Below are positions 1 through 64,000 of a stretch of DNA of 64,000 nt, piece after piece. Positions within the stretch are counted from its first letter, which is position 1. Every line of letters starts with the position of its first letter. A model generated the notes under the pieces. The model did no database searches. It had not been told where the DNA came from and was given only the letters and a program-made list of their open reading frames with translations. The stretch is from Pseudomonadales bacterium (lineage in GTDB: Bacteria > Pseudomonadota > Gammaproteobacteria > Pseudomonadales > Azotimanducaceae), in contig WLWP01000001.1 of NCBI GenBank assembly GCA_012103505.1, positions 2,542,001 through 2,606,000 of the forward strand, written 5' to 3'. Both the position numbers and the translations under genes were made by a program.

Positions 1-776
1 ATATCAACATCATCGAAAGCATCCGTCGTGATCGGTGGGATGACTTGGTCTTCCAAGAAATTCTTATCAGAAATAACGCCATCTATAAACGGAAGGTCGT
101 TGACAGGGTCGACGTCAACAACAATGACATCCGTTTCTTGAGCACCTGCATTGTCTGTCGCAGTAAGCTCTAACTGACCGTTGCCGATTTGATCTAGTGC
201 GAGCGTGATGTTCACATCCGTCCCGGTAACGGAATAGGATGCAAAAACTGGATCAGACCCGGGTTCTACCGTCAGCGTGTACGTTAGTGTATCGCCTGTC
301 GCTATATCTGGATCAGCAAAGACTCCGATAATCGATACAGTAAAGACATCTTCTTCCCGTCTGTTTTGTGTCGGAACGCTTATCGCTCTCATTGGTACGT
401 CGTTGACCGGAGTAACGTCAAAACCGATCGTCGCATCTGCAGTTTCGCCAAGTAGGTCTGTAGCACGCACAACAATGTCACCACCCGTCTCATCAAACGC
501 ATGTTCGAAGAGCGTGTAGGTCAATAAGCCGCCTGTAACATCCGCAGTCTGCACCGCAGTATTGTTGATTGCGACAACTGAATAGGTGAGTACATCACCC
601 GGATCTGGGTCATTAAAAATTGGGGTGATATCGAATGAATCAAGCGTGTCTTCGTCTACCCTCACTGTTAGCGTACCCACCACATCAGGTGGCAGCGCAT
701 TAGCAATTTCAGTGTGGAACGACGACAAGACTAACATCGCCGTCGCTAGTAGGGCTTTTACTTCTAACTTAGCCAT
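1..776 (-). CDS. Cadherin-like repeat surface protein in the pilY1 position (C-terminus beyond window)
   Basis: The reverse strand is open from an ATG at 774-776 to the window edge, so the 3' end is missing; 258 codons are visible. The first 27 or so residues form a signal peptide (hydrophobic ALLATAMLVLSSF, then an ANA-like cleavage site). After it come at least two and a half cadherin-like modules of about 100 residues. Each ends in a PVNDxP-type linker and carries acidic motifs such as NDPDPGD and ADPDIATGD, which in this fold bind calcium between modules. It starts 28 bp after pilX on the same strand, so it should be the next gene of the pilus operon, where PilY1 is normally encoded. It could be a PilY1 variant with adhesive N-terminal modules or an unrelated exported adhesin; the missing C-terminus would decide. 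Confidence 0.75.
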   Translation of the reverse strand, partial: MAKLEVKALLATAMLVLSSFHTEIANALPPDVVGTLTVRVDEDTLDSFDITPIFNDPDPGDVLTYSVVAINNTAVQTADVTGGLLTYTLFEHAFDETGGDIVVRATDLLGETADATIGFDVTPVNDVPMRAISVPTQNRREEDVFTVSIIGVFADPDIATGDTLTYTLTVEPGSDPVFASYSVTGTDVNITLALDQIGNGQLELTATDNAGAQETDVIVVDVDPVNDLPFIDGVISDKNFLEDQVIPPITTDAFDDVD

Positions 777-804
777 TCTATCTACTCCAAGAATCCCAAA
801 GTTT

Positions 805-1344
805 CTAATCTAAAATCCGACCGTAACTACTCTGCAACGTGACCTGAGAGTTCGCAGAACCCCCAATGCCTCGCGCAGTAATACGGAATATTTCAACTCG
901 ATCGCCGCCACCCGATGCATACGGATCATCAAGCTGATAAGCATTCTCCTCACGGAGGACCGATGCGACGTATTCAATGATGTAACGCGGTTGCCCCTGA
1001 ACGTGTTCGACCTCAGTCTCAGTTTCACGACTGTTTGCGTCATCCCAGACGTCTTCGTCCTGCCAAATCTGTTCATCGCCCAGATCAGCAACGTTGTACA
1101 AACCGTTGTTGCCGCCATCCGTGAAATCTGCTGTAGATGCAAGCGTCTCAATAACAGCTTCTGCGTCGCGCAACGCTGATTCGGCAGCTTGAAATGCAAG
1201 TATGGAATCATGCTCGTTACGAGTCATACGAACTTCAAGGCTCGTCGTCTGAACTGACGAGACACCGATAATGGTCAACACTAACAACAGCACTAAGCTG
1301 ATAAATAGTGCAACCCCAGTCTGAGTTTTTGGCTTACCAAACAT
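805..1344 (-). CDS. pilX: Type IV pilus assembly protein PilX (minor pilin)
   Basis: Minor pilin thought to prime pilus assembly with PilV, PilW, PilE, FimT/FimU and PilY1 at the inner membrane. The 179-residue product has a short leader ending in Gly10, then a hydrophobic helix (VALFISLVLLLVLTIIG) without the usual Glu at +5, followed by the family pattern RNEHDSILAFQAAESALRDAE. That pattern and the absent Glu5 are typical of PilX N-terminal-domain proteins. It begins three bases after the pilW stop codon, so the two are almost certainly translated from one mRNA. The C-terminal pilin head is variable and not informative by eye. Confidence 0.9.
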   Translation of the reverse strand: MFGKPKTQTGVALFISLVLLLVLTIIGVSSVQTTSLEVRMTRNEHDSILAFQAAESALRDAEAVIETLASTADFTDGGNNGLYNVADLGDEQIWQDEDVWDDANSRETETEVEHVQGQPRYIIEYVASVLREENAYQLDDPYASGGGDRVEIFRITARGIGGSANSQVTLQSSYGRILD

Positions 1345-1347
1345 TTG

Positions 1348-2475
1348 CTACCCCACATTCCGTACGTGGATTGTTTTGCTGAACGTTCGCGTTAACCGAT
1401 CACCGACCTCTGCCAGAGTGTCAACGCTGCTTATGGTCAGCCGCACCTGGATCGCGACTATGTCGTTTACATCAGCGACCGTGTCGATCGTGCGATATTG
1501 GTTCACATCGATTACGCCGTTGTTCGTCGTATCGACGCCGTAAAGGATCTGCATATCCTCGACGCCTTGAACGAGTTCTCTCGGCGCTTGCGCGCCAACC
1601 TTCTGCCATAGGGCAAAGACTTGATTGCCTTCGTTGTTGTCTTCGCTCGATTCAGCGATGAAAAAGAAGTGGCTTTCTACAACACCGACTGTAGTTTCAG
1701 CGCCATACGAGCGCCCGATGATGGACATAGTCGCGGGGACAATGTCTCCGGTAGGGGTCGTTACGTTGTCGCTGTTGTCAAAAGCATTGCCACCTGCCGC
1801 GGTCGCACGTGCAAGCGTAACTTGATCCACTCCAGGTGTTGTCCCGGTGACTCTAAATACTGAGGCTTGCTCACAATCCGCCACTACAACGACATCGTTA
1901 GCAGCGAAAATTGGCGTGCCACCAGGTGTCGAAACCACCGGATCACCATCGGGCTGTAGCGTTGCGGCGAGCATGCCAAAGGGTTGGCGGATCATACGAA
2001 ATACAAGCAAGTCCGAAGCGTCCTGAAGCGTATCTGAATCAATCCCATTCCCGGCCAGATGAACGTTTGTATCTACACCACCTTCTGACCTCGGTAGCGA
2101 AGTTAAATTGTCAGGCGACCACGAACCATCGTCGTTACTTTCCCAACCGTCGATGCCTTCCGTAACATTGTACTCAGGGATGTTGGCCCAATTTCCGATT
2201 AGGTGGCCAACGGTATTCTGCAATTCCGGCGCACAGCCAAAAAAACCAGCCATACGGGCGGGTCGTGAAATAAACTCAAACGCAAAACGCGCGTTCTCTT
2301 GCAAACGTGCCTGAGCGTTCACGATTTCATAAGTTCTAGAGTTGCCGACAAACAATTGCACGATGCCGGAAACGACCAACAAACCCAGCCCAAGTGCAAT
2401 CAGTAGTTCGACTACCGAAAATCCGCCTTGCGACTTACGACCCAACACTTTACGTTTTAATAGTTTTGCAGTCAT
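1348..2475 (-). CDS. pilW: Type IV pilus minor pilin PilW
   Basis: Inner-membrane minor pilin of the priming complex. The 375-residue length suits PilW. The prepilin cleavage motif is GG|FSVVELLIALGL at residues 17-29, with the conserved Glu at +5 of the mature chain, and the helix continues into the PilW pattern NAQARLQENARFAFEF and then GFFGC near residue 100. A weak Shine-Dalgarno (AGAGG) precedes the ATG. It follows pilV by a few bases and precedes pilX by three. PilD peptidase would be needed for cleavage; no pilD gene is in the window. Confidence 0.92.
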   Translation of the reverse strand: MTAKLLKRKVLGRKSQGGFSVVELLIALGLGLLVVSGIVQLFVGNSRTYEIVNAQARLQENARFAFEFISRPARMAGFFGCAPELQNTVGHLIGNWANIPEYNVTEGIDGWESNDDGSWSPDNLTSLPRSEGGVDTNVHLAGNGIDSDTLQDASDLLVFRMIRQPFGMLAATLQPDGDPVVSTPGGTPIFAANDVVVVADCEQASVFRVTGTTPGVDQVTLARATAAGGNAFDNSDNVTTPTGDIVPATMSIIGRSYGAETTVGVVESHFFFIAESSEDNNEGNQVFALWQKVGAQAPRELVQGVEDMQILYGVDTTNNGVIDVNQYRTIDTVADVNDIVAIQVRLTISSVDTLAEVGDRLTRTFSKTIHVRNVG

Positions 2476-2480
2476 GACCT

Positions 2481-3032
2481 CTATCCTTGACTCGATATCG
2501 ATATGGTTTGAAGTTGGTTGTTAAACCCATTCCATTGCACAGTGACAGTAATAATGCCGTTGGCGTCCACCTCTATCGAGCCATCGCCATTAGGTAAACC
2601 AGGCTGCTCGAGATCGGTAGGTAGCGCATCGGTATCGCGCAGATCTTCGCAGGTCTCTTCAGTGTTATAGCCACCCAGCGAGCATTTCCACACCGCCACA
2701 TCGAAAGCAGTCATTTGCGCGGTTGCGCAATTGTTTGCTATACAGTCGTTAGGTGCAGCAGGGTCATCCCCAATATCCACACCATCGTATGCAATGCCTG
2801 CAACGCCCGCGCCTGGATTCACTCGAATGCGATCCAGCACGTCATAAGCAAGTTGCACCGCTTCACCTCGTAACAGCGCCGCCTGATTGTTCTGCAGGCT
2901 AACCAGCTGTAAACCAGTTACACCTAGAACACCTACGCCCATGACGAGAACAGCCACCAACAACTCCATCATGGTGAAGCCAGCCTGCCGTCGTAGCGCC
3001 TTAAATTGATTCTTTTGTTTAGACATATTCAT
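2481..3032 (-). CDS. pilV: Type IV pilus minor pilin PilV
   Basis: Minor pilin of the type IV pilus priming complex. The leader ends QAG|FTMMELLVAVLVMGVG, with Glu at +5, and is followed by LQLVSLQNNQAALLRGEA, the usual PilV stretch before a DVLDRIR segment. The open frame reaches 3068, but a GAGAGAGGG ribosome site lies just upstream of two close ATGs at 3030-3032 and 3024-3026, so translation starts there; 3032 is used here. The head has four or more cysteines (DCIANNCA, KCSLGGYNTEETCED), consistent with disulfide-stabilised pilin heads. Confidence 0.88.
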   Translation of the reverse strand: MNMSKQKNQFKALRRQAGFTMMELLVAVLVMGVGVLGVTGLQLVSLQNNQAALLRGEAVQLAYDVLDRIRVNPGAGVAGIAYDGVDIGDDPAAPNDCIANNCATAQMTAFDVAVWKCSLGGYNTEETCEDLRDTDALPTDLEQPGLPNGDGSIEVDANGIITVTVQWNGFNNQLQTISISSQG

Positions 3033-3052
3033 TCCCTCTCTCCGCACAGCGT

Positions 3053-3568
3053 CTACTCTGCAAAGCACTCCAATTCACCGGAACTCGCACGACCGATCGC
3101 GTTCAATCGGATGACCCGACCAGGATCCTCAGCGGCACTCGCCCCACAAACTTCTATGTCGCCATCTACGGCGCCCGTCAGCATGCCCGTGGAGTCAAAC
3201 GTCAGGCTGACCAGTCCGTCTAACCCATCGATACCATCGAGGGTGACGTTGGCCTCAGGTTCAAAGATATTTAACGGCGTGTCGCAGTTACCCGGTGTGC
3301 CAGCGGTGACACAAAAGCCTGGCCCCCATTCATTGGTGTCATCACCACCATTCATGGTTTGCAAAGTCACGCTAGTACCTAGGCGCGCAGCCTCGCTGCG
3401 TGCATAGTTAACACCCGCTATGATCATGTTCGAACTGCTTGCGATGCGTCGCTGATCGGCAAAATCGTTAAACGCTGGTACGGCATACGCGAGCATGACC
3501 GCCGCAATTGCCAAAGCAACGAGCAATTCAATAACGGTGAGTCCGTTGCTAATCTTCTTCCCAATCAT
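3053..3568 (-). CDS. fimT: GspH/FimT family minor pseudopilin
   Basis: FimT/FimU-type minor pilin, a member of the GspH family. The motif NG|LTVIELLVALAIAAVMLAYA gives the prepilin cleavage site with Glu at +5, followed by the family pattern FADQRRIASSSNMIIAGVNYARSEA, which includes the usual NYARSEA. About 170 residues is a normal size. ATG codons at 3574 and 3568 are both possible; the one at 3568 has GAGG nine bases upstream and is preferred. The gene overlaps the end of pilE by 20 bp, indicating coupled translation. Confidence 0.88.
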   Translation of the reverse strand: MIGKKISNGLTVIELLVALAIAAVMLAYAVPAFNDFADQRRIASSSNMIIAGVNYARSEAARLGTSVTLQTMNGGDDTNEWGPGFCVTAGTPGNCDTPLNIFEPEANVTLDGIDGLDGLVSLTFDSTGMLTGAVDGDIEVCGASAAEDPGRVIRLNAIGRASSGELECFAE

Positions 3569-4040
3569 CCTCATCTACCTCAATAACTCCATCATCGTCT
3601 TCGTCCCAGGATCGATTGCCCGCATCATCGATGGCCAAATCCCCATCACCATCCATCGGGCCATCCGCGATCGGAGCACCAGTTAATACGTAGGTCGTCG
3701 CCGTCGCTGCAATGGTTACGTCGTAGCGATTTTGTTGAAACGAATTCGGTCGACAGACATCCAATCCCAATCTGCCAGTGTCACTAGCCGACGCCACGCC
3801 ATCAGACGCTTCATCCGCATCTTCATCTGCTGCACCGAGGTAAGTGAAATTAACCGCGCTCCATCGCTCTAGCGCCTGTGTACAGGCCAACATGTCGGCC
3901 TGCGCCTCTGTGCGATAGGAACGGTCGGTAAATTGTGTATAAAGAGGTAGCGCAATCGCAGACACGATGGCGACGATGGTCATCGCGACCATCAACTCCA
4001 GCAAAGTAAACCCGAAGGACTTGGATTTAGCGTTTTTCAT
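3549..4040 (-). CDS. pilE: PilE-type pilin with acidic EF-hand-like C-terminus
   Basis: First gene of the pilin operon. It has a ten-residue leader (MKNAKSKSFG) and then FTLLELMVAMTIVAIVSAIA, a canonical class III prepilin start with Glu at +5. Residues 33-66 follow the PilE pattern (YTQFTDRSYRTEAQADMLAC). Cys52 and Cys96 could form a disulfide. The C-terminal 35 residues are very acidic; residues 146-157 (DEDDDGVIEVDE) match the 12-residue EF-hand loop exactly (D1, D3, D5, G6, I8, E12), and residues 130-141 form a weaker second loop. Calcium binding is inference. The ribosome site AGAAAGGG lies upstream of the ATG. Whether this is a major or minor pilin cannot be told from the sequence. Confidence 0.88.
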   Translation of the reverse strand: MKNAKSKSFGFTLLELMVAMTIVAIVSAIALPLYTQFTDRSYRTEAQADMLACTQALERWSAVNFTYLGAADEDADEASDGVASASDTGRLGLDVCRPNSFQQNRYDVTIAATATTYVLTGAPIADGPMDGDGDLAIDDAGNRSWDEDDDGVIEVDEDDWEED

Positions 4041-4311
4041 TCAGTAAGAACCCTTTCTACCAGCCATCACCTTATAAAATGTGTTTCGCTAGGGTTAGCT
4101 GGTTCCTACTAACGGTCGTTTTGCTTTGATAAGCGGTATTCCATTATTTATTCAGGAATTTTTGACAACTTTAGTGCCTTAACTGTTGCCGGAGCATAAT
4201 CGGCCTCGAACAGGTATCCTCCGGTGCGCAAACAAAAATTCAGCTCTATCTGTCGTTCCACTCGGACAACTTTATTGTCTTTTTGAGCTAGAACTCCTTT
4301 AAGGTGGAAAC
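4041..4311. promoter_or_regulatory. Divergent intergenic region, pilin operon / DUF2339 gene
   Basis: This 271-bp non-coding gap lies between the divergent pilE and DUF2339 genes and must carry promoters for both. On the minus strand, 4164-4180 reads AAGGCACTAAAGTTGTC, close to the sigma-54 -24/-12 pattern (GGCAC, five bases, TTG) with GT rather than GC at the -12 end, about 125-140 bp upstream of pilE. Sigma-54 control of pilins is known in Pseudomonas. On the plus strand AAGGTGG sits upstream of the ATG at 4312. I see no convincing sigma-70 promoter or operator. Confidence 0.3.
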
Positions 4312-6981
4312 ATGGAATTTATTGGCGCCTTACTCGCTCTTACGGTCCTTGTGGGAAGCATTCTTGGCTTCGTCGCTTTCAAAATAGCTGCGGACCAGCG
4401 CACGCAAATTCGCCACCTCCGATGGCGCCTCGACCAGCTTGCGCAACGCCTTGGAGCACGGGATTTTCCGGACGAGCCAGCCAGTTCCGAAGCGGGTCAA
4501 AATGTCATTGACCAGGACAATGACACTGCGACCACTGCCCAACCTCCCTTGTGCAGCTCAGCGCCCGAAGTCACCAGGCCAGTTCAACAACCGACCCAAG
4601 CCCAAACCAACTCAAGAACAACGCCTCGCGAGCCCGGAGCGAGGTCTGAGTGGGCGAAAAAGATTGACGAGCTAACCAACCAAATCAAGGCGAATTGGAT
4701 GGTCTGGTTAGGTGGTGTGAGTTTGGGACTGGCGGGCGTCTTTCTCGCGATTTACTCGATTGAACAAGGTTTGTTGTCCCCAGCTGCCCGTATCGTTCTC
4801 GGCATCGTGGCCGGTATCGCGATGCTAGCCATCGCTGAGTATTTACGCCGCAAACAATCCTGGTCTTCCTCGGTCTTTGCCGCACTGGCCGCGGCTGGCA
4901 GCATAACGCTCTTCGCTTCAATCCTGAGCGCCCACCAACTCTACGATCTCATCAACGCGAACGTTGCCTTTGGTCTGCTAGCTTTGGTTGGTCTAGTGAC
5001 CATGGGACTCGCCATCTTGCACGGACCCGTACTCGCAGGACTTGGTCTACTCGGGGCTTATACCGTACCGATCCTTGTATCGACGGGTTCAAACAATGCG
5101 TTAGGCGCCCTGCTCTACGCGACAATCATCACCGCAAGCGCCAGTGGTTTACTTCGATTCGTGCACCGTAATTGGTTGTGGTGGGGTGTCGCTGTAGGTT
5201 CCCTTGGGTGGTGGTTACTCACCATTGAACTATCGAGCGCCGACGGGTGGCGGGGTATCTATCTGACTGTCAGTGCCTACTTCTTGCTCGCGATGCCGAG
5301 CTCGGACTGGGGCTTTACAAAGGTCTCGCTATTAGAAAAAACAAGCTACCACCCGTCAACTTGGCTGCGGTCAAACACTGAACGAGATGGTTTCCGATTT
5401 TCAATTCTATTCTTAGCTGCCATCGCAACATCAGCGATCAGCGAAGCAGATCTCCTGAAAGCTTTGCAGCTTTGGCTACCGCCGCTAGCGTTGATGATGC
5501 TTGCCAGCAGATCGCGGGAGCCTTTGAACGTCATACCCTGGCTACTTGTGGTCCTGGTACTCGCGTCCACACTTTGGCTCCAGCTGGACCCCTACCAAGG
5601 ACGATTGCGTATAGAGACTTTGGCCGCCGGTGACATCGGCTCGCTACTGACGTTGTTAGGCACGATAAGCGTTACCACCACCCTCTGGGGTGTGTGGTCA
5701 TACTCGAACTCGCGTTTCAAAGCCCTCTGGGCTGCATTCGCGACCATGCCTACTGCACTTTGCGTTTGCGTTGGCTACGTTCTATTGGATATGTACGTCG
5801 GGCAATGGATCATCGCTGCACTCGCACTCGGACTGACCTACATCGGTCTCGCAATTTACTGTATTGACCGAAAGCTCACTCGGGATTCTGCACTTCTGGT
5901 ATCGCTGTTCTTCGCGGGACACTTCGCTATCGCGACTGCCGCTGCCATCGCTTTCACTCCTGACGCGCTCACGCTGGTCATTGCCGCTCAGCTCGTATCA
6001 GCTGCCTGGCTCATGAATCGCTTCGAGGTAGACCTGGCTTGGATGGTGAAAGTACTCGCCTCTTTATTGATAGTGCGGCTCACACTCAACCCATGGTTTA
6101 TTGACTACCCAACCGGCACGCATTGGACGCTCTGGACCTATGGCGGGTCCGCAATCCTTAGCGCACTCGGTTGGTGGACACTTGGCCATAAGATCGATGG
6201 ACCGAATGCTAGCGCTAAGAAATGGCTAGAGGGGGCAACTCTACACCTCATCATCTTGGCACTGTGGACTGAGCTTAGGTATTGGGTCCACGACGGCAAC
6301 GTCTTCGTCTCTGAGCTCAACTCAGTCGAAGTTGCACTTTACGTCGTGCTTTTTGGCGCGATCTCCGTGGTTTATTACCGACGGTCCTTAGCAAGCGAAA
6401 CCATCGCGTGGCTTTATCGGATGTTCACAACAGCGGCGACCGCGGCCGCCCTCGCAAGTTATGGGGTCATCTGTCTCGCTACGACACTCTCTCTAAGTTG
6501 GGTTTATCAAGAAATCGGTACAACACCGGTGCTTAACTTAGGTCTAGTTTACTTTGGGTTACCGATTTTGATTGCCTATGCAATCTACCTATATGGTGAA
6601 CCCATTTTCCGCACAGCCGCGAAATGGGTAGCTGCCGTGGCTGCGTTCGTCTTTGTGAACGTCGAAATCAGACACCTCTGGAACGCCACTTTCGATCTCT
6701 CCGAACGAGTATCACAAGGAGAAATGGTGACCTTCTCTATTGTGTGGCTAACAATGGCGATCACAATCCTCATTTACGCGTCAGGACGAGGGTCACTAAC
6801 AATCTACCGCACGGGTATGGCGCTGTTAGCACTGACGATCGCAAAAATATTCCTAGTGGACATGGCAGATTTGACTGGCCTCTTGCGCGTTGTCTCCTTC
6901 TTCGGTCTGGGGCTCGCGTTGTTGGGTTTGTCATTCTTACATCAACGCCTGGATCCATCCGTCCGGGGCGTCGAAACGTAG
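4312..6981 (+). CDS. DUF2339 family large polytopic membrane protein
   Basis: An 889-residue protein of the DUF2339 (COG5373) family, whose function is unknown. One N-terminal membrane helix (residues 5-26) is followed by a short coiled-coil-like segment (QIRHLRWRLDQLAQRL), a disordered Pro/Gln/Thr linker to about residue 115, and then more than twenty predicted hydrophobic segments beginning at NWMVWLGGVSLGLAGVFLAIY, the family's characteristic opening. Length, linker and helix density fit the family. A Shine-Dalgarno AAGGTGG precedes the ATG. It is divergent from the pilin operon and is followed by a short AT-rich gap; no operon partner is evident. Confidence 0.88.
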   Translation: MEFIGALLALTVLVGSILGFVAFKIAADQRTQIRHLRWRLDQLAQRLGARDFPDEPASSEAGQNVIDQDNDTATTAQPPLCSSAPEVTRPVQQPTQAQTNSRTTPREPGARSEWAKKIDELTNQIKANWMVWLGGVSLGLAGVFLAIYSIEQGLLSPAARIVLGIVAGIAMLAIAEYLRRKQSWSSSVFAALAAAGSITLFASILSAHQLYDLINANVAFGLLALVGLVTMGLAILHGPVLAGLGLLGAYTVPILVSTGSNNALGALLYATIITASASGLLRFVHRNWLWWGVAVGSLGWWLLTIELSSADGWRGIYLTVSAYFLLAMPSSDWGFTKVSLLEKTSYHPSTWLRSNTERDGFRFSILFLAAIATSAISEADLLKALQLWLPPLALMMLASRSREPLNVIPWLLVVLVLASTLWLQLDPYQGRLRIETLAAGDIGSLLTLLGTISVTTTLWGVWSYSNSRFKALWAAFATMPTALCVCVGYVLLDMYVGQWIIAALALGLTYIGLAIYCIDRKLTRDSALLVSLFFAGHFAIATAAAIAFTPDALTLVIAAQLVSAAWLMNRFEVDLAWMVKVLASLLIVRLTLNPWFIDYPTGTHWTLWTYGGSAILSALGWWTLGHKIDGPNASAKKWLEGATLHLIILALWTELRYWVHDGNVFVSELNSVEVALYVVLFGAISVVYYRRSLASETIAWLYRMFTTAATAAALASYGVICLATTLSLSWVYQEIGTTPVLNLGLVYFGLPILIAYAIYLYGEPIFRTAAKWVAAVAAFVFVNVEIRHLWNATFDLSERVSQGEMVTFSIVWLTMAITILIYASGRGSLTIYRTGMALLALTIAKIFLVDMADLTGLLRVVSFFGLGLALLGLSFLHQRLDPSVRGVET

Positions 6982-7040
6982 TCCAGTTTTAAAATATATC
7001 GTGTTATAAACTGCGACCACACGAAAACACAGAGATCCGT

Positions 7041-8085
7041 ATGCGCATTTCGTCATTGCTGAGCTATGCAGGTGGCTTCAAAGAGGCAGTTGCAGAAGTC
7101 CAAGAGTTAGAAAAAGCTGGACTGGACGTCGTCTGGGTACCTGAAGCCTATTCTTTCGATGCACCCAGCGCGATGGGCTACCTCGCAGCTCAAACCGACA
7201 GGGTCACAATCGCATCTGGAATACTCCCCGTCTATACGCGCACGCCAAGTTTGCTCGCTATGACCGCCGCTGGTATCGACTATCTATCTGATGGTCGTTG
7301 CATGTTGGGTCTAGGGGCTTCGGGACCACAAGTTATAGAAGGGTTTCATGGCATTCCCTACACTGCTCCCGTCGCCCGTATCCGCGAAACCATCGAAATT
7401 TGTCGATCAGTGTGGCGTAGAGATCGCGTGCAGCATATGGGTACGCACTACCAAATACCACTGCCCCAAGACCAAGGCACTGGTCTTGGCAAGCCACTAG
7501 CTCATTAATCATCCAATACGAGAAGATATTCCTATCGCTATCGCCTCCCTTGGCCAAAAAAGTGTCGCGATGACCGCCGAAGTTGCAGATGCCTGGCTGC
7601 CTGCGTTTTACACGGCCGAGGCTGCGCAAGCAATTTGGGGCGATGCGCTTACGCGCGGTCTCACAAAGCGAGATCCCTCTCGACCCCCGCTAGAAGTTTT
7701 CGCCGGGGGCGGCGTCGCGATAGGCGATGGATTAGAGGACTTAAGAAACCTATCAAGACCACAAATTGCACTATATGTTGGCGGCATGGGGGCGCGATCG
7801 AAGAACTTCTACAATCAAATCTTTACGCAGTCTGGCTATGCTGACGAAGCTCGAGACATACAAGACCTCTATCTCGCTGGCAAAAAAGCGGAAGCCGAAG
7901 CGGCGATTCCAGACGACTACCTTGAGCGGAACTCTCTGATAGGACCGGCCAGTTTTGTTAAAGAACGCCTTTACGCACTCAAAGAATCTGGAGTGACGTC
8001 ACTAAATGTTGGCTTCATGGGCAGAACCCGTGAGGAGCGTGTTCAAAACTGCGATGCACTGCGTAATATCGTCGATTCTATGTAA
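7041..8085 (+). pseudogene. LLM-class flavin oxidoreductase, frameshifted near 7500
   Basis: Two reading frames together encode one luciferase-like monooxygenase (LLM) family TIM barrel, a flavin or F420-dependent oxidoreductase. The first frame (7041-7508) covers residues 1-155, including GRCMLGLGASGPQVIEGFHG, and ends GTGLGKPL. The second frame resumes with CTC at 7501 (LINHPIREDIPIAIAS) and runs to 8085. The natural junction is GKPLKLINHP, so two bases are missing or one is extra at CTA|G|CTC. Every family landmark is otherwise present, so this is a recent lesion or a sequencing error. The stop of the first frame is TAA and the second half is in another frame, so selenocysteine recoding is excluded. 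Confidence 0.85.
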
Positions 8086-8125
8086 CGATTGTTTACCTAT
8101 CGCCGGGGCATACTTACCGTTAGGC

Positions 8126-8159
8126 AAGAGTCGGCAGATAAAAAGAGTCGGCGGATAAA
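8126..8159. repeat. 17-bp imperfect tandem duplication
   Basis: Two adjacent 17-bp copies, AAGAGTCGGC(A/G)GATAAA, differ at one base. They lie in the 86-bp gap between the convergent LLM pseudogene and the small membrane protein gene. No stem-loop or T-run is associated, so this is not an obvious terminator. Confidence 0.8.
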
Positions 8160-8171
8160 GAGACGTCAGAT

Positions 8172-8648
8172 CTAAAGACGCACAGACAAGTCGTCGACGA
8201 AGTCCGCGAACTGTCCATTGTCCACAAAGCTTGCGCTCGCTAATCGGCAGATGCCATAGCTCGTGTCGATGCTCGCAACATACTTACCACCGGGGACTGA
8301 CGTTACTTCGATAGCCAAGATCTCTTGATACGAAACTGTGAGCCAAATCTGCCGCCAAAATCCAACTGGCAACTCTACGCCGTCTTCAGTCAGCTCCAAC
8401 GAATCTGCACTCAAACGTGCACAGCGAACTAAGTTTAGACCTACAACGACCACACCCATTCCAATCAGAGATAGCACACTGTAGAAGACTGTCGCTTCGA
8501 CCACATCCAGTTCAATGCCTTTGATAATCAACCCGACCTCGTTGCTCAATGCAAAATAGCCGCCGGTTGCACACATAACAGCACCCCAAATTGCGCAGCC
8601 TAAGCTTTGCGCTACAGATTGATTGAAGGCGAAGGACTTTGCTTGCAT
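8172..8648 (-). CDS. Small two-helix membrane protein with PH-like tail, function unknown
   Basis: No family is recognised with confidence. The 159-residue product has two membrane helices (about residues 15-33 and 47-69) followed by a soluble part of about 85 residues with a beta-rich pattern (LELTEDGVELPVGFWRQ, then WLTVSYQEILAIEV), reminiscent of the bacterial PH-like domains found behind two helices. The frame opens at 8687, but the ATG at 8646-8648 has GGAA eight bases upstream and is the likely start. It lies downstream of the SLOG/SLATT gene on the same strand with an 80-bp gap, so the two may be co-expressed. Confidence 0.55.
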   Translation of the reverse strand: MQAKSFAFNQSVAQSLGCAIWGAVMCATGGYFALSNEVGLIIKGIELDVVEATVFYSVLSLIGMGVVVVGLNLVRCARLSADSLELTEDGVELPVGFWRQIWLTVSYQEILAIEVTSVPGGKYVASIDTSYGICRLASASFVDNGQFADFVDDLSVRL

Positions 8649-8728
8649 GACACATTTCCTAGTTAGTTTCCTATGTGTCACGCGCAAGCCGTAAAGGGTT
8701 CAATCTAGTGGCGTTGGAAGTTGCTCAA

Positions 8729-10471
8729 CTAATTTACGGCATCGCCACCAGGCAGCGGACGCTCCCTTTGGCGTAACACCCATTGTGCGTGTTCGCTGAG
8801 CGCAGCTTCGCCTAAGTCCTTAAGAATCTGACGTTTTTCATGCTGAGAACCTGCGTTGTCTATCAAGCGACGCGCATTGGCGAACACGTCTCGCATGTGC
8901 GCAAACTGCGCAACCAGCTCTCTCTCCGCCATCCTGTGCGCATAGTTTTGTCTCGCCGCGGCCGTGATGGGTAGTAGTCCCATCAACGCAACCAACAGAT
9001 TGCCGCTCACACCACCGGTGTCGCTGAGAAGTGTGCCACCGAAGAAAGCCAGAATAGCTGCAGCTGTAACTCCCAATAGAAAGCAGCCACGTATCAATCG
9101 CTGCGTCCGTTTGTGGTTTCGCAACTTGTCGTCTGCTCTTTGAAAGTAGTAGCCAAATTGCCCGCGCTCGCGATCGCCAACCCATCCATCTACAACCACC
9201 TCGAGGTCACGCCCATCGACTTGAGAAACCCCGTCCGCATGGAGCCCTGTATATCGCATGACGTTTCGTATCCATCCAAGTTGCAGATCTCTACCTTGGA
9301 AGAAGCTGTCGTGGCTATAGCGATTGGGATTCGACATCTCAACGCCAGATATGGACCAATAAAATTGCACGCGAAGGCCTTCAGCAAGCGCCCGATAATC
9401 TACGTAGCGCCGCTGCCACTTACGACTCTCGGCAAGCAAATAGCTACCGACAGTCAGCGCTACAAACAACAGGTAACCCCAGATCATGTAGCCTTGATCG
9501 GCAAAATCCGCATAGAGAATGAACGACAAACCGGCGCCCAGGGCTGACATTAGAGTTAACCTTAGCGACCACAGCACACGTCGTTGAAACAATTCAGCGA
9601 GAGCGTCGCTATACAGGTACACCCGCCGAATCGCCTCACTTCCCGCGATCCCTGTGGCGGATAGAAGATCATCCACCGGCTCTAGATCATACGGCTGAGC
9701 AAGATCTTGACTGGCAGCGATGTCACGATTGAATGTCTGTGTCCGCTCAAAAACTTGATCGTAGCGAAGCGGCAGTTCCGTCACCCGTGGCGCTCTGTCA
9801 TCCCGCGTGAACCACACACCCGCCGCTACCGTCAGACCACTTTCAGGTGCGCCACTAGATCGACGAGTACAGGCGATGTGATAAACCAAGTCACTCTCAT
9901 CATCTCCGATGTCCAACCGTGATCGCTCTTCATCATCGGAGAGCGCACTTACATCCTTTTGGTGAAATTGGATTATCTGACTAGTTCCACCAACCGCGTT
10001 CTTGTACCTGCCGTCCCAAAGCGCCAGCAGAATGTGGCTATGCGCTGCAAGGAAACTACCCAGACGGGCGTACTGGCGATCACGTGCGTCACCTAGTGCC
10101 GAAACCTCTGCTTCTGAAACGCCCTCAAACAGCGGCAGCTCGATAACATCTTGTCCTTCGAGCATCGAGTCAAATTTCACCCGCGCGTCACCGACAAAGT
10201 CGGTAGCGAACAATTCATAGGGCATGGGCAACACAATCTGGACGCGGCACTGACACCGTATCGCAACGTCTGTGATGAGGGTATCTGCACCCTCCGCGAG
10301 AGAGGACAGAACCAGGATTGGTAAGTCGGGGTAGCGCGACTGCAGGTTCACAAAGAACTTTTCCGCAGCTGCTTCGAGCGCTGCAACTTCGCCTTCTACG
10401 AGGTCTCGATGTCCAGTAACGCCCACAATAAGCGGAATTGTTCCGCTTGATTCAGCTTTATCATTGATCAC
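8729..10471 (-). CDS. SLOG-SLATT type protein: Rossmann-like ligand sensor fused to membrane helices
   Basis: The 580-residue protein has an N-terminal SLOG-like Rossmannoid half with VGVTGHRDL (residues 16-24), LSSLAEGAD (55-63) and IVLPMPYELF, the signature of predicted nucleotide-derived ligand sensors. From about residue 295 it carries two hydrophobic helix pairs and the motif YRALAEGLRVQFYW typical of SLATT/DUF4231 membrane effectors, ending ALSEHAQWVLRQRERPL, which recurs in these fusions. In the published classification such proteins are predicted conflict or signalling effectors that act on the membrane after sensing a nucleotide signal; that is not demonstrated. The start is GTG. No nucleotidyltransferase (SMODS/CD-NTase) gene is adjacent. 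The family call comes from motif recognition only. Confidence 0.7.
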   Translation of the reverse strand: MINDKAESSGTIPLIVGVTGHRDLVEGEVAALEAAAEKFFVNLQSRYPDLPILVLSSLAEGADTLITDVAIRCQCRVQIVLPMPYELFATDFVGDARVKFDSMLEGQDVIELPLFEGVSEAEVSALGDARDRQYARLGSFLAAHSHILLALWDGRYKNAVGGTSQIIQFHQKDVSALSDDEERSRLDIGDDESDLVYHIACTRRSSGAPESGLTVAAGVWFTRDDRAPRVTELPLRYDQVFERTQTFNRDIAASQDLAQPYDLEPVDDLLSATGIAGSEAIRRVYLYSDALAELFQRRVLWSLRLTLMSALGAGLSFILYADFADQGYMIWGYLLFVALTVGSYLLAESRKWQRRYVDYRALAEGLRVQFYWSISGVEMSNPNRYSHDSFFQGRDLQLGWIRNVMRYTGLHADGVSQVDGRDLEVVVDGWVGDRERGQFGYYFQRADDKLRNHKRTQRLIRGCFLLGVTAAAILAFFGGTLLSDTGGVSGNLLVALMGLLPITAAARQNYAHRMAERELVAQFAHMRDVFANARRLIDNAGSQHEKRQILKDLGEAALSEHAQWVLRQRERPLPGGDAVN

Positions 10472-10494
10472 AAGGCGATCCGATCAATCCGAGC

Positions 10495-11496
10495 TCACGC
10501 GATAGAACCCATAAGTGCTTCTCTAAACTTTTCATTTTCACTTTTCAATTTGAGGACTTTGGCAAAGCCAGCAACCACGGCTGGGTGCCTATGGTTTGCG
10601 ATGCCCTTTTGATAGCTGGGGCGCGCCTGAACCGTCTCCCAATAAGCAGCGACGTGAAGGCGATTGGTAAGAAACTCATCCAACCAATCCACTTCCGCAA
10701 GCCTCTCAAGGATCACTGACATGCCAACGTCTGCAAGGGTAAATTGGCTACCAACTATAAATTCACCATCGGATGACTCGAGTGCGGTTTCGAGTTCGTC
10801 CAGGTGTACATGCATTGCTTCTCGACTTTTACGAATCACTCCTACCATCCGGGGTTCCTGGGCGAGCTTGTCCGATCCCAGGCTCTTCATACGCATAAAC
10901 ATCAAAGGGCGCACTTTCGCACGATGGAACAGCAGACCAACAAGAATTTGGCGCCAAGGTATCGCGTTAATCATGGTGGCGAAGATCGGTAGTGTTAGGC
11001 CAGGCACCGCATTGCCAGCAGTCTCACGCATACCACTAATGGGATCATCTCCAAGCAAGGAAGACTTGTGCACCCAATGGTCCATTACAGTGCGTTCATC
11101 GCCGCCTGCTGGAATCAACGGGTTTGTTCCTTTGACATAATTCGCCGCATATAGAATCTGTTCGTGCGACTCAAAAATAGGATGTCCGTTGTGCACTAAC
11201 AGTGGCAGGATGCCCGCAGGGTTAGCGCGTAAATACCGGGCACTAAGGTTCTCGTAGGACCCAGTCTCAATCAAATCGATATGGTGGCTAACGTAGGGGA
11301 TCCCAAGCTCGGCCATGCATACTCGAGCCTTTTTTGAACAGAGTGAGAAGTCGTTATGATATAGCTCCCACTCCTCTGTGTGATCGATTGTCAAATCCGC
11401 TCGGAAGCCACCCGGCATTGGATGAGTTTTACGCTGCATCTTCTCCCAGAAATACCAACCCAACGGGGCAACCAAAACACACAACGCAATCCACAC
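10495..11496 (-). CDS. Membrane-anchored glutathione S-transferase family protein
   Basis: GST-fold protein with an N-terminal membrane helix (WIALCVLVAPLGWYFW). The thioredoxin-like domain begins about residue 45 (WELYHNDFSLCSKKARVCM), holds the conserved NPAGILPLLVHNG cis-proline segment and the glutathione-binding ES pair (IFESHEQIL). The helical C-terminal domain has FIVGSQFTLADVGM, the usual N-capping box. The frame opens at 11550, but a perfect AAGGAG six bases before GTG at 11494-11496 makes that the likely start, giving 333 residues. A tail anchored by an N-terminal helix is unusual for cytosolic GSTs. Substrate unknown. It is divergent from the PQQ dehydrogenase gene. Confidence 0.85.
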   Translation of the reverse strand: MWIALCVLVAPLGWYFWEKMQRKTHPMPGGFRADLTIDHTEEWELYHNDFSLCSKKARVCMAELGIPYVSHHIDLIETGSYENLSARYLRANPAGILPLLVHNGHPIFESHEQILYAANYVKGTNPLIPAGGDERTVMDHWVHKSSLLGDDPISGMRETAGNAVPGLTLPIFATMINAIPWRQILVGLLFHRAKVRPLMFMRMKSLGSDKLAQEPRMVGVIRKSREAMHVHLDELETALESSDGEFIVGSQFTLADVGMSVILERLAEVDWLDEFLTNRLHVAAYWETVQARPSYQKGIANHRHPAVVAGFAKVLKLKSENEKFREALMGSIA

Positions 11497-11602
11497 AGAT
11501 ATCTCCTTCCCGCAATCACCGATCTCACCAGCTAGGCTAGCAGAACCCACAGTTAATTAGTGCTACGCTTTGAACCACATTATTCGTGGAGTTAGTAGGA
11601 GT

Positions 11603-13930
11603 ATGGCGTTGCAAGGGACTATCACACTTAGAGTTACAGCTCTCGTCATCGGTGCTCTGGGTTTCGCCATGCTTTGGCAAGGTATTCAACTTGCGACAGT
11701 GGGTGGTACTCCTTACTTCGCACTCACCGGTCTGCTCATGACCCTCAGCGCTATCCAGCTTTTTCGTTTAGCGCCGAGCGGCTTCTATATTTACGCCTCG
11801 ATCGTCCTCCTCACGTTAGCTTGGGCCGTGTATGAAGTCGGAACAGACTTTTGGTTGGTCGGTTCACGTATCTGGATCATCGGCATCATCTCTTTGTGGC
11901 TATGTGCACCCGTCAATCGGCGTCCGCTTTGGCCGGATGACTTCAAGCCAGTTCTAGGTGATCGGTTCGTACAGGTTTGTGCAGTAGCTACTATCGGCGT
12001 GCTCGCTGCTATGACCATAAATCTCTTGAATCAACCAATAATGTCACTGACAGACCAAACCTACGGTCCCGCGCAAAACGAAGAGAGTTGGTCTGCTTAC
12101 GGCGGTAACAGTGCTGGGACGAGATACGCACCGCACGATCAAATCAATCTCGACAACGTCGATCAACTAGAAAAGGTTTGGGAAGCAGAGACTGATCGGC
12201 CAGGACGTTTCAGTGCCACCCCGATTCAGGTAGGTGACGGCATCTATCTTTGCACTTCACAAAATGTTGTTATCGCACTCGACGCAGACAGTGGCGACGA
12301 GCGTTGGCGTTTCGACCCAGAAAATGAAACTCCGCCATGGGGCATTTTCGGCAACTGCAGAGGAGTTACTCACTATCGCCTTCCCGAGCAGGAAACGGGC
12401 GAACTTTGCGCAGAACGCATATTTACAGCGACGACCGATGCTCGAATGATCGCGATTGACAAAGAGACCGGCCAAGTGTGTCCAGACTTCGGTGAAGAAG
12501 GCCAAATATCACTCCTCGCGGGGATGGGGGAAGTCGAGCCATTTTTCTATATGGTGACATCAGCGCCAACTATGGCTAGCGGCGCAGTTGTCGTTGGTGG
12601 CTTTGTTTTGGACAACCAAGAAACCGAAGAACCGTCGGGGGTAGTCCGGGGCTACGATCCTCGCACAGGTGCGCTTCTGTGGGCTTGGGATATTGGCCGT
12701 GAAGGCCAAACCGACATACCACCAGAAGGTGGCTACTATACACGCGGCACTCCAAATGTGTGGAGTCTCATGTCAGCGGACGACGAGCTAGGACTCGTCT
12801 ACGTGCCCACTGGTAACGCCACGCCCGATTACTTTGGTGGGCATCGCACGGAGATAATGGAGAAGTTCGCGAGCTCTATCGTTGCGATCGATGCCAAAAC
12901 CGGACTTACCCGGTGGCACTTTCAAACTGCTCACCATGATATCTGGGACTATGACGTACCGTCTCAACCAACCCTTGTAGATCTGACCATCGACGGGGAC
13001 CGGCGTAAGACCGTCATTGTCCCAACTAAGCGTGGTGAGATTTTCGTCCTTGATCGCGAGACTGGGGAACTCGTAACAGAAGTTACAGAGTTACCTGTAC
13101 CCGGCACCGATCTCGCGAGCGAACGTACCAGCCCTACGCAACCCTTCTCAACAGGCATGCCTTCGTTTGCGCATGAAAACGTTGGCGAAACAGACATGTT
13201 CGGCTTCACTCCGTTCGATCAAATGTCATGCAGAATCGCTTTCAAGGGACCGCGCTGGGAAGGCACCATGACGCCGCCCTCCGTCGGCGGCACCATGCTC
13301 TATCCAGGTCCAGGTGGAGGTATGAATTGGGGCAGCGTTGCGGTTGATGAAGAACGTCAGCTAATGGTCGTTAACAATACCCACCTCCCATTCACCATCC
13401 ACATGATTCCTAGGGAAGAGGATCGTCCCAGCTCTGAGGGTGGCTTTGCCACCGGCTACGGCATTGGTGGACCACAACGGGGAACTCCGTTCGCTGCACG
13501 AGTGAACTTATTCTCCTCGCCTCTTGGTATCCCGTGCATGAAACCGCCGTTTGGCGAAATAGCGGTCGTTGACCTCACTACCCAAGAAGTGGTTTGGCGG
13601 CGTGGCATGGGCTTTTGGAACCTAGGATTTTTCTATTCCGCCGGGTCGATCATCACGAAAGGCGGTTTGATATTTAATGCGGGTATTATGGGCGGACAGG
13701 CGCGTGCGATCGATGTCGAAACGGGTGAAGAAGTTTGGACAGACTCGATCGGTTCTTCTTCCGACGCAACACCGATGACCTATGTCAGCCCAACGACTGG
13801 ACGCCAATACTTACTTGTCACCATCCCGGGTGTAGGCCGACCCCAAGCACCCTCTGGCCATGATGTATCACAAGAAGCGCCACCCAAGATACAAGGTGGC
13901 AAGATAATCGCCTACGCGCTACCCAATTAG
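11603..13930 (+). CDS. Membrane-bound PQQ-dependent dehydrogenase (glucose/quinate dehydrogenase family)
   Basis: Quinoprotein that oxidises a sugar or polyol in the periplasm and passes electrons to ubiquinone. Five hydrophobic N-terminal helices (to about residue 145) anchor an eight-bladed propeller. Family motifs seen include WSAYGGNSAGTRYAP, NCRGVTHY, CPDFGEEGQISLL, the active-site stretch TAHHDIWDYDVPSQP, and GMNWGSVAVD. About 775 residues fits the Gcd/quinate dehydrogenase family. The substrate cannot be assigned from the sequence. The frame opens with TTG at 11570 without a ribosome site; the ATG at 11603, with AGGAG immediately upstream, is preferred but not certain. No pqq biosynthesis genes are in the window. 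Confidence 0.88.
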   Translation: MALQGTITLRVTALVIGALGFAMLWQGIQLATVGGTPYFALTGLLMTLSAIQLFRLAPSGFYIYASIVLLTLAWAVYEVGTDFWLVGSRIWIIGIISLWLCAPVNRRPLWPDDFKPVLGDRFVQVCAVATIGVLAAMTINLLNQPIMSLTDQTYGPAQNEESWSAYGGNSAGTRYAPHDQINLDNVDQLEKVWEAETDRPGRFSATPIQVGDGIYLCTSQNVVIALDADSGDERWRFDPENETPPWGIFGNCRGVTHYRLPEQETGELCAERIFTATTDARMIAIDKETGQVCPDFGEEGQISLLAGMGEVEPFFYMVTSAPTMASGAVVVGGFVLDNQETEEPSGVVRGYDPRTGALLWAWDIGREGQTDIPPEGGYYTRGTPNVWSLMSADDELGLVYVPTGNATPDYFGGHRTEIMEKFASSIVAIDAKTGLTRWHFQTAHHDIWDYDVPSQPTLVDLTIDGDRRKTVIVPTKRGEIFVLDRETGELVTEVTELPVPGTDLASERTSPTQPFSTGMPSFAHENVGETDMFGFTPFDQMSCRIAFKGPRWEGTMTPPSVGGTMLYPGPGGGMNWGSVAVDEERQLMVVNNTHLPFTIHMIPREEDRPSSEGGFATGYGIGGPQRGTPFAARVNLFSSPLGIPCMKPPFGEIAVVDLTTQEVVWRRGMGFWNLGFFYSAGSIITKGGLIFNAGIMGGQARAIDVETGEEVWTDSIGSSSDATPMTYVSPTTGRQYLLVTIPGVGRPQAPSGHDVSQEAPPKIQGGKIIAYALPN

Positions 13931-13974
13931 CCTCGGCAAAGTAAGCATCGTCGTAGCCAACAAGCGGCCGGCTT

Positions 13975-14006
13975 CGTCTACCGGTCGCCGCGTCTACCGG
14001 TCGCTG
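13975..14006. repeat. 16-bp tandem duplication
   Basis: Two adjacent 16-bp units CGTCTACCGGTCGC(C/T)G match at 15 of 16 positions and are followed by a third partial CGTC. They sit in the 188-bp gap between the convergent PQQ dehydrogenase and metallopeptidase genes. Apart from this repeat I see nothing in that gap. Confidence 0.8.
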
Positions 14007-14118
14007 CGTCCAGACAACATCGTTCGCGGCAAATTCCTCCATTGGTAAACCCATAGCGACCCGATACATCCTCACGATCATCGGGTATCAATGCGTGTAT
14101 CCGGACAACGGGTTTGCC

Positions 14119-15351
14119 TTAAACCCCGTATTTTGCCAACACCGTGCTTGGGTGGCCGAGGTTATCAATGGCGAGCTCTTCAAGATGACTGACCGAGATA
14201 CTTTCATCACCCACCACAAGTGCCCGCACAATGGCATCCAGCGACCCACCCACTTGAGACAACTCTTGATGCAGTTCATGGAATAGTAGAACGGCCGCAG
14301 CCGTATTGGCGCCTTTGGACGGGCTCGATAACACACCGTTATCCTTTTCAACCCAAGCTTGCAGTTTCGCCAAGCTCGAAGCATATCGCTCATCACTCAT
14401 ACCGCCACTCCGGCGCAGCAACTCGAGGCTGTAAAACTCCGATAAACCTTCGACAATCCAATCTGATCCTTTCTCCGCTGAATGAAGACCGCCGACATGC
14501 ATCAGCTCATGTAACAGCGTTGATGTGCCATTGCCACTCACAAGCGGGCGGTCCTCATGCAAGTAGAGCGAGTTTGGCGCGGACAACGCGCCTCGCCACA
14601 TACTCAGATCCTTGCCAGCGCGCGCGACTAAGACTTGAGTCGGGAAACGGGGTAAAAGATCGGATACCTGAGGGAACGTCCACCGTAAGAAGGTAAGCAG
14701 ATCCAAATGTCGCGCACCCGATCCACTCAGACTACTCACGACAATCGTGTGTTCGCCTATCGTCTCTCTTCTCGTAGCGAGCTTGCCGGCGACAAGCCAC
14801 CCAACGGGTCGATTGAAATTCCTTTCCGTATCGGGAAGGGGATGTGTTCCAAGGATGAGTCCATACCCAGTCTCAAAAGACCACCTTTCTGGTCCGCTTA
14901 AACTCAACGATGAATTACTCTTCGCACCTCGCAGACTGCGCACGCGAGCGCGTGGAAATAGACTGTCTAGCCGCAACATCGCGCCGTCCGCACTCCTCCT
15001 CGCGTCGAACAAATCCCCTTTCGGACTGTCGATGACATGATCAAAGACGATCGTTCCACCATCTTCAGGCGGAGACCAAACAATTCGATCATCGGTGCGT
15101 TCTAGCTCACCCTCGTAGTCAACCAGGCGATAGGCTGATTGCTCGGCTACAAAATCGATGACCCGAACGACCTCTCGAGTCTGAGTGATAGAAATGGAGA
15201 TACGTGCGTTAGGTGCAGCTGCCGCGAAATCGGCGTGGAAATGTACGTTGTAACGCGTTGCCACCTCTTCCTTGGACATACATGTGGAAGAGAACAACAC
15301 CAAACTCGCCGCTAGTACCACAGCAGCAATGAACCGACTAGCACTAATCAT
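14119..15351 (-). CDS. Exported gluzincin-type metallopeptidase (HExxH)
   Basis: Predicted envelope peptidase of 410 residues. The N-terminus has a signal sequence (FIAAVVLAASLVLFSSTC) that could be a poor lipobox. After a beta-rich region of about 220 residues comes the zinc motif LLHELMHVGG (HELMH), then a downstream third ligand in DWIVEGLSEFYSLE, the gluzincin arrangement seen in M1/M61-like aminopeptidases. The open frame reaches 15396, but the ATG at 15349-15351 lies ten bases past the stop of the serine hydrolase gene and starts a proper signal peptide, so it is chosen. It is the last gene of a three-gene minus-strand run behind the carotenoid oxygenase and serine hydrolase. Substrate unknown. 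Confidence 0.8.
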   Translation of the reverse strand: MISASRFIAAVVLAASLVLFSSTCMSKEEVATRYNVHFHADFAAAAPNARISISITQTREVVRVIDFVAEQSAYRLVDYEGELERTDDRIVWSPPEDGGTIVFDHVIDSPKGDLFDARRSADGAMLRLDSLFPRARVRSLRGAKSNSSLSLSGPERWSFETGYGLILGTHPLPDTERNFNRPVGWLVAGKLATRRETIGEHTIVVSSLSGSGARHLDLLTFLRWTFPQVSDLLPRFPTQVLVARAGKDLSMWRGALSAPNSLYLHEDRPLVSGNGTSTLLHELMHVGGLHSAEKGSDWIVEGLSEFYSLELLRRSGGMSDERYASSLAKLQAWVEKDNGVLSSPSKGANTAAAVLLFHELHQELSQVGGSLDAIVRALVVGDESISVSHLEELAIDNLGHPSTVLAKYGV

Positions 15352-15361
15352 GGTATCGGTG

Positions 15362-16540
15362 CTATTGACTAACCTCTGCATGCAGAGCCCGAACAACTTC
15401 CTCTAGGTGCAGGTGGTAGTCACTCCCAACGGCGGTCGGCGCGTTACTGTGCGCGGCGATCACAACCTTACTTTTGTTGTCCACGAAAATCTGTTGTCCA
15501 AAAATCCCGCGGGCACGATAAGAACCCGTTTCATCCAACCACCACAGATAGCCGTATCCAACAAATCCTTCCGAAGGTGTAGTTGACTCGGCCATCCACC
15601 CATCGGGCAGAACTTTGCTTCCATCCGGCAGTACGCCATCACTCATGGCAAAAATTCCTATGCGCGCGTAGTCGCGCAAAGTCGCACTGATGCAGCAACC
15701 CCCCGTCTCGCCACCCGCAACACTACCGAGCAGCCAAGTCGCATCGCTTTCCATACCAAAGGGCTGCCAAATCTTGTGCACCAAGTAGGTGGTCGCGTTG
15801 TTGCCAATGGCTGCGCGGAGAATTTCGCCCACTAGATTGGTTTCGCCAGTGTTGTAGTTAAATTTAGTCCCGGCAGGCTCTTCTCTCGACAGATTCGCGA
15901 GATATTTCACGAGCGCTATACCGTTTGCGCTCCCCGCATGAGCGACATCTGAATTCGTGTCTGCATAATCTTCGTTCCAGGTGACCCCGGAAGCCATCTG
16001 CAACACATTCTTGATGGTTGTGTCTGCATATGCTGTACCTCGAAATCGCGACACATAATTCGTCACGGGTTCATCAACGCTTTGGATGTAGCCATCTTTA
16101 ATTGCGGCACCTATGAGCATCGAGGTCACTGACTTCGAGACTGAGAAAGACACCCATCGTGTGTTCCGGTCATGTCCTTCGGTGTAATACTCAAGAAGGA
16201 CATCGCCATCTTGCCAGACGAGCAAGCCGCGAGACTCGCGCATATTTAGAAAGTCACTAAAACCATATTCTTTGCCATCCAACATATAGGTTAAGGATGA
16301 AAAATCTCGCGGCGCATCATGCAACGGAAAGACATTCTCGCCAGCCGTAATCTCCCGTACAGGATAGCCGTCGCTTATCTCTCGGAATGCTAGGTCCCGT
16401 TCGTCTTGAGAGGCAAACAACAACGAACCTGGTGTGGGCGTGTCAGTTTCGGACGTGTCACTCGCAGCCATCACACTACAAGCAAATACGCTCACGGCTA
16501 ACAATCCCAGGCTCTTTCTTAGACGCAACGCATGTGTCAT
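15362..16540 (-). CDS. Exported serine hydrolase, beta-lactamase/class C family
   Basis: Penicillin-binding-protein-like serine hydrolase of 392 residues; in this family members act as esterases or peptidases as often as beta-lactamases. A signal peptide (SLGLLAVSVFACSVMAAS) precedes a nucleophile motif SVSK in WVSFSVSKSVTSMLIG, the YNTGETN box equivalent to the second motif, and a C-terminal GIFGQQIFVD strand in place of KTG. The ATG at 16538-16540 has AAGGAGATAG upstream and replaces the earlier frame opening at 16609. It lies 32 bp after the carotenoid oxygenase gene on the same strand. Confidence 0.88.
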   Translation of the reverse strand: MTHALRLRKSLGLLAVSVFACSVMAASDTSETDTPTPGSLLFASQDERDLAFREISDGYPVREITAGENVFPLHDAPRDFSSLTYMLDGKEYGFSDFLNMRESRGLLVWQDGDVLLEYYTEGHDRNTRWVSFSVSKSVTSMLIGAAIKDGYIQSVDEPVTNYVSRFRGTAYADTTIKNVLQMASGVTWNEDYADTNSDVAHAGSANGIALVKYLANLSREEPAGTKFNYNTGETNLVGEILRAAIGNNATTYLVHKIWQPFGMESDATWLLGSVAGGETGGCCISATLRDYARIGIFAMSDGVLPDGSKVLPDGWMAESTTPSEGFVGYGYLWWLDETGSYRARGIFGQQIFVDNKSKVVIAAHSNAPTAVGSDYHLHLEEVVRALHAEVSQ

Positions 16541-16572
16541 TAGCACTATCTCCTTGGAATGGGTGGGCCTGC

Positions 16573-17952
16573 TTATGTAGTCGGTCCAACAATAGTATCG
16601 GGCACCCAATTACCATGAAAACCATACGGAACTCGTGAAGGTATATGAACCTGGGCGATCGCTGGACGCGACATATCTTGGGCATCCAAGATCACCAATT
16701 CGCTTGTATCCTTACCGGCATCGTAGACGAAGGTCATTAGGTAACCGTCATCTTCTGCAGTACTGCCCTCTTTGGGAATAAAGACGGGTTCTGCTGAGTG
16801 GCGACCGGCACCCATATCGTGTTGTGTCGCCTGACCCGTGCGTAAATCATGTTTATAGATGCCCGGGAAAGTGTTGTTCGCCGACGCCACGGTATAGCCA
16901 TACTGGTAGGGCTGACCATTCAGATCAGGGTGACATCTCGGAAACTCCTGCGGACGTTCATCTATCGTTTCTTCCTTCACCACGTTCGCGCCGACTTCAT
17001 CCCGTGGGTTGATGGTCCAGCGATCGAGTCGTGGCTGACTATCGCCAAAAGGTCCATACACATCACTTTCAAACATCCTGTCATAACGAACAATGTCGAT
17101 CACCACATTGCCAGCTGCGTCTTCGTAGGCGTTCATCGGGTGGTAGGCATAGTTTTGCGTGATGCCGCGCCAGATTATATCCTCTGCGCTACCGCCCCGC
17201 GGCAACAAGCCGACACGTGGTTCGTATTCGTTGTCCCATCGGAATGGGAAGCTTGCGCCCGTACCTAGCGCTACGAAGCTAAGTGTTACAGGTAGGTCAA
17301 AAATCACCGCATAGTTTTCGGTCAAACTCATGTCGTGAATCATAGGCATGCCTGGTAGTGGAATCTCCGTTTCGTCTGCCCATTCACCGTTCGCATCGAC
17401 CACGACATAACGAACGTGGTCTCTCAAATTAGCCCAGTCGTAACACATCGCATGGAGCTCACCCGTCCTCGGATCGTACTTAGGGTGCGCTGTGTAACCT
17501 GTACCGATAGATGTATTGTCGCCTACGGAGTCAAGCACGTAGCTCATGTCTTGCGTCATACCGCCCGACTCTACGATCGCCATAGTGCGACCCGCATGAC
17601 CTATCACATTTGTGTTAGGTGAGGCGCCGCCGACGTACCGATTTCGATACCACTCGGCTTTGCCATCGCGCAAACGCATGCCATGGACCATGCCGCGACC
17701 GACAAACCAGTGATGATCGCTCGGATCAGCACCAACTGGATTCGGTCCATTGCGTAGGAAGCGCCCTTCCAGCTCTGCCGGGATCGTGCCAGTCACCTGC
17801 AGGTCCGTGTGTGTGAACTCACCATCCACAGGGGCATAGTTTCCGAGTAGATACGGATTCGACTCACCCCCGCCCTGGGAGCAACCGGCTGCGAAAAGAG
17901 GCAGCATCGGTAATCCAAGGCTTCCTACGAGAAGGTTTCTTCGCTTAACCAT
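16573..17952 (-). CDS. Carotenoid oxygenase family lipoprotein
   Basis: Non-haem iron dioxygenase that cleaves a carbon-carbon double bond of carotenoids, stilbenes or lignin-like aromatics. Four iron-binding histidines are visible, in the contexts YTAHPKYD, MIHDMSLTEN, YAYHPMNAYE and the C-terminal YGFHGNWV. Length (459 residues) and the opening pattern EGRFLRNGPNP are typical. Unusually, the N-terminus KRRNLLVGSLGLPML ends in a lipobox LFAAGC (Cys24), with a twin-arginine-like start, so the enzyme is probably exported and lipidated. The frame reaches 18045, which would overlap the divergent gene; the ATG at 17950-17952 starts the signal and is chosen. Confidence 0.88.
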   Translation of the reverse strand: MVKRRNLLVGSLGLPMLPLFAAGCSQGGGESNPYLLGNYAPVDGEFTHTDLQVTGTIPAELEGRFLRNGPNPVGADPSDHHWFVGRGMVHGMRLRDGKAEWYRNRYVGGASPNTNVIGHAGRTMAIVESGGMTQDMSYVLDSVGDNTSIGTGYTAHPKYDPRTGELHAMCYDWANLRDHVRYVVVDANGEWADETEIPLPGMPMIHDMSLTENYAVIFDLPVTLSFVALGTGASFPFRWDNEYEPRVGLLPRGGSAEDIIWRGITQNYAYHPMNAYEDAAGNVVIDIVRYDRMFESDVYGPFGDSQPRLDRWTINPRDEVGANVVKEETIDERPQEFPRCHPDLNGQPYQYGYTVASANNTFPGIYKHDLRTGQATQHDMGAGRHSAEPVFIPKEGSTAEDDGYLMTFVYDAGKDTSELVILDAQDMSRPAIAQVHIPSRVPYGFHGNWVPDTIVGPTT

Positions 17953-18038
17953 GCACCACTCCAAAATCTGGTTATAAGGGAATTGAGTATCAGCAAAGCC
18001 TACCGCGAAGACAAGCTCGCTGTGGTAACTTGCGCTCC

Positions 18039-19259
18039 ATGACATTCAACCTAAAACCCCAGACTCCGGCGGGCGAAAAGTTCCTCTCCGCTAGCCAAAA
18101 ACTAATCCCTCAGTTACGCAAGCTTGCAGACGATGCGGATCGCAGTGCAACCATGCCGGAGGAAAGCTTTCGCGCACTACAGAGCTCTGGCATAGCCGCA
18201 GCATTTGTACCTGAAGACCTCGGTGGTTGGGGACTCAGGTCCATCTATGATTGGATGCTCGGCATTCGGGCTCTCGCTCATGGTGACGGTTCAGTCGCGA
18301 TCGCAATTAATATGCATCTGGCTGTATCGCGCGGTATGGCCACCGCCTTCCATCAATCTGGTGGTAAGCAAGATTCAGCTTCAGCGCGACCCCTGACCGC
18401 AATTGCCACGGGGGATATGCTCATTTGCGCAACCGCGACCGAAGCAGGAACGGACAATCTACATCCGCGAACCGAAGCGACACGCACTGATGACGGTTGG
18501 GAAATCAACGGCAAAAAGATGTTCGTCACTATGTCTCCTATCGCCACACACCTCGCGATGAATTTGCGTATGCGTGACGAAGAAGGTGACCACCTGGCAA
18601 CCACAATGATGCCCATCGACACCCCAGGACTCTTACCGCAGGGAGATTGGGATGCACTGGGCATGCGCGGCTCTGGCAGCCAGTCAGTGAAGTTCGACAA
18701 GGTTAAGGCGGGCGCCCATGCCGTCAGATCCATTGGACCTTGGGGTGAATGGAGCACAAATGTGCTGATCAACCGAACGCTCGGCAATCTGACGTTGGTC
18801 GCCGCCTTCCTAGGCATCGCCGAACACGCCCACGAAATCGTCCTCCAATCTGTCAAAACCCAAGAACGAAACAACACACCCGTACGATTGAATCCGGGCG
18901 TACAGCAAACCGTTGGCGAAATGGAGATCGAACTCACCCAGTGTCGTGGGGCATTAGCGCAAGCTGGGATCGGTGTCGACGACTGGCTAGCAAATGCCAT
19001 TCCAAACCCACCTTCGATTGAGTCCGCGCACGAACTGATGCAGTCCTACCAGGCTGCCAAATGGATAGTTAATCGTGGCGCAATCAGCATTGTCGATCGG
19101 GCACTTGATCTATCTGGAGGCGCAGGATTCATGAACAAACATCCACTCTCTCGCCTATACAGAGATGTCCGGGCAGGTCCGTTCATGCAACCTCACGCAG
19201 CCGTCGATATAAGGAGTTATGTTGGCCAGGTTGCTCTGGGCGAGTACCCAAATTCCTAA
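18039..19259 (+). CDS. Acyl-CoA dehydrogenase family flavoprotein (DszC-like group)
   Basis: A 406-residue ACAD-fold protein: helical N-domain (PEESFRALQSSGIAA), the flavin-binding middle (ATATEAGTD, then TTMMPIDTPGL, LGMRGSGSQSVKFD) and the C-terminal helical bundle. The C-terminus reads GGAGFMNKHPLSRLYRDVRAGPF and lacks the YEGT-type glutamate of true acyl-CoA dehydrogenases, so it may belong to the monooxygenase-like or uncharacterised branch. The ATG at 18039 is preferred over the upstream TTG. It is followed after seven bases by the PPOX gene, suggesting an operon in which a flavin or deazaflavin partner is linked. Substrate unknown. Confidence 0.85.
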   Translation: MTFNLKPQTPAGEKFLSASQKLIPQLRKLADDADRSATMPEESFRALQSSGIAAAFVPEDLGGWGLRSIYDWMLGIRALAHGDGSVAIAINMHLAVSRGMATAFHQSGGKQDSASARPLTAIATGDMLICATATEAGTDNLHPRTEATRTDDGWEINGKKMFVTMSPIATHLAMNLRMRDEEGDHLATTMMPIDTPGLLPQGDWDALGMRGSGSQSVKFDKVKAGAHAVRSIGPWGEWSTNVLINRTLGNLTLVAAFLGIAEHAHEIVLQSVKTQERNNTPVRLNPGVQQTVGEMEIELTQCRGALAQAGIGVDDWLANAIPNPPSIESAHELMQSYQAAKWIVNRGAISIVDRALDLSGGAGFMNKHPLSRLYRDVRAGPFMQPHAAVDIRSYVGQVALGEYPNS

Positions 19260-19266
19260 GGACATT

Positions 19267-19632
19267 ATGTTAGAAAACGCCAGATACATCAGCCTTCGCA
19301 CTTTTCGACGTTCCGGGGTCGCCGTCGATACCCCGGTTTGGGCCGCCCCACTGGAAGGTGCGTTCGTCGTCTTTAGTGCGGGGCAAGCCGGTAAAGTGAA
19401 ACGCTTACGCAATAGTGAGCAGGCACAAATCGCGCCATGCGATGCTCGTGGCAATCTACTCGGTGATTGGTCAGATGCGCGGGCAGAGTTATTTTCCGAC
19501 TCCGTCACAGTAGACAAAGCGCTCGCAGCACTACGACAAAAGTACGGCTGGCAGATGCTCCTTGCGGATTGGGGCGCAAAGCTCACCGGCAAATTCAATA
19601 AACGTACCTACATCCGCATCGAATCAACGTAG
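19267..19632 (+). CDS. PPOX-class F420/flavin-dependent oxidoreductase
   Basis: Small split-barrel protein (121 residues) of the pyridoxamine-phosphate-oxidase-like fold, in the Rv1155/F420-type branch judged by RYISLRTFRRSGVAVDTPVW at the N-terminus and QAQIAPCDARGNLLG in the middle. Such proteins bind FMN or F420 and reduce small substrates or act as cofactor-binding partners. The frame opens at 19219 inside the upstream gene, but AAGGA seven bases before the ATG at 19267 defines the start. It is co-directional with and directly behind the ACAD-like gene. F420 use is inference; no F420 synthesis gene is visible here. Confidence 0.8.
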   Translation: MLENARYISLRTFRRSGVAVDTPVWAAPLEGAFVVFSAGQAGKVKRLRNSEQAQIAPCDARGNLLGDWSDARAELFSDSVTVDKALAALRQKYGWQMLLADWGAKLTGKFNKRTYIRIEST

Positions 19633-19648
19633 TAGATATTGAGCTAAC

Positions 19649-20494
19649 TCAAGGCTTGGGGTGGGCATACATCCATTCAACAATCTGTCGATTAAAGTCG
19701 TCTTGAAACGGCGGGACGTGGCGTCCACCTTCGATAGTCCAAAGCTCAACACGACCATCAGCCCATGAGCGCACGTTGGTTTCATCACCTTCGAGTTGCT
19801 TATCCAGGTCACGTCGGCTCGTTTGTTCGTCTGGCGTTGCATCAGCAAAGGCGTAGTAAGCCCAGTGTCTTAAACCCGCGACAGCGCCCGGGTACGGCAC
19901 CCCGAAGATGTGACCCCCTGCATAAAAGTTAACCTGATCTGCATTTCCGTGAATGTGCAAGATATTCACTGGGGAGATCGGCTTAGGCTTGACCAAGGCC
20001 GTGGGCGCCGCGCCGTTGAGGGCGACTATGGCTGCAACAGTTTCGGGATAGTCATGCGCCATTCTATGCACCATAAACCCACCGTTGGAATGTCCGGACA
20101 TAAAGATCCGCTTTGGGTCTACCTCATACCTATGCTGCAAGGCTTCTATTAGAGTTTTGAGATATGCCGCATCGTTGACAGTCGAGCCCTGGAAGTTGCA
20201 GCAATTCTCTCCTGTATTCCAAAAGCGGTTCTTATCACCACCTTTCTCGACCGTGCCATCGGGTGCAACAAAGATAAAGCCAAATTCGTCAGCCAAAGCG
20301 CCGAGTTTGAAATACGATTCTTGTTGCGCGCCACTCGATGTGTAGCCATGAATGAGTACTATCAATGGCACCGGCTGGCTACCATCGTAGCCAGTGGGAA
20401 CGACGACGGGTATCTCGCCCCTGCCAATATCGATCGTTTCAGCCTGAACACCTAGACATAGAACCAACCCAAATATAAAACCCAATCTTCGCAT
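19649..20494 (-). CDS. Secreted PHB depolymerase/feruloyl-esterase-like alpha/beta hydrolase
   Basis: LpqC/esterase D-type polyester or feruloyl esterase family. The product has 281 residues with a signal peptide (MRRLGFIFGLVLCLGVQA), the oxyanion segment LIVLIHGYTSSG, the nucleophile elbow GHSNGG, an acid in ILHIHGNADQV and the catalytic histidine near the end in IEGGRHVPP. GENCCNF, a vicinal cysteine pair, is common in this family. GAGGGGAGCGAG provides a strong ribosome site. It is convergent with the PPOX gene (16-bp gap) and divergent from the pseudopilin. Likely acts outside the cytoplasm; the actual ester substrate is unknown. Confidence 0.88.
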   Translation of the reverse strand: MRRLGFIFGLVLCLGVQAETIDIGRGEIPVVVPTGYDGSQPVPLIVLIHGYTSSGAQQESYFKLGALADEFGFIFVAPDGTVEKGGDKNRFWNTGENCCNFQGSTVNDAAYLKTLIEALQHRYEVDPKRIFMSGHSNGGFMVHRMAHDYPETVAAIVALNGAAPTALVKPKPISPVNILHIHGNADQVNFYAGGHIFGVPYPGAVAGLRHWAYYAFADATPDEQTSRRDLDKQLEGDETNVRSWADGRVELWTIEGGRHVPPFQDDFNRQIVEWMYAHPKP

Positions 20495-20510
20495 CTCGCT
20501 CCCCTCTTAG

Positions 20511-20542
20511 TATCTGGAACACACGTTATCTGGAACACCTAA
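20511..20542. repeat. 16-bp tandem duplication upstream of esterase gene
   Basis: TATCTGGAACAC occurs twice, 16 bp apart, in the 122-bp gap between the divergent esterase and pseudopilin genes. The first 12 bases of each unit are identical and the last four differ. It lies just upstream of the esterase ribosome site, so it could contribute to regulation, but nothing else supports that. Confidence 0.7.
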
Positions 20543-20616
20543 TCACGCGCTAACCGATTAGACACCTACCCAATCCACAAACATGCAGACCTAATTATCT
20601 TGGCTAGACTAATAGC

Positions 20617-21108
20617 ATGGATAACCGTGGCTTCACAATCGTCGAACTCGTGGTCGTGATTCTGCTCTTAGGCATTATCGCAACTGTGGCTCTCCCACGT
20701 TTCATAGACGCAACGGACGAGGCGCGTCTGAGCGTAGCTCAGCACACAACAGGTGCCTTTGTTGAGGCGCTCAATAATGTGCGCTCTGAGTGGTTTGCCA
20801 AAGGTAAACCCACAAACTTAACCGTGGACGCAAAAAACCTCACTTTCGTTAACGACTGGCCACACCCGACCACGTTGACCACCGCAAATTGCATGGACCT
20901 TTGGGACACTGCCTTTCGCGCTGGTGAACCGATACAGCCCTACGTGGCGAACCAACCGGCACCTGCCTGGTCAGCGATCGGTTTTACTAGCGCCTGCATC
21001 TACGTGTACCACGAAGGGCAAACTTATGGCGCGGCCAACCTGCTACCCTTCTTTCTATACCAACCTCGTAACGGCTCGATCTGGGTACAGCGTTACAACA
21101 TGAGCTGA
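20617..21108 (+). CDS. Orphan type IV pilin/pseudopilin-like protein
   Basis: A 163-residue prepilin with an unusually short leader, MDNRG|FTIVELVVVILLLGIIATVA, cleavage after Gly5 and Glu at +5. The mature region begins LPRFIDATDEARLSVAQHT, similar to MSHA and GspG/H-type pseudopilins, and the head has two cysteines (ANCMDLW and TSACIYVY) placed for a disulfide. It stands alone, about 17 kb from the pilin operon, and is convergent with the sulfatase gene. It may be an MSHA-type minor pilin or a type II secretion pseudopilin; the sequence does not decide. Confidence 0.8.
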   Translation: MDNRGFTIVELVVVILLLGIIATVALPRFIDATDEARLSVAQHTTGAFVEALNNVRSEWFAKGKPTNLTVDAKNLTFVNDWPHPTTLTTANCMDLWDTAFRAGEPIQPYVANQPAPAWSAIGFTSACIYVYHEGQTYGAANLLPFFLYQPRNGSIWVQRYNMS

Positions 21109-21117
21109 ACACTATTC

Positions 21118-22552
21118 TTAACGGGCGCGGTATTCGACTAATTGGCGTAGGAAAGGGGCCCACGCAAGACTTGTTCCGTTCTCCTTGATCGCTGAACTCA
21201 AGGCACGAACAACCTCGACATACTTATCTTCCTCGACAACGTTACGCGTCTCGTCAGGGTCGATCTCGAGGTCATAAAGGACCTTTGCGTGTAAATCACC
21301 CTGTTCACTACGCCACTCTGTGTACCTGTATTGAGCGGTCCGAACAGATTCTCCGTCGATCCACCGAGCGAAACTCATATCTTTGCCTGTCACTACCGCT
21401 AACTGATCAACCCCGTCTAGCTTTTCTACAGAAGGCAGACCAGCAGCGGCGACAAGAGTTGGGAAGATATCCAGTGTGTCCGCCAGCCCTTCGCGCACAG
21501 CGGGATTCTCCCCTGGGATCTGCAACAACATCGGGATGCGCAGTGTTACATCAAACAAGCTGTGCTTCGTCCAAAGCGTATGCTCGCCGAGATTCCAGCC
21601 ATGATCACTAACAAGCAAAACAACCGGTGCTTCCTCTAACGCCTGGACTGCCACCATAATTTTACCAACCAGAGCATCGATGTAGCTCACAGACGCGTAA
21701 TACGCATGCTTTAGCTCTTTCGCTTGTGAATCCGGCAGTAATCCTTGGGACGGAATACCGGCGTACTGACGTCGCAGCTCTCCAGAATTGTGCAGACCAA
21801 GGAATGGGAAGCCTGCAGAGTTCGCAAAGGTGCTCGCGAGTTCGAATTCTTCACGCTCATAGAGCGCCCAGTACTTTTCCGGCGCTGTAAAAGGCAAGTG
21901 CGGCTTCCGCAATCCAACAGCCAGGAAGTACGGTTGCTGACCTTGGCTCAATCTAACCAAGTTACGCACGGCTTCCGCAGCGACAGCTGCCATCAGGGTA
22001 GGCACTATCTTCTACAGACAATCTTTCCGTTGCTGGTCCGAGCTTGTCAGTAAGCGGCCTGATATAGGCTTTTTGTAAGTCTTCATGTCGTTCTACTCTC
22101 GGCACGGGACTATGCCAACGACCTTCAGGATTCCAAAGACCCGCGCTCCATGCCCCAAAGCTGTCATCAGAGACATCGAAGATCTTACCTACGCCACGCG
22201 TGACATAGCCGTTTTGGCGAAAGTAGTCTGGCAGACTCACGGCATCTGGTACGTCTTCATCCAATCGAGAGTTGAAGGTGAGGAAGCGTTGCGTGCTCGG
22301 TTTGAGACCACCGAGCATCGCCGCGCGTGAGGCTCCACAGACAGGTACCACCGCGAACGCTTGATTGAAGACGATGCTCGCCTCGGCCAGGGCATCGATA
22401 TTCGGTGTTTGCGCTAGCTTGTCTCCATAGACGCCAAGGGTCGGACGTAAGTCATCTACAATGATCAGCACAACGCTCTGGCCTGCGTGAGTGTTGGAGA
22501 TCGAAACCCCAAACAAAACACAGGCGAGCCACTTGATGCGAGCAATGCTCAT
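21118..22552 (-). pseudogene. Exported sulfatase (iduronate-2-sulfatase-like), frameshifted near 21985
   Basis: Together two frames encode one formylglycine sulfatase of about 478 residues. The first part (22552 to about 21985) has a signal peptide (WLACVLFGVSISNTHAG), the metal-binding VLIIVDDLRP and the active-site motif VCGASRAAML, where the cysteine would become formylglycine. It runs to SAYPDG and then derails. The second frame continues AVAAEAVRNLVRLS, with GLRKPHLPF and VLLVSDHGWNLGEH, both conserved metal or substrate sites, to 21118. The break is at GGC|A|GCTGTC, one base too many or two too few. The ATG at 22550-22552 lies five bases after the stop of the upstream LLM gene. Confidence 0.83.
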
Positions 22553-22557
22553 TGTCG

Positions 22558-23576
22558 CTAACCGAGAACAAGCTCCGCGAATGTGCGTAGCTGCGCAAGG
22601 TTCTGGGTTGAAACAAGTAAAGAAGTGACAGGCGACTCCTGCCAAGGTTGCGCCTGTCTTTTATACGCTCAACGGATCCGACTAATGAGATTTCGTCAGC
22701 CAATTCCGTTGGGACCGCAGCTGCCGCTTCATCTTTCTTTCCCGCCAGAAAAAGGTCTTGAATCTCTTCTGCGGCTTCCGCGAAACCCATCCGCTGAACC
22801 AACTCGTTATGAAAGTTACGTGACTTGGCACCCATGCCGCCGATATACAGCGCCAAGTTTCGCTTAAGTGGTTCGAGCGCTTTCTCAACATCGTCGTTGA
22901 TAATGACACTAACGCCACACATGATTTCAAAGCCTGGTTTGGCGTGCGCTATTTGATCCGCATAAACCTCTTGGCGGTAAGGGGAGTAGTACAGTGGTAA
23001 CCACCCGTCTGCAATTTCTGCAGTCATAGCAACATTCTTCGGTCCTTCCGCGCCAAGGAATATGGGTAGCTCGTCGCGGTATGGGTGAGTAATCGACTTC
23101 AGGGGTTTGCCCAGCCCCCAAGCGCCGTCACCTGTATAGGGCAGCGGATAATGCTCACCAGCACTAACAACGGGTTGGTCGCGACGCAACACCTGACGAA
23201 TGATGTCGACATATTCGCGGGTTCGTGACAGCGGCTTGCCAAAAGGCTGGCCATACCAACCCTCAACGACCTGGGGTCCCGATACGCCCAGACCCAGAAT
23301 CATTCGACCGCCGGACAAGTGATCTAACGTCAAGGCTGCCATGGCTGTCGCAGTCGGTGCGCGCGCCGACAGTTGAGCGATGCCCGTCCCTAGGCGTATC
23401 TTTTCTGTATGCGCGCCGATCCATGCAAGCGGCGTGAACACATCTGAACCCCAAGCTTCTGCAGTAAAAAGTGCATCGTAGCCAAGCTTCTCCGCCTCTT
23501 GAGCAATTTCTACCATCTGTGGATTGGGACCTGCACCCCAATAGCCAGTCTGTAACCCTAGCTGCAAATTAGTCAT
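22558..23576 (-). pseudogene. LLM-class flavin oxidoreductase, frameshifted near its 3' end (about 22655)
   Basis: Luciferase-like TIM-barrel oxidoreductase, paralogous to the gene at 23878-24873; shared stretches include SGPQVVEGWYGQP, LGAEGPKNVA and AAEEIQ(D/N)LF. The open frame reads correctly from the ATG at 23576 to VERIKDR and then changes into unrelated sequence. In the neighbouring frame the true end continues QPWQESPVTSLLVSTQNL and stops with TAG at 22558-22560, closely matching the paralogue's ending WEKSPVTSLLVSVQD. A single base is missing within AGGCGCAACC. The sulfatase gene follows after five bases. The only fault is this indel, so the gene may be intact in vivo. Confidence 0.85.
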
Positions 23577-23645
23577 TCCCCGCCACCTTCTCTATCTCGA
23601 TTGTTTCCCTTATCGTACCAACAAATACCATCACAGCGAGAAGCC

Positions 23646-23945
23646 ATGCCCGCGCAGAAGTTAGGCCCTGATGAGTTGAGCCGCATCCGTCAACCTGTGG
23701 AAGATGCTTGGACGCTGCTGCCGAAGGGATACACCGACCCCACGATCTTCGCTGTTGAAGACACACACACATTTGCTATTTGGTCCGCCAAGGACGTCCG
23801 AGCTTGCTCGAGAAATCCATCTGGCAGCTCAACCAACTTTGGAGTGATCGCCTTGGGCTTGAGTAAATTCGGGTTCGTTAAAGAAGCTCTTCCGCTAGAA
23901 AGCGAAGAGTCTCTACATCCTGTACAGAGACCAACAATGAAGTAA
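23646..23945 (+). pseudogene. Possible remnant of a Rieske oxygenase N-terminus
   Basis: In the 301-bp gap between the two LLM paralogues, the plus strand carries an ATG-started frame whose first 50 residues resemble the start of Rieske aromatic-ring oxygenase alpha subunits (RIRQPVEDAWTLLP, then GYTDPTIFAVEDTHTF). No CxH...CxxH iron-sulfur motif follows; the frame drifts and runs 68 bp into the end of the minus-strand LLM gene. A decayed or truncated gene is the simplest reading, but the resemblance is short and could be chance. Confidence 0.3.
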
Positions 23946-24873
23946 CCGGACTTTTTTCCCAATCCTGAAGCCGTTCTCGAATGCGGTCTTTCGATCCAGA
24001 TAGTGAAATTTCGTCGGCAAACTCATCAGGCACCGCCTCAAAAGCTCGCATGCGTTCCCCAGACATGAAGAGATTTTGAATTTCTTCAGCCGCATCCGCG
24101 AAACCCAGTCGCGCGATGTGATTCTTGTGCAGATTGTAGGATTTGGCACCCATACCACCGGCATAAAAGCCCACCTGCTGCTTGATTGGTGCGAGAGCGG
24201 CTTCGAGATCATCGTTCACACTAACCGTTATCGTGGCGGCTATTTCAAACGAGGCATCTGCTTTAGAGAGCGGCACCTCATAAACTTCCATCCGGTAAGG
24301 TGAGATGAACATCGGTACCCACCCCTGACAAAGCTCCGCACCGAGCGCGACATTCTTCGGTCCTTCCGCGCCGAGATAAATTGGAATCTCTCGACGGTAG
24401 GGGTGCGTTATCAAACGCAAGGGTTTGCCAAGCCCAGTCCCGCCATCAAGTGGTAGCTGAAAGTACTCACCCTCAAAATCAACGGGACCTTCCCGTGCAA
24501 TCATCTTTCGAAACAGAGAGATCCACTCTCGCGTTCGCGCAAGCGGTTTGCCATACGGCTGACCGTACCAACCCTCAACAACCTGAGGGCCCGAGACGCC
24601 AATCCCCAGTATGAGACGGCCCTCAGAAAAGAGGTCCAATGTCGTCGCTGTCATCGCCGCGTTCGCCGGTGTACGGGCAGAGAGCTGCATGATGGAAGTG
24701 CCTAGTTTCAAACGCGTAGTCTGCGACCCAATCCAGGTCAGCGGTGTGAAACAGTCCGATCCATAGATCTCACCAAACCAAACCGAATCGTAACCGAGAC
24801 GCTCTGCTTCTAACGCAAGCTCTACCTGTTTTTTCGGATCAGAAACAACGCCAAGCATCAACCCTAGCTTCAT
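23878..24873 (-). CDS. LLM-class flavin/F420-dependent oxidoreductase
   Basis: A 331-residue luciferase-like monooxygenase family TIM barrel. Typical segments are AERLGYDSVWFGEIYG at the N-terminus, TRLKLGTSIMQLSARTP, ILGIGVSGPQVVEGWYGQP and IPIYLGAEGPKNV. It is an evident tandem paralogue of the gene at 22558-23576. The frame opens at 24999 but a strong GAGGGGAGAG precedes the ATG at 24871-24873, which also starts the first beta strand (MKLGLMLG). It lies 11 bases downstream of the transporter gene on the same strand, so the two are likely co-transcribed. Cofactor (FMN or F420) and substrate are unknown. Confidence 0.9.
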   Translation of the reverse strand: MKLGLMLGVVSDPKKQVELALEAERLGYDSVWFGEIYGSDCFTPLTWIGSQTTRLKLGTSIMQLSARTPANAAMTATTLDLFSEGRLILGIGVSGPQVVEGWYGQPYGKPLARTREWISLFRKMIAREGPVDFEGEYFQLPLDGGTGLGKPLRLITHPYRREIPIYLGAEGPKNVALGAELCQGWVPMFISPYRMEVYEVPLSKADASFEIAATITVSVNDDLEAALAPIKQQVGFYAGGMGAKSYNLHKNHIARLGFADAAEEIQNLFMSGERMRAFEAVPDEFADEISLSGSKDRIRERLQDWEKSPVTSLLVSVQDVETLRFLAEELL

Positions 24874-24884
24874 GACTCTCCCCT

Positions 24885-26294
24885 CTATCGTTTCAGCGCA
24901 GCCAGCGTTTCGGCGTGGCCCGCTCTGGTGATGTTGTAGAAACGTATCGCTAGTATGGATGCAAGCGATAGAACGATGACACCCGGCCCCGTAAACCAAC
25001 CAAAACGAGCGAGCGCTTCTGGCGCCACATCCGCTGGTGCTGTACCAGGCGTGATCCCTGACAGATCGATAATCACCCCAGCTACGATGGGTCCAATCCC
25101 GCCAACCGCCTTACCGGCAAATGATGCCGCAGCATAGTAAATGCCTTCTTGTCTCGTGCCGTGCAAACGTTCGTGTTCATCCGTCAAATCAGCCAAGAGC
25201 GATCCAATCATGGGAATGGCGACACCGAGTCCGATAGCCGATATACAACCACAAACAATATAGAGCGGCGCGACAATTGGATGCTCATTGTCCGGTAGGA
25301 CCCCTACAAGCCTCGCCATGATGACAGCACTCGTCCAGATGGCGTACCAAGCAGACCCAAAGATAAATAGCGTCCGTTTTTCTCTGACAATTTCACTCAA
25401 TGGCCGGCTAGCAAGGCTACCGAGCACAATACCTGTAATCGCCCCAGCAAAAAGCAGCGTGACTTGTGTAGCACTTAGCTCAAAAAAGTATGTAGCTAGA
25501 TAAAGGTGTAGGGCCTGTACCATGCCCTGATTCACACCAAAAATTACACTTGCGGCCACTAATGCGCCAAATGCGGGAATTCGAAAGGCGGTAACGACGT
25601 CTTGTAACGCAGCTAGAAGTAGTTGTGGCCGGGCGACGTTACTGGGACCTGGCAGCCTTTCGATCTGATCGTGGGTGCCAGCCCCGGCTAGCCATACACC
25701 GATGAGCATCAGAGGCACACAGGCAAGCGCAAACGGTGGGTATGCGGCTGGATTTAACTGTCCATTGTCATACTCAGAAGTTGCGGCGAAGAAGATCAAG
25801 TTACCACCGATCAATACAGCAAACATGCCGAATAGCTGAAACACGTTACGCAGCGCAGCGAGCATCGTCCGTTCGTCATAGTCGTAAGTAAGCTCCGCGC
25901 CCATAGATAAAAATGGCACGTGATAGAAGGTCATCGTCGTCCGCGTGAGCACAGCAAATATCGTCAGCCAGATGAATAGACCGGTCTCTGACAGTCCATC
26001 GGGTGGCACAAATAAGCCGAAAAAACATAAAGAAAACGGCAACGCCGCAGCATATATGTAGGGGTGGCGGCGTCCCCATCGTGTCCGTGTAAAGTCAGAC
26101 AAAGAACCGACAAGTGGATCACTCACCGCGTCGAATAACAGGGCAACAAAAAGCGCCATGCCCGCCAACGTCCCTGACAGACCTAATACTTGGTTGTAGT
26201 AGAACAGTAAAAAGAAGCCAAACGCAGCGGTCTTCACACCTTCCGGAAGTTGACCTAGCCCATACATTAGCCGAATTCGCCAAGAGAGCTTCAT
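24885..26294 (-). CDS. GPH-family (glycoside-pentoside-hexuronide:cation symporter-like) transporter
   Basis: Twelve-helix MFS-type permease of 469 residues. The first loop holds FDAVSDPLVGSLSDFTRTRWGRR, of which DPLVGSLSD and RWGRRHPYI are the GPH signature (MelB/YihO-like). The ATG at 26292-26294 is preferred to the GTG at 26306. It leads a minus-strand run with two LLM oxidoreductases and a sulfatase, so it probably imports a substrate for those enzymes, possibly a sulfated or polar compound. That is inference from context only. Confidence 0.85.
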   Translation of the reverse strand: MKLSWRIRLMYGLGQLPEGVKTAAFGFFLLFYYNQVLGLSGTLAGMALFVALLFDAVSDPLVGSLSDFTRTRWGRRHPYIYAAALPFSLCFFGLFVPPDGLSETGLFIWLTIFAVLTRTTMTFYHVPFLSMGAELTYDYDERTMLAALRNVFQLFGMFAVLIGGNLIFFAATSEYDNGQLNPAAYPPFALACVPLMLIGVWLAGAGTHDQIERLPGPSNVARPQLLLAALQDVVTAFRIPAFGALVAASVIFGVNQGMVQALHLYLATYFFELSATQVTLLFAGAITGIVLGSLASRPLSEIVREKRTLFIFGSAWYAIWTSAVIMARLVGVLPDNEHPIVAPLYIVCGCISAIGLGVAIPMIGSLLADLTDEHERLHGTRQEGIYYAAASFAGKAVGGIGPIVAGVIIDLSGITPGTAPADVAPEALARFGWFTGPGVIVLSLASILAIRFYNITRAGHAETLAALKR

Positions 26295-26310
26295 CGGCTT
26301 TTCCACGCGT

Positions 26311-26334
26311 CTTTAGCCATACCTTTAGTCATAC
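26311..26334. repeat. 12-bp tandem duplication
   Basis: CTTTAG(C/T)CATAC occurs twice in immediate succession (11 of 12 identical) in the 63-bp gap between the FAD oxidoreductase stop and the transporter start. It lies just upstream of the transporter's ribosome site. Confidence 0.7.
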
Positions 26335-26357
26335 ATTGTTGCACGTCTCGCACGCCT

Positions 26358-27647
26358 TTAAAGGCCTGGTCCGGGAACCATTGGCGTCCCGTCCGCAAAG
26401 CGACCCATGCGAAATCTGCTCAGGTCATGTTTCGGCGATCGGCCCATAACCATGTCGGCCATAACACTTCCTGCACCAGGACCAATGCCAAAACCGTGAC
26501 CGCTGAAGCCGGTCGCAAGATATAGGCCTGGGTGTTCAGGGATCTCATCCATGACAGGAACGACGTCTGGCGTCACATCGATCATCCCAGCCCATGCTTC
26601 CTCGAAAGGAAGTTCAGCGAGCTTCGGTACTCGTTTAGCCAACCCCTCACGCATCCTGGACAATGCCTTCGGCGAAGGCTCGGGGTTGAGAACACGAGTG
26701 TTCTCAAAAGGCGAAACTTCATCATCACGCCACTTCCGAGTGGGCGTCATTCGCTCAACTACGTCACCAGAAAACCGCAGGCGAATGAAACGCACGCTGG
26801 CACTCAATGCGGGTAAAAACTTGAAAAAGTGCCGGAAACTGTCTGCGCCAATGAAGTGTTCATTCGTATTGCTCGAGGCGACCGTGTAGCCACCATCATG
26901 GCGGCGACGTATTGCGACCTCGCCAAGTGCCACGTTGCCCGGATAGATGTCTGGCGCAGGCGCTGTGCGTGCGACGGTTGCACGAACGGTGAGTTGCGGC
27001 AAGTTAATGCCAAGATTGGCGAGAAATAGAGTCGACCAAGCACCGCCTGCACAGACGACCGCCTGAGTTCGAACGCTGCCATGTTCGGTGATCACTCCAG
27101 AAATCGAGCCGTTTTGGGTTTCAACCGATCGCACGGCACAAGACTCGCGAATAAAGCCACCGAGCGTGCGTAAGTTTCTGGCTAATGCAGGAACCGCTTT
27201 AAACGGTTCCGCGCGCCCATCACTCGGAGTATACATCGCACCGCGCCACTGCCCCGGCTTATCTCGCACAAGCTCATCAACCTCTGTTCCGGAGAGCATG
27301 CGAGTATCGAGTTGGTGTTGTGTGGCGGTCTGCATCCACTTCTCATATTCCTCAAGTTGGGAATCGTTCTCCGCAGCGTACATAACACCTTGGCGAGTGA
27401 AGCCGATATCTTCGTCTAGTTCTTTAGCAAAGCGTTCCCAGTGATTGATGCTATCAGTCACAATCGGCAGCTCCGCTGCGTCTCTCCCTTGCTGACGTAT
27501 CCACCCCCAGTTGCGACTGGACTGTTCACCCGCGACTCGGCCTTTATCACAAACAAGGACAGAAACGCCTTGTTTAGCTAGGAACCAAGCCGTCGAAATC
27601 CCAATCACACCGCCGCCGATAACGACAACATCAACGGTATCCGGCAA
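26358..27647 (-). CDS. FAD-dependent amino-acid-oxidase-family (DAO) oxidoreductase
   Basis: Flavoprotein of the DadA/glycine-oxidase family that oxidises amines or amino acids. It has the Rossmann motif VVVIGGGVIGISTAWFLA at residues 8-25, the family's SSRNWGWIRQQGRD stretch, a second dinucleotide contact AVVCAGGAWS, and the C-terminal FAD-binding GLYLATGFSGHGFGIGPGAG. The only standard start is TTG at 27647, leaving just seven residues before the nucleotide-binding strand. The same frame continues upstream without stop to 27689, where CTG follows AAGGA by six bases, adding 14 residues like those of relatives. The true start is therefore uncertain. It is divergent from the PPOX gene at 27946. 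Confidence 0.85.
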   Translation of the reverse strand: MPDTVDVVVIGGGVIGISTAWFLAKQGVSVLVCDKGRVAGEQSSRNWGWIRQQGRDAAELPIVTDSINHWERFAKELDEDIGFTRQGVMYAAENDSQLEEYEKWMQTATQHQLDTRMLSGTEVDELVRDKPGQWRGAMYTPSDGRAEPFKAVPALARNLRTLGGFIRESCAVRSVETQNGSISGVITEHGSVRTQAVVCAGGAWSTLFLANLGINLPQLTVRATVARTAPAPDIYPGNVALGEVAIRRRHDGGYTVASSNTNEHFIGADSFRHFFKFLPALSASVRFIRLRFSGDVVERMTPTRKWRDDEVSPFENTRVLNPEPSPKALSRMREGLAKRVPKLAELPFEEAWAGMIDVTPDVVPVMDEIPEHPGLYLATGFSGHGFGIGPGAGSVMADMVMGRSPKHDLSRFRMGRFADGTPMVPGPGL

Positions 27648-27945
27648 GGGATCGGAGAATGAGCGCGGTGTCGCGTCGCTGTATATCAGAACGGATCCTT
27701 AGAGCAACTGAGTCGTCATCATCTTGCAGCGAACCTTTGTTATCAAGCAGTGCTTGGCCTCATTACGACAAGCGCGAGACGTAGCTACCAAAGTTCGCGA
27801 GCAATTAACTGACGCTCGTCAACTGATCGGACCCAACTTGCAGCGCTAATCCACGGTGCGGACGTATCACAATATCGATCGACAACCGCTACCCTGGCCG
27901 TTACGGTTCCCGCTTAAGTCAGCCCAGTAACTCCGAGGAAGTACC
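27648..27945. other. Divergent intergenic region, about 298 bp
   Basis: Non-coding stretch between the divergent FAD oxidoreductase and PPOX/PhyH genes. The right end has a good GAGGAAG ribosome site for the ATG at 27946. Near 27687-27700 the minus strand has AAGGA followed by CTG, a possible start for the FAD gene. I see no clear palindrome, terminator or RNA gene. Confidence 0.5.
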
Positions 27946-28497
27946 ATGTCCGATCAATCAGTTAATTACGATGACGTAAAACAGTACCGGCTGGACCCGG
28001 ATCGCGAGCAGGAGTTGATCAATTCTGCTGGTGAGTGTGTCTTTATTTGGGCAAACAAAGCAGGTCACCCCATCGGGGTGATAACAGCGTATGTGCCAGT
28101 GAAAGGAAAAATTTGGATGACAGCAACCCGTGAACGCGTACGGATCAAGGCCATCGGGAGAGATGGCCGATCATCCTGTGTGTTTACCTCCAAAGGGACG
28201 CCTATGGGTGGTGGTAAAACCGTTACGTATAAAGGACATACGATCATTCATGACGATCTGGAAACGAAGCGGTGGTTCTACGAACTTCTAGCCCAAGGTA
28301 TGGCTGGACGTCCAGACGATGGGAATGAGTTCACGCGCAACCTAAAGCCAGACCTTTTCGTGAAATTTCTAGATACACCTGAACGGGTGGTACTAGAGTT
28401 TACTCCCGAGCTATCAATACCCTTCGACGGCGACAAGATGGCAGCTGGAACCGCCGCCGCCTATGCGCAGTTTGCAGCCGAAGAATCTAAGGACTAA
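27946..28497 (+). CDS. Pyridoxamine 5'-phosphate oxidase family protein
   Basis: Split-barrel FMN or F420-binding protein of 183 residues. The N-terminal pattern ECVFIWANKAGHPIGVITAY, then KIWMTATRERVRIKAI, gives the barrel strands with the Arg/Lys phosphate contacts common to PPOX proteins, and SCVFTSKGTPMGGGKTVTYKG follows. A strong ribosome site (GAGGAAG) precedes the ATG. It is 31 bp upstream of the PhyH dioxygenase gene on the same strand, forming a two-gene unit. It is distinct from the other two PPOX genes here (19267 and 42725). Confidence 0.82.
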   Translation: MSDQSVNYDDVKQYRLDPDREQELINSAGECVFIWANKAGHPIGVITAYVPVKGKIWMTATRERVRIKAIGRDGRSSCVFTSKGTPMGGGKTVTYKGHTIIHDDLETKRWFYELLAQGMAGRPDDGNEFTRNLKPDLFVKFLDTPERVVLEFTPELSIPFDGDKMAAGTAAAYAQFAAEESKD

Positions 28498-28528
28498 GTT
28501 ATAAGTCGCACGAGAATAGGAAAGCACA

Positions 28529-29446
28529 ATGTCTGAAGCCATAAATATCAAGAGCGAGACGCTCGCAGATGAATTTCAGCGCGACGGTGCCGTACTAATA
28601 AAAGATGTGTTAACCACCGACTGGGTAGCTCTCCTCGAAGAAGGCTTGGAAACTGCCCAAGAAAACCCGGATGGCATGTCATTTGGGGTTAACCAGCCGC
28701 TGCGTATCGATCAGTTCCCTGCACGCAACAACGAAAGCCTTGCTCGACTAATGTCGGAATCGCCAATCGCAGAAATCGTCGGGAGCGTTCTCGGTGGTCC
28801 AGTGCGATTTTACATGGACCAAATGTTCTACAAGCCTGCCGGGATGATCGCACCAAGCGCATGGCATCAAGACACGTGTTACTACAATGTCATCGGTTCC
28901 GATCTCGTTCGAGCTTGGGTGTGTGCAGATCCTGTGCCTCGAGATCTCAGTCTTGAGGTTGTACGCGGATCGCATTTGTGGAACGTCACCTATCGACCAC
29001 CCGTGGGTCAAGATCCCGGTGAGGACCCAGAGCGGGCCGAAGCACTACAAGCTGCAGTGTCTCGAGGTGAGCGATTGATCGGGAAAGAAGCTTTTGAGAC
29101 ATGGACATATTTCGATTCACTAGCGGACGACAGCTTGCCTGTGCTGCCGGATATCGAAGCACAACGCGACAGTTTCGATATCTTGGGCTGGGACTATGAA
29201 CCAGGCGATGTCATCTTGTTTCACGGCAACATTTTGCATTCAGCTCGAGGCGGCGTGCACCTGCCCCATCCGAGACGAAGCCACGCCTCGCTTTGGGCAG
29301 GATCAGACGTCAGATACCTTCATCGACGCAGCCAAGCGATTCCAGATCCCATTGGTCTATATGACCACGAACCGAAGGATGGGCAGCCCTTGAGTGATTT
29401 CCCAGACGTGTTCCCGCTGGGATGGGCACCGTCATCTGACAGCTAG
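28529..29446 (+). CDS. Phytanoyl-CoA dioxygenase (PhyH) family protein
   Basis: Fe(II)/2-oxoglutarate-dependent hydroxylase of 305 residues. The double-stranded beta-helix iron site is visible: His and Asp in SAWHQDTCYYN, and the distal His in GDVILFHGNILHSA, followed by an Arg-containing RRSHASLW for 2-oxoglutarate. The N-terminus LADEFQRDGAVLIKDVL is typical of the PhyH family. AGGAAAG lies upstream of the ATG. It is probably co-transcribed with the PPOX gene and is convergent with the HAD gene. Substrate unknown. Confidence 0.9.
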   Translation: MSEAINIKSETLADEFQRDGAVLIKDVLTTDWVALLEEGLETAQENPDGMSFGVNQPLRIDQFPARNNESLARLMSESPIAEIVGSVLGGPVRFYMDQMFYKPAGMIAPSAWHQDTCYYNVIGSDLVRAWVCADPVPRDLSLEVVRGSHLWNVTYRPPVGQDPGEDPERAEALQAAVSRGERLIGKEAFETWTYFDSLADDSLPVLPDIEAQRDSFDILGWDYEPGDVILFHGNILHSARGGVHLPHPRRSHASLWAGSDVRYLHRRSQAIPDPIGLYDHEPKDGQPLSDFPDVFPLGWAPSSDS

Positions 29447-29459
29447 GGAGTCACGGCGA

Positions 29460-30257
29460 CTAACCGAGTAAGCTCTGCAGCTTAGCGATCACACCATCGA
29501 CACCGACGCCGGTGAGGATTTCCTTCGCAGATTCACGCGCATATGGATCGCAATGTTCTGGCGCAGCGCTTTGTCCCGCCCAACTCAACATCGATACATC
29601 GTTCACACTATCCCCGATCGCTAGCACTTCATCTCGCGCCACGCCAAACTCTTCAGCCATGATACGAACAGCTTCGCCCTTGCTCGCGTCAGGTGCGTGG
29701 ATGGCGGTGACTGAGGGGAAATCTAAGAGCGTAATTCGCGGACCATAGCGTGCCTCAAGAAACCGATGCACCTCGCTGCTTCTATCTACGCTACTGATAA
29801 TGTCTATACCAGTAGCCCGCACACCTGATAGGTGTGGTGCCTCGTTCACCTCCATCTCGACCCGAGAAACATCCGCGAAAAACTCTGCCGCGGGGACGCG
29901 CGAAGTGACGAGATACCGTTCATGATCGAACCAAGCTAAAGGCCAAGCGTGCTGAGACGCATAGGTGAACAGGTCCGTGGCAATGGACTCTTCAATCGAG
30001 CACCCGTGCCGAAGCGTACCGTCTTTTTCGTGCACCGACGCGCCTTGCTGGCAAATCACAGGTAACTCTATGCCCAGATGTCGGGCGATATAGGCCGTCC
30101 CGGGGTACATCCGACCTGTTGCCAACACAACAATAATGCCTGCCTCTTGCAGCCCACCAATGGCCCGCACAAAGCGATCGTCTGGGAGCTCATCGACAGA
30201 CACCCCCGGTACAAGTAACGTGCCATCGATATCGAGCGCGACCATCTGAACAGTCAT
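29460..30257 (-). CDS. Cof-type HAD-IIB hydrolase
   Basis: Cytosolic haloacid-dehalogenase-superfamily phosphatase of 265 residues. Motif I is VALDIDGTLL (nucleophile Asp), motif II is VVLATGRMY, the conserved Lys lies in APDASKGEAVRIM, and motif IV is VLAIGDSVNDVSML. The inserted cap matches the Cof (type IIB) subgroup, whose members dephosphorylate sugar phosphates or flavin precursors; it is not a dehalogenase. Strong AAGGTGGATG ribosome site. It lies 60 bp downstream of the IYD-like gene on the same strand. Confidence 0.9.
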   Translation of the reverse strand: MTVQMVALDIDGTLLVPGVSVDELPDDRFVRAIGGLQEAGIIVVLATGRMYPGTAYIARHLGIELPVICQQGASVHEKDGTLRHGCSIEESIATDLFTYASQHAWPLAWFDHERYLVTSRVPAAEFFADVSRVEMEVNEAPHLSGVRATGIDIISSVDRSSEVHRFLEARYGPRITLLDFPSVTAIHAPDASKGEAVRIMAEEFGVARDEVLAIGDSVNDVSMLSWAGQSAAPEHCDPYARESAKEILTGVGVDGVIAKLQSLLG

Positions 30258-30317
30258 GTTACATCCACCTTACTTATCACCTTGTTAGAATAGGTTTGAA
30301 ATCGAAAATCGTCATCA

Positions 30318-30989
30318 CTAGGACCGGTAGGTCACGTATTCATCCAGGGGCTTGCGACTAATGTTAGGCACTTTGGCGCCCTCCGCTGGATACCCAACCA
30401 CCAACAACAAATACGGTCGTTCCGTTTTTGGCCGTTCAAGAATCTTGTTCAAAAATCCCATCGGACTCGGCGTGTGGGTGAGGCATGCCAACCCAGCTTT
30501 GTGTAACGCGGTGATCAGCATCCCCGTCGCAAGCCCTGTCGACTCCATTGGATAGTAGTGTTTGACCTTGCGCCCGTCAGATAGCTGACCGACAGTTTGA
30601 GCAAACACCGCGATCAGCACCGGCGCTGTCTGCAGAAACTCTTTATCAGCATCCGTGCCGAGCGGCGCGAGCGCATCCAACCATTCTTGTGGTGCTCGCC
30701 GGGTATAAAATTCCCGCTCCTCTTCCTCGGCTGCGAACCGAATCTCACGTTTCGTTTCAGATCCAGTTACCACAACAAAATGCCACGGCTGCAGGTTAGC
30801 ACCACTTGGGGCAGTGCCTGCCGCCCGTAAGGCTTTTTCGACGACACCAGGAGGCAACGGCTCGCTGGAAAATTCACGGACGGTACGCCGCGACTGCATC
30901 TGTTCGTAAAAGCGTTCTGCTCTCGCTGCCATTTCGCCCTCGGGACGACGCTCGTAGTCGTCGTATGGCACAAACTCTGGCTGCTTCAT
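30318..30989 (-). CDS. Iodotyrosine-deiodinase-like nitroreductase-family flavoprotein
   Basis: A 223-residue FMN enzyme of the nitroreductase fold that matches iodotyrosine deiodinase (IYD) unusually well. IYD reductively removes iodine or bromine from halotyrosines. Seen here: SRRTVREF (residues 33-40, FMN phosphate), [13 protein letters not shown], and the IYD lid EEEEREFY with Glu91 and Tyr95, plus Lys116 in DKEFLQTAP. Glu, Tyr and Lys at this spacing bind the amino-acid zwitterion in characterised IYDs and are what separates them from other nitroreductases. [11 protein letters not shown] and [13 protein letters not shown] also fit. The ribosome site is TAGGAAG. A general nitroreductase remains possible without assay. 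Confidence 0.85.
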
Positions 30990-31181
30990 GTTTACTTCCT
31001 ATTCACTTTCGCTTTTCGATTCGCTTCCGGTATTTTCGCTTCATCTATCTGAGCCGCTCAGCACGCGAATTGGCAATCAGAGCACGAAAGGGTGTTCACG
31101 AATTCCAACGTCACCTGCCTCTGGCTGCAAACAAGCCGCCACGTTATTCTAACCACACCTTTTATCCATTAGTTAGTAAAC

Positions 31182-32324
31182 ATGGCAGAACCCGCACAGC
31201 CCACCGCAGATGACGCTGTCTTCGTCGACGATCTAGCCAATCAAATCGACCCAGTAGATTGGATCCCAGAGGTCTTGATGCCATCTTGGGAAGTCGTTCA
31301 ACAGTATCCAATATTGGGTTCGTTGGCAGTTCTGTTATCCGCCTACCTTTTCGCTCTTCTGTCTCGTGCTTTCTTCAGCGTTGTCTTGGTCCGACTGGTT
31401 ACCAAATCTGAGTGGCACTTAGATGACGTTCTCGTCGATAGCTTGAAACGACCTGTGTTCACAACAATATTATTTTTAGGAATTATTCTCGCTGTTCGTG
31501 TCGCGAATCTCACGACAGGGGTTGGCTTTTTTATCAACCTGGCCGCTTCGGTAATTATTGTCAGTTGGATGCTGGCCTTTTTGCGTCTTTCAACAGACGT
31601 ACTCACGCATCTCTCAAATCACCCAGCCGCTTCGCTCGTCGAACCAAGGACCATCCCTTTATTCGACTTAGTCATCAAACTTATCGCTATCCTGCTGGCC
31701 AGTTACACGCTGTTGCTGGTCTGGGGCATCAACCCAGTTGGATGGTTGGCATCGGCAGGCATAGTCGGCATTGCAGTCGGTTTCGCTGCGAAAGACACCT
31801 TGGCAAACTTATTTTCTGGCTTGTTTATCCTTGCTGATTCACCTTATCAGATAGGGGACTTTATCAATCTCGATAGCGGCGAACGTGGGGAAATTATCGC
31901 CATCGGCATGCGCAGCACGCGCCTGCTTACGCGCAGCGATGTGGAGATTACGGTGCCAAACGCGGTCATCGCTAACGCCAAAATTACTAACGAAAGCGGT
32001 GGTCCGACACCTAAGCTTCGTATTGGAATTCCTGTTGGGGTGGCGTACGGGACGAATGCCGATGACGTCGTTGCTCTACTACAAGAGACGGGGCTCGCCC
32101 ATACTGAAACCTGCTCAGATCCTGAGCCACGCGTGCGCATGCGAGCTTTCGGGGCTTCTAGCCTCGACTTCGAACTCTTGTGTTGGATATTGGATCCCCG
32201 CGACCGTGGCCGTATCCGCCACGAACTGCTCCTGGATGTGTACCGTGCTTTCGGCGAGAAAGGTATTGAGATTCCTTATTCCAAGCACGATATCTATATA
32301 AAAACCGCTCAAGACGAAGAGTAG
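31182..32324 (+). CDS. MscS-family mechanosensitive ion channel
   Basis: Inner-membrane channel of 380 residues gated by membrane tension. Five hydrophobic helices precede the pore helix INPVGWLASAGIVGIAVGFAAKDTLANLFSG, of which GIAVGFAAKDTLANLFSG is the MscS signature. The beta domain then reads DFINLDSGERGEIIAIG and the cytoplasmic vestibule TVPNAVIANAKITN. The weak start context (TTAGTAAAC) gives no clear ribosome site. It is convergent with the MFS gene and probably monocistronic. Confidence 0.92.
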   Translation: MAEPAQPTADDAVFVDDLANQIDPVDWIPEVLMPSWEVVQQYPILGSLAVLLSAYLFALLSRAFFSVVLVRLVTKSEWHLDDVLVDSLKRPVFTTILFLGIILAVRVANLTTGVGFFINLAASVIIVSWMLAFLRLSTDVLTHLSNHPAASLVEPRTIPLFDLVIKLIAILLASYTLLLVWGINPVGWLASAGIVGIAVGFAAKDTLANLFSGLFILADSPYQIGDFINLDSGERGEIIAIGMRSTRLLTRSDVEITVPNAVIANAKITNESGGPTPKLRIGIPVGVAYGTNADDVVALLQETGLAHTETCSDPEPRVRMRAFGASSLDFELLCWILDPRDRGRIRHELLLDVYRAFGEKGIEIPYSKHDIYIKTAQDEE

Positions 32325-32337
32325 CTATTCGTGCTCA

Positions 32338-33681
32338 TTAGAGTCTCCCATCCCTTGGGTTTTTGTCTAGCGGTTGTCGTAAGAATACGGCGGCGACAAG
32401 CAAACAGCACAACGGCGGTATACAAGCAAAGGCAGCAGACCGAAAATCGCCAAACACATCGTTAGCGAGCGAAAACAAGACGGGGCCTATGGCGCTAGCA
32501 AGCACGGTGATGGAAGTGTTCAGACCACTGATTTCTCCCAGATGGAGGACACCAAACTGACGGACAAACACAAGATTGGATAGTACTCCCCACAGACCAC
32601 CACCAGTCCCAAAGCCTATGACAAGCATCCAATAGCCCGAGGCTTGATCCAGGGTCGTAAGACCATAGGCGCCTAACAAAAATGCACACAACATAAGAAC
32701 AAGAAAGGGTTTTAGGCGTGTGTAATCTGATAGTGCGCTCGCCGACAGGTTTACACACACAGAGACAATCGCGGATGGCACAAAGTAAGCAAACGCTTCG
32801 GTTCTCGAGCGGCCTACTTCGGCAAATATCGCTGCGATGTGAAAAGTTACCGCAGTACCGAACATCGCGTGCATAGACAGAGCGAGAGAGTACATCCAGA
32901 AGACCGGGTTTCTACGCACTTCCGCAAGACCATGTGACCGCGGTAACTCATCAACGGCGAGATCCACCGTGTCAGGCGGCTCTCCATCTACCCTGAGTCC
33001 GCAGGCGGAGGGTGAATCACGAACCACAAGTAGTGCAATTGCACCGAAGCCCAAGCCGACGGCCACCGCCATTGCCCAAAGCGCTCCACGCCAACCGAAG
33101 GTATCGATTAACAAAGCAAGCACAACCGGTGCAATGGAGAAGCCCAGCGAGACGAAGACTCCTCGTACACCACTAACCAAACCACGTCGCCGCTCGAACC
33201 AAACCAAGAGAACGTTTCTAGACGCGCTGGTCAATACACCTTGGCCCGTAAAGCGCACGCCAAAGTAACAAATTGTTATGAGCACAAAGGAAAAGACCGA
33301 GATGTCTAGCCCGGATAAAGAGGCGAGCTTGGTGCTCACCCAATCGACCATCCCAATAATCAGCAGCGTAACTGCCAGGCCCAAAGATGCAGCCACAATG
33401 AGCAGCCTCGCACCCAACATGTCGTACCAACGCCCTGCCCTGGTCAGAAAGAAGGCACTCCCCATGGTGCCGATGAGATAGGCCGTAGCAAGCTCAGTTC
33501 GGGTTAGATGAAACGCCGTTATAAACTCATCAGCGAATACCGCCATACCCATGGTCTGGCCCGGAATACTCATCAAGAATCCGAGCGTCGACACAACGGC
33601 AATAACCCAACCGTAGAAGTAGGGCTGTTTTCCAGCCGCAAAGGGCCAGTCTGCTCTCAATTTATTGCCGAGCGAGGTCAT
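32338..33681 (-). CDS. MFS transporter
   Basis: Twelve-helix major-facilitator permease of 447 residues. YFYGWVIAVVSTLGFLMSIPGQTMG opens the first helix in the manner of monocarboxylate/OFA-type carriers, and GRWYDMLGARLLIV carries the loop 2-3 signature. A central cytoplasmic loop (VDGEPPDTVDLAVDEL) separates the two halves. The substrate cannot be told. CGGAGACG lies upstream of the ATG. CCCA-TCCCT-TGGG followed by T5 near 32349-32366 could act as a weak terminator for the convergent MscS gene. Confidence 0.88.
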   Translation of the reverse strand: MTSLGNKLRADWPFAAGKQPYFYGWVIAVVSTLGFLMSIPGQTMGMAVFADEFITAFHLTRTELATAYLIGTMGSAFFLTRAGRWYDMLGARLLIVAASLGLAVTLLIIGMVDWVSTKLASLSGLDISVFSFVLITICYFGVRFTGQGVLTSASRNVLLVWFERRRGLVSGVRGVFVSLGFSIAPVVLALLIDTFGWRGALWAMAVAVGLGFGAIALLVVRDSPSACGLRVDGEPPDTVDLAVDELPRSHGLAEVRRNPVFWMYSLALSMHAMFGTAVTFHIAAIFAEVGRSRTEAFAYFVPSAIVSVCVNLSASALSDYTRLKPFLVLMLCAFLLGAYGLTTLDQASGYWMLVIGFGTGGGLWGVLSNLVFVRQFGVLHLGEISGLNTSITVLASAIGPVLFSLANDVFGDFRSAAFACIPPLCCLLVAAVFLRQPLDKNPRDGRL

Positions 33682-33737
33682 ACGTCTCCGCGGGCCAGGG
33701 CGAGTAAGAGTTGTTTGGTCGGACTGTTTAGTCAGAT

Positions 33738-34559
33738 CTAAAGTATGTAGGCATCACCTGATGCTCGGACGGTGATCTCACTGATTGCAACGCCCCAAGG
33801 CTGATCCATCACATAGATTATCTGGTCAGCAAGATGCTCAGGATCGAGGGCATAATACTCAATATGATCAGGATCGGTGTACTCAGCAGGCAGATCTCCC
33901 GCCTGATGCGCTTGCATCAGCTGACTGTAGGCTGGTGCATTTTGACCGAGGATGCCAACGATCGCCTCCGGGTTAACAATACCTGCGCCGAGGTTCGTCC
34001 CAGGCACACCAGTTGGTTTAACCGTCGTCACCTTTATTTTGCCTTGAGCTTCCATGCGCAATGAGGATGATAGGAAATCGACCGCGGCCTTGGTCGCACC
34101 GTACACCCCAGCGCCAACCACCGGAAAATTGCCATAGATCGACGACAGGTTAATAACTTGACCTCTCCCCTGAGCAATCATTTGATCGTAAACCGCAGCG
34201 ATGCCATGCAATACACCTTTAAAGTTGATATCAACACAGCTTGTCCATGCGTCCATCGCTTTGTCATGATCGCTGTAGAACGCCAACGGCATGACCCCTG
34301 CGTTGTTAATCATCACATCGACTCGCCCCCACAACTCAACCGCTTGTTGCACCCCTCTCTTTAAATCGTCGAGCTGGGTAACATCTGCGACCGCGGTGTG
34401 CATGCCAGGAAATTCGTTGTCTAAAACTTCTAGGGCATCACGATCTACATCTAAGGCCAACACTTGCGCTCCGCGAGCGACACTTTTTTGCGCGACTAGG
34501 CGTCCGAAACCGCTGCCCGCGCCGGTGATAACGATTACTTTGTCTTTGAGGTGATCCAT
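33738..34559 (-). CDS. Short-chain dehydrogenase/reductase (SDR)
   Basis: Classical SDR of 273 residues. The cofactor motif is VITGAGSGFGRLVA, followed by ALDVD (Asp typical of NAD preference), INNAGVMPL, and the catalytic Ser-Tyr-Lys set in NLSSIYGN and VYGATKAA. The PTGVPGT stretch follows the active site. A C-terminal DPDHIEYYALDPEHLADQI segment is less usual. AAGGAACTGA precedes the ATG. It reads in the same direction as the neighbouring MFS and GFA genes. Confidence 0.9.
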   Translation of the reverse strand: MDHLKDKVIVITGAGSGFGRLVAQKSVARGAQVLALDVDRDALEVLDNEFPGMHTAVADVTQLDDLKRGVQQAVELWGRVDVMINNAGVMPLAFYSDHDKAMDAWTSCVDINFKGVLHGIAAVYDQMIAQGRGQVINLSSIYGNFPVVGAGVYGATKAAVDFLSSSLRMEAQGKIKVTTVKPTGVPGTNLGAGIVNPEAIVGILGQNAPAYSQLMQAHQAGDLPAEYTDPDHIEYYALDPEHLADQIIYVMDQPWGVAISEITVRASGDAYIL

Positions 34560-34580
34560 TCAGTTCCTTGGGGTCCCTAT

Positions 34581-34625
34581 GTTAATGGGGAGATTAATGG
34601 GGGGGTTAGTGAGGAGGTTAATGAG
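34581..34625. repeat. Degenerate 11-12 bp tandem array (about four units)
   Basis: Four consecutive G-rich units of 11-12 bp, of the form G(G/A)TTAATGGGGA with changes, fill most of the 82-bp gap between the SDR start and the GFA-protein stop. No hairpin is evident. It may be a slippage-derived array. Confidence 0.65.
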
Positions 34626-34641
34626 ACCATAAATAAGGTGC

Positions 34642-35043
34642 TTATTGAGAATCCATCTGCGGTACGCCCTCGGCCAACTCGACCCAATTTTGCTTAGTGC
34701 TACACCAAGCATGAAATTGCGGCTCGAAATCAGAGGTGTCATCCATGGTGCCAGACTTTAGAAAGACCGTATCTGGCTGCGAAGGGATCAGAGAATAGAT
34801 TGGGGAACCACAGGTCCCGCAAAAGTACCGCTCAACTTGATTGCCGCTTAGCGTGTCACCATCCATGTACAGGGTTGGTTCGCCTGTCATAGTGAATTCT
34901 GACCTTCGCACGCCGGCCAATGTAGAGAACGCAGAACCCGCTTGTCGCTGACAGTTTTTGCAATGACAAATACCAGTCATAGCCGGTGCGTTTGGAAATT
35001 CATACGATACTTGTCCGCAAAGACATCGGCCTGAGTAGCTCAC
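34642..35043 (-). CDS. GFA-family (Mss4-fold) zinc protein
   Basis: Small (133 residues) glutathione-dependent formaldehyde-activating/CENP-V-like protein. The zinc ligands are visible as GRCLCG (Cys7, Cys9), ICHCKNCQR (Cys26, Cys28, Cys31) and RYFCGTCGSP. Members bind zinc structurally and catalytically, and most have no proven reaction. Translation starts at GTG with AGGGAGAA seven or so bases upstream. It lies downstream of the acyl-CoA ligase gene on the same strand, 41 bp away. Confidence 0.9.
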   Translation of the reverse strand: MSYSGRCLCGQVSYEFPNAPAMTGICHCKNCQRQAGSAFSTLAGVRRSEFTMTGEPTLYMDGDTLSGNQVERYFCGTCGSPIYSLIPSQPDTVFLKSGTMDDTSDFEPQFHAWCSTKQNWVELAEGVPQMDSQ

Positions 35044-35084
35044 GGTAATTTCTCCCTAAGTTCTATCTTGTAATTATCTTGCAA

Positions 35085-36719
35085 CTATGTGATCTCTTTA
35101 ACGCGCTCACGGAGTCGGAACTTCTGGATCTTCCCCGTAGAGGTCTTTGGTAATTCTTCAAACACCACCTTACGCGGCACTTTAAAGCCCGCCAGGTGTT
35201 CTTTACACCAAGTAATGATTTGTTCCTGATCAAGGTCATCAACCTGGCCGTTCAACTCAACAAACGCGCAGGGCGTTTCGCCCCATTTCTCATCTGCCAT
35301 AGCTACAACAGCAGCAGCATCTATCCCTGGATGTTTATAAAGCACATCCTCAATTTCAATCGAGGAAATGTTCTCGCCCCCAGAAATGATGATGTCTTTG
35401 GATCGGTCCTTGAGTTGAACATAGCCGTCTCCGTGTAAGACAGCCAGATCTCCCGAATGAAACCAACCACCGTCAAACGCCTCTTCGCTCGCTTGCGGAT
35501 TCTTAAGGTACCCTTTCATGACCACGTTACCTTGAAACATCACCTCCCCGATCGTCTCCCCATCAGCAGGCACTAGCTGCATGGTTTCTGGGTCCCGGAC
35601 GCTCAAACCTTCAAGAGAGATGTAGCGAACACCTTGGCGTGCTTTCAGCGCGGCTTGGCGCGACCCATCCAGACTATCCCAACTCTGATTCCATTCGTTC
35701 ACGACCGCGGGACCATAGGATTCAGTCAATCCGTACAAATGCGTGACGTCGAAGCCCGCTTCACTCATGGCAGCTAAGACCGATTCGGGGGGCGGTGCGG
35801 CTGCAGTCATGAACGAAACTGCCTGCTGCAACTGGGGACGCTCAGCTTCTGGTGTCGCAAGCAGCGTCGACATCACGATCGGTGCGCCACACAAATGAGT
35901 CGCTTTCTGTTCGGCAAGTGCCTTCCACATCGCCTCTTGTCTAACCCAACGTAGGCAAATATGGGTACCGGCAACGACCGACAAGGTCCACGGAAAACAC
36001 CAACCATTACAGTGAAACATCGGCAGCGTCCACAGATAGGTCGCGTGTTTAGGCATCGCTGCGGTCAGGGCATTCCCTTGTGCCAAGAGGTACGCACCGC
36101 GATGGTGATAGACAACACCTTTGGGATTACCAGTGGTACCCGAGGTGTAGTTCAGCGAAATCGCATCCCATTCATCAGTCGGTCTTATCCATTCAAAGTC
36201 TGGGTCTCCCAAGGCGAGCAACTGCTCGTATTCCATACTACCCAAGAGCTCACCGGCTTGAGGAAACTCAAGATCGTCATAATCGATAACAAGCGGATCT
36301 ACGTTAGCGAGCGCCAGCGCCTCTTTCACAGTCGCAGCAAACTCGCGATCAGTGATGAGGACTTTCGTATCTGCATGATCTAGTTGGAAAGCGATAATCG
36401 CAGCATCAAGCCGTGTGTTCATTGAATGCAGTACTGCACCTGCCATCGGGACACCATAGTGCGCTTCAAGCATCGCTGGAGTATTGGCCAGCATCGCTGA
36501 CACCGTATCCCCAGAACCAACCCCCTGGCTCTGAAGTGCAGAAGCCAGCCGCAACGATCTTGTATAAAAATCTCGGTAAACCGTTCGCGAGTTACCGTGG
36601 ACAATGGCCGTATGCTCAGGAAACACAGCCGCTGCACGTTGCAAAAACCCCAACGGCGTTAACGCTTGATAGTTGGCCTGATTTTTATTGAGGTCGGTGT
36701 TGTATTGATTGCTCGTCAT
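35085..36719 (-). CDS. Long-chain fatty-acid/aromatic-acid CoA ligase (AMP-binding)
   Basis: Adenylate-forming ligase of 544 residues that activates a carboxylic acid as its CoA thioester. Motifs: ISLNYTSGTTGNPKGVVYHH (P-loop), HLYGLTESYGP (A5), GWFHSGDLAVLHGDGYV, RSKDIIISGGENISSIEIE (hinge) and the C-terminal LPKTSTGKIQKF with the adenylation Lys. The frame opens at 36890, but the ATG at 36717-36719 is the sensible start (AAGGA upstream) and keeps it clear of the divergent P450. Substrate could be medium- or long-chain fatty acid or a sterol side chain. Confidence 0.9.
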   Translation of the reverse strand: MTSNQYNTDLNKNQANYQALTPLGFLQRAAAVFPEHTAIVHGNSRTVYRDFYTRSLRLASALQSQGVGSGDTVSAMLANTPAMLEAHYGVPMAGAVLHSMNTRLDAAIIAFQLDHADTKVLITDREFAATVKEALALANVDPLVIDYDDLEFPQAGELLGSMEYEQLLALGDPDFEWIRPTDEWDAISLNYTSGTTGNPKGVVYHHRGAYLLAQGNALTAAMPKHATYLWTLPMFHCNGWCFPWTLSVVAGTHICLRWVRQEAMWKALAEQKATHLCGAPIVMSTLLATPEAERPQLQQAVSFMTAAAPPPESVLAAMSEAGFDVTHLYGLTESYGPAVVNEWNQSWDSLDGSRQAALKARQGVRYISLEGLSVRDPETMQLVPADGETIGEVMFQGNVVMKGYLKNPQASEEAFDGGWFHSGDLAVLHGDGYVQLKDRSKDIIISGGENISSIEIEDVLYKHPGIDAAAVVAMADEKWGETPCAFVELNGQVDDLDQEQIITWCKEHLAGFKVPRKVVFEELPKTSTGKIQKFRLRERVKEIT

Positions 36720-36852
36720 CGTTACGTGTCGTTCCTTGCCGTTGGCGTATTGTATGTACTTTCCTGTCTGGCTGCTGCCTCTGGTTGGGTACGCTTTACT
36801 CAACGCACGGTGGAGTGCGATAGTTGTTGTCCCCCGATTAGACGATCGATCA

Positions 36853-38130
36853 ATGCAACATCCCAAAGAATTCAGCTTGTTAGAGGACACAACCCGCGAA
36901 TGCCCGTTCCCCTATTTCAAAAGTATTCGTGACCACCAACCTGTCTATTTCATGCCGGAAATCCAGGCTTGGTACGTTAGTCGCTACGAAGATATACGTT
37001 ACGTCAAAAAACACCCTGAACTGTTCTCAAGCGATGTCTCACGGGGAGGCGTGGTGAGAAATGTTGCTGAAGACTACAGAACCGAACACGGTTGGAAACG
37101 AGTGTCCACATTGCAGCGCACTGACCCACCTGTGCACACGAAATACCGCAAGCTCATCAACAATGCCTTTTCGGTCAAGCGGGTGCGCGGCATGACTGAA
37201 TACATAGAGACCGCCGTCAACGACTTGATTGACAAGTTTATCAACGAAGGCAAAGCAGATTTCGTCTGGGAATACGCGATCCCTCTACCGTGCACAGTTA
37301 TCGCGGACCAGCTTGGTGTACCCCGTGACATGATTTGGAAACTTAAAGCCTGGTCAGATGCCATGCTCGCGCCTGGCAGCGGTTTCTCTGACGAAGCCCA
37401 GGCGATCGAATCAGCTAAATTGGTTGTCGAAGCCCAGCACTTCTTTGCCGACATTATTGCAGCACGGCGCGAAGAACCGAAGGACGACATTATCACCATA
37501 CTTGCTCAAGCCGAAGTGATCGACGCTGAAGGCGCTGCACCTAGATCGTTGGATATGTATGAGCTTCAGGATCTCTTAGACCAGCTCTTGACCGGAGGCA
37601 ATGAAACAACAACCAATGCCTTGGGATCTGCATTGATGTTGTTGTTACAACGTCCCGGTCTCATGGACCAGCTCCGTGACGAACCAGACGCGCTGCGCAA
37701 TTTGGTCGAGGAAACCCTCCGTTACGAAACACCTGTACTCCACCTTTGGCGCCTCGCCACACAAAAAACACTCATTGGCGGAGTTGAGATTCCGGAAGGC
37801 GCGAGTGTCGCGCTTGGCTATGCTTCTGCGAACCGAGATGAAGATGTGTTCGAAAATAGCGAAGAATTTGATCCTTTCCGGAAAAAAGCAGGCGCACATC
37901 TGGCCTTTGGCTCAGGTCCCCACCATTGCCCAGGAGCGGCGCTGTCCCGCCAAGAAATCTACTCTACGTTTACGATTCTATTGCATCGGCTCGACAACAT
38001 TCGAACTCAAGACTCAGACGAAAAATTCCGCCACGTGCCGAATATTTTTCTTCGCGGCCTAGAGAAGTTACCTGTTGAATTCGATATTCGAAACCAAGAG
38101 CGCTACTTCCCCAATGCCAGTGTCTACTAA
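36853..38130 (+). CDS. Cytochrome P450
   Basis: Soluble bacterial P450 of 425 residues. The haem ligand is Cys359 in AFGSGPHHCPGAALSRQE, the I-helix is LTGGNETTTNALG, and the K-helix ExxR is VEETLRYETP. TLQRTDPPVHTKYRKLI in the C-helix is typical of CYP125/CYP142-like actinobacterial and proteobacterial enzymes. The frame opens at 36709, but MQHPKEFSLL at 36853 is the natural start. Divergent from the CoA ligase, and its stop overlaps the enoyl-CoA hydratase start by 17 bp. The set suggests oxidation and beta-oxidation of a lipid or steroid side chain. Ferredoxin partner not visible. Confidence 0.92.
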   Translation: MQHPKEFSLLEDTTRECPFPYFKSIRDHQPVYFMPEIQAWYVSRYEDIRYVKKHPELFSSDVSRGGVVRNVAEDYRTEHGWKRVSTLQRTDPPVHTKYRKLINNAFSVKRVRGMTEYIETAVNDLIDKFINEGKADFVWEYAIPLPCTVIADQLGVPRDMIWKLKAWSDAMLAPGSGFSDEAQAIESAKLVVEAQHFFADIIAARREEPKDDIITILAQAEVIDAEGAAPRSLDMYELQDLLDQLLTGGNETTTNALGSALMLLLQRPGLMDQLRDEPDALRNLVEETLRYETPVLHLWRLATQKTLIGGVEIPEGASVALGYASANRDEDVFENSEEFDPFRKKAGAHLAFGSGPHHCPGAALSRQEIYSTFTILLHRLDNIRTQDSDEKFRHVPNIFLRGLEKLPVEFDIRNQERYFPNASVY

Positions 38131-38974
38131 TTACCAAACCCTTGAAGTTGAGCAGCACGGCGAACTCCTTGTCATAAAGCAGAACCGGCCCGACAAACTC
38201 AATTGTCGCAATAGTCAAATGTACGTGGAACTTATGGCTGCGTTGGCCACGGCGAGCTCAGACGCGAGCGTCGCACTTGTCGTTCTTACCGGGGTGGGCA
38301 AATTTTTCTCTGCCGGGATGGATTTCGCAAACGACCCAGCGATCGCCTACACGGTACAAAGTTGGGATGACGCAACTACGGTCCGAATTAAAGAGAACTT
38401 ACCGGAGCGACAGCCGGACGACGTCACCACATGGCTACCCGTAAAATTCATAGAAGCATTTATTAATTTCGACAAACCGTTGGTCGGCGCAGTCAATGGT
38501 CCTGCTATCGGTGAGGGTTTTACCTCACTCTTGCACTGCGATGTCATTTACTGCAGCGAGACTGCCTACTTCTGGGGTCCTTTCGCGCGAGCGGGTGTCG
38601 CGCCCGAGTTCTGCAGTACACAGCTACTAGAGGCTCGTCTAGGTAAAAGTCTTGCCGCAGCTACGATGTATTTAGCCCGTCGAATTAGTGCACAAGAAGC
38701 GAAGAACGTTGGGTTTGTGGTGGACATCTTACCGGCGTCGGCAACGTTCTTAACCGACGTTGTCGAACTCCTGCAAGAAGGACTAGCTCTCACTGGCCCA
38801 CCGGAACTACGCGCCAGCACCCTTTCAGGATTCAAGCATCTTGCAAACTCCAACCTTGCGAAGCAGAACTTGATTGCTCAATGTCATGCAGAGTTTAATC
38901 TGATCCGAGAGCGAGCAGTCAGTGGCGAAACCAAGGCCGTGCAGACCTATTATCAGAGCGAACTGCCGTCTTAA
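38114..38974 (+). CDS. Enoyl-CoA hydratase/isomerase family protein
   Basis: Crotonase-fold enzyme of 286 residues. The CoA-binding segment GKFFSAGMDFAND and the oxyanion/active-site region LVGAVNGPAIGEGFTSLLHCD are clear. In the second conserved box FARAGVAPEFCSTQLL one glutamate is retained (PEFCS), as in isomerase-type members. The ATG at 38114 overlaps the P450 stop, indicating coupled translation. It probably acts on a CoA thioester derived from the P450 or ligase product. Confidence 0.9.
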   Translation: MPVSTNYQTLEVEQHGELLVIKQNRPDKLNCRNSQMYVELMAALATASSDASVALVVLTGVGKFFSAGMDFANDPAIAYTVQSWDDATTVRIKENLPERQPDDVTTWLPVKFIEAFINFDKPLVGAVNGPAIGEGFTSLLHCDVIYCSETAYFWGPFARAGVAPEFCSTQLLEARLGKSLAAATMYLARRISAQEAKNVGFVVDILPASATFLTDVVELLQEGLALTGPPELRASTLSGFKHLANSNLAKQNLIAQCHAEFNLIRERAVSGETKAVQTYYQSELPS

Positions 38975-39723
38975 AACCTTAGACCGATCGTGATCGCTCC
39001 ACCTTCAGGTAGAGCTTCGTAAGACACAGCCACGCGATCAGGCGAAAAGAACGCATTACGCACAAATTGCGTCGTAAAATGGCCGAACGCGAAGCCAAAC
39101 AACACATCACTCGGATGGTGTTTACCCGCTTCAACACGCGCCCAAGCCCCCGCTGTAGCGATACCATAATTTGTCAGGGTCCCAGCCATACGTACGCCGT
39201 TCGGTAATCGCAAGTTGGCCAAATTGCGGTTAGTTAGGTAGGACAAGCCACCCAATCTGGTGCCATGTCCCGACGGGAAACTCTCATGGTTGTCCATACC
39301 CGGGCGCTCACGACCGACTGCTGTCTTTAAACCGCTGGTTAGGACGTGTGCAGAAGCAATCGACACAACGTCTTTTCCAAACTTGAGTCCTTTGTCGGCA
39401 ACGCTCGTGTCTCGGTCCGCCAGAGCGGTCAACAAATAGAAGCCTGCACTTAAGTCGCGCAGATCATCGCTCGATCCTTGTGGGTCGCTGAACAGGCGCT
39501 GATGTTCACGAGCATCTTCCGCGATCTTGTTATCAAGATTACCAACAGTAACAGCTGCCGCAGCGAGGGTCGGTATCCAAACGTTCGGATCTTTTGCCGC
39601 TGTGACTGCAGCTAGTCTTATGTTCTTTAGAGGCGGGAAGAAACCGTCAGATCGAGTCGCGCAACCGCCTGCTAGAAAAACTACAGTTAGGACAAAACCA
39701 AGAATTTTACTGACACGATACAC
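38971..39723 (-). CDS. PAP2-family phosphatase lipoprotein
   Basis: Phosphatidic-acid-phosphatase-like protein of 250 residues with a lipoprotein signal (ILGFVLTVVFLAGGC, lipobox AGGC). The three catalytic motifs are KTAVGRERPG, ESFPSGHGT and RVEAGKHHPSDVLFG. It probably dephosphorylates lipid or isoprenyl phosphates on the periplasmic face. Translation starts with GTG. Its 3' end overlaps that of the enoyl-CoA hydratase by four bases in convergent orientation. Confidence 0.88.
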   Translation of the reverse strand: MYRVSKILGFVLTVVFLAGGCATRSDGFFPPLKNIRLAAVTAAKDPNVWIPTLAAAAVTVGNLDNKIAEDAREHQRLFSDPQGSSDDLRDLSAGFYLLTALADRDTSVADKGLKFGKDVVSIASAHVLTSGLKTAVGRERPGMDNHESFPSGHGTRLGGLSYLTNRNLANLRLPNGVRMAGTLTNYGIATAGAWARVEAGKHHPSDVLFGFAFGHFTTQFVRNAFFSPDRVAVSYEALPEGGAITIGLRF

Positions 39724-39881
39724 AACGCTATCCGCTCAATTTGAGAAGCGGAACTCTATCTTGATCTCGCATAGACCCAAAGGCATTTTTACTCACTAAT
39801 CAGGCTCAGCGTCAACGACACCAGCGTCATCGCGGCTGTTAGACTAGCGAGAATCACAAATTTGGAGAGCTTGGCTTACAA

Positions 39882-41669
39882 ATGGCAGAACTAAAACGAA
39901 AACGCTGCGTTGTGGTCATGTACGACACGCTATGTCGACACTTTATGCCAAGTTATGGCAATGAATGGATAAAAGCCCCTAACTTCGAACGCCTCGCGAA
40001 ACAGAGCGTGCAGTTCCAAAACTTCTACGTGGGGTCGATGCCATGCATGCCTGCCCGCAGAGAAATGCACACCGACCGATACAATTTCTTGCATCGTTCT
40101 TGGGGACCTTTGGAACCGTTTGACGACTCAATGCCTGCGATCCTGGACCAACATGGTGTCCACTCCCATAAAGTGACTGATCACCACCACTACTGGGAAG
40201 ATGGCGGCGCGACCTATCACCAGAGGTACACAACTTTCGATTTAGTGCGCGGTCAAGAGGGGGACAAATGGATCGGGGACGTTGCGAAGTTGCGGGATGA
40301 AAATTATGGTGCTGACCGTTGGCCGGAACAACAGCGACTAAAGTTTCAAAAACAGGACAACATCAACCGCGAGCATATGACACGCTCTGAAGAGCAACCT
40401 CAGCACCGAACTTTCGATCTCGGTTTAGAGTTCATCGAACGTAACAAAGACCAGGATAACTGGTTCTTACAGATTGAAACTTTTGACCCACACGAGCCTT
40501 TTTTCACACAGCAAGAGTTTCAGGATCTTTATCCGCACGAATACGACGGCCCAGCATTCGATTGGCCTCCTTATCGCGAGGTCCGCGAAGATCAACAAAC
40601 CGTCGGACACATTCACTATATGTACGCTGCCTTAGTGACTTTCTGCGACCAACAGCTCGGCAGAGTTCTCGATGCCTTTGACAAGCACAATCTGTGGGAA
40701 GACACCTTGTTGATTGTCAATACGGATCACGGCTTCTTGATGGGTGAACACGATTGGTGGGCTAAGGTCATGACGCCATTTTTCCAAGAAATAGCGCATA
40801 TACCCTTTTGGGTTTACGATCCACGTCAACCAGATCTAGTCAATAAACAAAGCGACGCACTGGCTCAGACAATAGACCTTCCTCCCACACTGTTAGACTT
40901 TTTTGACATCGATCTACCACGCGACATGCAAGGCAAACCGATAGGAAAGGCACTCCAAGCCGATGATCAAATGCGGGCGGCTTCTTTGTACGGTGTCATG
41001 GGTGGACAGGTTAATGTCACAGATGGCCGTTACGTATATATGCGCGGCCACACGACACAAGACAACACACCACTATACGACTACACATTGATGCCAACCC
41101 ATATGCGTAGTCTGTTCTCAACCCGCGAACTGCAAGAGTGGGAGAAGTTCGAGGGGTTTTCGTTCCTTAAAGGGTGTCCAGTAATGCGTATCCCTACAAG
41201 GACACCACGCACATTTCTGAGAGATGATCATCCGGTTGGGAAAGGTAAACGCGCCACTTTATTGTTCGATATCCAACAAGATCCTGGCCAAACTAATCCG
41301 CTCACTGACGTCGTCATCGAAGCGCGCATGATCCGGCTTATGCTAGTGGAAATGGCACGCAACGAATGTCCAAATGAACAGTACCAACGGCTAGGGCTCC
41401 CGGAACCCACAAGGCACAGCTTCGGGCACGGTGACGATCAAATTCAACTTCCCGACGACGACGAGATTCTTGCGGCATGTGTACTGCAAACTGTCGATGG
41501 TCAGAACGCTGCGGAGCATGGCGGCTCGGGGACGCCAAAGATGCCTTTTCAAAAAATCGCCTGGGAAGGTGAAGCCGCTCTGAACGAACCAATTTTTCCA
41601 GACAACTTGCGTCTCCGTCCTGGCTACGAATTCAGCCAAGCCGGTGATGCTCCAAAATCAGATAGCTAA
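39882..41669 (+). CDS. Cytosolic formylglycine-dependent sulfatase
   Basis: A 595-residue arylsulfatase-family hydrolase without a signal peptide. Metal-binding Asp15 lies in VVVMYDTLCRHF, the formylglycine site is Cys55 in GSMPCMPARRE (CxPxR), and FDPHEPFF, VNTDHGFLMGEHDWW complete the active site. Cys-type sulfatases need a formylglycine-generating enzyme, which is not in the window. It begins a plus-strand run with an LLM oxidoreductase (24 bp downstream) and a PPOX protein. Sulfate esters of phenols or sterols are plausible substrates but this is inference. Confidence 0.9.
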   Translation: MAELKRKRCVVVMYDTLCRHFMPSYGNEWIKAPNFERLAKQSVQFQNFYVGSMPCMPARREMHTDRYNFLHRSWGPLEPFDDSMPAILDQHGVHSHKVTDHHHYWEDGGATYHQRYTTFDLVRGQEGDKWIGDVAKLRDENYGADRWPEQQRLKFQKQDNINREHMTRSEEQPQHRTFDLGLEFIERNKDQDNWFLQIETFDPHEPFFTQQEFQDLYPHEYDGPAFDWPPYREVREDQQTVGHIHYMYAALVTFCDQQLGRVLDAFDKHNLWEDTLLIVNTDHGFLMGEHDWWAKVMTPFFQEIAHIPFWVYDPRQPDLVNKQSDALAQTIDLPPTLLDFFDIDLPRDMQGKPIGKALQADDQMRAASLYGVMGGQVNVTDGRYVYMRGHTTQDNTPLYDYTLMPTHMRSLFSTRELQEWEKFEGFSFLKGCPVMRIPTRTPRTFLRDDHPVGKGKRATLLFDIQQDPGQTNPLTDVVIEARMIRLMLVEMARNECPNEQYQRLGLPEPTRHSFGHGDDQIQLPDDDEILAACVLQTVDGQNAAEHGGSGTPKMPFQKIAWEGEAALNEPIFPDNLRLRPGYEFSQAGDAPKSDS

Positions 41670-41693
41670 CAGAACACATAAACGGAGAGATAA

Positions 41694-42605
41694 ATGCAGA
41701 TAGGGATTAACGGCACCGGACTCGTCCAAAAGGCATCCACCGAAGCCATCATCGGACATGCAACACAAGCTCATAGCGAAGGGTTTGGTAGCTATTGGTT
41801 AGCAGAACATCCAACTGGCGGTTTCGATGCTCTTACCGTGCTGACCGCAGTCGGTATGAAGATACCCGACTTAAAGCTCGGTACCGCAATCATCCCCACA
41901 TGGCCGCGGCACCCGGCCGTCCTCGCGGGACAGGCCACAACAACTAACAACACAATCAAAGGCAACTTGACGCTCGGTATTGGCCTCTCCCACGAACCTA
42001 TGATGGCAGAACTCGGCATCGGTTTTGATAAACCAATTCGTCACTTAAAAGAGTTTCTCGCTGTCCTGATGCCTCTGATACAAGAAGGCTCGGTGCAGGT
42101 CGATGGCGAAATGTTGTCAGCATCTGCTCGATTTTTCCGCCAATCTGAGTCAGATCTCCCAGTGCTTGTGGCAGCGCTGGGACCGCAAGCATTGCGGGTC
42201 ACTGGTCGGCTCGCTGATGGCACCATCCTTGCGTGGGTTGGTCCGAAGACAATCAGGGAACACATAGCGCCGACCCTAAACGAAGCTGCTGCAAAAGCAG
42301 ACCGACCAATGCCGCAGATTGTCGCTTCCTTACCCGTCTGCGTCACCGACTCTGAAGCGGAAGTCCGAGCAACAATTGGTAAAGGTTTGCGCATGTACGG
42401 CCAACTCCCGTCCTATCGCGCAATGTTCGATCGCGAAGGGGCTGAAGGGCCGGCAGAAGTAGCTATCGTCGGCAGTTTGGCTCAAGTAACTGACGGTATT
42501 GAGGCGATGCGCTTGGCTGGTGTCACAGAGTTTGCACCAACCGAGTTCTTTACCAACCCAGACGAGGCCGCTCAAACGCGCGAGCTATTGGTTTCTCTTT
42601 TATAA
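41694..42605 (+). CDS. LLM-class F420-dependent-type oxidoreductase
   Basis: A 303-residue luciferase-like TIM barrel from a different branch than the genes at 7041, 22558 and 23878. It reads GFGSYWLAEHPTGGFDALTV, KLGTAIIPTWPRHPAVLA and LGIGLSHEPMMAELGI, with the DLPVLVAALGPQALRVTG strand near the middle; this pattern resembles the F420-dependent TIGR03564-like group. GGAGAG lies before the ATG. Located between a sulfatase and a PPOX gene, so likely one pathway. Cofactor not provable from sequence. Confidence 0.87.
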   Translation: MQIGINGTGLVQKASTEAIIGHATQAHSEGFGSYWLAEHPTGGFDALTVLTAVGMKIPDLKLGTAIIPTWPRHPAVLAGQATTTNNTIKGNLTLGIGLSHEPMMAELGIGFDKPIRHLKEFLAVLMPLIQEGSVQVDGEMLSASARFFRQSESDLPVLVAALGPQALRVTGRLADGTILAWVGPKTIREHIAPTLNEAAAKADRPMPQIVASLPVCVTDSEAEVRATIGKGLRMYGQLPSYRAMFDREGAEGPAEVAIVGSLAQVTDGIEAMRLAGVTEFAPTEFFTNPDEAAQTRELLVSLL

Positions 42606-42724
42606 CAAGTGCCCATCCGGAACTCCTGCAAAAAATGGCAAGGAAGCCATTTCTGGACAGGAGAAAACGAGTATGGTGAGCACCTTCCGAACACTTGTTC
42701 TAGTTCTACCAACCGGAGACGTAC

Positions 42725-43174
42725 ATGACCGACATAAACCCAGCCGACAAGGGCGCTTTTTTTCAAGCCGTGGATGAAGCCTGTAAAAAGGCAGTCTGGT
42801 GCGCAATTGCTACTGTCGACGGGGACAAGCCAAGAGTTCGTATTGTTCACCCGACATGGGATGGGGACACTTTATGGTTCGCGACCGGTCCTGATTCGCC
42901 TAAGGCGAGGCATCTAAGAAACAACCCGCTGGTCGATGTGCAATATCAGGTTGCTCCGCCAGACTTTGTACACATCATGGTTCGCGGTACGGCAGAACTG
43001 GTGTCTGATGCAACAGCTAAAGAGCATGCATGGAATGTCATCGACTACGATCTGACTCAGTTCGGTTCAACTGGACCGGAAGACCCTAACTTTCTACCGA
43101 TCAAGATCATCCCGACGCGAGTGGAACGTTCAGAAATGTTTGGCTCGATGAACAAACAGATCTGGCGAGCCTAG
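42725..43174 (+). CDS. PPOX-fold FMN/F420-binding protein
   Basis: Compact split-barrel protein of 149 residues: AVWCAIATVDGDKPRVRIVHP forms the first strands and LWFATGPDSPKARHLRNNP the phosphate-binding loop, followed by VDVQYQ and a C-terminal IIPTRVERSEMFG. GGAGACG precedes the ATG. It follows the LLM gene after 119 bp; the gap contains no gene. Typical roles are flavin-dependent reductase or a cofactor-binding accessory. Confidence 0.85.
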   Translation: MTDINPADKGAFFQAVDEACKKAVWCAIATVDGDKPRVRIVHPTWDGDTLWFATGPDSPKARHLRNNPLVDVQYQVAPPDFVHIMVRGTAELVSDATAKEHAWNVIDYDLTQFGSTGPEDPNFLPIKIIPTRVERSEMFGSMNKQIWRA

Positions 43175-43176
43175 AC

Positions 43177-44055
43177 CTAACTGACCAAGTTCTCTGAGGC
43201 TGTCCATAGGCGATCAGCGAGTTGCTCGCTGGTCGCAAACGTAGTCGCCGCCTTTTCCTCACAATCGGAGAAGTATCGACCCGATACATTATCAAGCTCC
43301 GGTGCTGTAGCGACGTAGCAAGAGGTTGCGGCACCCTGAGGAATGGTCTTTGCGAAAGGAAACATGACGAGCCCGAGGGTCCACGCGAGCATGGGGTGAA
43401 TGTGGCGCCCCAGGTTGGTGCCTATTACCCCTGGATGTAACGAGTTGACGGTCGCACGTCCCTCTAGCTGCTTCGCTAAGCGATTTGCGAACAAAATATT
43501 GGCAAGTTTGGACTGTCCGTATGCGCGTAGAGCGCTGTAGCCCGTCTCACCGGACAAATTGTCGAACTCAATGCCTCCTTTTGGTGTACTCCTATGGGCC
43601 TCACTACTGACGATGACTACCCGGGCATCCTCCGCTAACGATTCCACCAAAGAGGTCACGAGCAAAAAGTGACCAAGGTGATTGGTCGCAAATTGAAGCT
43701 CAATACCATGTGCCTGTTCGAGCTTCGGCAATGCCATGATCCCAGCGTTCGCAATGACGATATCGAGTTGGCTGAAGTCGCCCTTTATCCGCGCGGCACA
43801 ATCACGAACACTGTCAAGATCAGCTAACTCGCATGCCATTGGCGTTGTCAGCCCACTCACACTGGCGCAGGCAGTCTCTGCTTTTTCGAAGGTACGACAC
43901 GTACCAATCACATGCGCACCCCGTAGAGCGAGCACCCGCATTGTTTCCATACCAATGCCAGAATTGACTCCCGTCACCAAGGCAATCTTACCGCGGAGAT
44001 CGATTCCTTCGGTCACTACTTCAGCAGTACTCCGTTTCCCAAAACTACTTCGCAA
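43177..44055 (-). CDS. SDR, retinol-dehydrogenase/protochlorophyllide-reductase-like
   Basis: A 292-residue SDR with ALVTGVNSGIGMETMRVLA (cofactor), IANAGIMALPK, NHLGHFLLVT and the catalytic YGQSKLANILFAN with a Ser in IVSSEAHRS. The RDH-like subgroup reduces retinoid or sterol carbonyls, yet substrate is unknown here. Translation probably starts at TTG (44053-44055) with AGAGGT five bases upstream. It is convergent with the PPOX gene (2-bp gap). Confidence 0.88.
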   Translation of the reverse strand: MRSSFGKRSTAEVVTEGIDLRGKIALVTGVNSGIGMETMRVLALRGAHVIGTCRTFEKAETACASVSGLTTPMACELADLDSVRDCAARIKGDFSQLDIVIANAGIMALPKLEQAHGIELQFATNHLGHFLLVTSLVESLAEDARVVIVSSEAHRSTPKGGIEFDNLSGETGYSALRAYGQSKLANILFANRLAKQLEGRATVNSLHPGVIGTNLGRHIHPMLAWTLGLVMFPFAKTIPQGAATSCYVATAPELDNVSGRYFSDCEEKAATTFATSEQLADRLWTASENLVS

Positions 44056-44106
44056 AGTTACCTCTATGTGGGAGATCGTTTTTGTGTGAAGACACTCGGT
44101 CGAGAC

Positions 44107-44691
44107 CTACAACTTCACGGTGCCGATGGCCTGATCCGTGTGACCGTCGAGATCGAAAGACATGATGATCATGTCTCGCGTCACGCCGTTCCGATCTTGC
44201 ACATAGTCAGCAAGGTGTGCTTCGGGGACAAAGCCTAGACGCCTAAAGGCTGCCTGTGCGCCGCGTTGATCGGCCGTCATATGGGCTGTCATTTTCCTCA
44301 AGCCAAGTGATGCGCCTAGGTCTAGAATTTGTGCAATAAGAACTCGCCCAAGACCTCGGCTACGATATTCAGGGCTGACGTTCACTCGGATCTCACCAAG
44401 ATGCCGGGGCCATGAAGTTGGGTTACGGTGCACTGTGGCGTAGCCAACTATCCCTGCCTCATCATAGGCGACCAACGAATGAGAATGCCCCGAATCTAGA
44501 TTGGCGATCCAGTCATCAACCACGGATTCTTCAGTTAGATCAACTCGCAAAAACAACAGATCCTCCTGAGGCAGTGCACGCGCAAACGTCAACACTGCGT
44601 CGCGGTCCCTCTTACTCATTGAGAGCAGCTCAACGGTACTTTCGTCTGGGAGAACGATCCGTTTACTTGTCTCGGTCACAGGGTCACTCAT
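44107..44691 (-). CDS. GNAT-family N-acetyltransferase
   Basis: Acetyl-CoA-dependent acyltransferase of 194 residues. The acetyl-CoA-binding motif is VSPEYRSRGLGRVLIAQI (R/QxxGxG/A), preceded by IVGYATVHRNP and followed by AFRRLGFVPEAHL, the usual C-terminal pattern. The ATG overlaps the stop of the WS/DGAT gene as ATGA, giving coupled translation. Its target (protein, amine or CoA-linked metabolite) cannot be read from sequence. Confidence 0.88.
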   Translation of the reverse strand: MSDPVTETSKRIVLPDESTVELLSMSKRDRDAVLTFARALPQEDLLFLRVDLTEESVVDDWIANLDSGHSHSLVAYDEAGIVGYATVHRNPTSWPRHLGEIRVNVSPEYRSRGLGRVLIAQILDLGASLGLRKMTAHMTADQRGAQAAFRRLGFVPEAHLADYVQDRNGVTRDMIIMSFDLDGHTDQAIGTVKL

Positions 44692-46163
44692 GCACTTGGC
44701 TCCATTTGTATTTCTTTTTGGTGAATTCGTGCTTCGGTAACTAGGGTATCGAACGCACGCTCAGCAGAACTCGCCACTGCTTGGATATCCGGTAACAGCC
44801 TCGGCTCACAGATGAACCCAAAAAACAGGGTCTTGTTGTAGCTCAATATCGTCACACTAAAACCGATATTGCCATTTAAGATCAGCAACCCAATTTGGTC
44901 CGTTACTTCTTTACCACAAAGGTATTGAGGGACCTGCGCACCAGGGACGTTGGTACAAGTAAAGTTATAGCCGATGTTCGGAGGTCGGCGTCCCCAGCTG
45001 GGTAGGGCGTTCGATATGACGGGCGCAGGAGCCATAGCGGCTAATCGGGTCGGGTCGAGCGGAGTGCCGACAAGCTGTGTCGGCCATAAGGCTATCGGCC
45101 ATGGCTCGACAGCACTCTCCTGCATAAACGTCAGCGCTTGCGCTTCTTGGTTTGTTTTGATGCGGTTGGTTTCTGCAACCACTTGCCCCAACCTCTGTCG
45201 AGTTTCCATCCGCCAGGCTGGTAGGACCGGGAAAATTGCCGAGACGCGATTTCCTAGGGCACCTTTTTGATTTTCGGTTCGAACGTTTACCGGGCACATC
45301 ACTCTCATGTGCTGATCTTTGGTCTCTTCATTATTGGCAGCCAAGTATTCAGACACCGCCTCACTCACAACCGTGAGAACGACATCATTGATCGTCCCGC
45401 CAAACGCTCGTCGAATCTCACGGATTTCATCAAAGGACTTCTTCATCCACCCCAACTCTCGGCGCGGCCCTACTTGACCTGCGTTGAAGGGCGCAGTAAC
45501 AACAGGTTTAGAGATGAAGTCAGTCATCACTTTCGCGGCTTTTTGCATCATCTGTTGCCGCTCGGCTGACGGCGGCGCCAACTGCTGCGACCAATTAGTT
45601 TTGGCCAACGTCGCCATGTTCTCATTCAGTGCTTGGTTGAACAGAGTCACAGGGTTGGGGGCCTCATCCGCTTGCCAGGTATCTTCAACATCGGGACCGG
45701 AGCCACCGTCTGGGTCGAAGTCGTAAATGATCGACATCAACTCGACGCCAGACGCACCATCTATCATGCAGTGGTGCGTTTGATGCAAGACCAAAGTTTT
45801 GTCCTCGACACCGTGGATGACGTGGGTCATCCACAAAGGCTGGTTCCGACTTAAAAGGGGTTCATTGATTTTGACCGCTGCTGCAATGGCCTCGTCCAAA
45901 CTGCAGCTTTCCAAAACATGGTCGACGACATGATTGCTCAACGAAAAGTCCGCATCATCAATCCAGGTCGGATGGGCGATATTCATTGGCACCTGAGCGA
46001 GTTTCTTGCGATACATCGGTAGCAGCGGCAATCTGCTTTCGATGTGGGTATAAACCGATTCGAAGTCCAATTCCCCATCCAAGAGGATGATGGATGAGAT
46101 GTGCATTGGGCTACTCGCCGTTTCCGTGTAAAGAAAGGTGGCATCCGAGGTTGTGAGTCGCAC
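44688..46163 (-). CDS. Wax ester synthase/diacylglycerol acyltransferase (WS/DGAT)
   Basis: Bifunctional acyltransferase of 491 residues that makes wax esters or triacylglycerol storage lipid from acyl-CoA. The catalytic motif HHCMIDG is at residues 130-136, and the C-terminal half has NDVVLTVVSEAVSEYL with the ND structural motif and SNALPSWG. GTG start with AAGGAA seven bases upstream. Its tail is coupled to the GNAT gene. It is divergent from the selenoprotein operon. Confidence 0.9.
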   Translation of the reverse strand: MRLTTSDATFLYTETASSPMHISSIILLDGELDFESVYTHIESRLPLLPMYRKKLAQVPMNIAHPTWIDDADFSLSNHVVDHVLESCSLDEAIAAAVKINEPLLSRNQPLWMTHVIHGVEDKTLVLHQTHHCMIDGASGVELMSIIYDFDPDGGSGPDVEDTWQADEAPNPVTLFNQALNENMATLAKTNWSQQLAPPSAERQQMMQKAAKVMTDFISKPVVTAPFNAGQVGPRRELGWMKKSFDEIREIRRAFGGTINDVVLTVVSEAVSEYLAANNEETKDQHMRVMCPVNVRTENQKGALGNRVSAIFPVLPAWRMETRQRLGQVVAETNRIKTNQEAQALTFMQESAVEPWPIALWPTQLVGTPLDPTRLAAMAPAPVISNALPSWGRRPPNIGYNFTCTNVPGAQVPQYLCGKEVTDQIGLLILNGNIGFSVTILSYNKTLFFGFICEPRLLPDIQAVASSAERAFDTLVTEARIHQKEIQMEPSA

Positions 46164-46278
46164 GGTAGGATTCCTTGCCCAATTTCACAGGCAATACTTC
46201 TGGGCAGCCATACTAATCCGGGTACTCCTAGAGACACAACAGACGCGAGCTCATATCAGTGCTGGTGTCACGATAAAT

Positions 46279-46313
46279 AACTCCTTGTCATACACGGAGT
46301 TGTTTCCTTAATC
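46279..46313 (+). promoter_or_regulatory. Candidate promoter/operator for the selenoprotein operon
   Basis: In the 201-bp gap, AACTCC at 46279-46284 and GGAGTT at 46296-46301 form a perfect 6-bp inverted repeat around an 11-bp spacer. A possible -35 (TTGTCA, 46285-46290) lies inside it, with CTTAAT (46307-46312) 16 bp on as a weak -10, about 50 bp before the ATG at 46365. This would let an operator-bound protein block the promoter. The match is moderate and untested. Confidence 0.35.
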
Positions 46314-46364
46314 TCCACGGTCTAGATTTCTCAAATTCGCAGACACCAAGACAAAGGCGGACCC

Positions 46365-47027
46365 ATGGCGAACAAACTCCCAGAAGGCTTCAACTGGCAG
46401 GCGATAACGCCAGACGATTCACCGTTAACGCCGATGGATGTCCTCGCAGACGAACGACACAAGACCCTGGCAACCGCTAGCGTGTCGGAAGGCGAAGTTG
46501 CCTACAACTTTCGCAGTCAGATATATGACTACGCTACCGGCATTGAGCGAGAGACCGGAATGCAATTCGATTTGCTCGAGGTCGCACAAGAAAAGCCAGT
46601 CGCGCTGATTTTCGGCTCCTACACGTGACCGCCGTTTCGGGTTCAGTTAGAACCCTTGCATCAACTCTGGCAAAAGTGGCAGACACAGGTGGAATTTCTG
46701 GTGGTCTACATTCGTGAAGCCCATCCAGAAGAAGGTTGGGTAGTCTCTATGAACCGCGACGAGGGTATCGAGGTCAATGATCCGGCCACGAACGAAGAGC
46801 GGTTGGAAGTTGCCGCATCCTGCGCCATCAACATGAAGATTCGAATGCCTGTCGTTGTCGATGATGTAGATGACAATATCGCCGCTGCTTACGGCGCTTT
46901 GCCTGATCGACTCTATTTAGTCGACAAAGGTGGCAAGATCGCTTTTCAAGGCGATGAGGGACCCTGGGGCTTCGACCCCAATGCACTGGAGGCGGCCATA
47001 GAGAAACTTACGGGATCACCTAATTAA
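46365..47027 (+). CDS. Iodothyronine-deiodinase-like selenoprotein (TGA at residue 88 read as selenocysteine)
   Basis: A 220-residue thioredoxin-fold protein interrupted by one in-frame TGA (46626-46628). The flanks read GSYT-U-PPF, equal to the deiodinase active site GSxTUPxF, and the downstream frame continues without change in register: YIREAHPEEGW (His120, matching the conserved deiodinase histidine), PVVVDDV, ALPDRLYLV and GPWGFDPNAL. These match vertebrate DIO proteins along the whole C-terminal half, so the TGA is a coding selenocysteine and not a nonsense mutation. A SECIS-like hairpin follows. The first 70 residues have no signal peptide or helix anchor. Deiodinases remove halogen from iodothyronines using selenolate; bacterial relatives may be reductases of other substrates. 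The next gene overlaps its stop codon. Confidence 0.93.
46639..46655 (+). promoter_or_regulatory. Bacterial SECIS element (selenocysteine insertion hairpin)
   Basis: GGGTTC-AGTTA-GAACCC forms a perfect 6-bp stem with a five-base loop. Sixteen bases separate the TGA from the first loop base (46645), and G is the second loop base. Known bacterial SECIS elements lie in the reading frame just after UGA, with a small apical loop having a G among its first two bases, at a spacing of about 16-37 nt; this one meets each condition. It would bind SelB. The surrounding codons remain protein-coding (residues 92-97). Confidence 0.85.
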
Positions 47028-47833
47028 TGGAATTGAAACTATTGAAGTGCGATTGGGGCATGGAGCACTTAGGTGAAATGCCAGAGCGATTGCGCGCCTA
47101 CGCTGCAGCCGGATACGACGGGGTTGAGTGCGCCAACATCGGCATGGCACCAAACGAATTCAGTGAGTTAACCAACGAACTGGGACTAGATTACGTCGCC
47201 ATGATGTTCTGCGACGATGAAGATGCTTTCGCGACACAACTCGAAGCGGTCAAACAAACCCAACCAATTCTCATCAACTGCCATCCTGGGCGAGATTGGT
47301 TCGACCTGGAGCGAAGCACCCGGTTCTTTAATGAAGTCCAAGAAATGGCCACAACCATTGATACTCAAGTTGTGTTTGAGACGCATCGAACGCGGTGTCT
47401 ATATTCGCCCTGGAGCACAGAACGCATTCTCAACGCTCTACCATGGTTGCGCATAACCGCGGATTTTTCGCACTTTACCAACGTCGCCGAAAATCCGCTC
47501 ACCAAGCCGCCTTACAGCGACATGATGGATCTAGCCATAGAGCGCACGGATCACATCCATGCTCGAGTCGGCAGCCCACAAAGCGCGCAAGTCCCGGACC
47601 CGAGGGTTGGCGCGGGGTATCGATGGACCGAGCGTTTTGAGCGTTGGTGGGATCGAATTATCGAGGCTCGCCACGCAGAAAGTCGTCCGTTCCTGACGAT
47701 CAACCCGGAATTTGGCCCACCTCCATATCAACCGGTTTCGCCTGAAACAGAAGAGCCTCTTGCTGATATTGGCGATGTATGTCTTTGGATGACAGAACGC
47801 TTTCGATCGCGCTGGGCTGGCAGACTCGACTAG
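47027..47833 (+). CDS. Sugar-phosphate isomerase/epimerase-like TIM barrel
   Basis: Xylose-isomerase-like (AP endonuclease 2 superfamily) protein of 268 residues. Its metal site is seen in VVFETHRTR (Glu), ITADFSHF (Asp, His), HIHARVG (His) and INPEFGPPP (Glu). The start ATG overlaps the selenoprotein stop as TAATG, so expression is coupled to selenocysteine read-through of the gene before it. The family includes isomerases, epimerases and inositol-type dehydratases; substrate unknown. Confidence 0.88.
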   Translation: MELKLLKCDWGMEHLGEMPERLRAYAAAGYDGVECANIGMAPNEFSELTNELGLDYVAMMFCDDEDAFATQLEAVKQTQPILINCHPGRDWFDLERSTRFFNEVQEMATTIDTQVVFETHRTRCLYSPWSTERILNALPWLRITADFSHFTNVAENPLTKPPYSDMMDLAIERTDHIHARVGSPQSAQVPDPRVGAGYRWTERFERWWDRIIEARHAESRPFLTINPEFGPPPYQPVSPETEEPLADIGDVCLWMTERFRSRWAGRLD

Positions 47834-47862
47834 CCCGCGCTAATTCCGGTCCGACTAGACCC

Positions 47863-49074
47863 ATGCCCTACCAAACTGTGTTTGTAATATTGCTCTTGGT
47901 TTTGTGCGGTTCGACTGACGCTCACGAAATAGAACCCCATGTGCACGTTGATGCTCATTTTCAACAAACAGAAAATGGCTTAGAGGTCTCGGTGCGAGCA
48001 CCATTAGCCGCTATGCGCGACATAGATCTGCCTCTAACACCATCTGGCAGCCTCGACCTAGACGCTTCGGCAAACGCACTCCAACATGCGGCGCAACTCT
48101 GGATTATCGGAGAACTCAATGTTTTCTCAGACGAAACGCCCCTCAACGCCCCGGTACTCAGGTCAGCGATCGCCGTTCCACCAAACAGCCAGGATGCAGG
48201 GAGCCAAGCTGCAGGCAGCCAACACCACACCGCCGCTAAAAACTCGACCAATCCACCTCAGCATCTAGACGACATCCATTGGAGCCATCTTGATCTTGAG
48301 GTCGCTTTTTACTATCCGGGAGTTGATGAAGATACCACACTGAGTTTCGAATCCTCTTGGGCTCGCCTCGGTTTACAAACAACAACCTCGGTTACGTTTA
48401 CATCGAGGCAGAGTGAACCTCATGTGCTCGAAATTAGCGGCGATCCAGGCAGAATTTATCTCCAGCCAAATCACATAAACGTGGTGCTAAGGTACATACG
48501 GTCCGGTTTGGCTGCCACTCTGCAAAACTGGTTGTATCTGGCGCTTGCCTTATCTCTTGCTCTTGTTATGCGAAACGCAAAATCACTCGTTCGCATAGCT
48601 TCCGTCACCGCAGCCACGTTGTTACTGACCCTAGTGACCGGGATCTACTTCGAATTCCAATCCTCGGGATTGTGGATACCTACGCTCGTAACGGTCCTGA
48701 CGGGCTTCGTAACACTGTATGTCTTGATCGAAAATCTTGTCTTACCGCGCCACCCCCACCGCGTTTTTGTGGCTGCGCTTGCAGGCGGGTTGCTTGGGTT
48801 GGGCTTAGCTTCCTCCCTCACGCAAGACTTGCAATACGCAGGCGCGCACCTGCTTATCGCTGCTCTGTCCTATGGGTTCGGCGCAGTTGTAGCCGTTAGC
48901 TTCATCATCATCTGTTCGGGGCTCGTGAGCATTCGGTTTCACGCTGCTGCCAACTGGAAAGTTGCATCCTTCGTCATCGCGCTGTTCATCGCCCACCCGA
49001 CCTGGCACTTCCTCGAGTTACAAATCGATAACCTCTTAAAATATTCGGCATTTGACACAAAGTTCAGACCTTAG
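47863..49074 (+). CDS. HupE/UreJ-like membrane protein
   Basis: A 403-residue protein with signal peptide (TVFVILLLVLCGSTDA), a periplasmic region with HEIEPHVHVDAHFQ and VRAPLAAMRDIDLPL typical of HupE/UreJ_2 proteins, then seven or so membrane helices from about residue 240 (NWLYLALALSLALVM onward). The HupE branch includes nickel/cobalt permeases; many members have no known role. The usual metal-binding HxxxHG helix is degenerate here. A short duplicated segment (AGSQAAGSQ) lies in the linker. The ATG at 47863 begins the signal peptide and is used. Confidence 0.75.
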   Translation: MPYQTVFVILLLVLCGSTDAHEIEPHVHVDAHFQQTENGLEVSVRAPLAAMRDIDLPLTPSGSLDLDASANALQHAAQLWIIGELNVFSDETPLNAPVLRSAIAVPPNSQDAGSQAAGSQHHTAAKNSTNPPQHLDDIHWSHLDLEVAFYYPGVDEDTTLSFESSWARLGLQTTTSVTFTSRQSEPHVLEISGDPGRIYLQPNHINVVLRYIRSGLAATLQNWLYLALALSLALVMRNAKSLVRIASVTAATLLLTLVTGIYFEFQSSGLWIPTLVTVLTGFVTLYVLIENLVLPRHPHRVFVAALAGGLLGLGLASSLTQDLQYAGAHLLIAALSYGFGAVVAVSFIIICSGLVSIRFHAAANWKVASFVIALFIAHPTWHFLELQIDNLLKYSAFDTKFRP

Positions 49075-49153
49075 GCGGATCCTTCGTGGCTGCGGAAAAC
49101 CATGTGTACATGCTATCGTCCACGTTCGTAACTCACCTCAACTGGGGGCCAAG

Positions 49154-50182
49154 GTGACTTTCAAGCAGATCCATCGCGCGGTATGGAGCGTGATTCCTCT
49201 TTTCCTGTGTTTAGGCGTCCAGGCCCAGACAAATCCTTATCAAACCATCGACGGTTGGGCAAAACTACCGGAGGGTAGAAGTTGGGGCTCCACGAGCGCC
49301 GTTTATCCAGCTCTGGATGGTGAGCACATGTGGGTCGCCGAGCGTTGTGGTCAAAATTCCTGTCTTGACCGGCCAAACGTTGATCCGATCTTGCTATTTG
49401 ACACTGACGGCAACCTTGTCCGCTCATTTGGTGCTGGGCTCATTGTCTGGCCACACGGGATCCACGTAGACCCTGACGGTAATGTCTGGGTGACCGACGC
49501 ACGAGGCGACGGCAATCGAGGCCATCAAGTGCACAAATTCTCGCCAACCGGAGAGCACCTGTTAAGTCTCGGTAAGGCAGGCGTCGCTGGAAGTGGCACA
49601 AATGTCTTCAATCAACCTTCAGACGTGCTCGTCGCCCCAGATGGTAGTATTTTCGTTGCGGATGGGCATAGTTCGGAAGGTAACAATCGCATCATCAAAT
49701 TCGATAGCTCAGGCCAATTCATCTTGCAGTGGGGTAGCACTGGTGCTGAAGCAGGAGAGTTTCGAGATCCACACGCGCTCGCCATGGACTCTCTCGGACG
49801 GCTGTTTGTCGGCGACCGCGGTAACAGCCGTCTGCAAATTTTCGACCAACAAGGTCAGTACATCGCCACTTGGACGACCTTTGGCCGACCAAGCGGCCTA
49901 TTCATCGATGCAAACGACATCCTCTATTCAGCAGATTCTGAATCCAATGCCACCTGGGGGAATAACCCGGGCTGGTTGCGGGGTATTCGCGTTGGATATG
50001 CGCAGAATGGTTTTGTCACCGCCTTCATTCCTGACCCGGATCAAGACCCAGACAACGCTGGCACGACTGCTGCTGAGGGCGTCGCAGTGGATGCCCATGG
50101 CACGATCTACGGTGCCGAGGTTGGTCCGCAACGAATACGCAAATACGTACTACGCAGTAAAACAGTAAGAAGCGAACCTTAG
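49154..50182 (+). CDS. Exported NHL-repeat beta-propeller protein
   Basis: Secreted six-bladed propeller of 342 residues with a signal peptide (AVWSVIPLFLCLGVQAQ). Repeated NHL units read WPHGIHVDPDGNVWVTDA, QPSDVLVAPDGSIFVADG, DPHALAMDSLGRLFVGDR and so on. This group includes peptidyl-alpha-hydroxyglycine lyase-like and substrate-binding proteins. The frame opens at 49052, but GTG at 49154 directly follows a GGGGG ribosome site and starts the signal peptide. It belongs to the co-directional run beginning with the selenoprotein. Confidence 0.82.
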   Translation: MTFKQIHRAVWSVIPLFLCLGVQAQTNPYQTIDGWAKLPEGRSWGSTSAVYPALDGEHMWVAERCGQNSCLDRPNVDPILLFDTDGNLVRSFGAGLIVWPHGIHVDPDGNVWVTDARGDGNRGHQVHKFSPTGEHLLSLGKAGVAGSGTNVFNQPSDVLVAPDGSIFVADGHSSEGNNRIIKFDSSGQFILQWGSTGAEAGEFRDPHALAMDSLGRLFVGDRGNSRLQIFDQQGQYIATWTTFGRPSGLFIDANDILYSADSESNATWGNNPGWLRGIRVGYAQNGFVTAFIPDPDQDPDNAGTTAAEGVAVDAHGTIYGAEVGPQRIRKYVLRSKTVRSEP

Positions 50183-50199
50183 AGAGAATAGGTAAAAAC

Positions 50200-51384
50200 A
50201 TGCAAACACAAACACAACGGATCTGGCTGGCTCTGTCTCTGCCTGTGGCAATGGTATTGGTATTGGTATTGGGTATCATCCTGCTGCAAACCCAACCAGT
50301 GGAGGCGGACGAATCTGTCGCTCCGAGCTTTGAGGTTGACCCATTTTGGCCAAAACCGCTGCCGAACCATTGGCTCTTGGGCTCAGCCGTTGGTGTGGGT
50401 GTTGATTCTCGAGATCATGTTTACGTTATTCATCGCCAAGCGTCTCTAAACGAGCGCACAGAAGCTGGTGCTATCGCGAACCCTCCGACGAGTTCTTGCT
50501 GCGCTCCGGCGCCCGCCGTCTTGGAGTTCGATCCAGCTGGCAATCTAGTCGGACACTGGGGTGGTCCGGGTGATGACTACACATGGCCCGTTTCTAACCA
50601 TGGCTTAACACTTGACCACAATGACAACGTCTGGATTGGCGGCAATGGGGCCGGTGACTCACACGCTCTGAAATTCACCCGCGACGGACAATTCATCGCT
50701 CAGTTCGGCATTCCTGGCAGAGAAGCCAATAGCAACGCGACCGATCACTTTGGACGCATTGCAAAGATCTCTTTCTACCCACCGGCCAACGAAGCATTTT
50801 TGGCTGATGGTTATGCCAACAAACGTGTTGCGGTCATCGATGCGAAGAGCGGGAAGTTGAAACGTTTCTGGGGCGCTTACGGCAACCAACCCGATGATAC
50901 AGACCTAGGTGCATATGACCCCGAGGCGCCACTGGCGCAACAATTCCGAAATCCCGTTCATTGCGCCGAGCCGTCGTTGGACGGACTTGTCTATGTTTGT
51001 GATCGCGCCAACGACCGAATCCAGGTCTTCAAACTCGACGGAACGTATATCGACGAAGTTCGCATCGCACCAAATACTCTTGGCGATGGATCAACCTGGG
51101 ATATCGCGTTCTCCAGAGATCCGGACCAACAATTTATGTATGTGGCCGACGGAAAAAACATGAAGGTCTACGTCATGGATCGAAAGTCGTTAGACATCCT
51201 CACCACGTTTGGGGATGGCGGACGCCAACCTGGACAATTCTTCGCTGTGCACAGCATTGCAACCGACTCCAAAGGCAACATTTTTACAACTGAAACCTAT
51301 GAGGGTAAGCGGGTTCAAAAATTCGTTTATCGGGGTTTGAAGCCCATTGAGAAAGTTGATCAAGGCGCCCCTTGGCCACAATGA
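50200..51384 (+). CDS. Membrane-anchored NHL-repeat beta-propeller protein
   Basis: A second propeller of 394 residues. An N-terminal hydrophobic helix contains a repetitive VLVLVLG, the result of GGTATT repeated three times at 50253-50270. Blades read NHGLTLDHNDNVWIGGN, VYVCDRANDRIQVFKLDGTY and AVHSIATDSKGNIFTTETY. FEVDPFWPKPLPNHW, near residue 45, recurs in a family of envelope propellers next to PQQ dehydrogenases. A vicinal pair, SCCAP, is present. It is 17 bp behind the first NHL gene. Confidence 0.82.
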   Translation: MQTQTQRIWLALSLPVAMVLVLVLGIILLQTQPVEADESVAPSFEVDPFWPKPLPNHWLLGSAVGVGVDSRDHVYVIHRQASLNERTEAGAIANPPTSSCCAPAPAVLEFDPAGNLVGHWGGPGDDYTWPVSNHGLTLDHNDNVWIGGNGAGDSHALKFTRDGQFIAQFGIPGREANSNATDHFGRIAKISFYPPANEAFLADGYANKRVAVIDAKSGKLKRFWGAYGNQPDDTDLGAYDPEAPLAQQFRNPVHCAEPSLDGLVYVCDRANDRIQVFKLDGTYIDEVRIAPNTLGDGSTWDIAFSRDPDQQFMYVADGKNMKVYVMDRKSLDILTTFGDGGRQPGQFFAVHSIATDSKGNIFTTETYEGKRVQKFVYRGLKPIEKVDQGAPWPQ

Positions 51385-51401
51385 TCACCAAGGAACTGCT
51401 A

Positions 51402-53402
51402 ATGCAATCAAGATCCAGAGCCTCGATAGCTCTGCTGCTACTCATACTGTGTTCGCCGCTGCTGCATAGCGCCGAGGGTACACCGCGACAGCCAACAAGA
51501 ACTGGCCCCAGTATCGAATGGCGATCGCTCGGCAGTGACGCTGCGCATACACGCTATTCACCGGCGGCACAGATTACCGCCGACAACTTCAATACCTTAG
51601 AGGAAGCATGGACCTGGGACGGCGCGAGCTTCAATGCACAAAGTGGTCGAGCCACACCGAGCTACATCGACGGGATTCTTTATACCGTCGTCGGACCACG
51701 CCGACACGTGGTCGCCATCGATCCCGAGAATGGCGAGACGCTCTGGAGCTATCGCGAGCCGCACACGCGTCGTTGGGAGTACTCAATGCGCAAGGATTAT
51801 GGCAAAGGTATTGCCTACGCCGAGATAGATGGCAAAGGCGTGATCTATATTACTTCCCCAGGTTTTTTTCTTACCGCCCTAGATGCTAAAACCGGCCGAC
51901 CATTGGAAGGATTTGGCAAAAAAGTGCCCGTCGAGGGATTCCCAGATACTGGCGTAGTGGACTTGTTGGCGGATCTCGGACATCCCTATGACCCATATGA
52001 AGGCATTGACCTCGAAGTAGGTTATATCACGTCATCTTCCCCACCGATTGTGGTTAACGGTGTTGTCATCGTCGGTAACTCTGCCGAGCAAGGCTATAAC
52101 CAATCTCGCGTTGAAAATATCCCGGGGGATATCCTCGCCTATGACGCCAAAACCGGGGAATTTCTTTGGAAGTTCAAGGTTTTACCAGGCCCAGGGGAGT
52201 TTGGACACGAGACATGGGAGAACGATGCCTGGGAATGGACAGGTGATATCTCTTCGTGGGCTCCTTTGTCTGCTGATCCAGAGCTCGGGCTCGTCTATGT
52301 TCCAACCAACGGTGCGACCCTCGACTTCTATGGCGGCTTTCGTCCCGGCGACAATCTTTTCAGTACCAGTTTGATCGCTCTGGATGTAAAGACCGGAAAA
52401 CGCGCTTGGCACTATCAACTCGTGCACCACGACATCTGGAACTACGACACGCCAACTGCTCCCGTTCTTCTTGACGTTGTTGTGGATGGTCAACCAGTAC
52501 CGATCGTTGCACAGGCGACCAAACAATCTTTCGTCTATACATTCAACCGGCAAACCGGCAAACCCATTTGGCCAATCGAAGAGAAACTTGTACCGGTCTC
52601 GCAAATCCCTGGAGAGCAGCTCTCTGCAACCCAACCGTTCCCTACACGACCGGCACCATTCGACATCCAAGGTCTAACCCACGACGATCTGATCGATTTC
52701 ACACCCGAATTGAAGGCTGATGCTATCAAAGCACTGGAGCCTTACGTGATCGGACCTCTATTCAATCCGCCGCTACATCGCGACAACGATATGGGCAAGG
52801 AAGGTGCTCTATGGTGTCCCGGTGACGTCGGTGGCGTAAACATCGATGCACCAATCGCCGCCGACCCCAAGTCAGGGGTTCTGTTCATTCCTTCTCGATC
52901 TCATTGCAGCACGCGAATCATCGCACCTGGCAAAGAACGCGATGCAATCATCGCCGAACCGACGGGGACGACCATCGCCGACTATGCGGTCTTACGAGGA
53001 TTTGGTATCCGGCCGCCAAACAATTTACCGATCTTCAAGCCGCCATTCAGCCGCATCACCGCAATCGATATGAATACGGGCAAGCACCTTTGGATGATTC
53101 CAGCCGGTGACACACCATCGCGCGTTGCGAATCATCCCAAACTAGCTGGTGTCGAGATTCCTAGGACCGGCACTGGTCTCTCACCGCCACTGTTGGTGAC
53201 GAAAAACATGGTGATGTACGCCTCAACCGATGAGAAGGATGCACCGGCGTTGTTTGCCGTAGATAAACAGACTGGCGCCGAGCTCGGCAAAGTTAGCGTC
53301 GCCCTACCCAGTCGATACGGAATGATGACCTACCAACATCGAGGGAAACAGTTTGTGGTCCTACAGACAGGTGCTGTACTCACCACTATGTCCCTGCCTT
53401 GA
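51402..53402 (+). CDS. Periplasmic PQQ-dependent dehydrogenase
   Basis: Quinoprotein alcohol/sugar dehydrogenase propeller of 666 residues with a signal peptide (SIALLLLILCSPLLHSA). Segments WRSLGSDAAHTRYSPA, VHHDIWNYDTPTAPVL (calcium/PQQ active site) and NDAWEWTGDISSWAP are diagnostic; it lacks the vicinal Cys-Cys of classical methanol dehydrogenases in the parts read. The ATG at 51402 has AAGGA upstream. Its stop overlaps the cytochrome c start (TGATG), so the cytochrome is its likely electron acceptor. Substrate unknown. Confidence 0.9.
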   Translation: MQSRSRASIALLLLILCSPLLHSAEGTPRQPTRTGPSIEWRSLGSDAAHTRYSPAAQITADNFNTLEEAWTWDGASFNAQSGRATPSYIDGILYTVVGPRRHVVAIDPENGETLWSYREPHTRRWEYSMRKDYGKGIAYAEIDGKGVIYITSPGFFLTALDAKTGRPLEGFGKKVPVEGFPDTGVVDLLADLGHPYDPYEGIDLEVGYITSSSPPIVVNGVVIVGNSAEQGYNQSRVENIPGDILAYDAKTGEFLWKFKVLPGPGEFGHETWENDAWEWTGDISSWAPLSADPELGLVYVPTNGATLDFYGGFRPGDNLFSTSLIALDVKTGKRAWHYQLVHHDIWNYDTPTAPVLLDVVVDGQPVPIVAQATKQSFVYTFNRQTGKPIWPIEEKLVPVSQIPGEQLSATQPFPTRPAPFDIQGLTHDDLIDFTPELKADAIKALEPYVIGPLFNPPLHRDNDMGKEGALWCPGDVGGVNIDAPIAADPKSGVLFIPSRSHCSTRIIAPGKERDAIIAEPTGTTIADYAVLRGFGIRPPNNLPIFKPPFSRITAIDMNTGKHLWMIPAGDTPSRVANHPKLAGVEIPRTGTGLSPPLLVTKNMVMYASTDEKDAPALFAVDKQTGAELGKVSVALPSRYGMMTYQHRGKQFVVLQTGAVLTTMSLP

Positions 53403-53806
53403 TGTCTCGATCCCGTAGCGTTTTCGCCTGGCAGCTAATGGTTGGTTTGTTTTGCGTAGTCATTTGGTCTGAGGAAGTACACCCTCAGACCTTATCGGAT
53501 GGGGTCTATGCAGCGGAACAAATTCAGCCGGGGGGTGAGCTTTACAAAAAACACTGCATTAGCTGTCACGACAAAAAATACTTCGGTCCTGTGTTTAAGG
53601 CATGGTCCGGGCAACCGTTGAATAATTTTTTCCTGACCATGGCTACAACAATGCCTGAATCAAATCCAGGCATGCTCTACGATGAAGAATATGCAGATAT
53701 TCTCGCGTATATCTTGTCGCTCAATAAATACCCCGCTGGCAACGAGAAGTTAACGGCGGATCCGGCCAAACTAAAAGCTATCACGCTCTCCGTTAGCGCT
53801 GGCTAA
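53402..53806 (+). CDS. Monohaem cytochrome c
   Basis: Secreted c-type cytochrome of about 134 residues. Signal region QLMVGLFCVVIW is followed by the haem motif CISCH (Cys52, Cys55, His56) and a class I fold ending EEYADILAYILSLNKYPAG. The distal methionine is probably in GMLYDEEYADI or TTMPES. Translationally coupled to the PQQ dehydrogenase, which fits an electron-acceptor role. Its 3' end overlaps the convergent fused cytochrome-sugar dehydrogenase gene by 14 bp. Confidence 0.9.
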   Translation: MSRSRSVFAWQLMVGLFCVVIWSEEVHPQTLSDGVYAAEQIQPGGELYKKHCISCHDKKYFGPVFKAWSGQPLNNFFLTMATTMPESNPGMLYDEEYADILAYILSLNKYPAGNEKLTADPAKLKAITLSVSAG

Positions 53807-55364
53807 CAGTCGCCAGTCCATCACTCGGTACTAGCTTCACGATCGAACTACCCGCCTCGTTCTCGAGCAGAAGGTAGACCAGACCATCATAGCCCACCTC
53901 AACATCGCGGATCCGGGCTAGGTCTTTAATCAACGTTTCTTTGTGCAGTATCTTGTTACCCTCGAACACCATACGAAACAGCGAACTACCCTTCAGCGAA
54001 CCGATCAGCACATTTTGATACCAGCTGGCAAAGCGATCGCCGGTGTAGAAAGCAAAGCTTGATATCGCTGGGGACGGCGTGATGTCTACCAAGGTCTGCT
54101 CTACTTCAGTGGCATCAAATTCCAGCGCATTGATCTTGTGCCGTTCAACATGACTACCTGAGTATTCGAGCCCCAGAGAAAAGAACGGCCAACCATAGTT
54201 TCTACCTGGTAGCAGTTCATTGAGTTCATCACCACCACGCGGACCCATTTCAGAATTCCAAACTGTCTCTCGCTCCGGGTGCCACTCAAGACCCTGAGGA
54301 CTACGGTGACCGTAGGTCCAAATGCTCTGACGGGTGAACTCAGCGGTCTTGTAAGAACTTGCAGGACCTTCGACAAACGGATTATCTATCGGAATCGAAC
54401 CGTCATCGTTAACCCGATGGATTTTACCGTACGGTTTGTTGAGATTCTGCGCGGTGCTGTCCGCTGTGCCATCCGAAGACTTGATGCCAACAGATAGATA
54501 GACATGGCCGTCGTTATCGAACGCGATACGGCCGCCAGCCCCTGTATCGGGTGTTGCCTGATAGAATTCTTGGGGAGCCTGCCAAATTGTTTCTACATCA
54601 ACCCATGCCCCATCAACAATTCGTCCTCGATCGAGACGATTCATCGAGTAGGCGACCACGGAGGCGCCACATGGATCTCCGCAAAGATGGGTGTAATGCA
54701 AATAGACCCAGCCATTTTCTTCGTAGTTTGGGTGTGTTGCGACGTCCAGCAGCCAACCAGAGCCATATTGAACCCCCATGATATCGAACGAACTACCGGT
54801 TGCAGGGGTCCCTTGGATGAGCGCTCCTTGCTCACCTTCAGGAGAGACGATGGAGAGACCGCGCTCCTTTTCAGAGACAATGAGGGATCCGTCGGGCAGG
54901 GGTTCTATGGAAAAAATCAGTGGATCAAGTTCCGTAGCGACCGTCTCTATCCTGAAATTATGCTCTTCACTAACTTGGATATCGTCAGGCACATTTACTT
55001 CCGAATCGAAGCGAAAGTCAGTAAAACGCTGACCAAGGCGACGTTCACCGATGTAGATCGCAAGCCCTTTGACTTCAACATCTGTCAGGTCTGCTGCAAA
55101 AGCTGGGACACCAAGTTGAGGATGTCCACGGCGAATGCTCTCTTGCAGTTCAGCAACAGTGTCACCACCTGCGAGCTTTGTGCCAATCAGCGCAATGCTC
55201 TGTGATGTTCCTTCCATCTCGCCGCCATGGCAGGAGCCACAATTGTCGACATAGAGCGGTGCATAGATATCTAACTCAACGAAGGTGAGAACTGACCAAG
55301 CAACAATCCCTCCGATAACGACGGACACGCCAATAAAGATTGAGAGTTTTTTCCACCACGCCAT
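53793..55364 (-). CDS. Cytochrome c / soluble PQQ sugar dehydrogenase-type fusion
   Basis: A 523-residue protein with an N-terminal membrane anchor (LSIFIGVSVVIGGIVAWSVL), then a cytochrome c module with CGSCH (Cys42, Cys45, His46), then from about residue 145 a six-bladed glucose/sorbosone dehydrogenase propeller. PQQ-site features include WLLDVATHPNYEENGWVYL, the GGRIAFDNDGHVYLSVG strand, IWTYGHRSPQGLEW (catalytic His region) and NSEMGPRGGDELN. Members oxidise aldoses and donate electrons through the attached haem. Convergent with the PQQ-cytochrome operon, giving two independent quinoprotein systems back to back. Confidence 0.9.
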   Translation of the reverse strand: MAWWKKLSIFIGVSVVIGGIVAWSVLTFVELDIYAPLYVDNCGSCHGGEMEGTSQSIALIGTKLAGGDTVAELQESIRRGHPQLGVPAFAADLTDVEVKGLAIYIGERRLGQRFTDFRFDSEVNVPDDIQVSEEHNFRIETVATELDPLIFSIEPLPDGSLIVSEKERGLSIVSPEGEQGALIQGTPATGSSFDIMGVQYGSGWLLDVATHPNYEENGWVYLHYTHLCGDPCGASVVAYSMNRLDRGRIVDGAWVDVETIWQAPQEFYQATPDTGAGGRIAFDNDGHVYLSVGIKSSDGTADSTAQNLNKPYGKIHRVNDDGSIPIDNPFVEGPASSYKTAEFTRQSIWTYGHRSPQGLEWHPERETVWNSEMGPRGGDELNELLPGRNYGWPFFSLGLEYSGSHVERHKINALEFDATEVEQTLVDITPSPAISSFAFYTGDRFASWYQNVLIGSLKGSSLFRMVFEGNKILHKETLIKDLARIRDVEVGYDGLVYLLLENEAGSSIVKLVPSDGLATVSQR

Positions 55365-55446
55365 CGCTCTACTCCTAGGACTGCCTATCGCATCTAGCGT
55401 ACGCCTTTCCCCAGAAAAGTGCGACGCAGCGGTCGCTAAGCGATCA

Positions 55447-56298
55447 CTACTTCTGATACTCCGGAGAAGACGCCTTCATGACTCGAGATTGCATTAACAT
55501 GCTCGCTACTTTCTCATTCTTCTGATTGAGTGCGTGGGTTTCGTACCAAACGTATTCAGTTTGCGGGCTTTGGCCAACACAAATCACCGTGCTGATCAGA
55601 TGGTAGTCTCGATTCATTAAGAACGGACCATGCTCAAAACCGATTTCGATTGCACCAAACAGACCAACTGAATCGCCAACATAGGGACGCAAACCCGCCA
55701 TGGGGACGCCCCACAAAAATTCGATCACCGTACAAGGCGCCGCGACTGGTTCGCCCCAAGGCGAGCTCTCTCGGTACCACGGTATTGGATCACTGATCAC
55801 ATTAGTGTCAAAACGTTGAAATTGCTTCTCTGGAGATGTGTGCACATCGTACTCACCCAGTGACATGCCAGCTTTGAGACGATTCAAAATACGTAGCTCG
55901 TTCGGCTCACACGGGCGATAGTCTTTGCCTCGAAGTTCTGACACCGAATGATCGCCGATACTGGCACTACCTTGCGCTACCAACAAACCGTCTTCGCGCT
56001 CCATCCAGACACGTGTGCTATCTGCACCCGGTTCCAGCGCTGCCGCGAAAACTTGGACCTTCTCCAGGTCCACAGTGGCGTTCTTGAAACTCAAGGACAA
56101 GTTGCCTCGTTCGAACCATTCGTTGCCAAAAACCTCGAGCAAAACAGGCGGAAACTGGTTCATATGAACATCACCGGCAACGGTTCCGCCTCGAAAGCCA
56201 AGCTCCGCCGCTGTATCGTCGTCGTGAATACTCCCCTCGCCTGCATCTGCCGACCAGTTTCTGGCTGCCCACAATGGTCCAGTTAATCGCTCTGCCAT
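55447..56298 (-). CDS. Hot-dog fold (MaoC-like) protein
   Basis: A 283-residue protein that I judge to be a double hot-dog. IHDDDTAAELGFRGGTVAGDVHMN resembles the MaoC/hydratase active site, where Asp and His sit in a loop before the FRG helix. The second half ends ISTVICVGQSPQTEYVWYET, a usual hot-dog strand. Members are thioesterases or dehydratases on acyl-CoA. AAGGGG precedes the ATG. It is the last gene of the minus-strand operon beginning with Gfo/Idh. Confidence 0.7.
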   Translation of the reverse strand: MAERLTGPLWAARNWSADAGEGSIHDDDTAAELGFRGGTVAGDVHMNQFPPVLLEVFGNEWFERGNLSLSFKNATVDLEKVQVFAAALEPGADSTRVWMEREDGLLVAQGSASIGDHSVSELRGKDYRPCEPNELRILNRLKAGMSLGEYDVHTSPEKQFQRFDTNVISDPIPWYRESSPWGEPVAAPCTVIEFLWGVPMAGLRPYVGDSVGLFGAIEIGFEHGPFLMNRDYHLISTVICVGQSPQTEYVWYETHALNQKNEKVASMLMQSRVMKASSPEYQK

Positions 56299-56334
56299 AC
56301 CAAGCCCCTTCTCTTACTTTTGTAGTTGCTCAAC

Positions 56335-57537
56335 TTAATCGGGTAATCCAAGTACACGCTTCGCGATTATATTGAGCTGTATCTCGTTTGAGCCACCCGC
56401 GATGGATATCGCCTTTGCTTCAAGCCAAAGACGACACATCGAAACCTCCTCGTCGGTGAACATATCACCTTCCCAGCCAAGCCCCTGCGTACCTCTAATG
56501 CGAAGTTGGAGTTCAAGTTGTTGTTTAACGTAGTTCGCCTCCACGTATTTGAATATCGAGGTCGCCGCGCCTGGGGTTTGCGAAGCTGACTCCTCTAAAG
56601 TTCGCCGCTGTGTCAGTCGAAACGCAGTGAGCAACATATCGTTAGCCACGAGATCGTCGCGCAGGACAGAGTCCAGATCGCTATCCGCTCCCGCATATTT
56701 GGCAAAGAGTTCCGGCATTGAGACTGATGGCTTTATCCGCTCCATAGGACCAGCCATGTCGGCGCTGGCAAGTGCTGCCAAGCCAGACCGTTCGTGCTGC
56801 AATAGCCGCTTGCCGACTGTCCACCCTTGATTCACCTTATGTACCAGATCCTCTTTAGGGACACGCACATCGTCGAAGAACGTCTGGCAGAACGGTGACT
56901 GCCCATTAATCAGTTCGATGGGCTGAACTGTCACTCCAGGCGAATCCATCGAAAACAGCAGAAAGCTGATGCCTTCGTGCTTTGGCACGTCTCGGTCGGT
57001 TCGAACCAAGCAAAACATCCAATCCGCATGGCTTGCCCCAGAAGTCCAAATCTTAGATCCAGACACCAAGAAATGATCACCACAATCCTCAGCATATGTT
57101 TGCAAACCGGCTAAATCGGAACCAGCTCCCGGTTCACTGTAACCCTGACACCACGCGTATTGACCGCTGGCAATCGCCGGTAGATGTCGCCTTTTCTGCT
57201 CCTCGGTCCCGTACTCAAGAAGAGTAGGGCCGATCATAGTGACACCCATACCGCCGAGCGGTGGCCGAGCACCTAGCATTTGCAGTTCTTCCAACAACAC
57301 CATGAAGTGGTCCGTATCCAGCCCTGCTCCGCCGTACTCCACGGGCCAGGTTGGGACTGTCCAACCGCGCGCCGACATCTTTTCTAGCCAAGTGTAGGCA
57401 TCTGGGTTTGAGCTCCGCTTCTTTGTGCCCCCGTTTACTTCTTCGCCCGGGACCATTCGGGTGCGCATGGAATTTGGACAATGCTCTTCCAACCAAGCTC
57501 GCGTCTCTTCACGAAATTCTCGCAAAACTCTGCTCAT
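56335..57537 (-). CDS. Acyl-CoA dehydrogenase
   Basis: A 400-residue FAD enzyme of the ACAD family. WCQGYSEPGAGSDLAGLQT is the flavin-binding motif, FLVSGSKIWTSGASHADWM follows, and the C-terminal AISIAGGSNEIQLNIIAKRVLGLP is typical of the FadE17/26-like branch from steroid or branched-acyl degradation. The ATG at 57537 overlaps the LLM stop (TGATG). It acts on a CoA thioester; the substrate class is inference. Confidence 0.92.
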   Translation of the reverse strand: MSRVLREFREETRAWLEEHCPNSMRTRMVPGEEVNGGTKKRSSNPDAYTWLEKMSARGWTVPTWPVEYGGAGLDTDHFMVLLEELQMLGARPPLGGMGVTMIGPTLLEYGTEEQKRRHLPAIASGQYAWCQGYSEPGAGSDLAGLQTYAEDCGDHFLVSGSKIWTSGASHADWMFCLVRTDRDVPKHEGISFLLFSMDSPGVTVQPIELINGQSPFCQTFFDDVRVPKEDLVHKVNQGWTVGKRLLQHERSGLAALASADMAGPMERIKPSVSMPELFAKYAGADSDLDSVLRDDLVANDMLLTAFRLTQRRTLEESASQTPGAATSIFKYVEANYVKQQLELQLRIRGTQGLGWEGDMFTDEEVSMCRLWLEAKAISIAGGSNEIQLNIIAKRVLGLPD

Positions 57538-58598
57538 CAAGATCCTTCTAACCGGCTGTGATCAAGGTTTGGAAGTACGTACCGTGCGAACAAGTCACAT
57601 TCGTCCAAGTGTGGATAACCAGACAAAATAAATGCGTCGATGCCCATGGCTTCGTATTGCAATAACTTTTGTAGTACCTGATCCGGATCCCCTACCACTG
57701 CTGCGCCACAACCACTACGGGCTCTACCGATCCCGGTCCAAAGATTCTCTTCAACAAACCCATCCGCATCTGCCTCCTCTCGTAGCTGACCTTGGGCTCG
57801 CACACCCACCGACTGACTATCAAGCGACTGGCTGCGAATCTTCTTACCTTCGTCTGCGTCGAGTCGCGACAGTAACCGTCGAGATGCGTCGATAGCTTCC
57901 CCTTCCTTTTCACGGACTATCACGTGAACTCGATAGCCAAAACGCAACGCACGACTATAGTTCGCCGCGCGCACGCGCATATCCGTCAGCAGACTAGCTA
58001 CTGTTGCTAACTTGTCGGGCCACATGAGATACACATCGGCAGCTTCAGCCGCAACGTCTCGAGCGTTCTCAGAGAGACCACCAAAGTAAAACAACGGGCT
58101 CCTGCCGCTAACCGTCCTAGCATTTGGTGGTTCCACATCCAGGTTCACAAATTCACCGCGCGCACTTATCGGTTTCCCATCCAAGAGCATACGCAAAGAA
58201 GCCATCACTTCACGCGTTCGCTGATACCTCGCTGGAGAGGACAGTGTCTCGCCTGGGACATCTGATGAGATTATGTTCACTGTCAGCCGACCACCTAACA
58301 TTTGATCCAACGTCGCGAGCTGACGAGCCATTTGAGGGACACAAAGTTCCCCGCACCGAACGGCCAGTAACATCCGAATCTGCTCGGTTAAGGTTGCCAT
58401 TCCTGCAGCAAACGCAACTGAGTCGATCCCTAGCTGATAGCCAGAAGGAAGGAGAATACTGTCGTACCCTTTGGTATCGGCGGATCGAGTAATTTCCGCA
58501 CAGTGTTGCCACGATGACTTCAGCTCTGGCTGATGGACGCCGAGATATTCATAGTCGTCATCACACAACGCACTAAACCAGCTAACTTCTACACTCAC
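57537..58598 (-). CDS. LLM-class monooxygenase, SsuD-like
   Basis: A 353-residue TIM-barrel flavin monooxygenase of the alkanesulfonate monooxygenase (SsuD) branch. Features are WFSALCDDDYEYLG, ITRSADTKGYDSILLPSGY, GGRLTVNIISSD and SPLFYFGGLSENARDVAA. Such enzymes use reduced flavin from a partner reductase to cleave C-S bonds or oxidise carbonyls; no reductase gene is adjacent. It starts with GTG overlapping the stop of the aldo-keto reductase (GTGA), so the two are coupled. Confidence 0.9.
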   Translation of the reverse strand: MSVEVSWFSALCDDDYEYLGVHQPELKSSWQHCAEITRSADTKGYDSILLPSGYQLGIDSVAFAAGMATLTEQIRMLLAVRCGELCVPQMARQLATLDQMLGGRLTVNIISSDVPGETLSSPARYQRTREVMASLRMLLDGKPISARGEFVNLDVEPPNARTVSGRSPLFYFGGLSENARDVAAEAADVYLMWPDKLATVASLLTDMRVRAANYSRALRFGYRVHVIVREKEGEAIDASRRLLSRLDADEGKKIRSQSLDSQSVGVRAQGQLREEADADGFVEENLWTGIGRARSGCGAAVVGDPDQVLQKLLQYEAMGIDAFILSGYPHLDECDLFARYVLPNLDHSRLEGS

Positions 58599-59494
58599 GG
58601 CAAATCTTCCCCCATCGAGGCTTGAATGATTTCGTAAACATCTGTTCGCGTCAGTTTCACTTTCAGGGAGTTTCTCGCCGACGCAATCCGACCCTGATCA
58701 ATACTACCGACTATCGCCACCGGCTTGGCTGGATGCGCAAGGACAAAAGCAAGACAGAGAGTTGCTCGATCAACATCCTCTCTCGTCGCAAGCCTCTCGA
58801 GCACTTTATCTAGCGAAGCGGGCACTCCACCCAACTCAGTAAGCGTGCCCCCACCAAGTGGGCTCCAAGCCAGCATAGTTTGCTCATGCTGCATGCACTG
58901 ATCGAAAGTGCCATCAAAGAGTGGGGCAAGATGCAATGCAGAGTATTCAGATTGCTGTGAAATAATCTTGCCAGGTAGAAAGGTCATCAAAGCACTCGTC
59001 TGGGTCGGCGCGTGATTCGATACGCCAACCTGTCTTATTTTGCCACTAGTTAAGAGTCTATCGAGGATTGCTGCAGTTTCTTCAGGATGGCTCAACATAT
59101 CCGGGCGATGAATTTGATAGAGGTCTAGCTGCTCTACACCGAGTCTGCGCAGCGAAGCTTCACATGCAGCCTCAAGATACCCTGAGTCATATGGCACACC
59201 CGGGATAATCCCTCCTTTGGATGCTAGAACCATCTGTCGCCTTAGCTCGGGCTTTTGTTTCAGTACGCCGCCTAACAACTCCTCCGCTGATCCGAAGGCG
59301 GTGCCACCCCAATCGAGACCGTACACATCCGCTGTGTCGACAAGATTCATACCATGTTCGAGGGCGCACTCGATACGCGCTTGGGCACCATCCACGCTCA
59401 TATTGACCAAGCGCCAACAACCGTAGGCCAAAGGACCAATTGTCTGGTCACCGAGCTGGCGCGGCGAAGTGTCTAGCAAATTGGTATTCGTCAT
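58595..59494 (-). CDS. Aldo/keto reductase family oxidoreductase
   Basis: NADPH-dependent carbonyl reductase of 299 residues, TIM-barrel fold. The catalytic set appears as NLVDTADVYGLDWG (Asp, Tyr), VLASKGG (Lys) and LYQIHRPDM (His). GVSNHAPTQ and AWSPLGGG are also typical. The frame opens at 59671, but the ATG at 59492-59494 is preferred and places it 13 bp after the Gfo/Idh gene. Close to the YdhF-like branch. Confidence 0.92.
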   Translation of the reverse strand: MTNTNLLDTSPRQLGDQTIGPLAYGCWRLVNMSVDGAQARIECALEHGMNLVDTADVYGLDWGGTAFGSAEELLGGVLKQKPELRRQMVLASKGGIIPGVPYDSGYLEAACEASLRRLGVEQLDLYQIHRPDMLSHPEETAAILDRLLTSGKIRQVGVSNHAPTQTSALMTFLPGKIISQQSEYSALHLAPLFDGTFDQCMQHEQTMLAWSPLGGGTLTELGGVPASLDKVLERLATREDVDRATLCLAFVLAHPAKPVAIVGSIDQGRIASARNSLKVKLTRTDVYEIIQASMGEDLP

Positions 59495-59507
59495 GGTTTC
59501 GTTTCCA

Positions 59508-60731
59508 TTAGGAGAAGGTGGACATATCGAAGTCGTCTGGAAGTAGGTCTGCAATCTCAATCGCGGCCTTCTCTTCGATGGAGGCTTGTGCGGCAAAACC
59601 GACCAGGGCCGATAGTAATGCCGCCTCAAGACTCGGACCGTCAGACACAGCAGACGAAAGATCTTCGGCAAACGCTAGGTGTTCAAAGAATGTCGAACCG
59701 TGGTGACCTGCGCTCTCAATGTATGATGGGTACTTGGGGACCGTTACCCGGGAAGCCCCACCTTCGCCGACCCATACCTCGAGCAGGTTCTCATTTTTAT
59801 CGCCAAGTTCGGCTCGCTCACTCGCCCTGACTCGACCTACATCACCACAAACGATTAACTCCTCATGACTGCCCGGCACGAACATACACAATGAGAAACC
59901 ACCGATAACTCCATTCTGATAGTTAACAACTACCTGCGCCTGATCTAGTCCGTCAGCACTCTTGTTTGCGTAGTTAAATTCTTTGAAGTTGGTTGCCTGG
60001 CTGCCCGTAGCAAAAACCAACTCTGGATTGCCACCCGCAAACAGATTCATCAAGTCAAAGTAGTGACAGCACTTCTCGACGAGAGTCCCACCCGTTTTGA
60101 CATTGAATTTGTTCCATTGCTCGACTTTATCTAGGAAAGGAAAGCGATGCTCCAGCATGTTCACACTGCTCACTTCGCCAATCGTGTGCCGATCAAATAC
60201 TTCTGCCAACGCTTCGGCATAGATCGCCTTGTATCGATACTGCAATCCCACTCGAACGATGTTTTTGTGGTTTTGTGCTAGGCGACAGACCTCAATCGCA
60301 TCGCTAACCGTAGTCGCAATTGGTTTCTCGAGAAAAATCGCTTTGTTAGTTTTTGCAGCCACCTGCATGACTTCTAAATGGGTGAAGTTAGGGGTCGCAA
60401 TGATCAAAGCGTCTGTCTTGGGATCCGCACACGCTTCATTAAGCGAACGGTAGCTTGTCGGCGTCGGGATAGACATATGAGCCAGCACCTCTAACGCATG
60501 TCGGGTACTGGTTGGGTTTGGGTCATATATCCCGCTGACATTGGCGCTACCCGTCAAGTGAGCATTGCGCATATGCTCCAGCCCCATCATGCCGCAGCCG
60601 ATAAAGCCAAAGTTGAGATTCGGCGCTTGGCGTTGCGTCAGATAGCGATCTTGATCTTCTAAGTAAGCAAAAGCCTTCGCTCTCCTGAAAGCGCGACTCT
60701 TCTCAACCGGCTGTTTCACTCGTCTACCCAT
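59508..60731 (-). CDS. Gfo/Idh/MocA-family oxidoreductase
   Basis: NAD(P)-dependent dehydrogenase of 407 residues acting on sugars, inositols or cyclic alcohols. The Rossmann motif GFIGCGMMGLEHM is at about residue 41, and the catalytic region holds FLEKPIATTVSDA (Lys of EKP) and GTLVEKCCHYFDLMNL (His). The 40 residues before the Rossmann strand are longer than usual and rich in basic residues, so an internal start is possible. It heads a minus-strand operon and is divergent from the LysR gene. Confidence 0.88.
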   Translation of the reverse strand: MGRRVKQPVEKSRAFRRAKAFAYLEDQDRYLTQRQAPNLNFGFIGCGMMGLEHMRNAHLTGSANVSGIYDPNPTSTRHALEVLAHMSIPTPTSYRSLNEACADPKTDALIIATPNFTHLEVMQVAAKTNKAIFLEKPIATTVSDAIEVCRLAQNHKNIVRVGLQYRYKAIYAEALAEVFDRHTIGEVSSVNMLEHRFPFLDKVEQWNKFNVKTGGTLVEKCCHYFDLMNLFAGGNPELVFATGSQATNFKEFNYANKSADGLDQAQVVVNYQNGVIGGFSLCMFVPGSHEELIVCGDVGRVRASERAELGDKNENLLEVWVGEGGASRVTVPKYPSYIESAGHHGSTFFEHLAFAEDLSSAVSDGPSLEAALLSALVGFAAQASIEEKAAIEIADLLPDDFDMSTFS

Positions 60732-60781
60732 CCATGCGAAAACCCGTAAAGCACAGATGATATGGCAATAAATATCTTATA

Positions 60782-60802
60782 TTATTTCTATTTTGGAAAT
60801 AA
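60782..60802. promoter_or_regulatory. Perfect 7-bp palindrome, LysR-type (T-N11-A) operator
   Basis: TTATTTC-N7-GAAATAA is a perfect inverted repeat containing TTC-N7-GAA, hence a T-N11-A motif as bound by LysR proteins. It sits between the divergent Gfo/Idh and LysR genes, 16 bp before the LysR ATG and 50 bp before the Gfo/Idh start, in an AT-rich stretch. This suggests that LysR controls both itself and the catabolic operon. Confidence 0.6.
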
Positions 60803-60818
60803 CAGTTCACATCTCTGC

Positions 60819-61730
60819 ATGAATGAGCTTCGACCCATCGAATTTTTTGCCGCGGTCTATCGAACTCGAAGTTTTCGGGTTGCCGCGGAACAGCTAGGTG
60901 TGTCACAGAGCAGCCTCACTAAAGGTGTGCAAAAGTTGGAAAGGACAATTGGATTGCAGTTGTTCAACCGAACAACCCGGAGTGTTGAGCCTACGGATGT
61001 GGCGAGAAAGCTACTTGCACGAGCTGAAGAAGTGCTTGCCGCTACGACCGCACTCCGTGATGAAGCTCGTTTGCTCGCAGGCGGTGAGTTGGGTGCTATT
61101 CGAGTTGGTGCAATCGCATTGGCGGCAGAGACCGTGATCGCCAACAGCCTCGCACAACTTACGCGCTCCCACCCGGATTTAGAGATTGAGGTGGTCGTTG
61201 GAAGTTCAGATGTCTACCGAGACCTCGCGGTTGGCGATTGCGGTGTCGTGGTCGGCGACGAAGCAAACTTCCTCGCGTCGAGTCATGCGTCTGTATTGAA
61301 AATGACGCCTCTAAGTGAAGAGGAGCTCGTGTTCGTTCATCGCACAGGACATCCAATCACCAACCCGCCAAGTGAGACGAAACTACCGGATTATCCGCTC
61401 GCAATCCCGAGTCGGTACTTTAGTGAGAATCGACTTTTTGAAACCGACCTACCCAACCGTATATCGCCAAACGGTCCGCGCTACCGACTGAACAGCCTTT
61501 CCGCCTGCCTTTCCCTTGCCGCTGCCAGCGACACAATCACCCTTGCACCAAGGTCGTTAATGACCGGTGCAACGAAAATGACCGGCGCAACGAATTCGCG
61601 AATTTTGCAGATTGCCTCTGACAGTATCACCGAAGGTTCGGACCTACGCGTACGGCTCGTTATGGTCACCGTCGCCCGAAATGCACCCACGCCATCTATA
61701 AAAGCCTTCCACCAAGCCTGTATTGCTTAA
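60819..61730 (+). CDS. LysR-family transcriptional regulator
   Basis: A 303-residue LTTR. The N-terminal winged helix reads IEFFAAVYRTRSFRVAAEQLGVSQSSLTKGVQKLE, then LFNRTTRSVEPTDVARKLLARA, and the C-terminal half is the usual ligand-binding domain. The ATG at 60819 is used; the frame opens at 60762. Near the C-terminus a tandem duplication gives MTGATK-MTGATN. It is divergent from the Gfo/Idh operon across a palindrome. The inducer is unknown. Confidence 0.92.
   Translation: MNELRPIEFFAAVYRTRSFRVAAEQLGVSQSSLTKGVQKLERTIGLQLFNRTTRSVEPTDVARKLLARAEEVLAATTALRDEARLLAGGELGAIRVGAIALAAETVIANSLAQLTRSHPDLEIEVVVGSSDVYRDLAVGDCGVVVGDEANFLASSHASVLKMTPLSEEELVFVHRTGHPITNPPSETKLPDYPLAIPSRYFSENRLFETDLPNRISPNGPRYRLNSLSACLSLAAASDTITLAPRSLMTGATKMTGATNSRILQIASDSITEGSDLRVRLVMVTVARNAPTPSIKAFHQACIA
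61560..61595 (+). repeat. 18-bp in-frame tandem duplication inside the LysR gene
   Basis: ATGACCGG(T/C)GCAACGAA(A/T) occurs twice in direct succession (16 of 18 identical), encoding MTGATK then MTGATN. It lies in the C-terminal domain between two core segments. It keeps the reading frame, so it adds six residues to the effector domain. Confidence 0.85.
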
Positions 61731-61807
61731 ACCCAGCGCTCTTCCCATTCTTTTGGATCCCGCATACGCTGTCCAAAGATAGAGCCACACATTAAGAAGA
61801 TGAGTTT

Positions 61808-62935
61808 ATGCTGAACAAACTGGATGATTTCCCTGTCCACCAAACCAGCGAGCCATTGGCCCACCCTGCCACATCCGATCGCAATGTTTATGACCGGACC
61901 TGGTTCAATGGCTATGCCAACGATGGCTCATATTACTTCGGCATTGGTATGGCCATCTATCCGCACAGAGGGATTCTCGATTGCGCATTCAGCGTGGTAC
62001 AGCCTAACAAGTTACAGCACTGTTTCTATGGCTCACGCCGAGCGCCCATCGAGAGGACAGACATGTCCTGCGGACCGTTTCGCATAGAGATTTTGGAACC
62101 GATGAAACGTGTCCGCGTCGTGCTCGAAGACAATGACAGCGGTATCACGTGCGACATCACCTTTAGCGCCCGTACCGCGTCAATCGAGGAAGCACATCAA
62201 ACGCTTTGGCAAGGCGCTCGACGCGTTATGGATGCGACGCGCTTCGACCAGTTTGGTCGCTGGTCAGGAACGATCCATCATCCGGAAGGAACTATTGAAG
62301 TCGACGATCGTATCTGCCACGGCACGAAGGACCGTTCCTGGGGTGTTCGCGGTGTTGGCGAACGCGAGTCAGGTGGTGCACCTATCGTGCCAGACGGAAT
62401 CTGTTTCGTTTGGGCACCTCTTTTCTGGGACGATCATGTGACCCACGCGATCTTTTTTGATGGACCTAAGGGCGAAGCCTTAGTGCGTGAAGGCATCGTT
62501 GCACCGCTGTATGACAGTGAAGCTGAGATACCTGGTGTGCTAGATGGCCATGATGAGCGTATGGCCACCGCAAGGCATCGAATTAACTACTTACCCAACA
62601 CAAGGCTGGCCGAGTCTGCTGAGATCGATCTTGTCAGCCATAACGACGAAACTCGAACCATTCACCTCGAACCAATCTTAAAGTTTCAGATGAAGGGTTT
62701 GGGCTATGGCCATCCAGAGTGGGGACAAGGCATGTGGCAAGGAGAGCTCGAAACTGGCAGCGAGTCCTTCGATCCAAGGCAGCTCGACATGCTCGCTCGT
62801 GAACACCTGCATACACAACAGGTCGTTCGCGCACGCGATGGTGAGCGAACAGGCATCGGTGTACTCGAACAAGTGGTCGTAGGACCCTATGCGCCGGGTG
62901 GTTTTACCGAGTTCTTTGACGGCGCCAAGGAGTAA
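61808..62935 (+). CDS. Conserved DUF7064/CrtC-like protein
   Basis: A 375-residue protein without signal or membrane helices, beta-rich throughout (YYFGIGMAIYPHRGILDCAF, RVRVVLEDNDSGITCDI). GIGMAIYPHRG and GYGHPEWGQGMWQGELE are motifs of the DUF7064 family, which has a lipocalin-like CrtC/AttH type double barrel. No activity is known to me. AGAAGATGAG precedes the ATG. It is six bases upstream of the phosphotransferase gene, a pairing worth noting. Confidence 0.65.
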   Translation: MLNKLDDFPVHQTSEPLAHPATSDRNVYDRTWFNGYANDGSYYFGIGMAIYPHRGILDCAFSVVQPNKLQHCFYGSRRAPIERTDMSCGPFRIEILEPMKRVRVVLEDNDSGITCDITFSARTASIEEAHQTLWQGARRVMDATRFDQFGRWSGTIHHPEGTIEVDDRICHGTKDRSWGVRGVGERESGGAPIVPDGICFVWAPLFWDDHVTHAIFFDGPKGEALVREGIVAPLYDSEAEIPGVLDGHDERMATARHRINYLPNTRLAESAEIDLVSHNDETRTIHLEPILKFQMKGLGYGHPEWGQGMWQGELETGSESFDPRQLDMLAREHLHTQQVVRARDGERTGIGVLEQVVVGPYAPGGFTEFFDGAKE

Positions 62936-62941
62936 CTCGCG

Positions 62942-63991
62942 ATGCCCGTCGTTGCCCATCCAAGCCAAGTCACCCCAGAATGGTTAACGAACGTTTTACG
63001 TGACTGTGGTTTTACAGGATCTGTAAGCGACATTGCATGGCAAGACATAGGTGCTGGGCAAGTAGGCGACAATGCTCGCTTCGATCTCCAAGTGGATGGC
63101 GATCTGCCAACCTCAGTCGTAGGTAAGTTCCCTTCTAGTGATCCTGTTAGCAAGCAAACCGGTATCGACGGACGCAACTACGCAAGAGAAGTATTTTTCT
63201 ATACTGAGCTTGCCCATAGCGTTGACATACAAACACCGCAAGTCTTCACAACAGAATTCGACCCTAGTAATCATGACTTTGTCGTGCTGATGGAAGATCT
63301 CGCACCAGGCACACAAATCGATCAGATGTCCGAATGCACGGTCGATGAAGCCGCTCTCGCACTCGAGCAGCTGGCCAAACTGCACGGACCGCGATGGGCA
63401 GATACGACCCTCGACCAACATCACCTGTTACAACGAGATCCAACAGCGACCACCGACATCGGTGATCTGTATCAAATGGTTCAACCGGGATTCCTAGAGC
63501 GCTATCAAGAACGGTTAAACGAGTTCGATGTGATAGTTGTCGATCGCTTTGGCCATCTGCAGAACGCCTATCACGATCACACTAGTGACCAGACACTCAT
63601 CCATATCGACTATCGCCTCGACAACATGATCTTTGGTGGGCCATACCCACTGACAGTTATTGACTGGCAGTCAATAAATATAGGTTGTGCGTTTAACGAC
63701 GTCAGCTACTTCATGGGGACCTCTCTATCTCCGGAACGACGGGCGGCATCCGAGCGCGACCTGCTCAAGCACTACTTAGAAATCCTCGCAAGCTATCAGG
63801 TGATCCTTGATTGGGACTCATCATGGAGACTCTACCGGCACTACGCTCCAGCCGGTCTCACAATGGCTGTTATCGCCTCAATGATCGTCGGTGAAACAGA
63901 TCGTGGTAACGAGATGTTTATGACGATGGCCAAGCGCAGCATCGCGATGAGCGAAGATCTCGATGCGCTTGAGTTACTAGGCGCAACATAG
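62942..63991 (+). CDS. Phosphotransferase, APH/ecdysteroid-kinase-like
   Basis: Protein-kinase-like small-molecule kinase of 349 residues. The catalytic loop is LIHIDYRLDNMIF (HxD...N), and VIDWQ supplies the metal-binding Asp. The N-lobe has SVVGKFPSSDP with the ATP Lys and VVLMEDLAPG at the hinge. The EcKL/DUF1679-like branch phosphorylates steroid or other hydroxyls. AAGGAG precedes the ATG. It ends nine bases before the window edge. Function by family only. Confidence 0.85.
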   Translation: MPVVAHPSQVTPEWLTNVLRDCGFTGSVSDIAWQDIGAGQVGDNARFDLQVDGDLPTSVVGKFPSSDPVSKQTGIDGRNYAREVFFYTELAHSVDIQTPQVFTTEFDPSNHDFVVLMEDLAPGTQIDQMSECTVDEAALALEQLAKLHGPRWADTTLDQHHLLQRDPTATTDIGDLYQMVQPGFLERYQERLNEFDVIVVDRFGHLQNAYHDHTSDQTLIHIDYRLDNMIFGGPYPLTVIDWQSINIGCAFNDVSYFMGTSLSPERRAASERDLLKHYLEILASYQVILDWDSSWRLYRHYAPAGLTMAVIASMIVGETDRGNEMFMTMAKRSIAMSEDLDALELLGAT

Positions 63992-64000
63992 GCACCTAAC

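What the first reader, a model, noticed from the sequence alone, without database searches (positions are those of the whole stretch)
46365..47027. Bacterial deiodinase-like selenoprotein with in-frame TGA and matching SECIS hairpin
A single TGA at 46626-46628 separates two same-frame halves that read through as an iodothyronine-deiodinase-like protein. Seen directly: GSYT-U-PPF, His120 in REAHPEEGW, and PVVVDDV/ALPDRLYLV after the TGA; a perfect 6-bp stem with a 5-nt loop at 46639-46655, 16 nt from the TGA to the loop, G at loop position 2. Known: vertebrate DIO enzymes have Sec at this motif, and bacterial SECIS elements sit just after UGA. An automatic caller would give two truncated ORFs. 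The deiodination activity itself is inference.
Basis: partly seen in the sequence, partly recalled or inferred. Interest (0 to 1): 0.95.

Follow-up and report, generated by a model that had tools for sequence, protein, structure and literature searches.

The report
Bacterial deiodinase-like selenoprotein, read through UGA
A gammaproteobacterium carries a gene, split by a UGA codon, that is predicted to be read through as a selenium-containing relative of the animal thyroid-hormone deiodinases, likely with a different substrate; bacterial relatives of this kind have been described from sequence since 2005, but what they do is still unclear.

Summary
One in-frame TGA (46626-46628) splits a 220-codon frame (46365-47027) whose read-through product is a T4_deiodinase-family protein (PF00837, E 4e-33). 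The codon is TGA in 14 of 14 named loci, including Chloroflexota, Actinomycetota and Deltaproteobacteria MAGs. The hairpin behind it covaries (96.7% of cells paired; at most 67.8% when slid) and is on average far more stable than synonymous recodings. selA, selB, selC (anticodon TCA) and selD lie on the same 4.65-Mb contig. Both halves are under purifying selection. AlphaFold2 (pLDDT 93) matches mouse DIO2 and DIO3 best.

It is not new in kind: bacterial deiodinase-like selenoproteins were reported in 2005. Nor is it likely a thyroid-hormone deiodinase: catalytic and loop-anchor residues are kept, but the counterparts of DIO3 His219, Tyr257 and Arg275 are not.

What adds something is the redox pair. 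The motif is U-P-P-F, not the UxxC given in recent reviews. The protein lacks both cysteines debated in animal enzymes, but has a near-invariant Cys153, 65 residues after Sec, in a predicted helix (326 of 331 listed relatives). I propose Sec88 as nucleophile and Cys153 as resolving thiol, acting on a non-hormone, possibly haloaromatic, substrate. That chemistry is inference.

The parts
46365..47027 (+). Read-through gene for a deiodinase-like protein, 220 residues with predicted Sec at 88; end includes the stop TAA
   Evidence: Translation with TGA=U; PF00837 4e-33, 115.1 bits against a cut-off of 27; purifying selection in both halves
46626..46628 (+). In-frame TGA, predicted Sec88 codon
   Evidence: TGA at this codon in 14 of 14 loci; one TGA inside the family match in 17 of the 21 genomes that match among 195 relatives
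46639..46655 (+). Predicted bacterial SECIS stem-loop: GGGTTC [AGTTA] GAACCC
   Evidence: Covariation, synonymous-codon null, agreement with the bacterial SECIS model quoted in PMC13188914
46722..46724 (+). His120 codon, counterpart of DIO3 His202
   Evidence: Invariant in the 48 rows of alignment A2; alignment to DIO3
46821..46823 (+). Cys153 codon, the only cysteine of the predicted protein besides residue 88; proposed resolving thiol
   Evidence: Cys in 326 of 331 listed database relatives; inside predicted helix 143-157; only cysteine
46656..47027 (+). Second fragment that an ORF caller reports (TTG start), an annotation artefact of the TGA
   Evidence: 310 of 331 listed database relatives likewise begin after residue 88
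47027..47833 (+). Xylose-isomerase-like TIM-barrel gene; its ATG shares the last base of the stop codon. Possibly co-transcribed, but found beside the gene only in the nearest relative
   Evidence: PF01261 E 4.5e-7, 30.3 bits, just under its cut-off of 31.1; 91% identical neighbour in L021 and in no other locus compared

Best explanation
This gene stays conserved across an in-frame UGA followed by a covarying hairpin, in a genome with selA, selB, selC and selD, and is therefore predicted to be translated as a 220-residue deiodinase-fold selenoenzyme in which Sec88 likely attacks a substrate other than thyroid hormone and Cys153 likely resolves the oxidised selenium. Shown: conservation of both halves, UGA against Cys at residue 88 among relatives, the hairpin, the Sec machinery, the near-invariant Cys153. 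Predicted: the fold (AlphaFold2). Inferred: SelB reads the hairpin and delivers Sec-tRNA; the selenolate of Sec88, supported by the kept S85, T87, Y115, E118, H120, W125 and R146 network, carries out a two-electron reduction such as removal of halogen from a small aromatic compound; the selenenyl intermediate is resolved by Cys153 and the Se-S bond is re-reduced by cellular thiols. My odds: Sec insertion about 0.97, Cys153 as resolving thiol about 0.6, dehalogenation rather than general peroxide or thiol chemistry about 0.45.
Against: No protein-level evidence of Sec. Of 24 genomes with a UGA form, 5 show no SelA over the cut-off, perhaps through incompleteness. The window's hairpin alone is only p = 0.037, and 7 of 25 loci miss the -7.5 kcal/mol limit. 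Two Cys88 rows (P0259, P0260) have Ala at 153, so the distal Cys is dispensable in some Cys forms. No conserved gene neighbour points to a substrate.
Confidence: 0.72

Rival explanations
1. The same selenoprotein, but a peroxiredoxin- or glutathione-peroxidase-like peroxidase, or general thiol oxidoreductase, rather than a dehalogenase: Sec88 reduces hydroperoxides and Cys153 resolves.
Against: DIO2 and DIO3 stand 3 Z units above the next rows, and the deiodinase-type EAHP..GW loop is kept. A shared fold shows no function, so this is weak.
Confidence: 0.4
2. A true iodothyronine deiodinase acting on thyroid hormone.
For: PF00837, predicted fold, U-P-P-F motif and the Y-E-H-W-R network.
Against: The counterpart of DIO3 His219 is Pro140 (48 of 48 rows), of Tyr257 Leu or Trp (26 and 22 of 48), of Arg275 a variable residue (20 of 48 Glu, 16 Pro, 3 Arg). 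DIO2/3 fall outside the set of 34 bacterial rows that holds the window in the unrooted tree; that alone says little of function.
Confidence: 0.04
3. A pseudogene or sequencing error: the TGA is an ordinary stop and the two halves are remnants, or the second half is its own gene.
For: An ORF list gives two ORFs, and most listed database relatives hold the second half alone (310 of 331).
Against: The same TGA in 14 of 14 loci from several phyla. Both halves conserved: against L021 pN 0.123 / pS 0.609 before the TGA and 0.069 / 0.782 after. Covarying hairpin. Cys at the same residue in relatives.
Confidence: 0.02
4. UGA is read here as tryptophan or by leaky read-through, not as Sec.
For: Four listed database rows carry Trp at residue 88 (P0011, P0061, P0261, P0264).
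Against: The two Trp rows put in the tree group with a TGA locus, L033 (97/91), which fits a translation with UGA as Trp; the genome has tRNA-Sec and SelA/B/D; Cys (14 rows), not Trp (4), is the usual residue in full-length rows.
Confidence: 0.01

Closest known systems
Bacterial deiodinase-like selenoprotein family (Sargasso Sea 2005, PMC1088965; GOS 2008, PMC2398784; reviews PMC9312934 and PMC13188914)
   Same: PF00837, bacterial SECIS just after the UGA, Sec and Cys forms, presumed redox role, function not established.
   Different: The two reviews give the motif as UxxC, while the 2008 table gives no motif, so the form seen here may well be among the 2005/2008 sequences, which I did not see. 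Here it is U-P-P-F with the second redox residue 65 positions on (Cys153). A UxxC form (U-P-Y-C, no Cys in that helix) does occur in the same bacterial family, L059.
Animal iodothyronine deiodinases DIO1-3 (structures 4tr3, 9h48)
   Different: SECIS-like hairpin inside the coding region; Tyr in place of Cys168, Met in place of Cys239, Pro in place of His219, Leu in place of Tyr257, Pro in place of Phe258, a variable residue in place of Arg275; no membrane anchor evident by eye.
Atypical 2-Cys peroxidases (PtGPX5, E. coli thiol peroxidase)
   Same: For PtGPX5 the resolving cysteine lies in the equivalent of helix alpha-D (PMC7506546 Discussion); Cys153 is in predicted helix 143-157.
   Different: Sequence and fold are closer to deiodinases, and the protein has the deiodinase-type loop. 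That helix 143-157 is the alpha-D equivalent is my reading of the alignment.

Membership tests
Bacterial selenoprotein gene | In-frame UGA aligned with UGA or Cys in homologues, conserved on both sides | tested here: met
   14 of 14 loci TGA; Cys rows; low pN/pS in both halves
Bacterial selenoprotein gene | bSECIS model: 3-9 nt loop with G in its first two positions, 4-16 bp stem, 16-37 nt from UGA, energy <= -7.5 kcal/mol (model as quoted in PMC13188914) | tested here: met
   Window: 5-nt loop AGTTA, 6 bp, 16 nt, -7.9. 18 of 25 distinct UGA loci, the window included, reach -7.5; 7 do not
Bacterial selenoprotein gene | Sec machinery selA, selB, selC, selD in the genome | tested here: met
   selA, selB and selC adjacent on one strand, C6:913659-916753
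Bacterial selenoprotein gene | Sec present in the protein | not testable with these tools
   Needs 75Se labelling or mass spectrometry
Deiodinase-like family (PF00837) | Match over Pfam's gathering score | tested here: met
   115.1 bits against 27
Deiodinase-like family (PF00837) | UxxC motif given for the bacterial members in the 2022 and 2026 reviews (not given in the 2008 table) | tested here: not met
   U-P-P-F; reviews UxxC; 2008 table no motif, so it is doubtful that the motif defines the family
Animal-type iodothyronine deiodinase | Deiodinase fold | tested here: met
Animal-type iodothyronine deiodinase | Catalytic / loop-anchor residues S167, T169, U170, Y197, E200, H202, W207, R225 | tested here: met
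   alignment, numbering from PMC7506546, conservation
Animal-type iodothyronine deiodinase | Hormone-binding residues His219, Tyr257 and Arg275 (or neighbouring Arg/Lys) | tested here: not met
   Pro140, Leu179, Glu198
Animal-type iodothyronine deiodinase | N-terminal membrane anchor | tested here: inconclusive
   No hydrophobic stretch seen by eye in the N-terminal part; no predictor run
Animal-type iodothyronine deiodinase | Deiodination of iodothyronines | not testable with these tools
   Enzyme assay needed

The most novel reading that the evidence does not exclude
The U-P-P-F bacterial deiodinase-like selenoproteins are reductive dehalogenases of small haloaromatics that work without a flavin, corrinoid or metal. 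They couple a deiodinase active site to a peroxiredoxin-style resolving cysteine (Sec88-Cys153), and show how the deiodinase active site worked before animals used it on hormones.
Probability: 0.25. Interest if true: 0.75.

Novelty: new member of a known kind. Interest (0 to 1): 0.42.

Why it matters
Bacterial deiodinase-like selenoproteins have been catalogued for two decades, and the 2026 review says that functions of such selenoproteins remain largely unknown. Public protein sets hold mostly the second half of this subfamily (310 of the 331 listed relatives that could be counted begin after the Sec residue). The subfamily lacks both cysteines whose role is debated in animal deiodinases, yet has one near-invariant cysteine at a fixed distance. 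That makes it a clean, probably soluble system for asking how an oxidised deiodinase selenium is resolved and what the fold acted on outside animals.

Tried and rejected
Thyroid-hormone deiodinase: set aside on the replaced binding residues. Pseudogene, frame error or two genes: rejected on conservation across the TGA in many genomes. Gene context as a clue to substrate: the TIM-barrel neighbour is shared only with L021. Cytochrome P450 follows the gene in L044 and L049; GST and a ring-hydroxylating dioxygenase lie beside it in L053; TauD is next to it in L031. Among the 30 proteins that I chose for scanning (chosen by hand from the ORF lists, not all neighbours) no other partner recurs, so I draw no conclusion.

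Strict coupling of residue 88 and Cys153: after I had 227 of 228 rows with Cys153, the sole exception being the Ser88 row, and took this for coupled loss. brought two Cys88 rows with Ala at 153 (P0259, P0260) and two with a Cys one residue off (P0262, P0264), so the strict claim is dropped. The 336 database rows are the best 120 listed of 941, 503 and 1608 hits, overlaps removed; 5 of them lack the EAHP anchor and were not counted.

Rfam gave nothing useful (none; one weak snoRNA match at E 2.6 on the other strand). SelA co-occurrence is weak evidence near the window because selA is common there (109 of 195 relatives have a match). The AlphaFold Sec/Cys distance could not be measured.

Covariation was counted on 15 of 25 distinct loci, those with a 5-nt loop in one register (L030, which has a broken pair, included); the others have 4- or 6-nt loops or an element shifted by 4 nt. 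Shuffles do not correct for relatedness. L059 (UPYC) was not in the 25, as the motif search asked for PF or PPF after the codon. Seven loci were dropped before as the same contig as another locus or the window. The tree holds 33 of the 35 rows that a motif search found (L034 partial and L071 duplicate left out), 9 chosen database proteins and 2 animal ones; L062-L065 were not caught by the motif search and are not in it.

Full report
What is there. The frame 46365-47027 holds a single TGA at codon 88 and ends in TAA; an ORF list shows two ORFs of 87 and 123 residues. Read through, the protein matches PF00837 T4_deiodinase at 4e-33 and, by sequence alone, mouse DIO2 (9h48) and DIO3 (4tr3) at 3.9e-22. 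It is the only PF00837 match in the genome, with one TGA inside.

Genome. The window is C6:2542001-2606000 of a 5.82-Mb, 21-contig assembly, 99.13% complete and 6.61% contaminated. On the same 4.65-Mb contig are selA (2.1e-145), selB (6.1e-120), tRNA-Sec (71.7 bits against a gathering score of 47; anticodon TCA) and selD (7.1e-75). selA, selB and selC follow one another on one strand, the tRNA match starting about 37 nt after the selB frame ends. Being on one contig with the gene, the machinery is unlikely to be contamination.

Relatives. A scan of GTDB genomes gave 14 loci in 13 genomes: Pseudomonadales and other Gammaproteobacteria or Proteobacteria, one Deltaproteobacteria, two Chloroflexota and two Actinomycetota MAGs (binning errors cannot be excluded). 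Codon 88 is TGA in 14 of 14. Among 195 genomes near the window's, 21 have a PF00837 match and 17 of those carry one TGA inside it. The family is sparse: 6 of 369 genomes drawn from the class and 10 of 398 from the phylum. SelA over the cut-off is present in 13 of those 17 genomes and in 11 of the 13 genomes of the named loci; after removing the overlap, by matching contig lengths, 19 of 24. The nearest locus, L021, is 84% identical.

Selection. Against L021 the share of changed sites is pN 0.123, pS 0.609 before the TGA (43 codons) and pN 0.069, pS 0.782 after it (125 codons); four other relatives give the same picture. Both halves are therefore kept as protein.

SECIS. In 25 distinct UGA loci I searched for hairpins fitting the bacterial model: 21 have the loop starting exactly 16 nt after the UGA, three more distant ones (L042, L055, L061) 20 nt, and one (L030) lacks a perfect stem there. 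Eighteen of 25 reach -7.5 kcal/mol. Mean -8.05 against -2.16 (sd 0.55) for synonymous recodings, none of 2000 as low. In the 15 loci of the 5-nt-loop register, 96.7% of cells pair against 84.1% in shuffles (0 of 500 as high) and at most 67.8% when the partner is slid; 4 of 6 pairs change on both sides. The loop is AGTT(G/A) in all 15. In the whole window no other TGA that joins two open frames, by the limits, has such a hairpin.

Annotation. The three protein searches list the best 120 of 941, 503 and 1608 hits, 336 different proteins besides the query. Of these 331 have the EAHP anchor; 310 begin after residue 88, 276 of them exactly at residue 95. In the loci whose DNA I have, that codon is TTG in 16 of 25 and lies in the SECIS loop, so gene callers appear to take a SECIS-loop codon as a start.

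Residues. With DIO3 numbering as in PMC7506546 (passages, Discussion) and the alignment: kept are S167, T169, U170, P171, P172, Y197, E200, H202, W207, R225 and R260. Changed are C168 to Tyr86, H219 to Pro140, C239 to Met161, Y257 to Leu179, F258 to Pro180 and R275 to Glu198. The DIO1 counterpart of H219 is reported as important for substrate binding, and Y257 and R275 hold the hormone's carboxylate in simulation. The core chemistry could therefore be kept while the hormone pocket is not.

Second redox residue. The protein's only cysteine besides residue 88 is Cys153, in predicted helix 143-157. Counted from the EAHP anchor, it is Cys in 326 of 331 listed rows, including all 310 rows that begin after residue 88. 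Two of the other five have a Cys one position off. Three lack it: one row with Ser at 88, two with Cys at 88. In L059, a divergent UGA relative in the same bacterial family, the motif is U-P-Y-C and that helix has no Cys, which matches the UxxC given in the reviews. More distant Cys relatives (L036, L037, L056, L057) have neither. I read this as two placements of the resolving thiol, with others doing without; it is inference. In PtGPX5 the resolving Cys sits in the corresponding helix, whereas DIO3's Cys239 lies in the loop after it (PMC7506546). In human DIO1 no positive evidence for a disulfide with the distal Cys was found (PMC9141512 passages).

Tree. In a 44-row tree the window pairs with L021 (100/98) inside Sec forms. 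Mouse DIO2 and DIO3 fall outside the set of 34 bacterial rows that holds the window (97/95); that set also holds one CPVF row, L067. Starred branches force at least 3 changes of the Sec label, so Sec was gained or lost more than once. The two Trp rows used group with a TGA locus, L033, which suggests a translation with UGA as Trp. Several branches are long and the root is not inferred.

Literature. Six searches. PMC1088965 (2005; passages) reports four Sec and six Cys deiodinase-like sequences in the Sargasso Sea and suggests a possible redox role other than hormone conversion. PMC2398784 (2008; passages) lists 22 selenoproteins in 12 samples and 21 Cys homologues, with no motif given. PMC9402790 (passages) reports an EF-hand fusion. 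The reviews PMC9312934 and PMC13188914 (passages) list the family as UxxC, and the latter says that functions of such selenoproteins remain largely unknown. PMC11592359 (passages) was used as background on DIO2. I saw no report of a tested bacterial member in these searches, which cover open-licence PMC papers only.

Verdict. A real, well-supported selenoprotein gene; a new member of a known kind, with an informative redox pair and a still unknown substrate.

Noticed in passing
L019:334-2493 (G000 contig C6): selD is the C-terminal part of a 719-residue frame whose N-terminal part reads by eye like an FAD-dependent oxidoreductase: a SelD fusion.
   Followed up: partly
L059:1501-1809 (- strand, G436): A divergent PF00837 relative with U-P-Y-C at the active site and no Cys in the helix that holds Cys153 in the window's subfamily.
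   Followed up: partly
L042, L055, L061: Three UGA relatives carry a SECIS-like hairpin 4 nt further downstream than the window's, with a different loop sequence.
   Followed up: partly
L044:2257-3474 and L049:251-1468: A cytochrome P450 gene directly follows the deiodinase-like gene in two genomes of one related genus; L049 also has a nitroreductase-family gene upstream.
   Followed up: no
window:33741-34757 (-) and 22260-23591 (-): Two other places where a TGA joins two open frames, without a SECIS-like hairpin; probably ordinary stops.
   Followed up: no
L038 (G190): A PF00837 match reported with one TAA inside; the stop lies at the very start of the match, before the recognisable domain.
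   Followed up: no
L067 and L071 (G626): Two equal-scoring PF00837 genes with identical domain sequence about 1.85 Mb apart in one single-contig genome.
   Followed up: no
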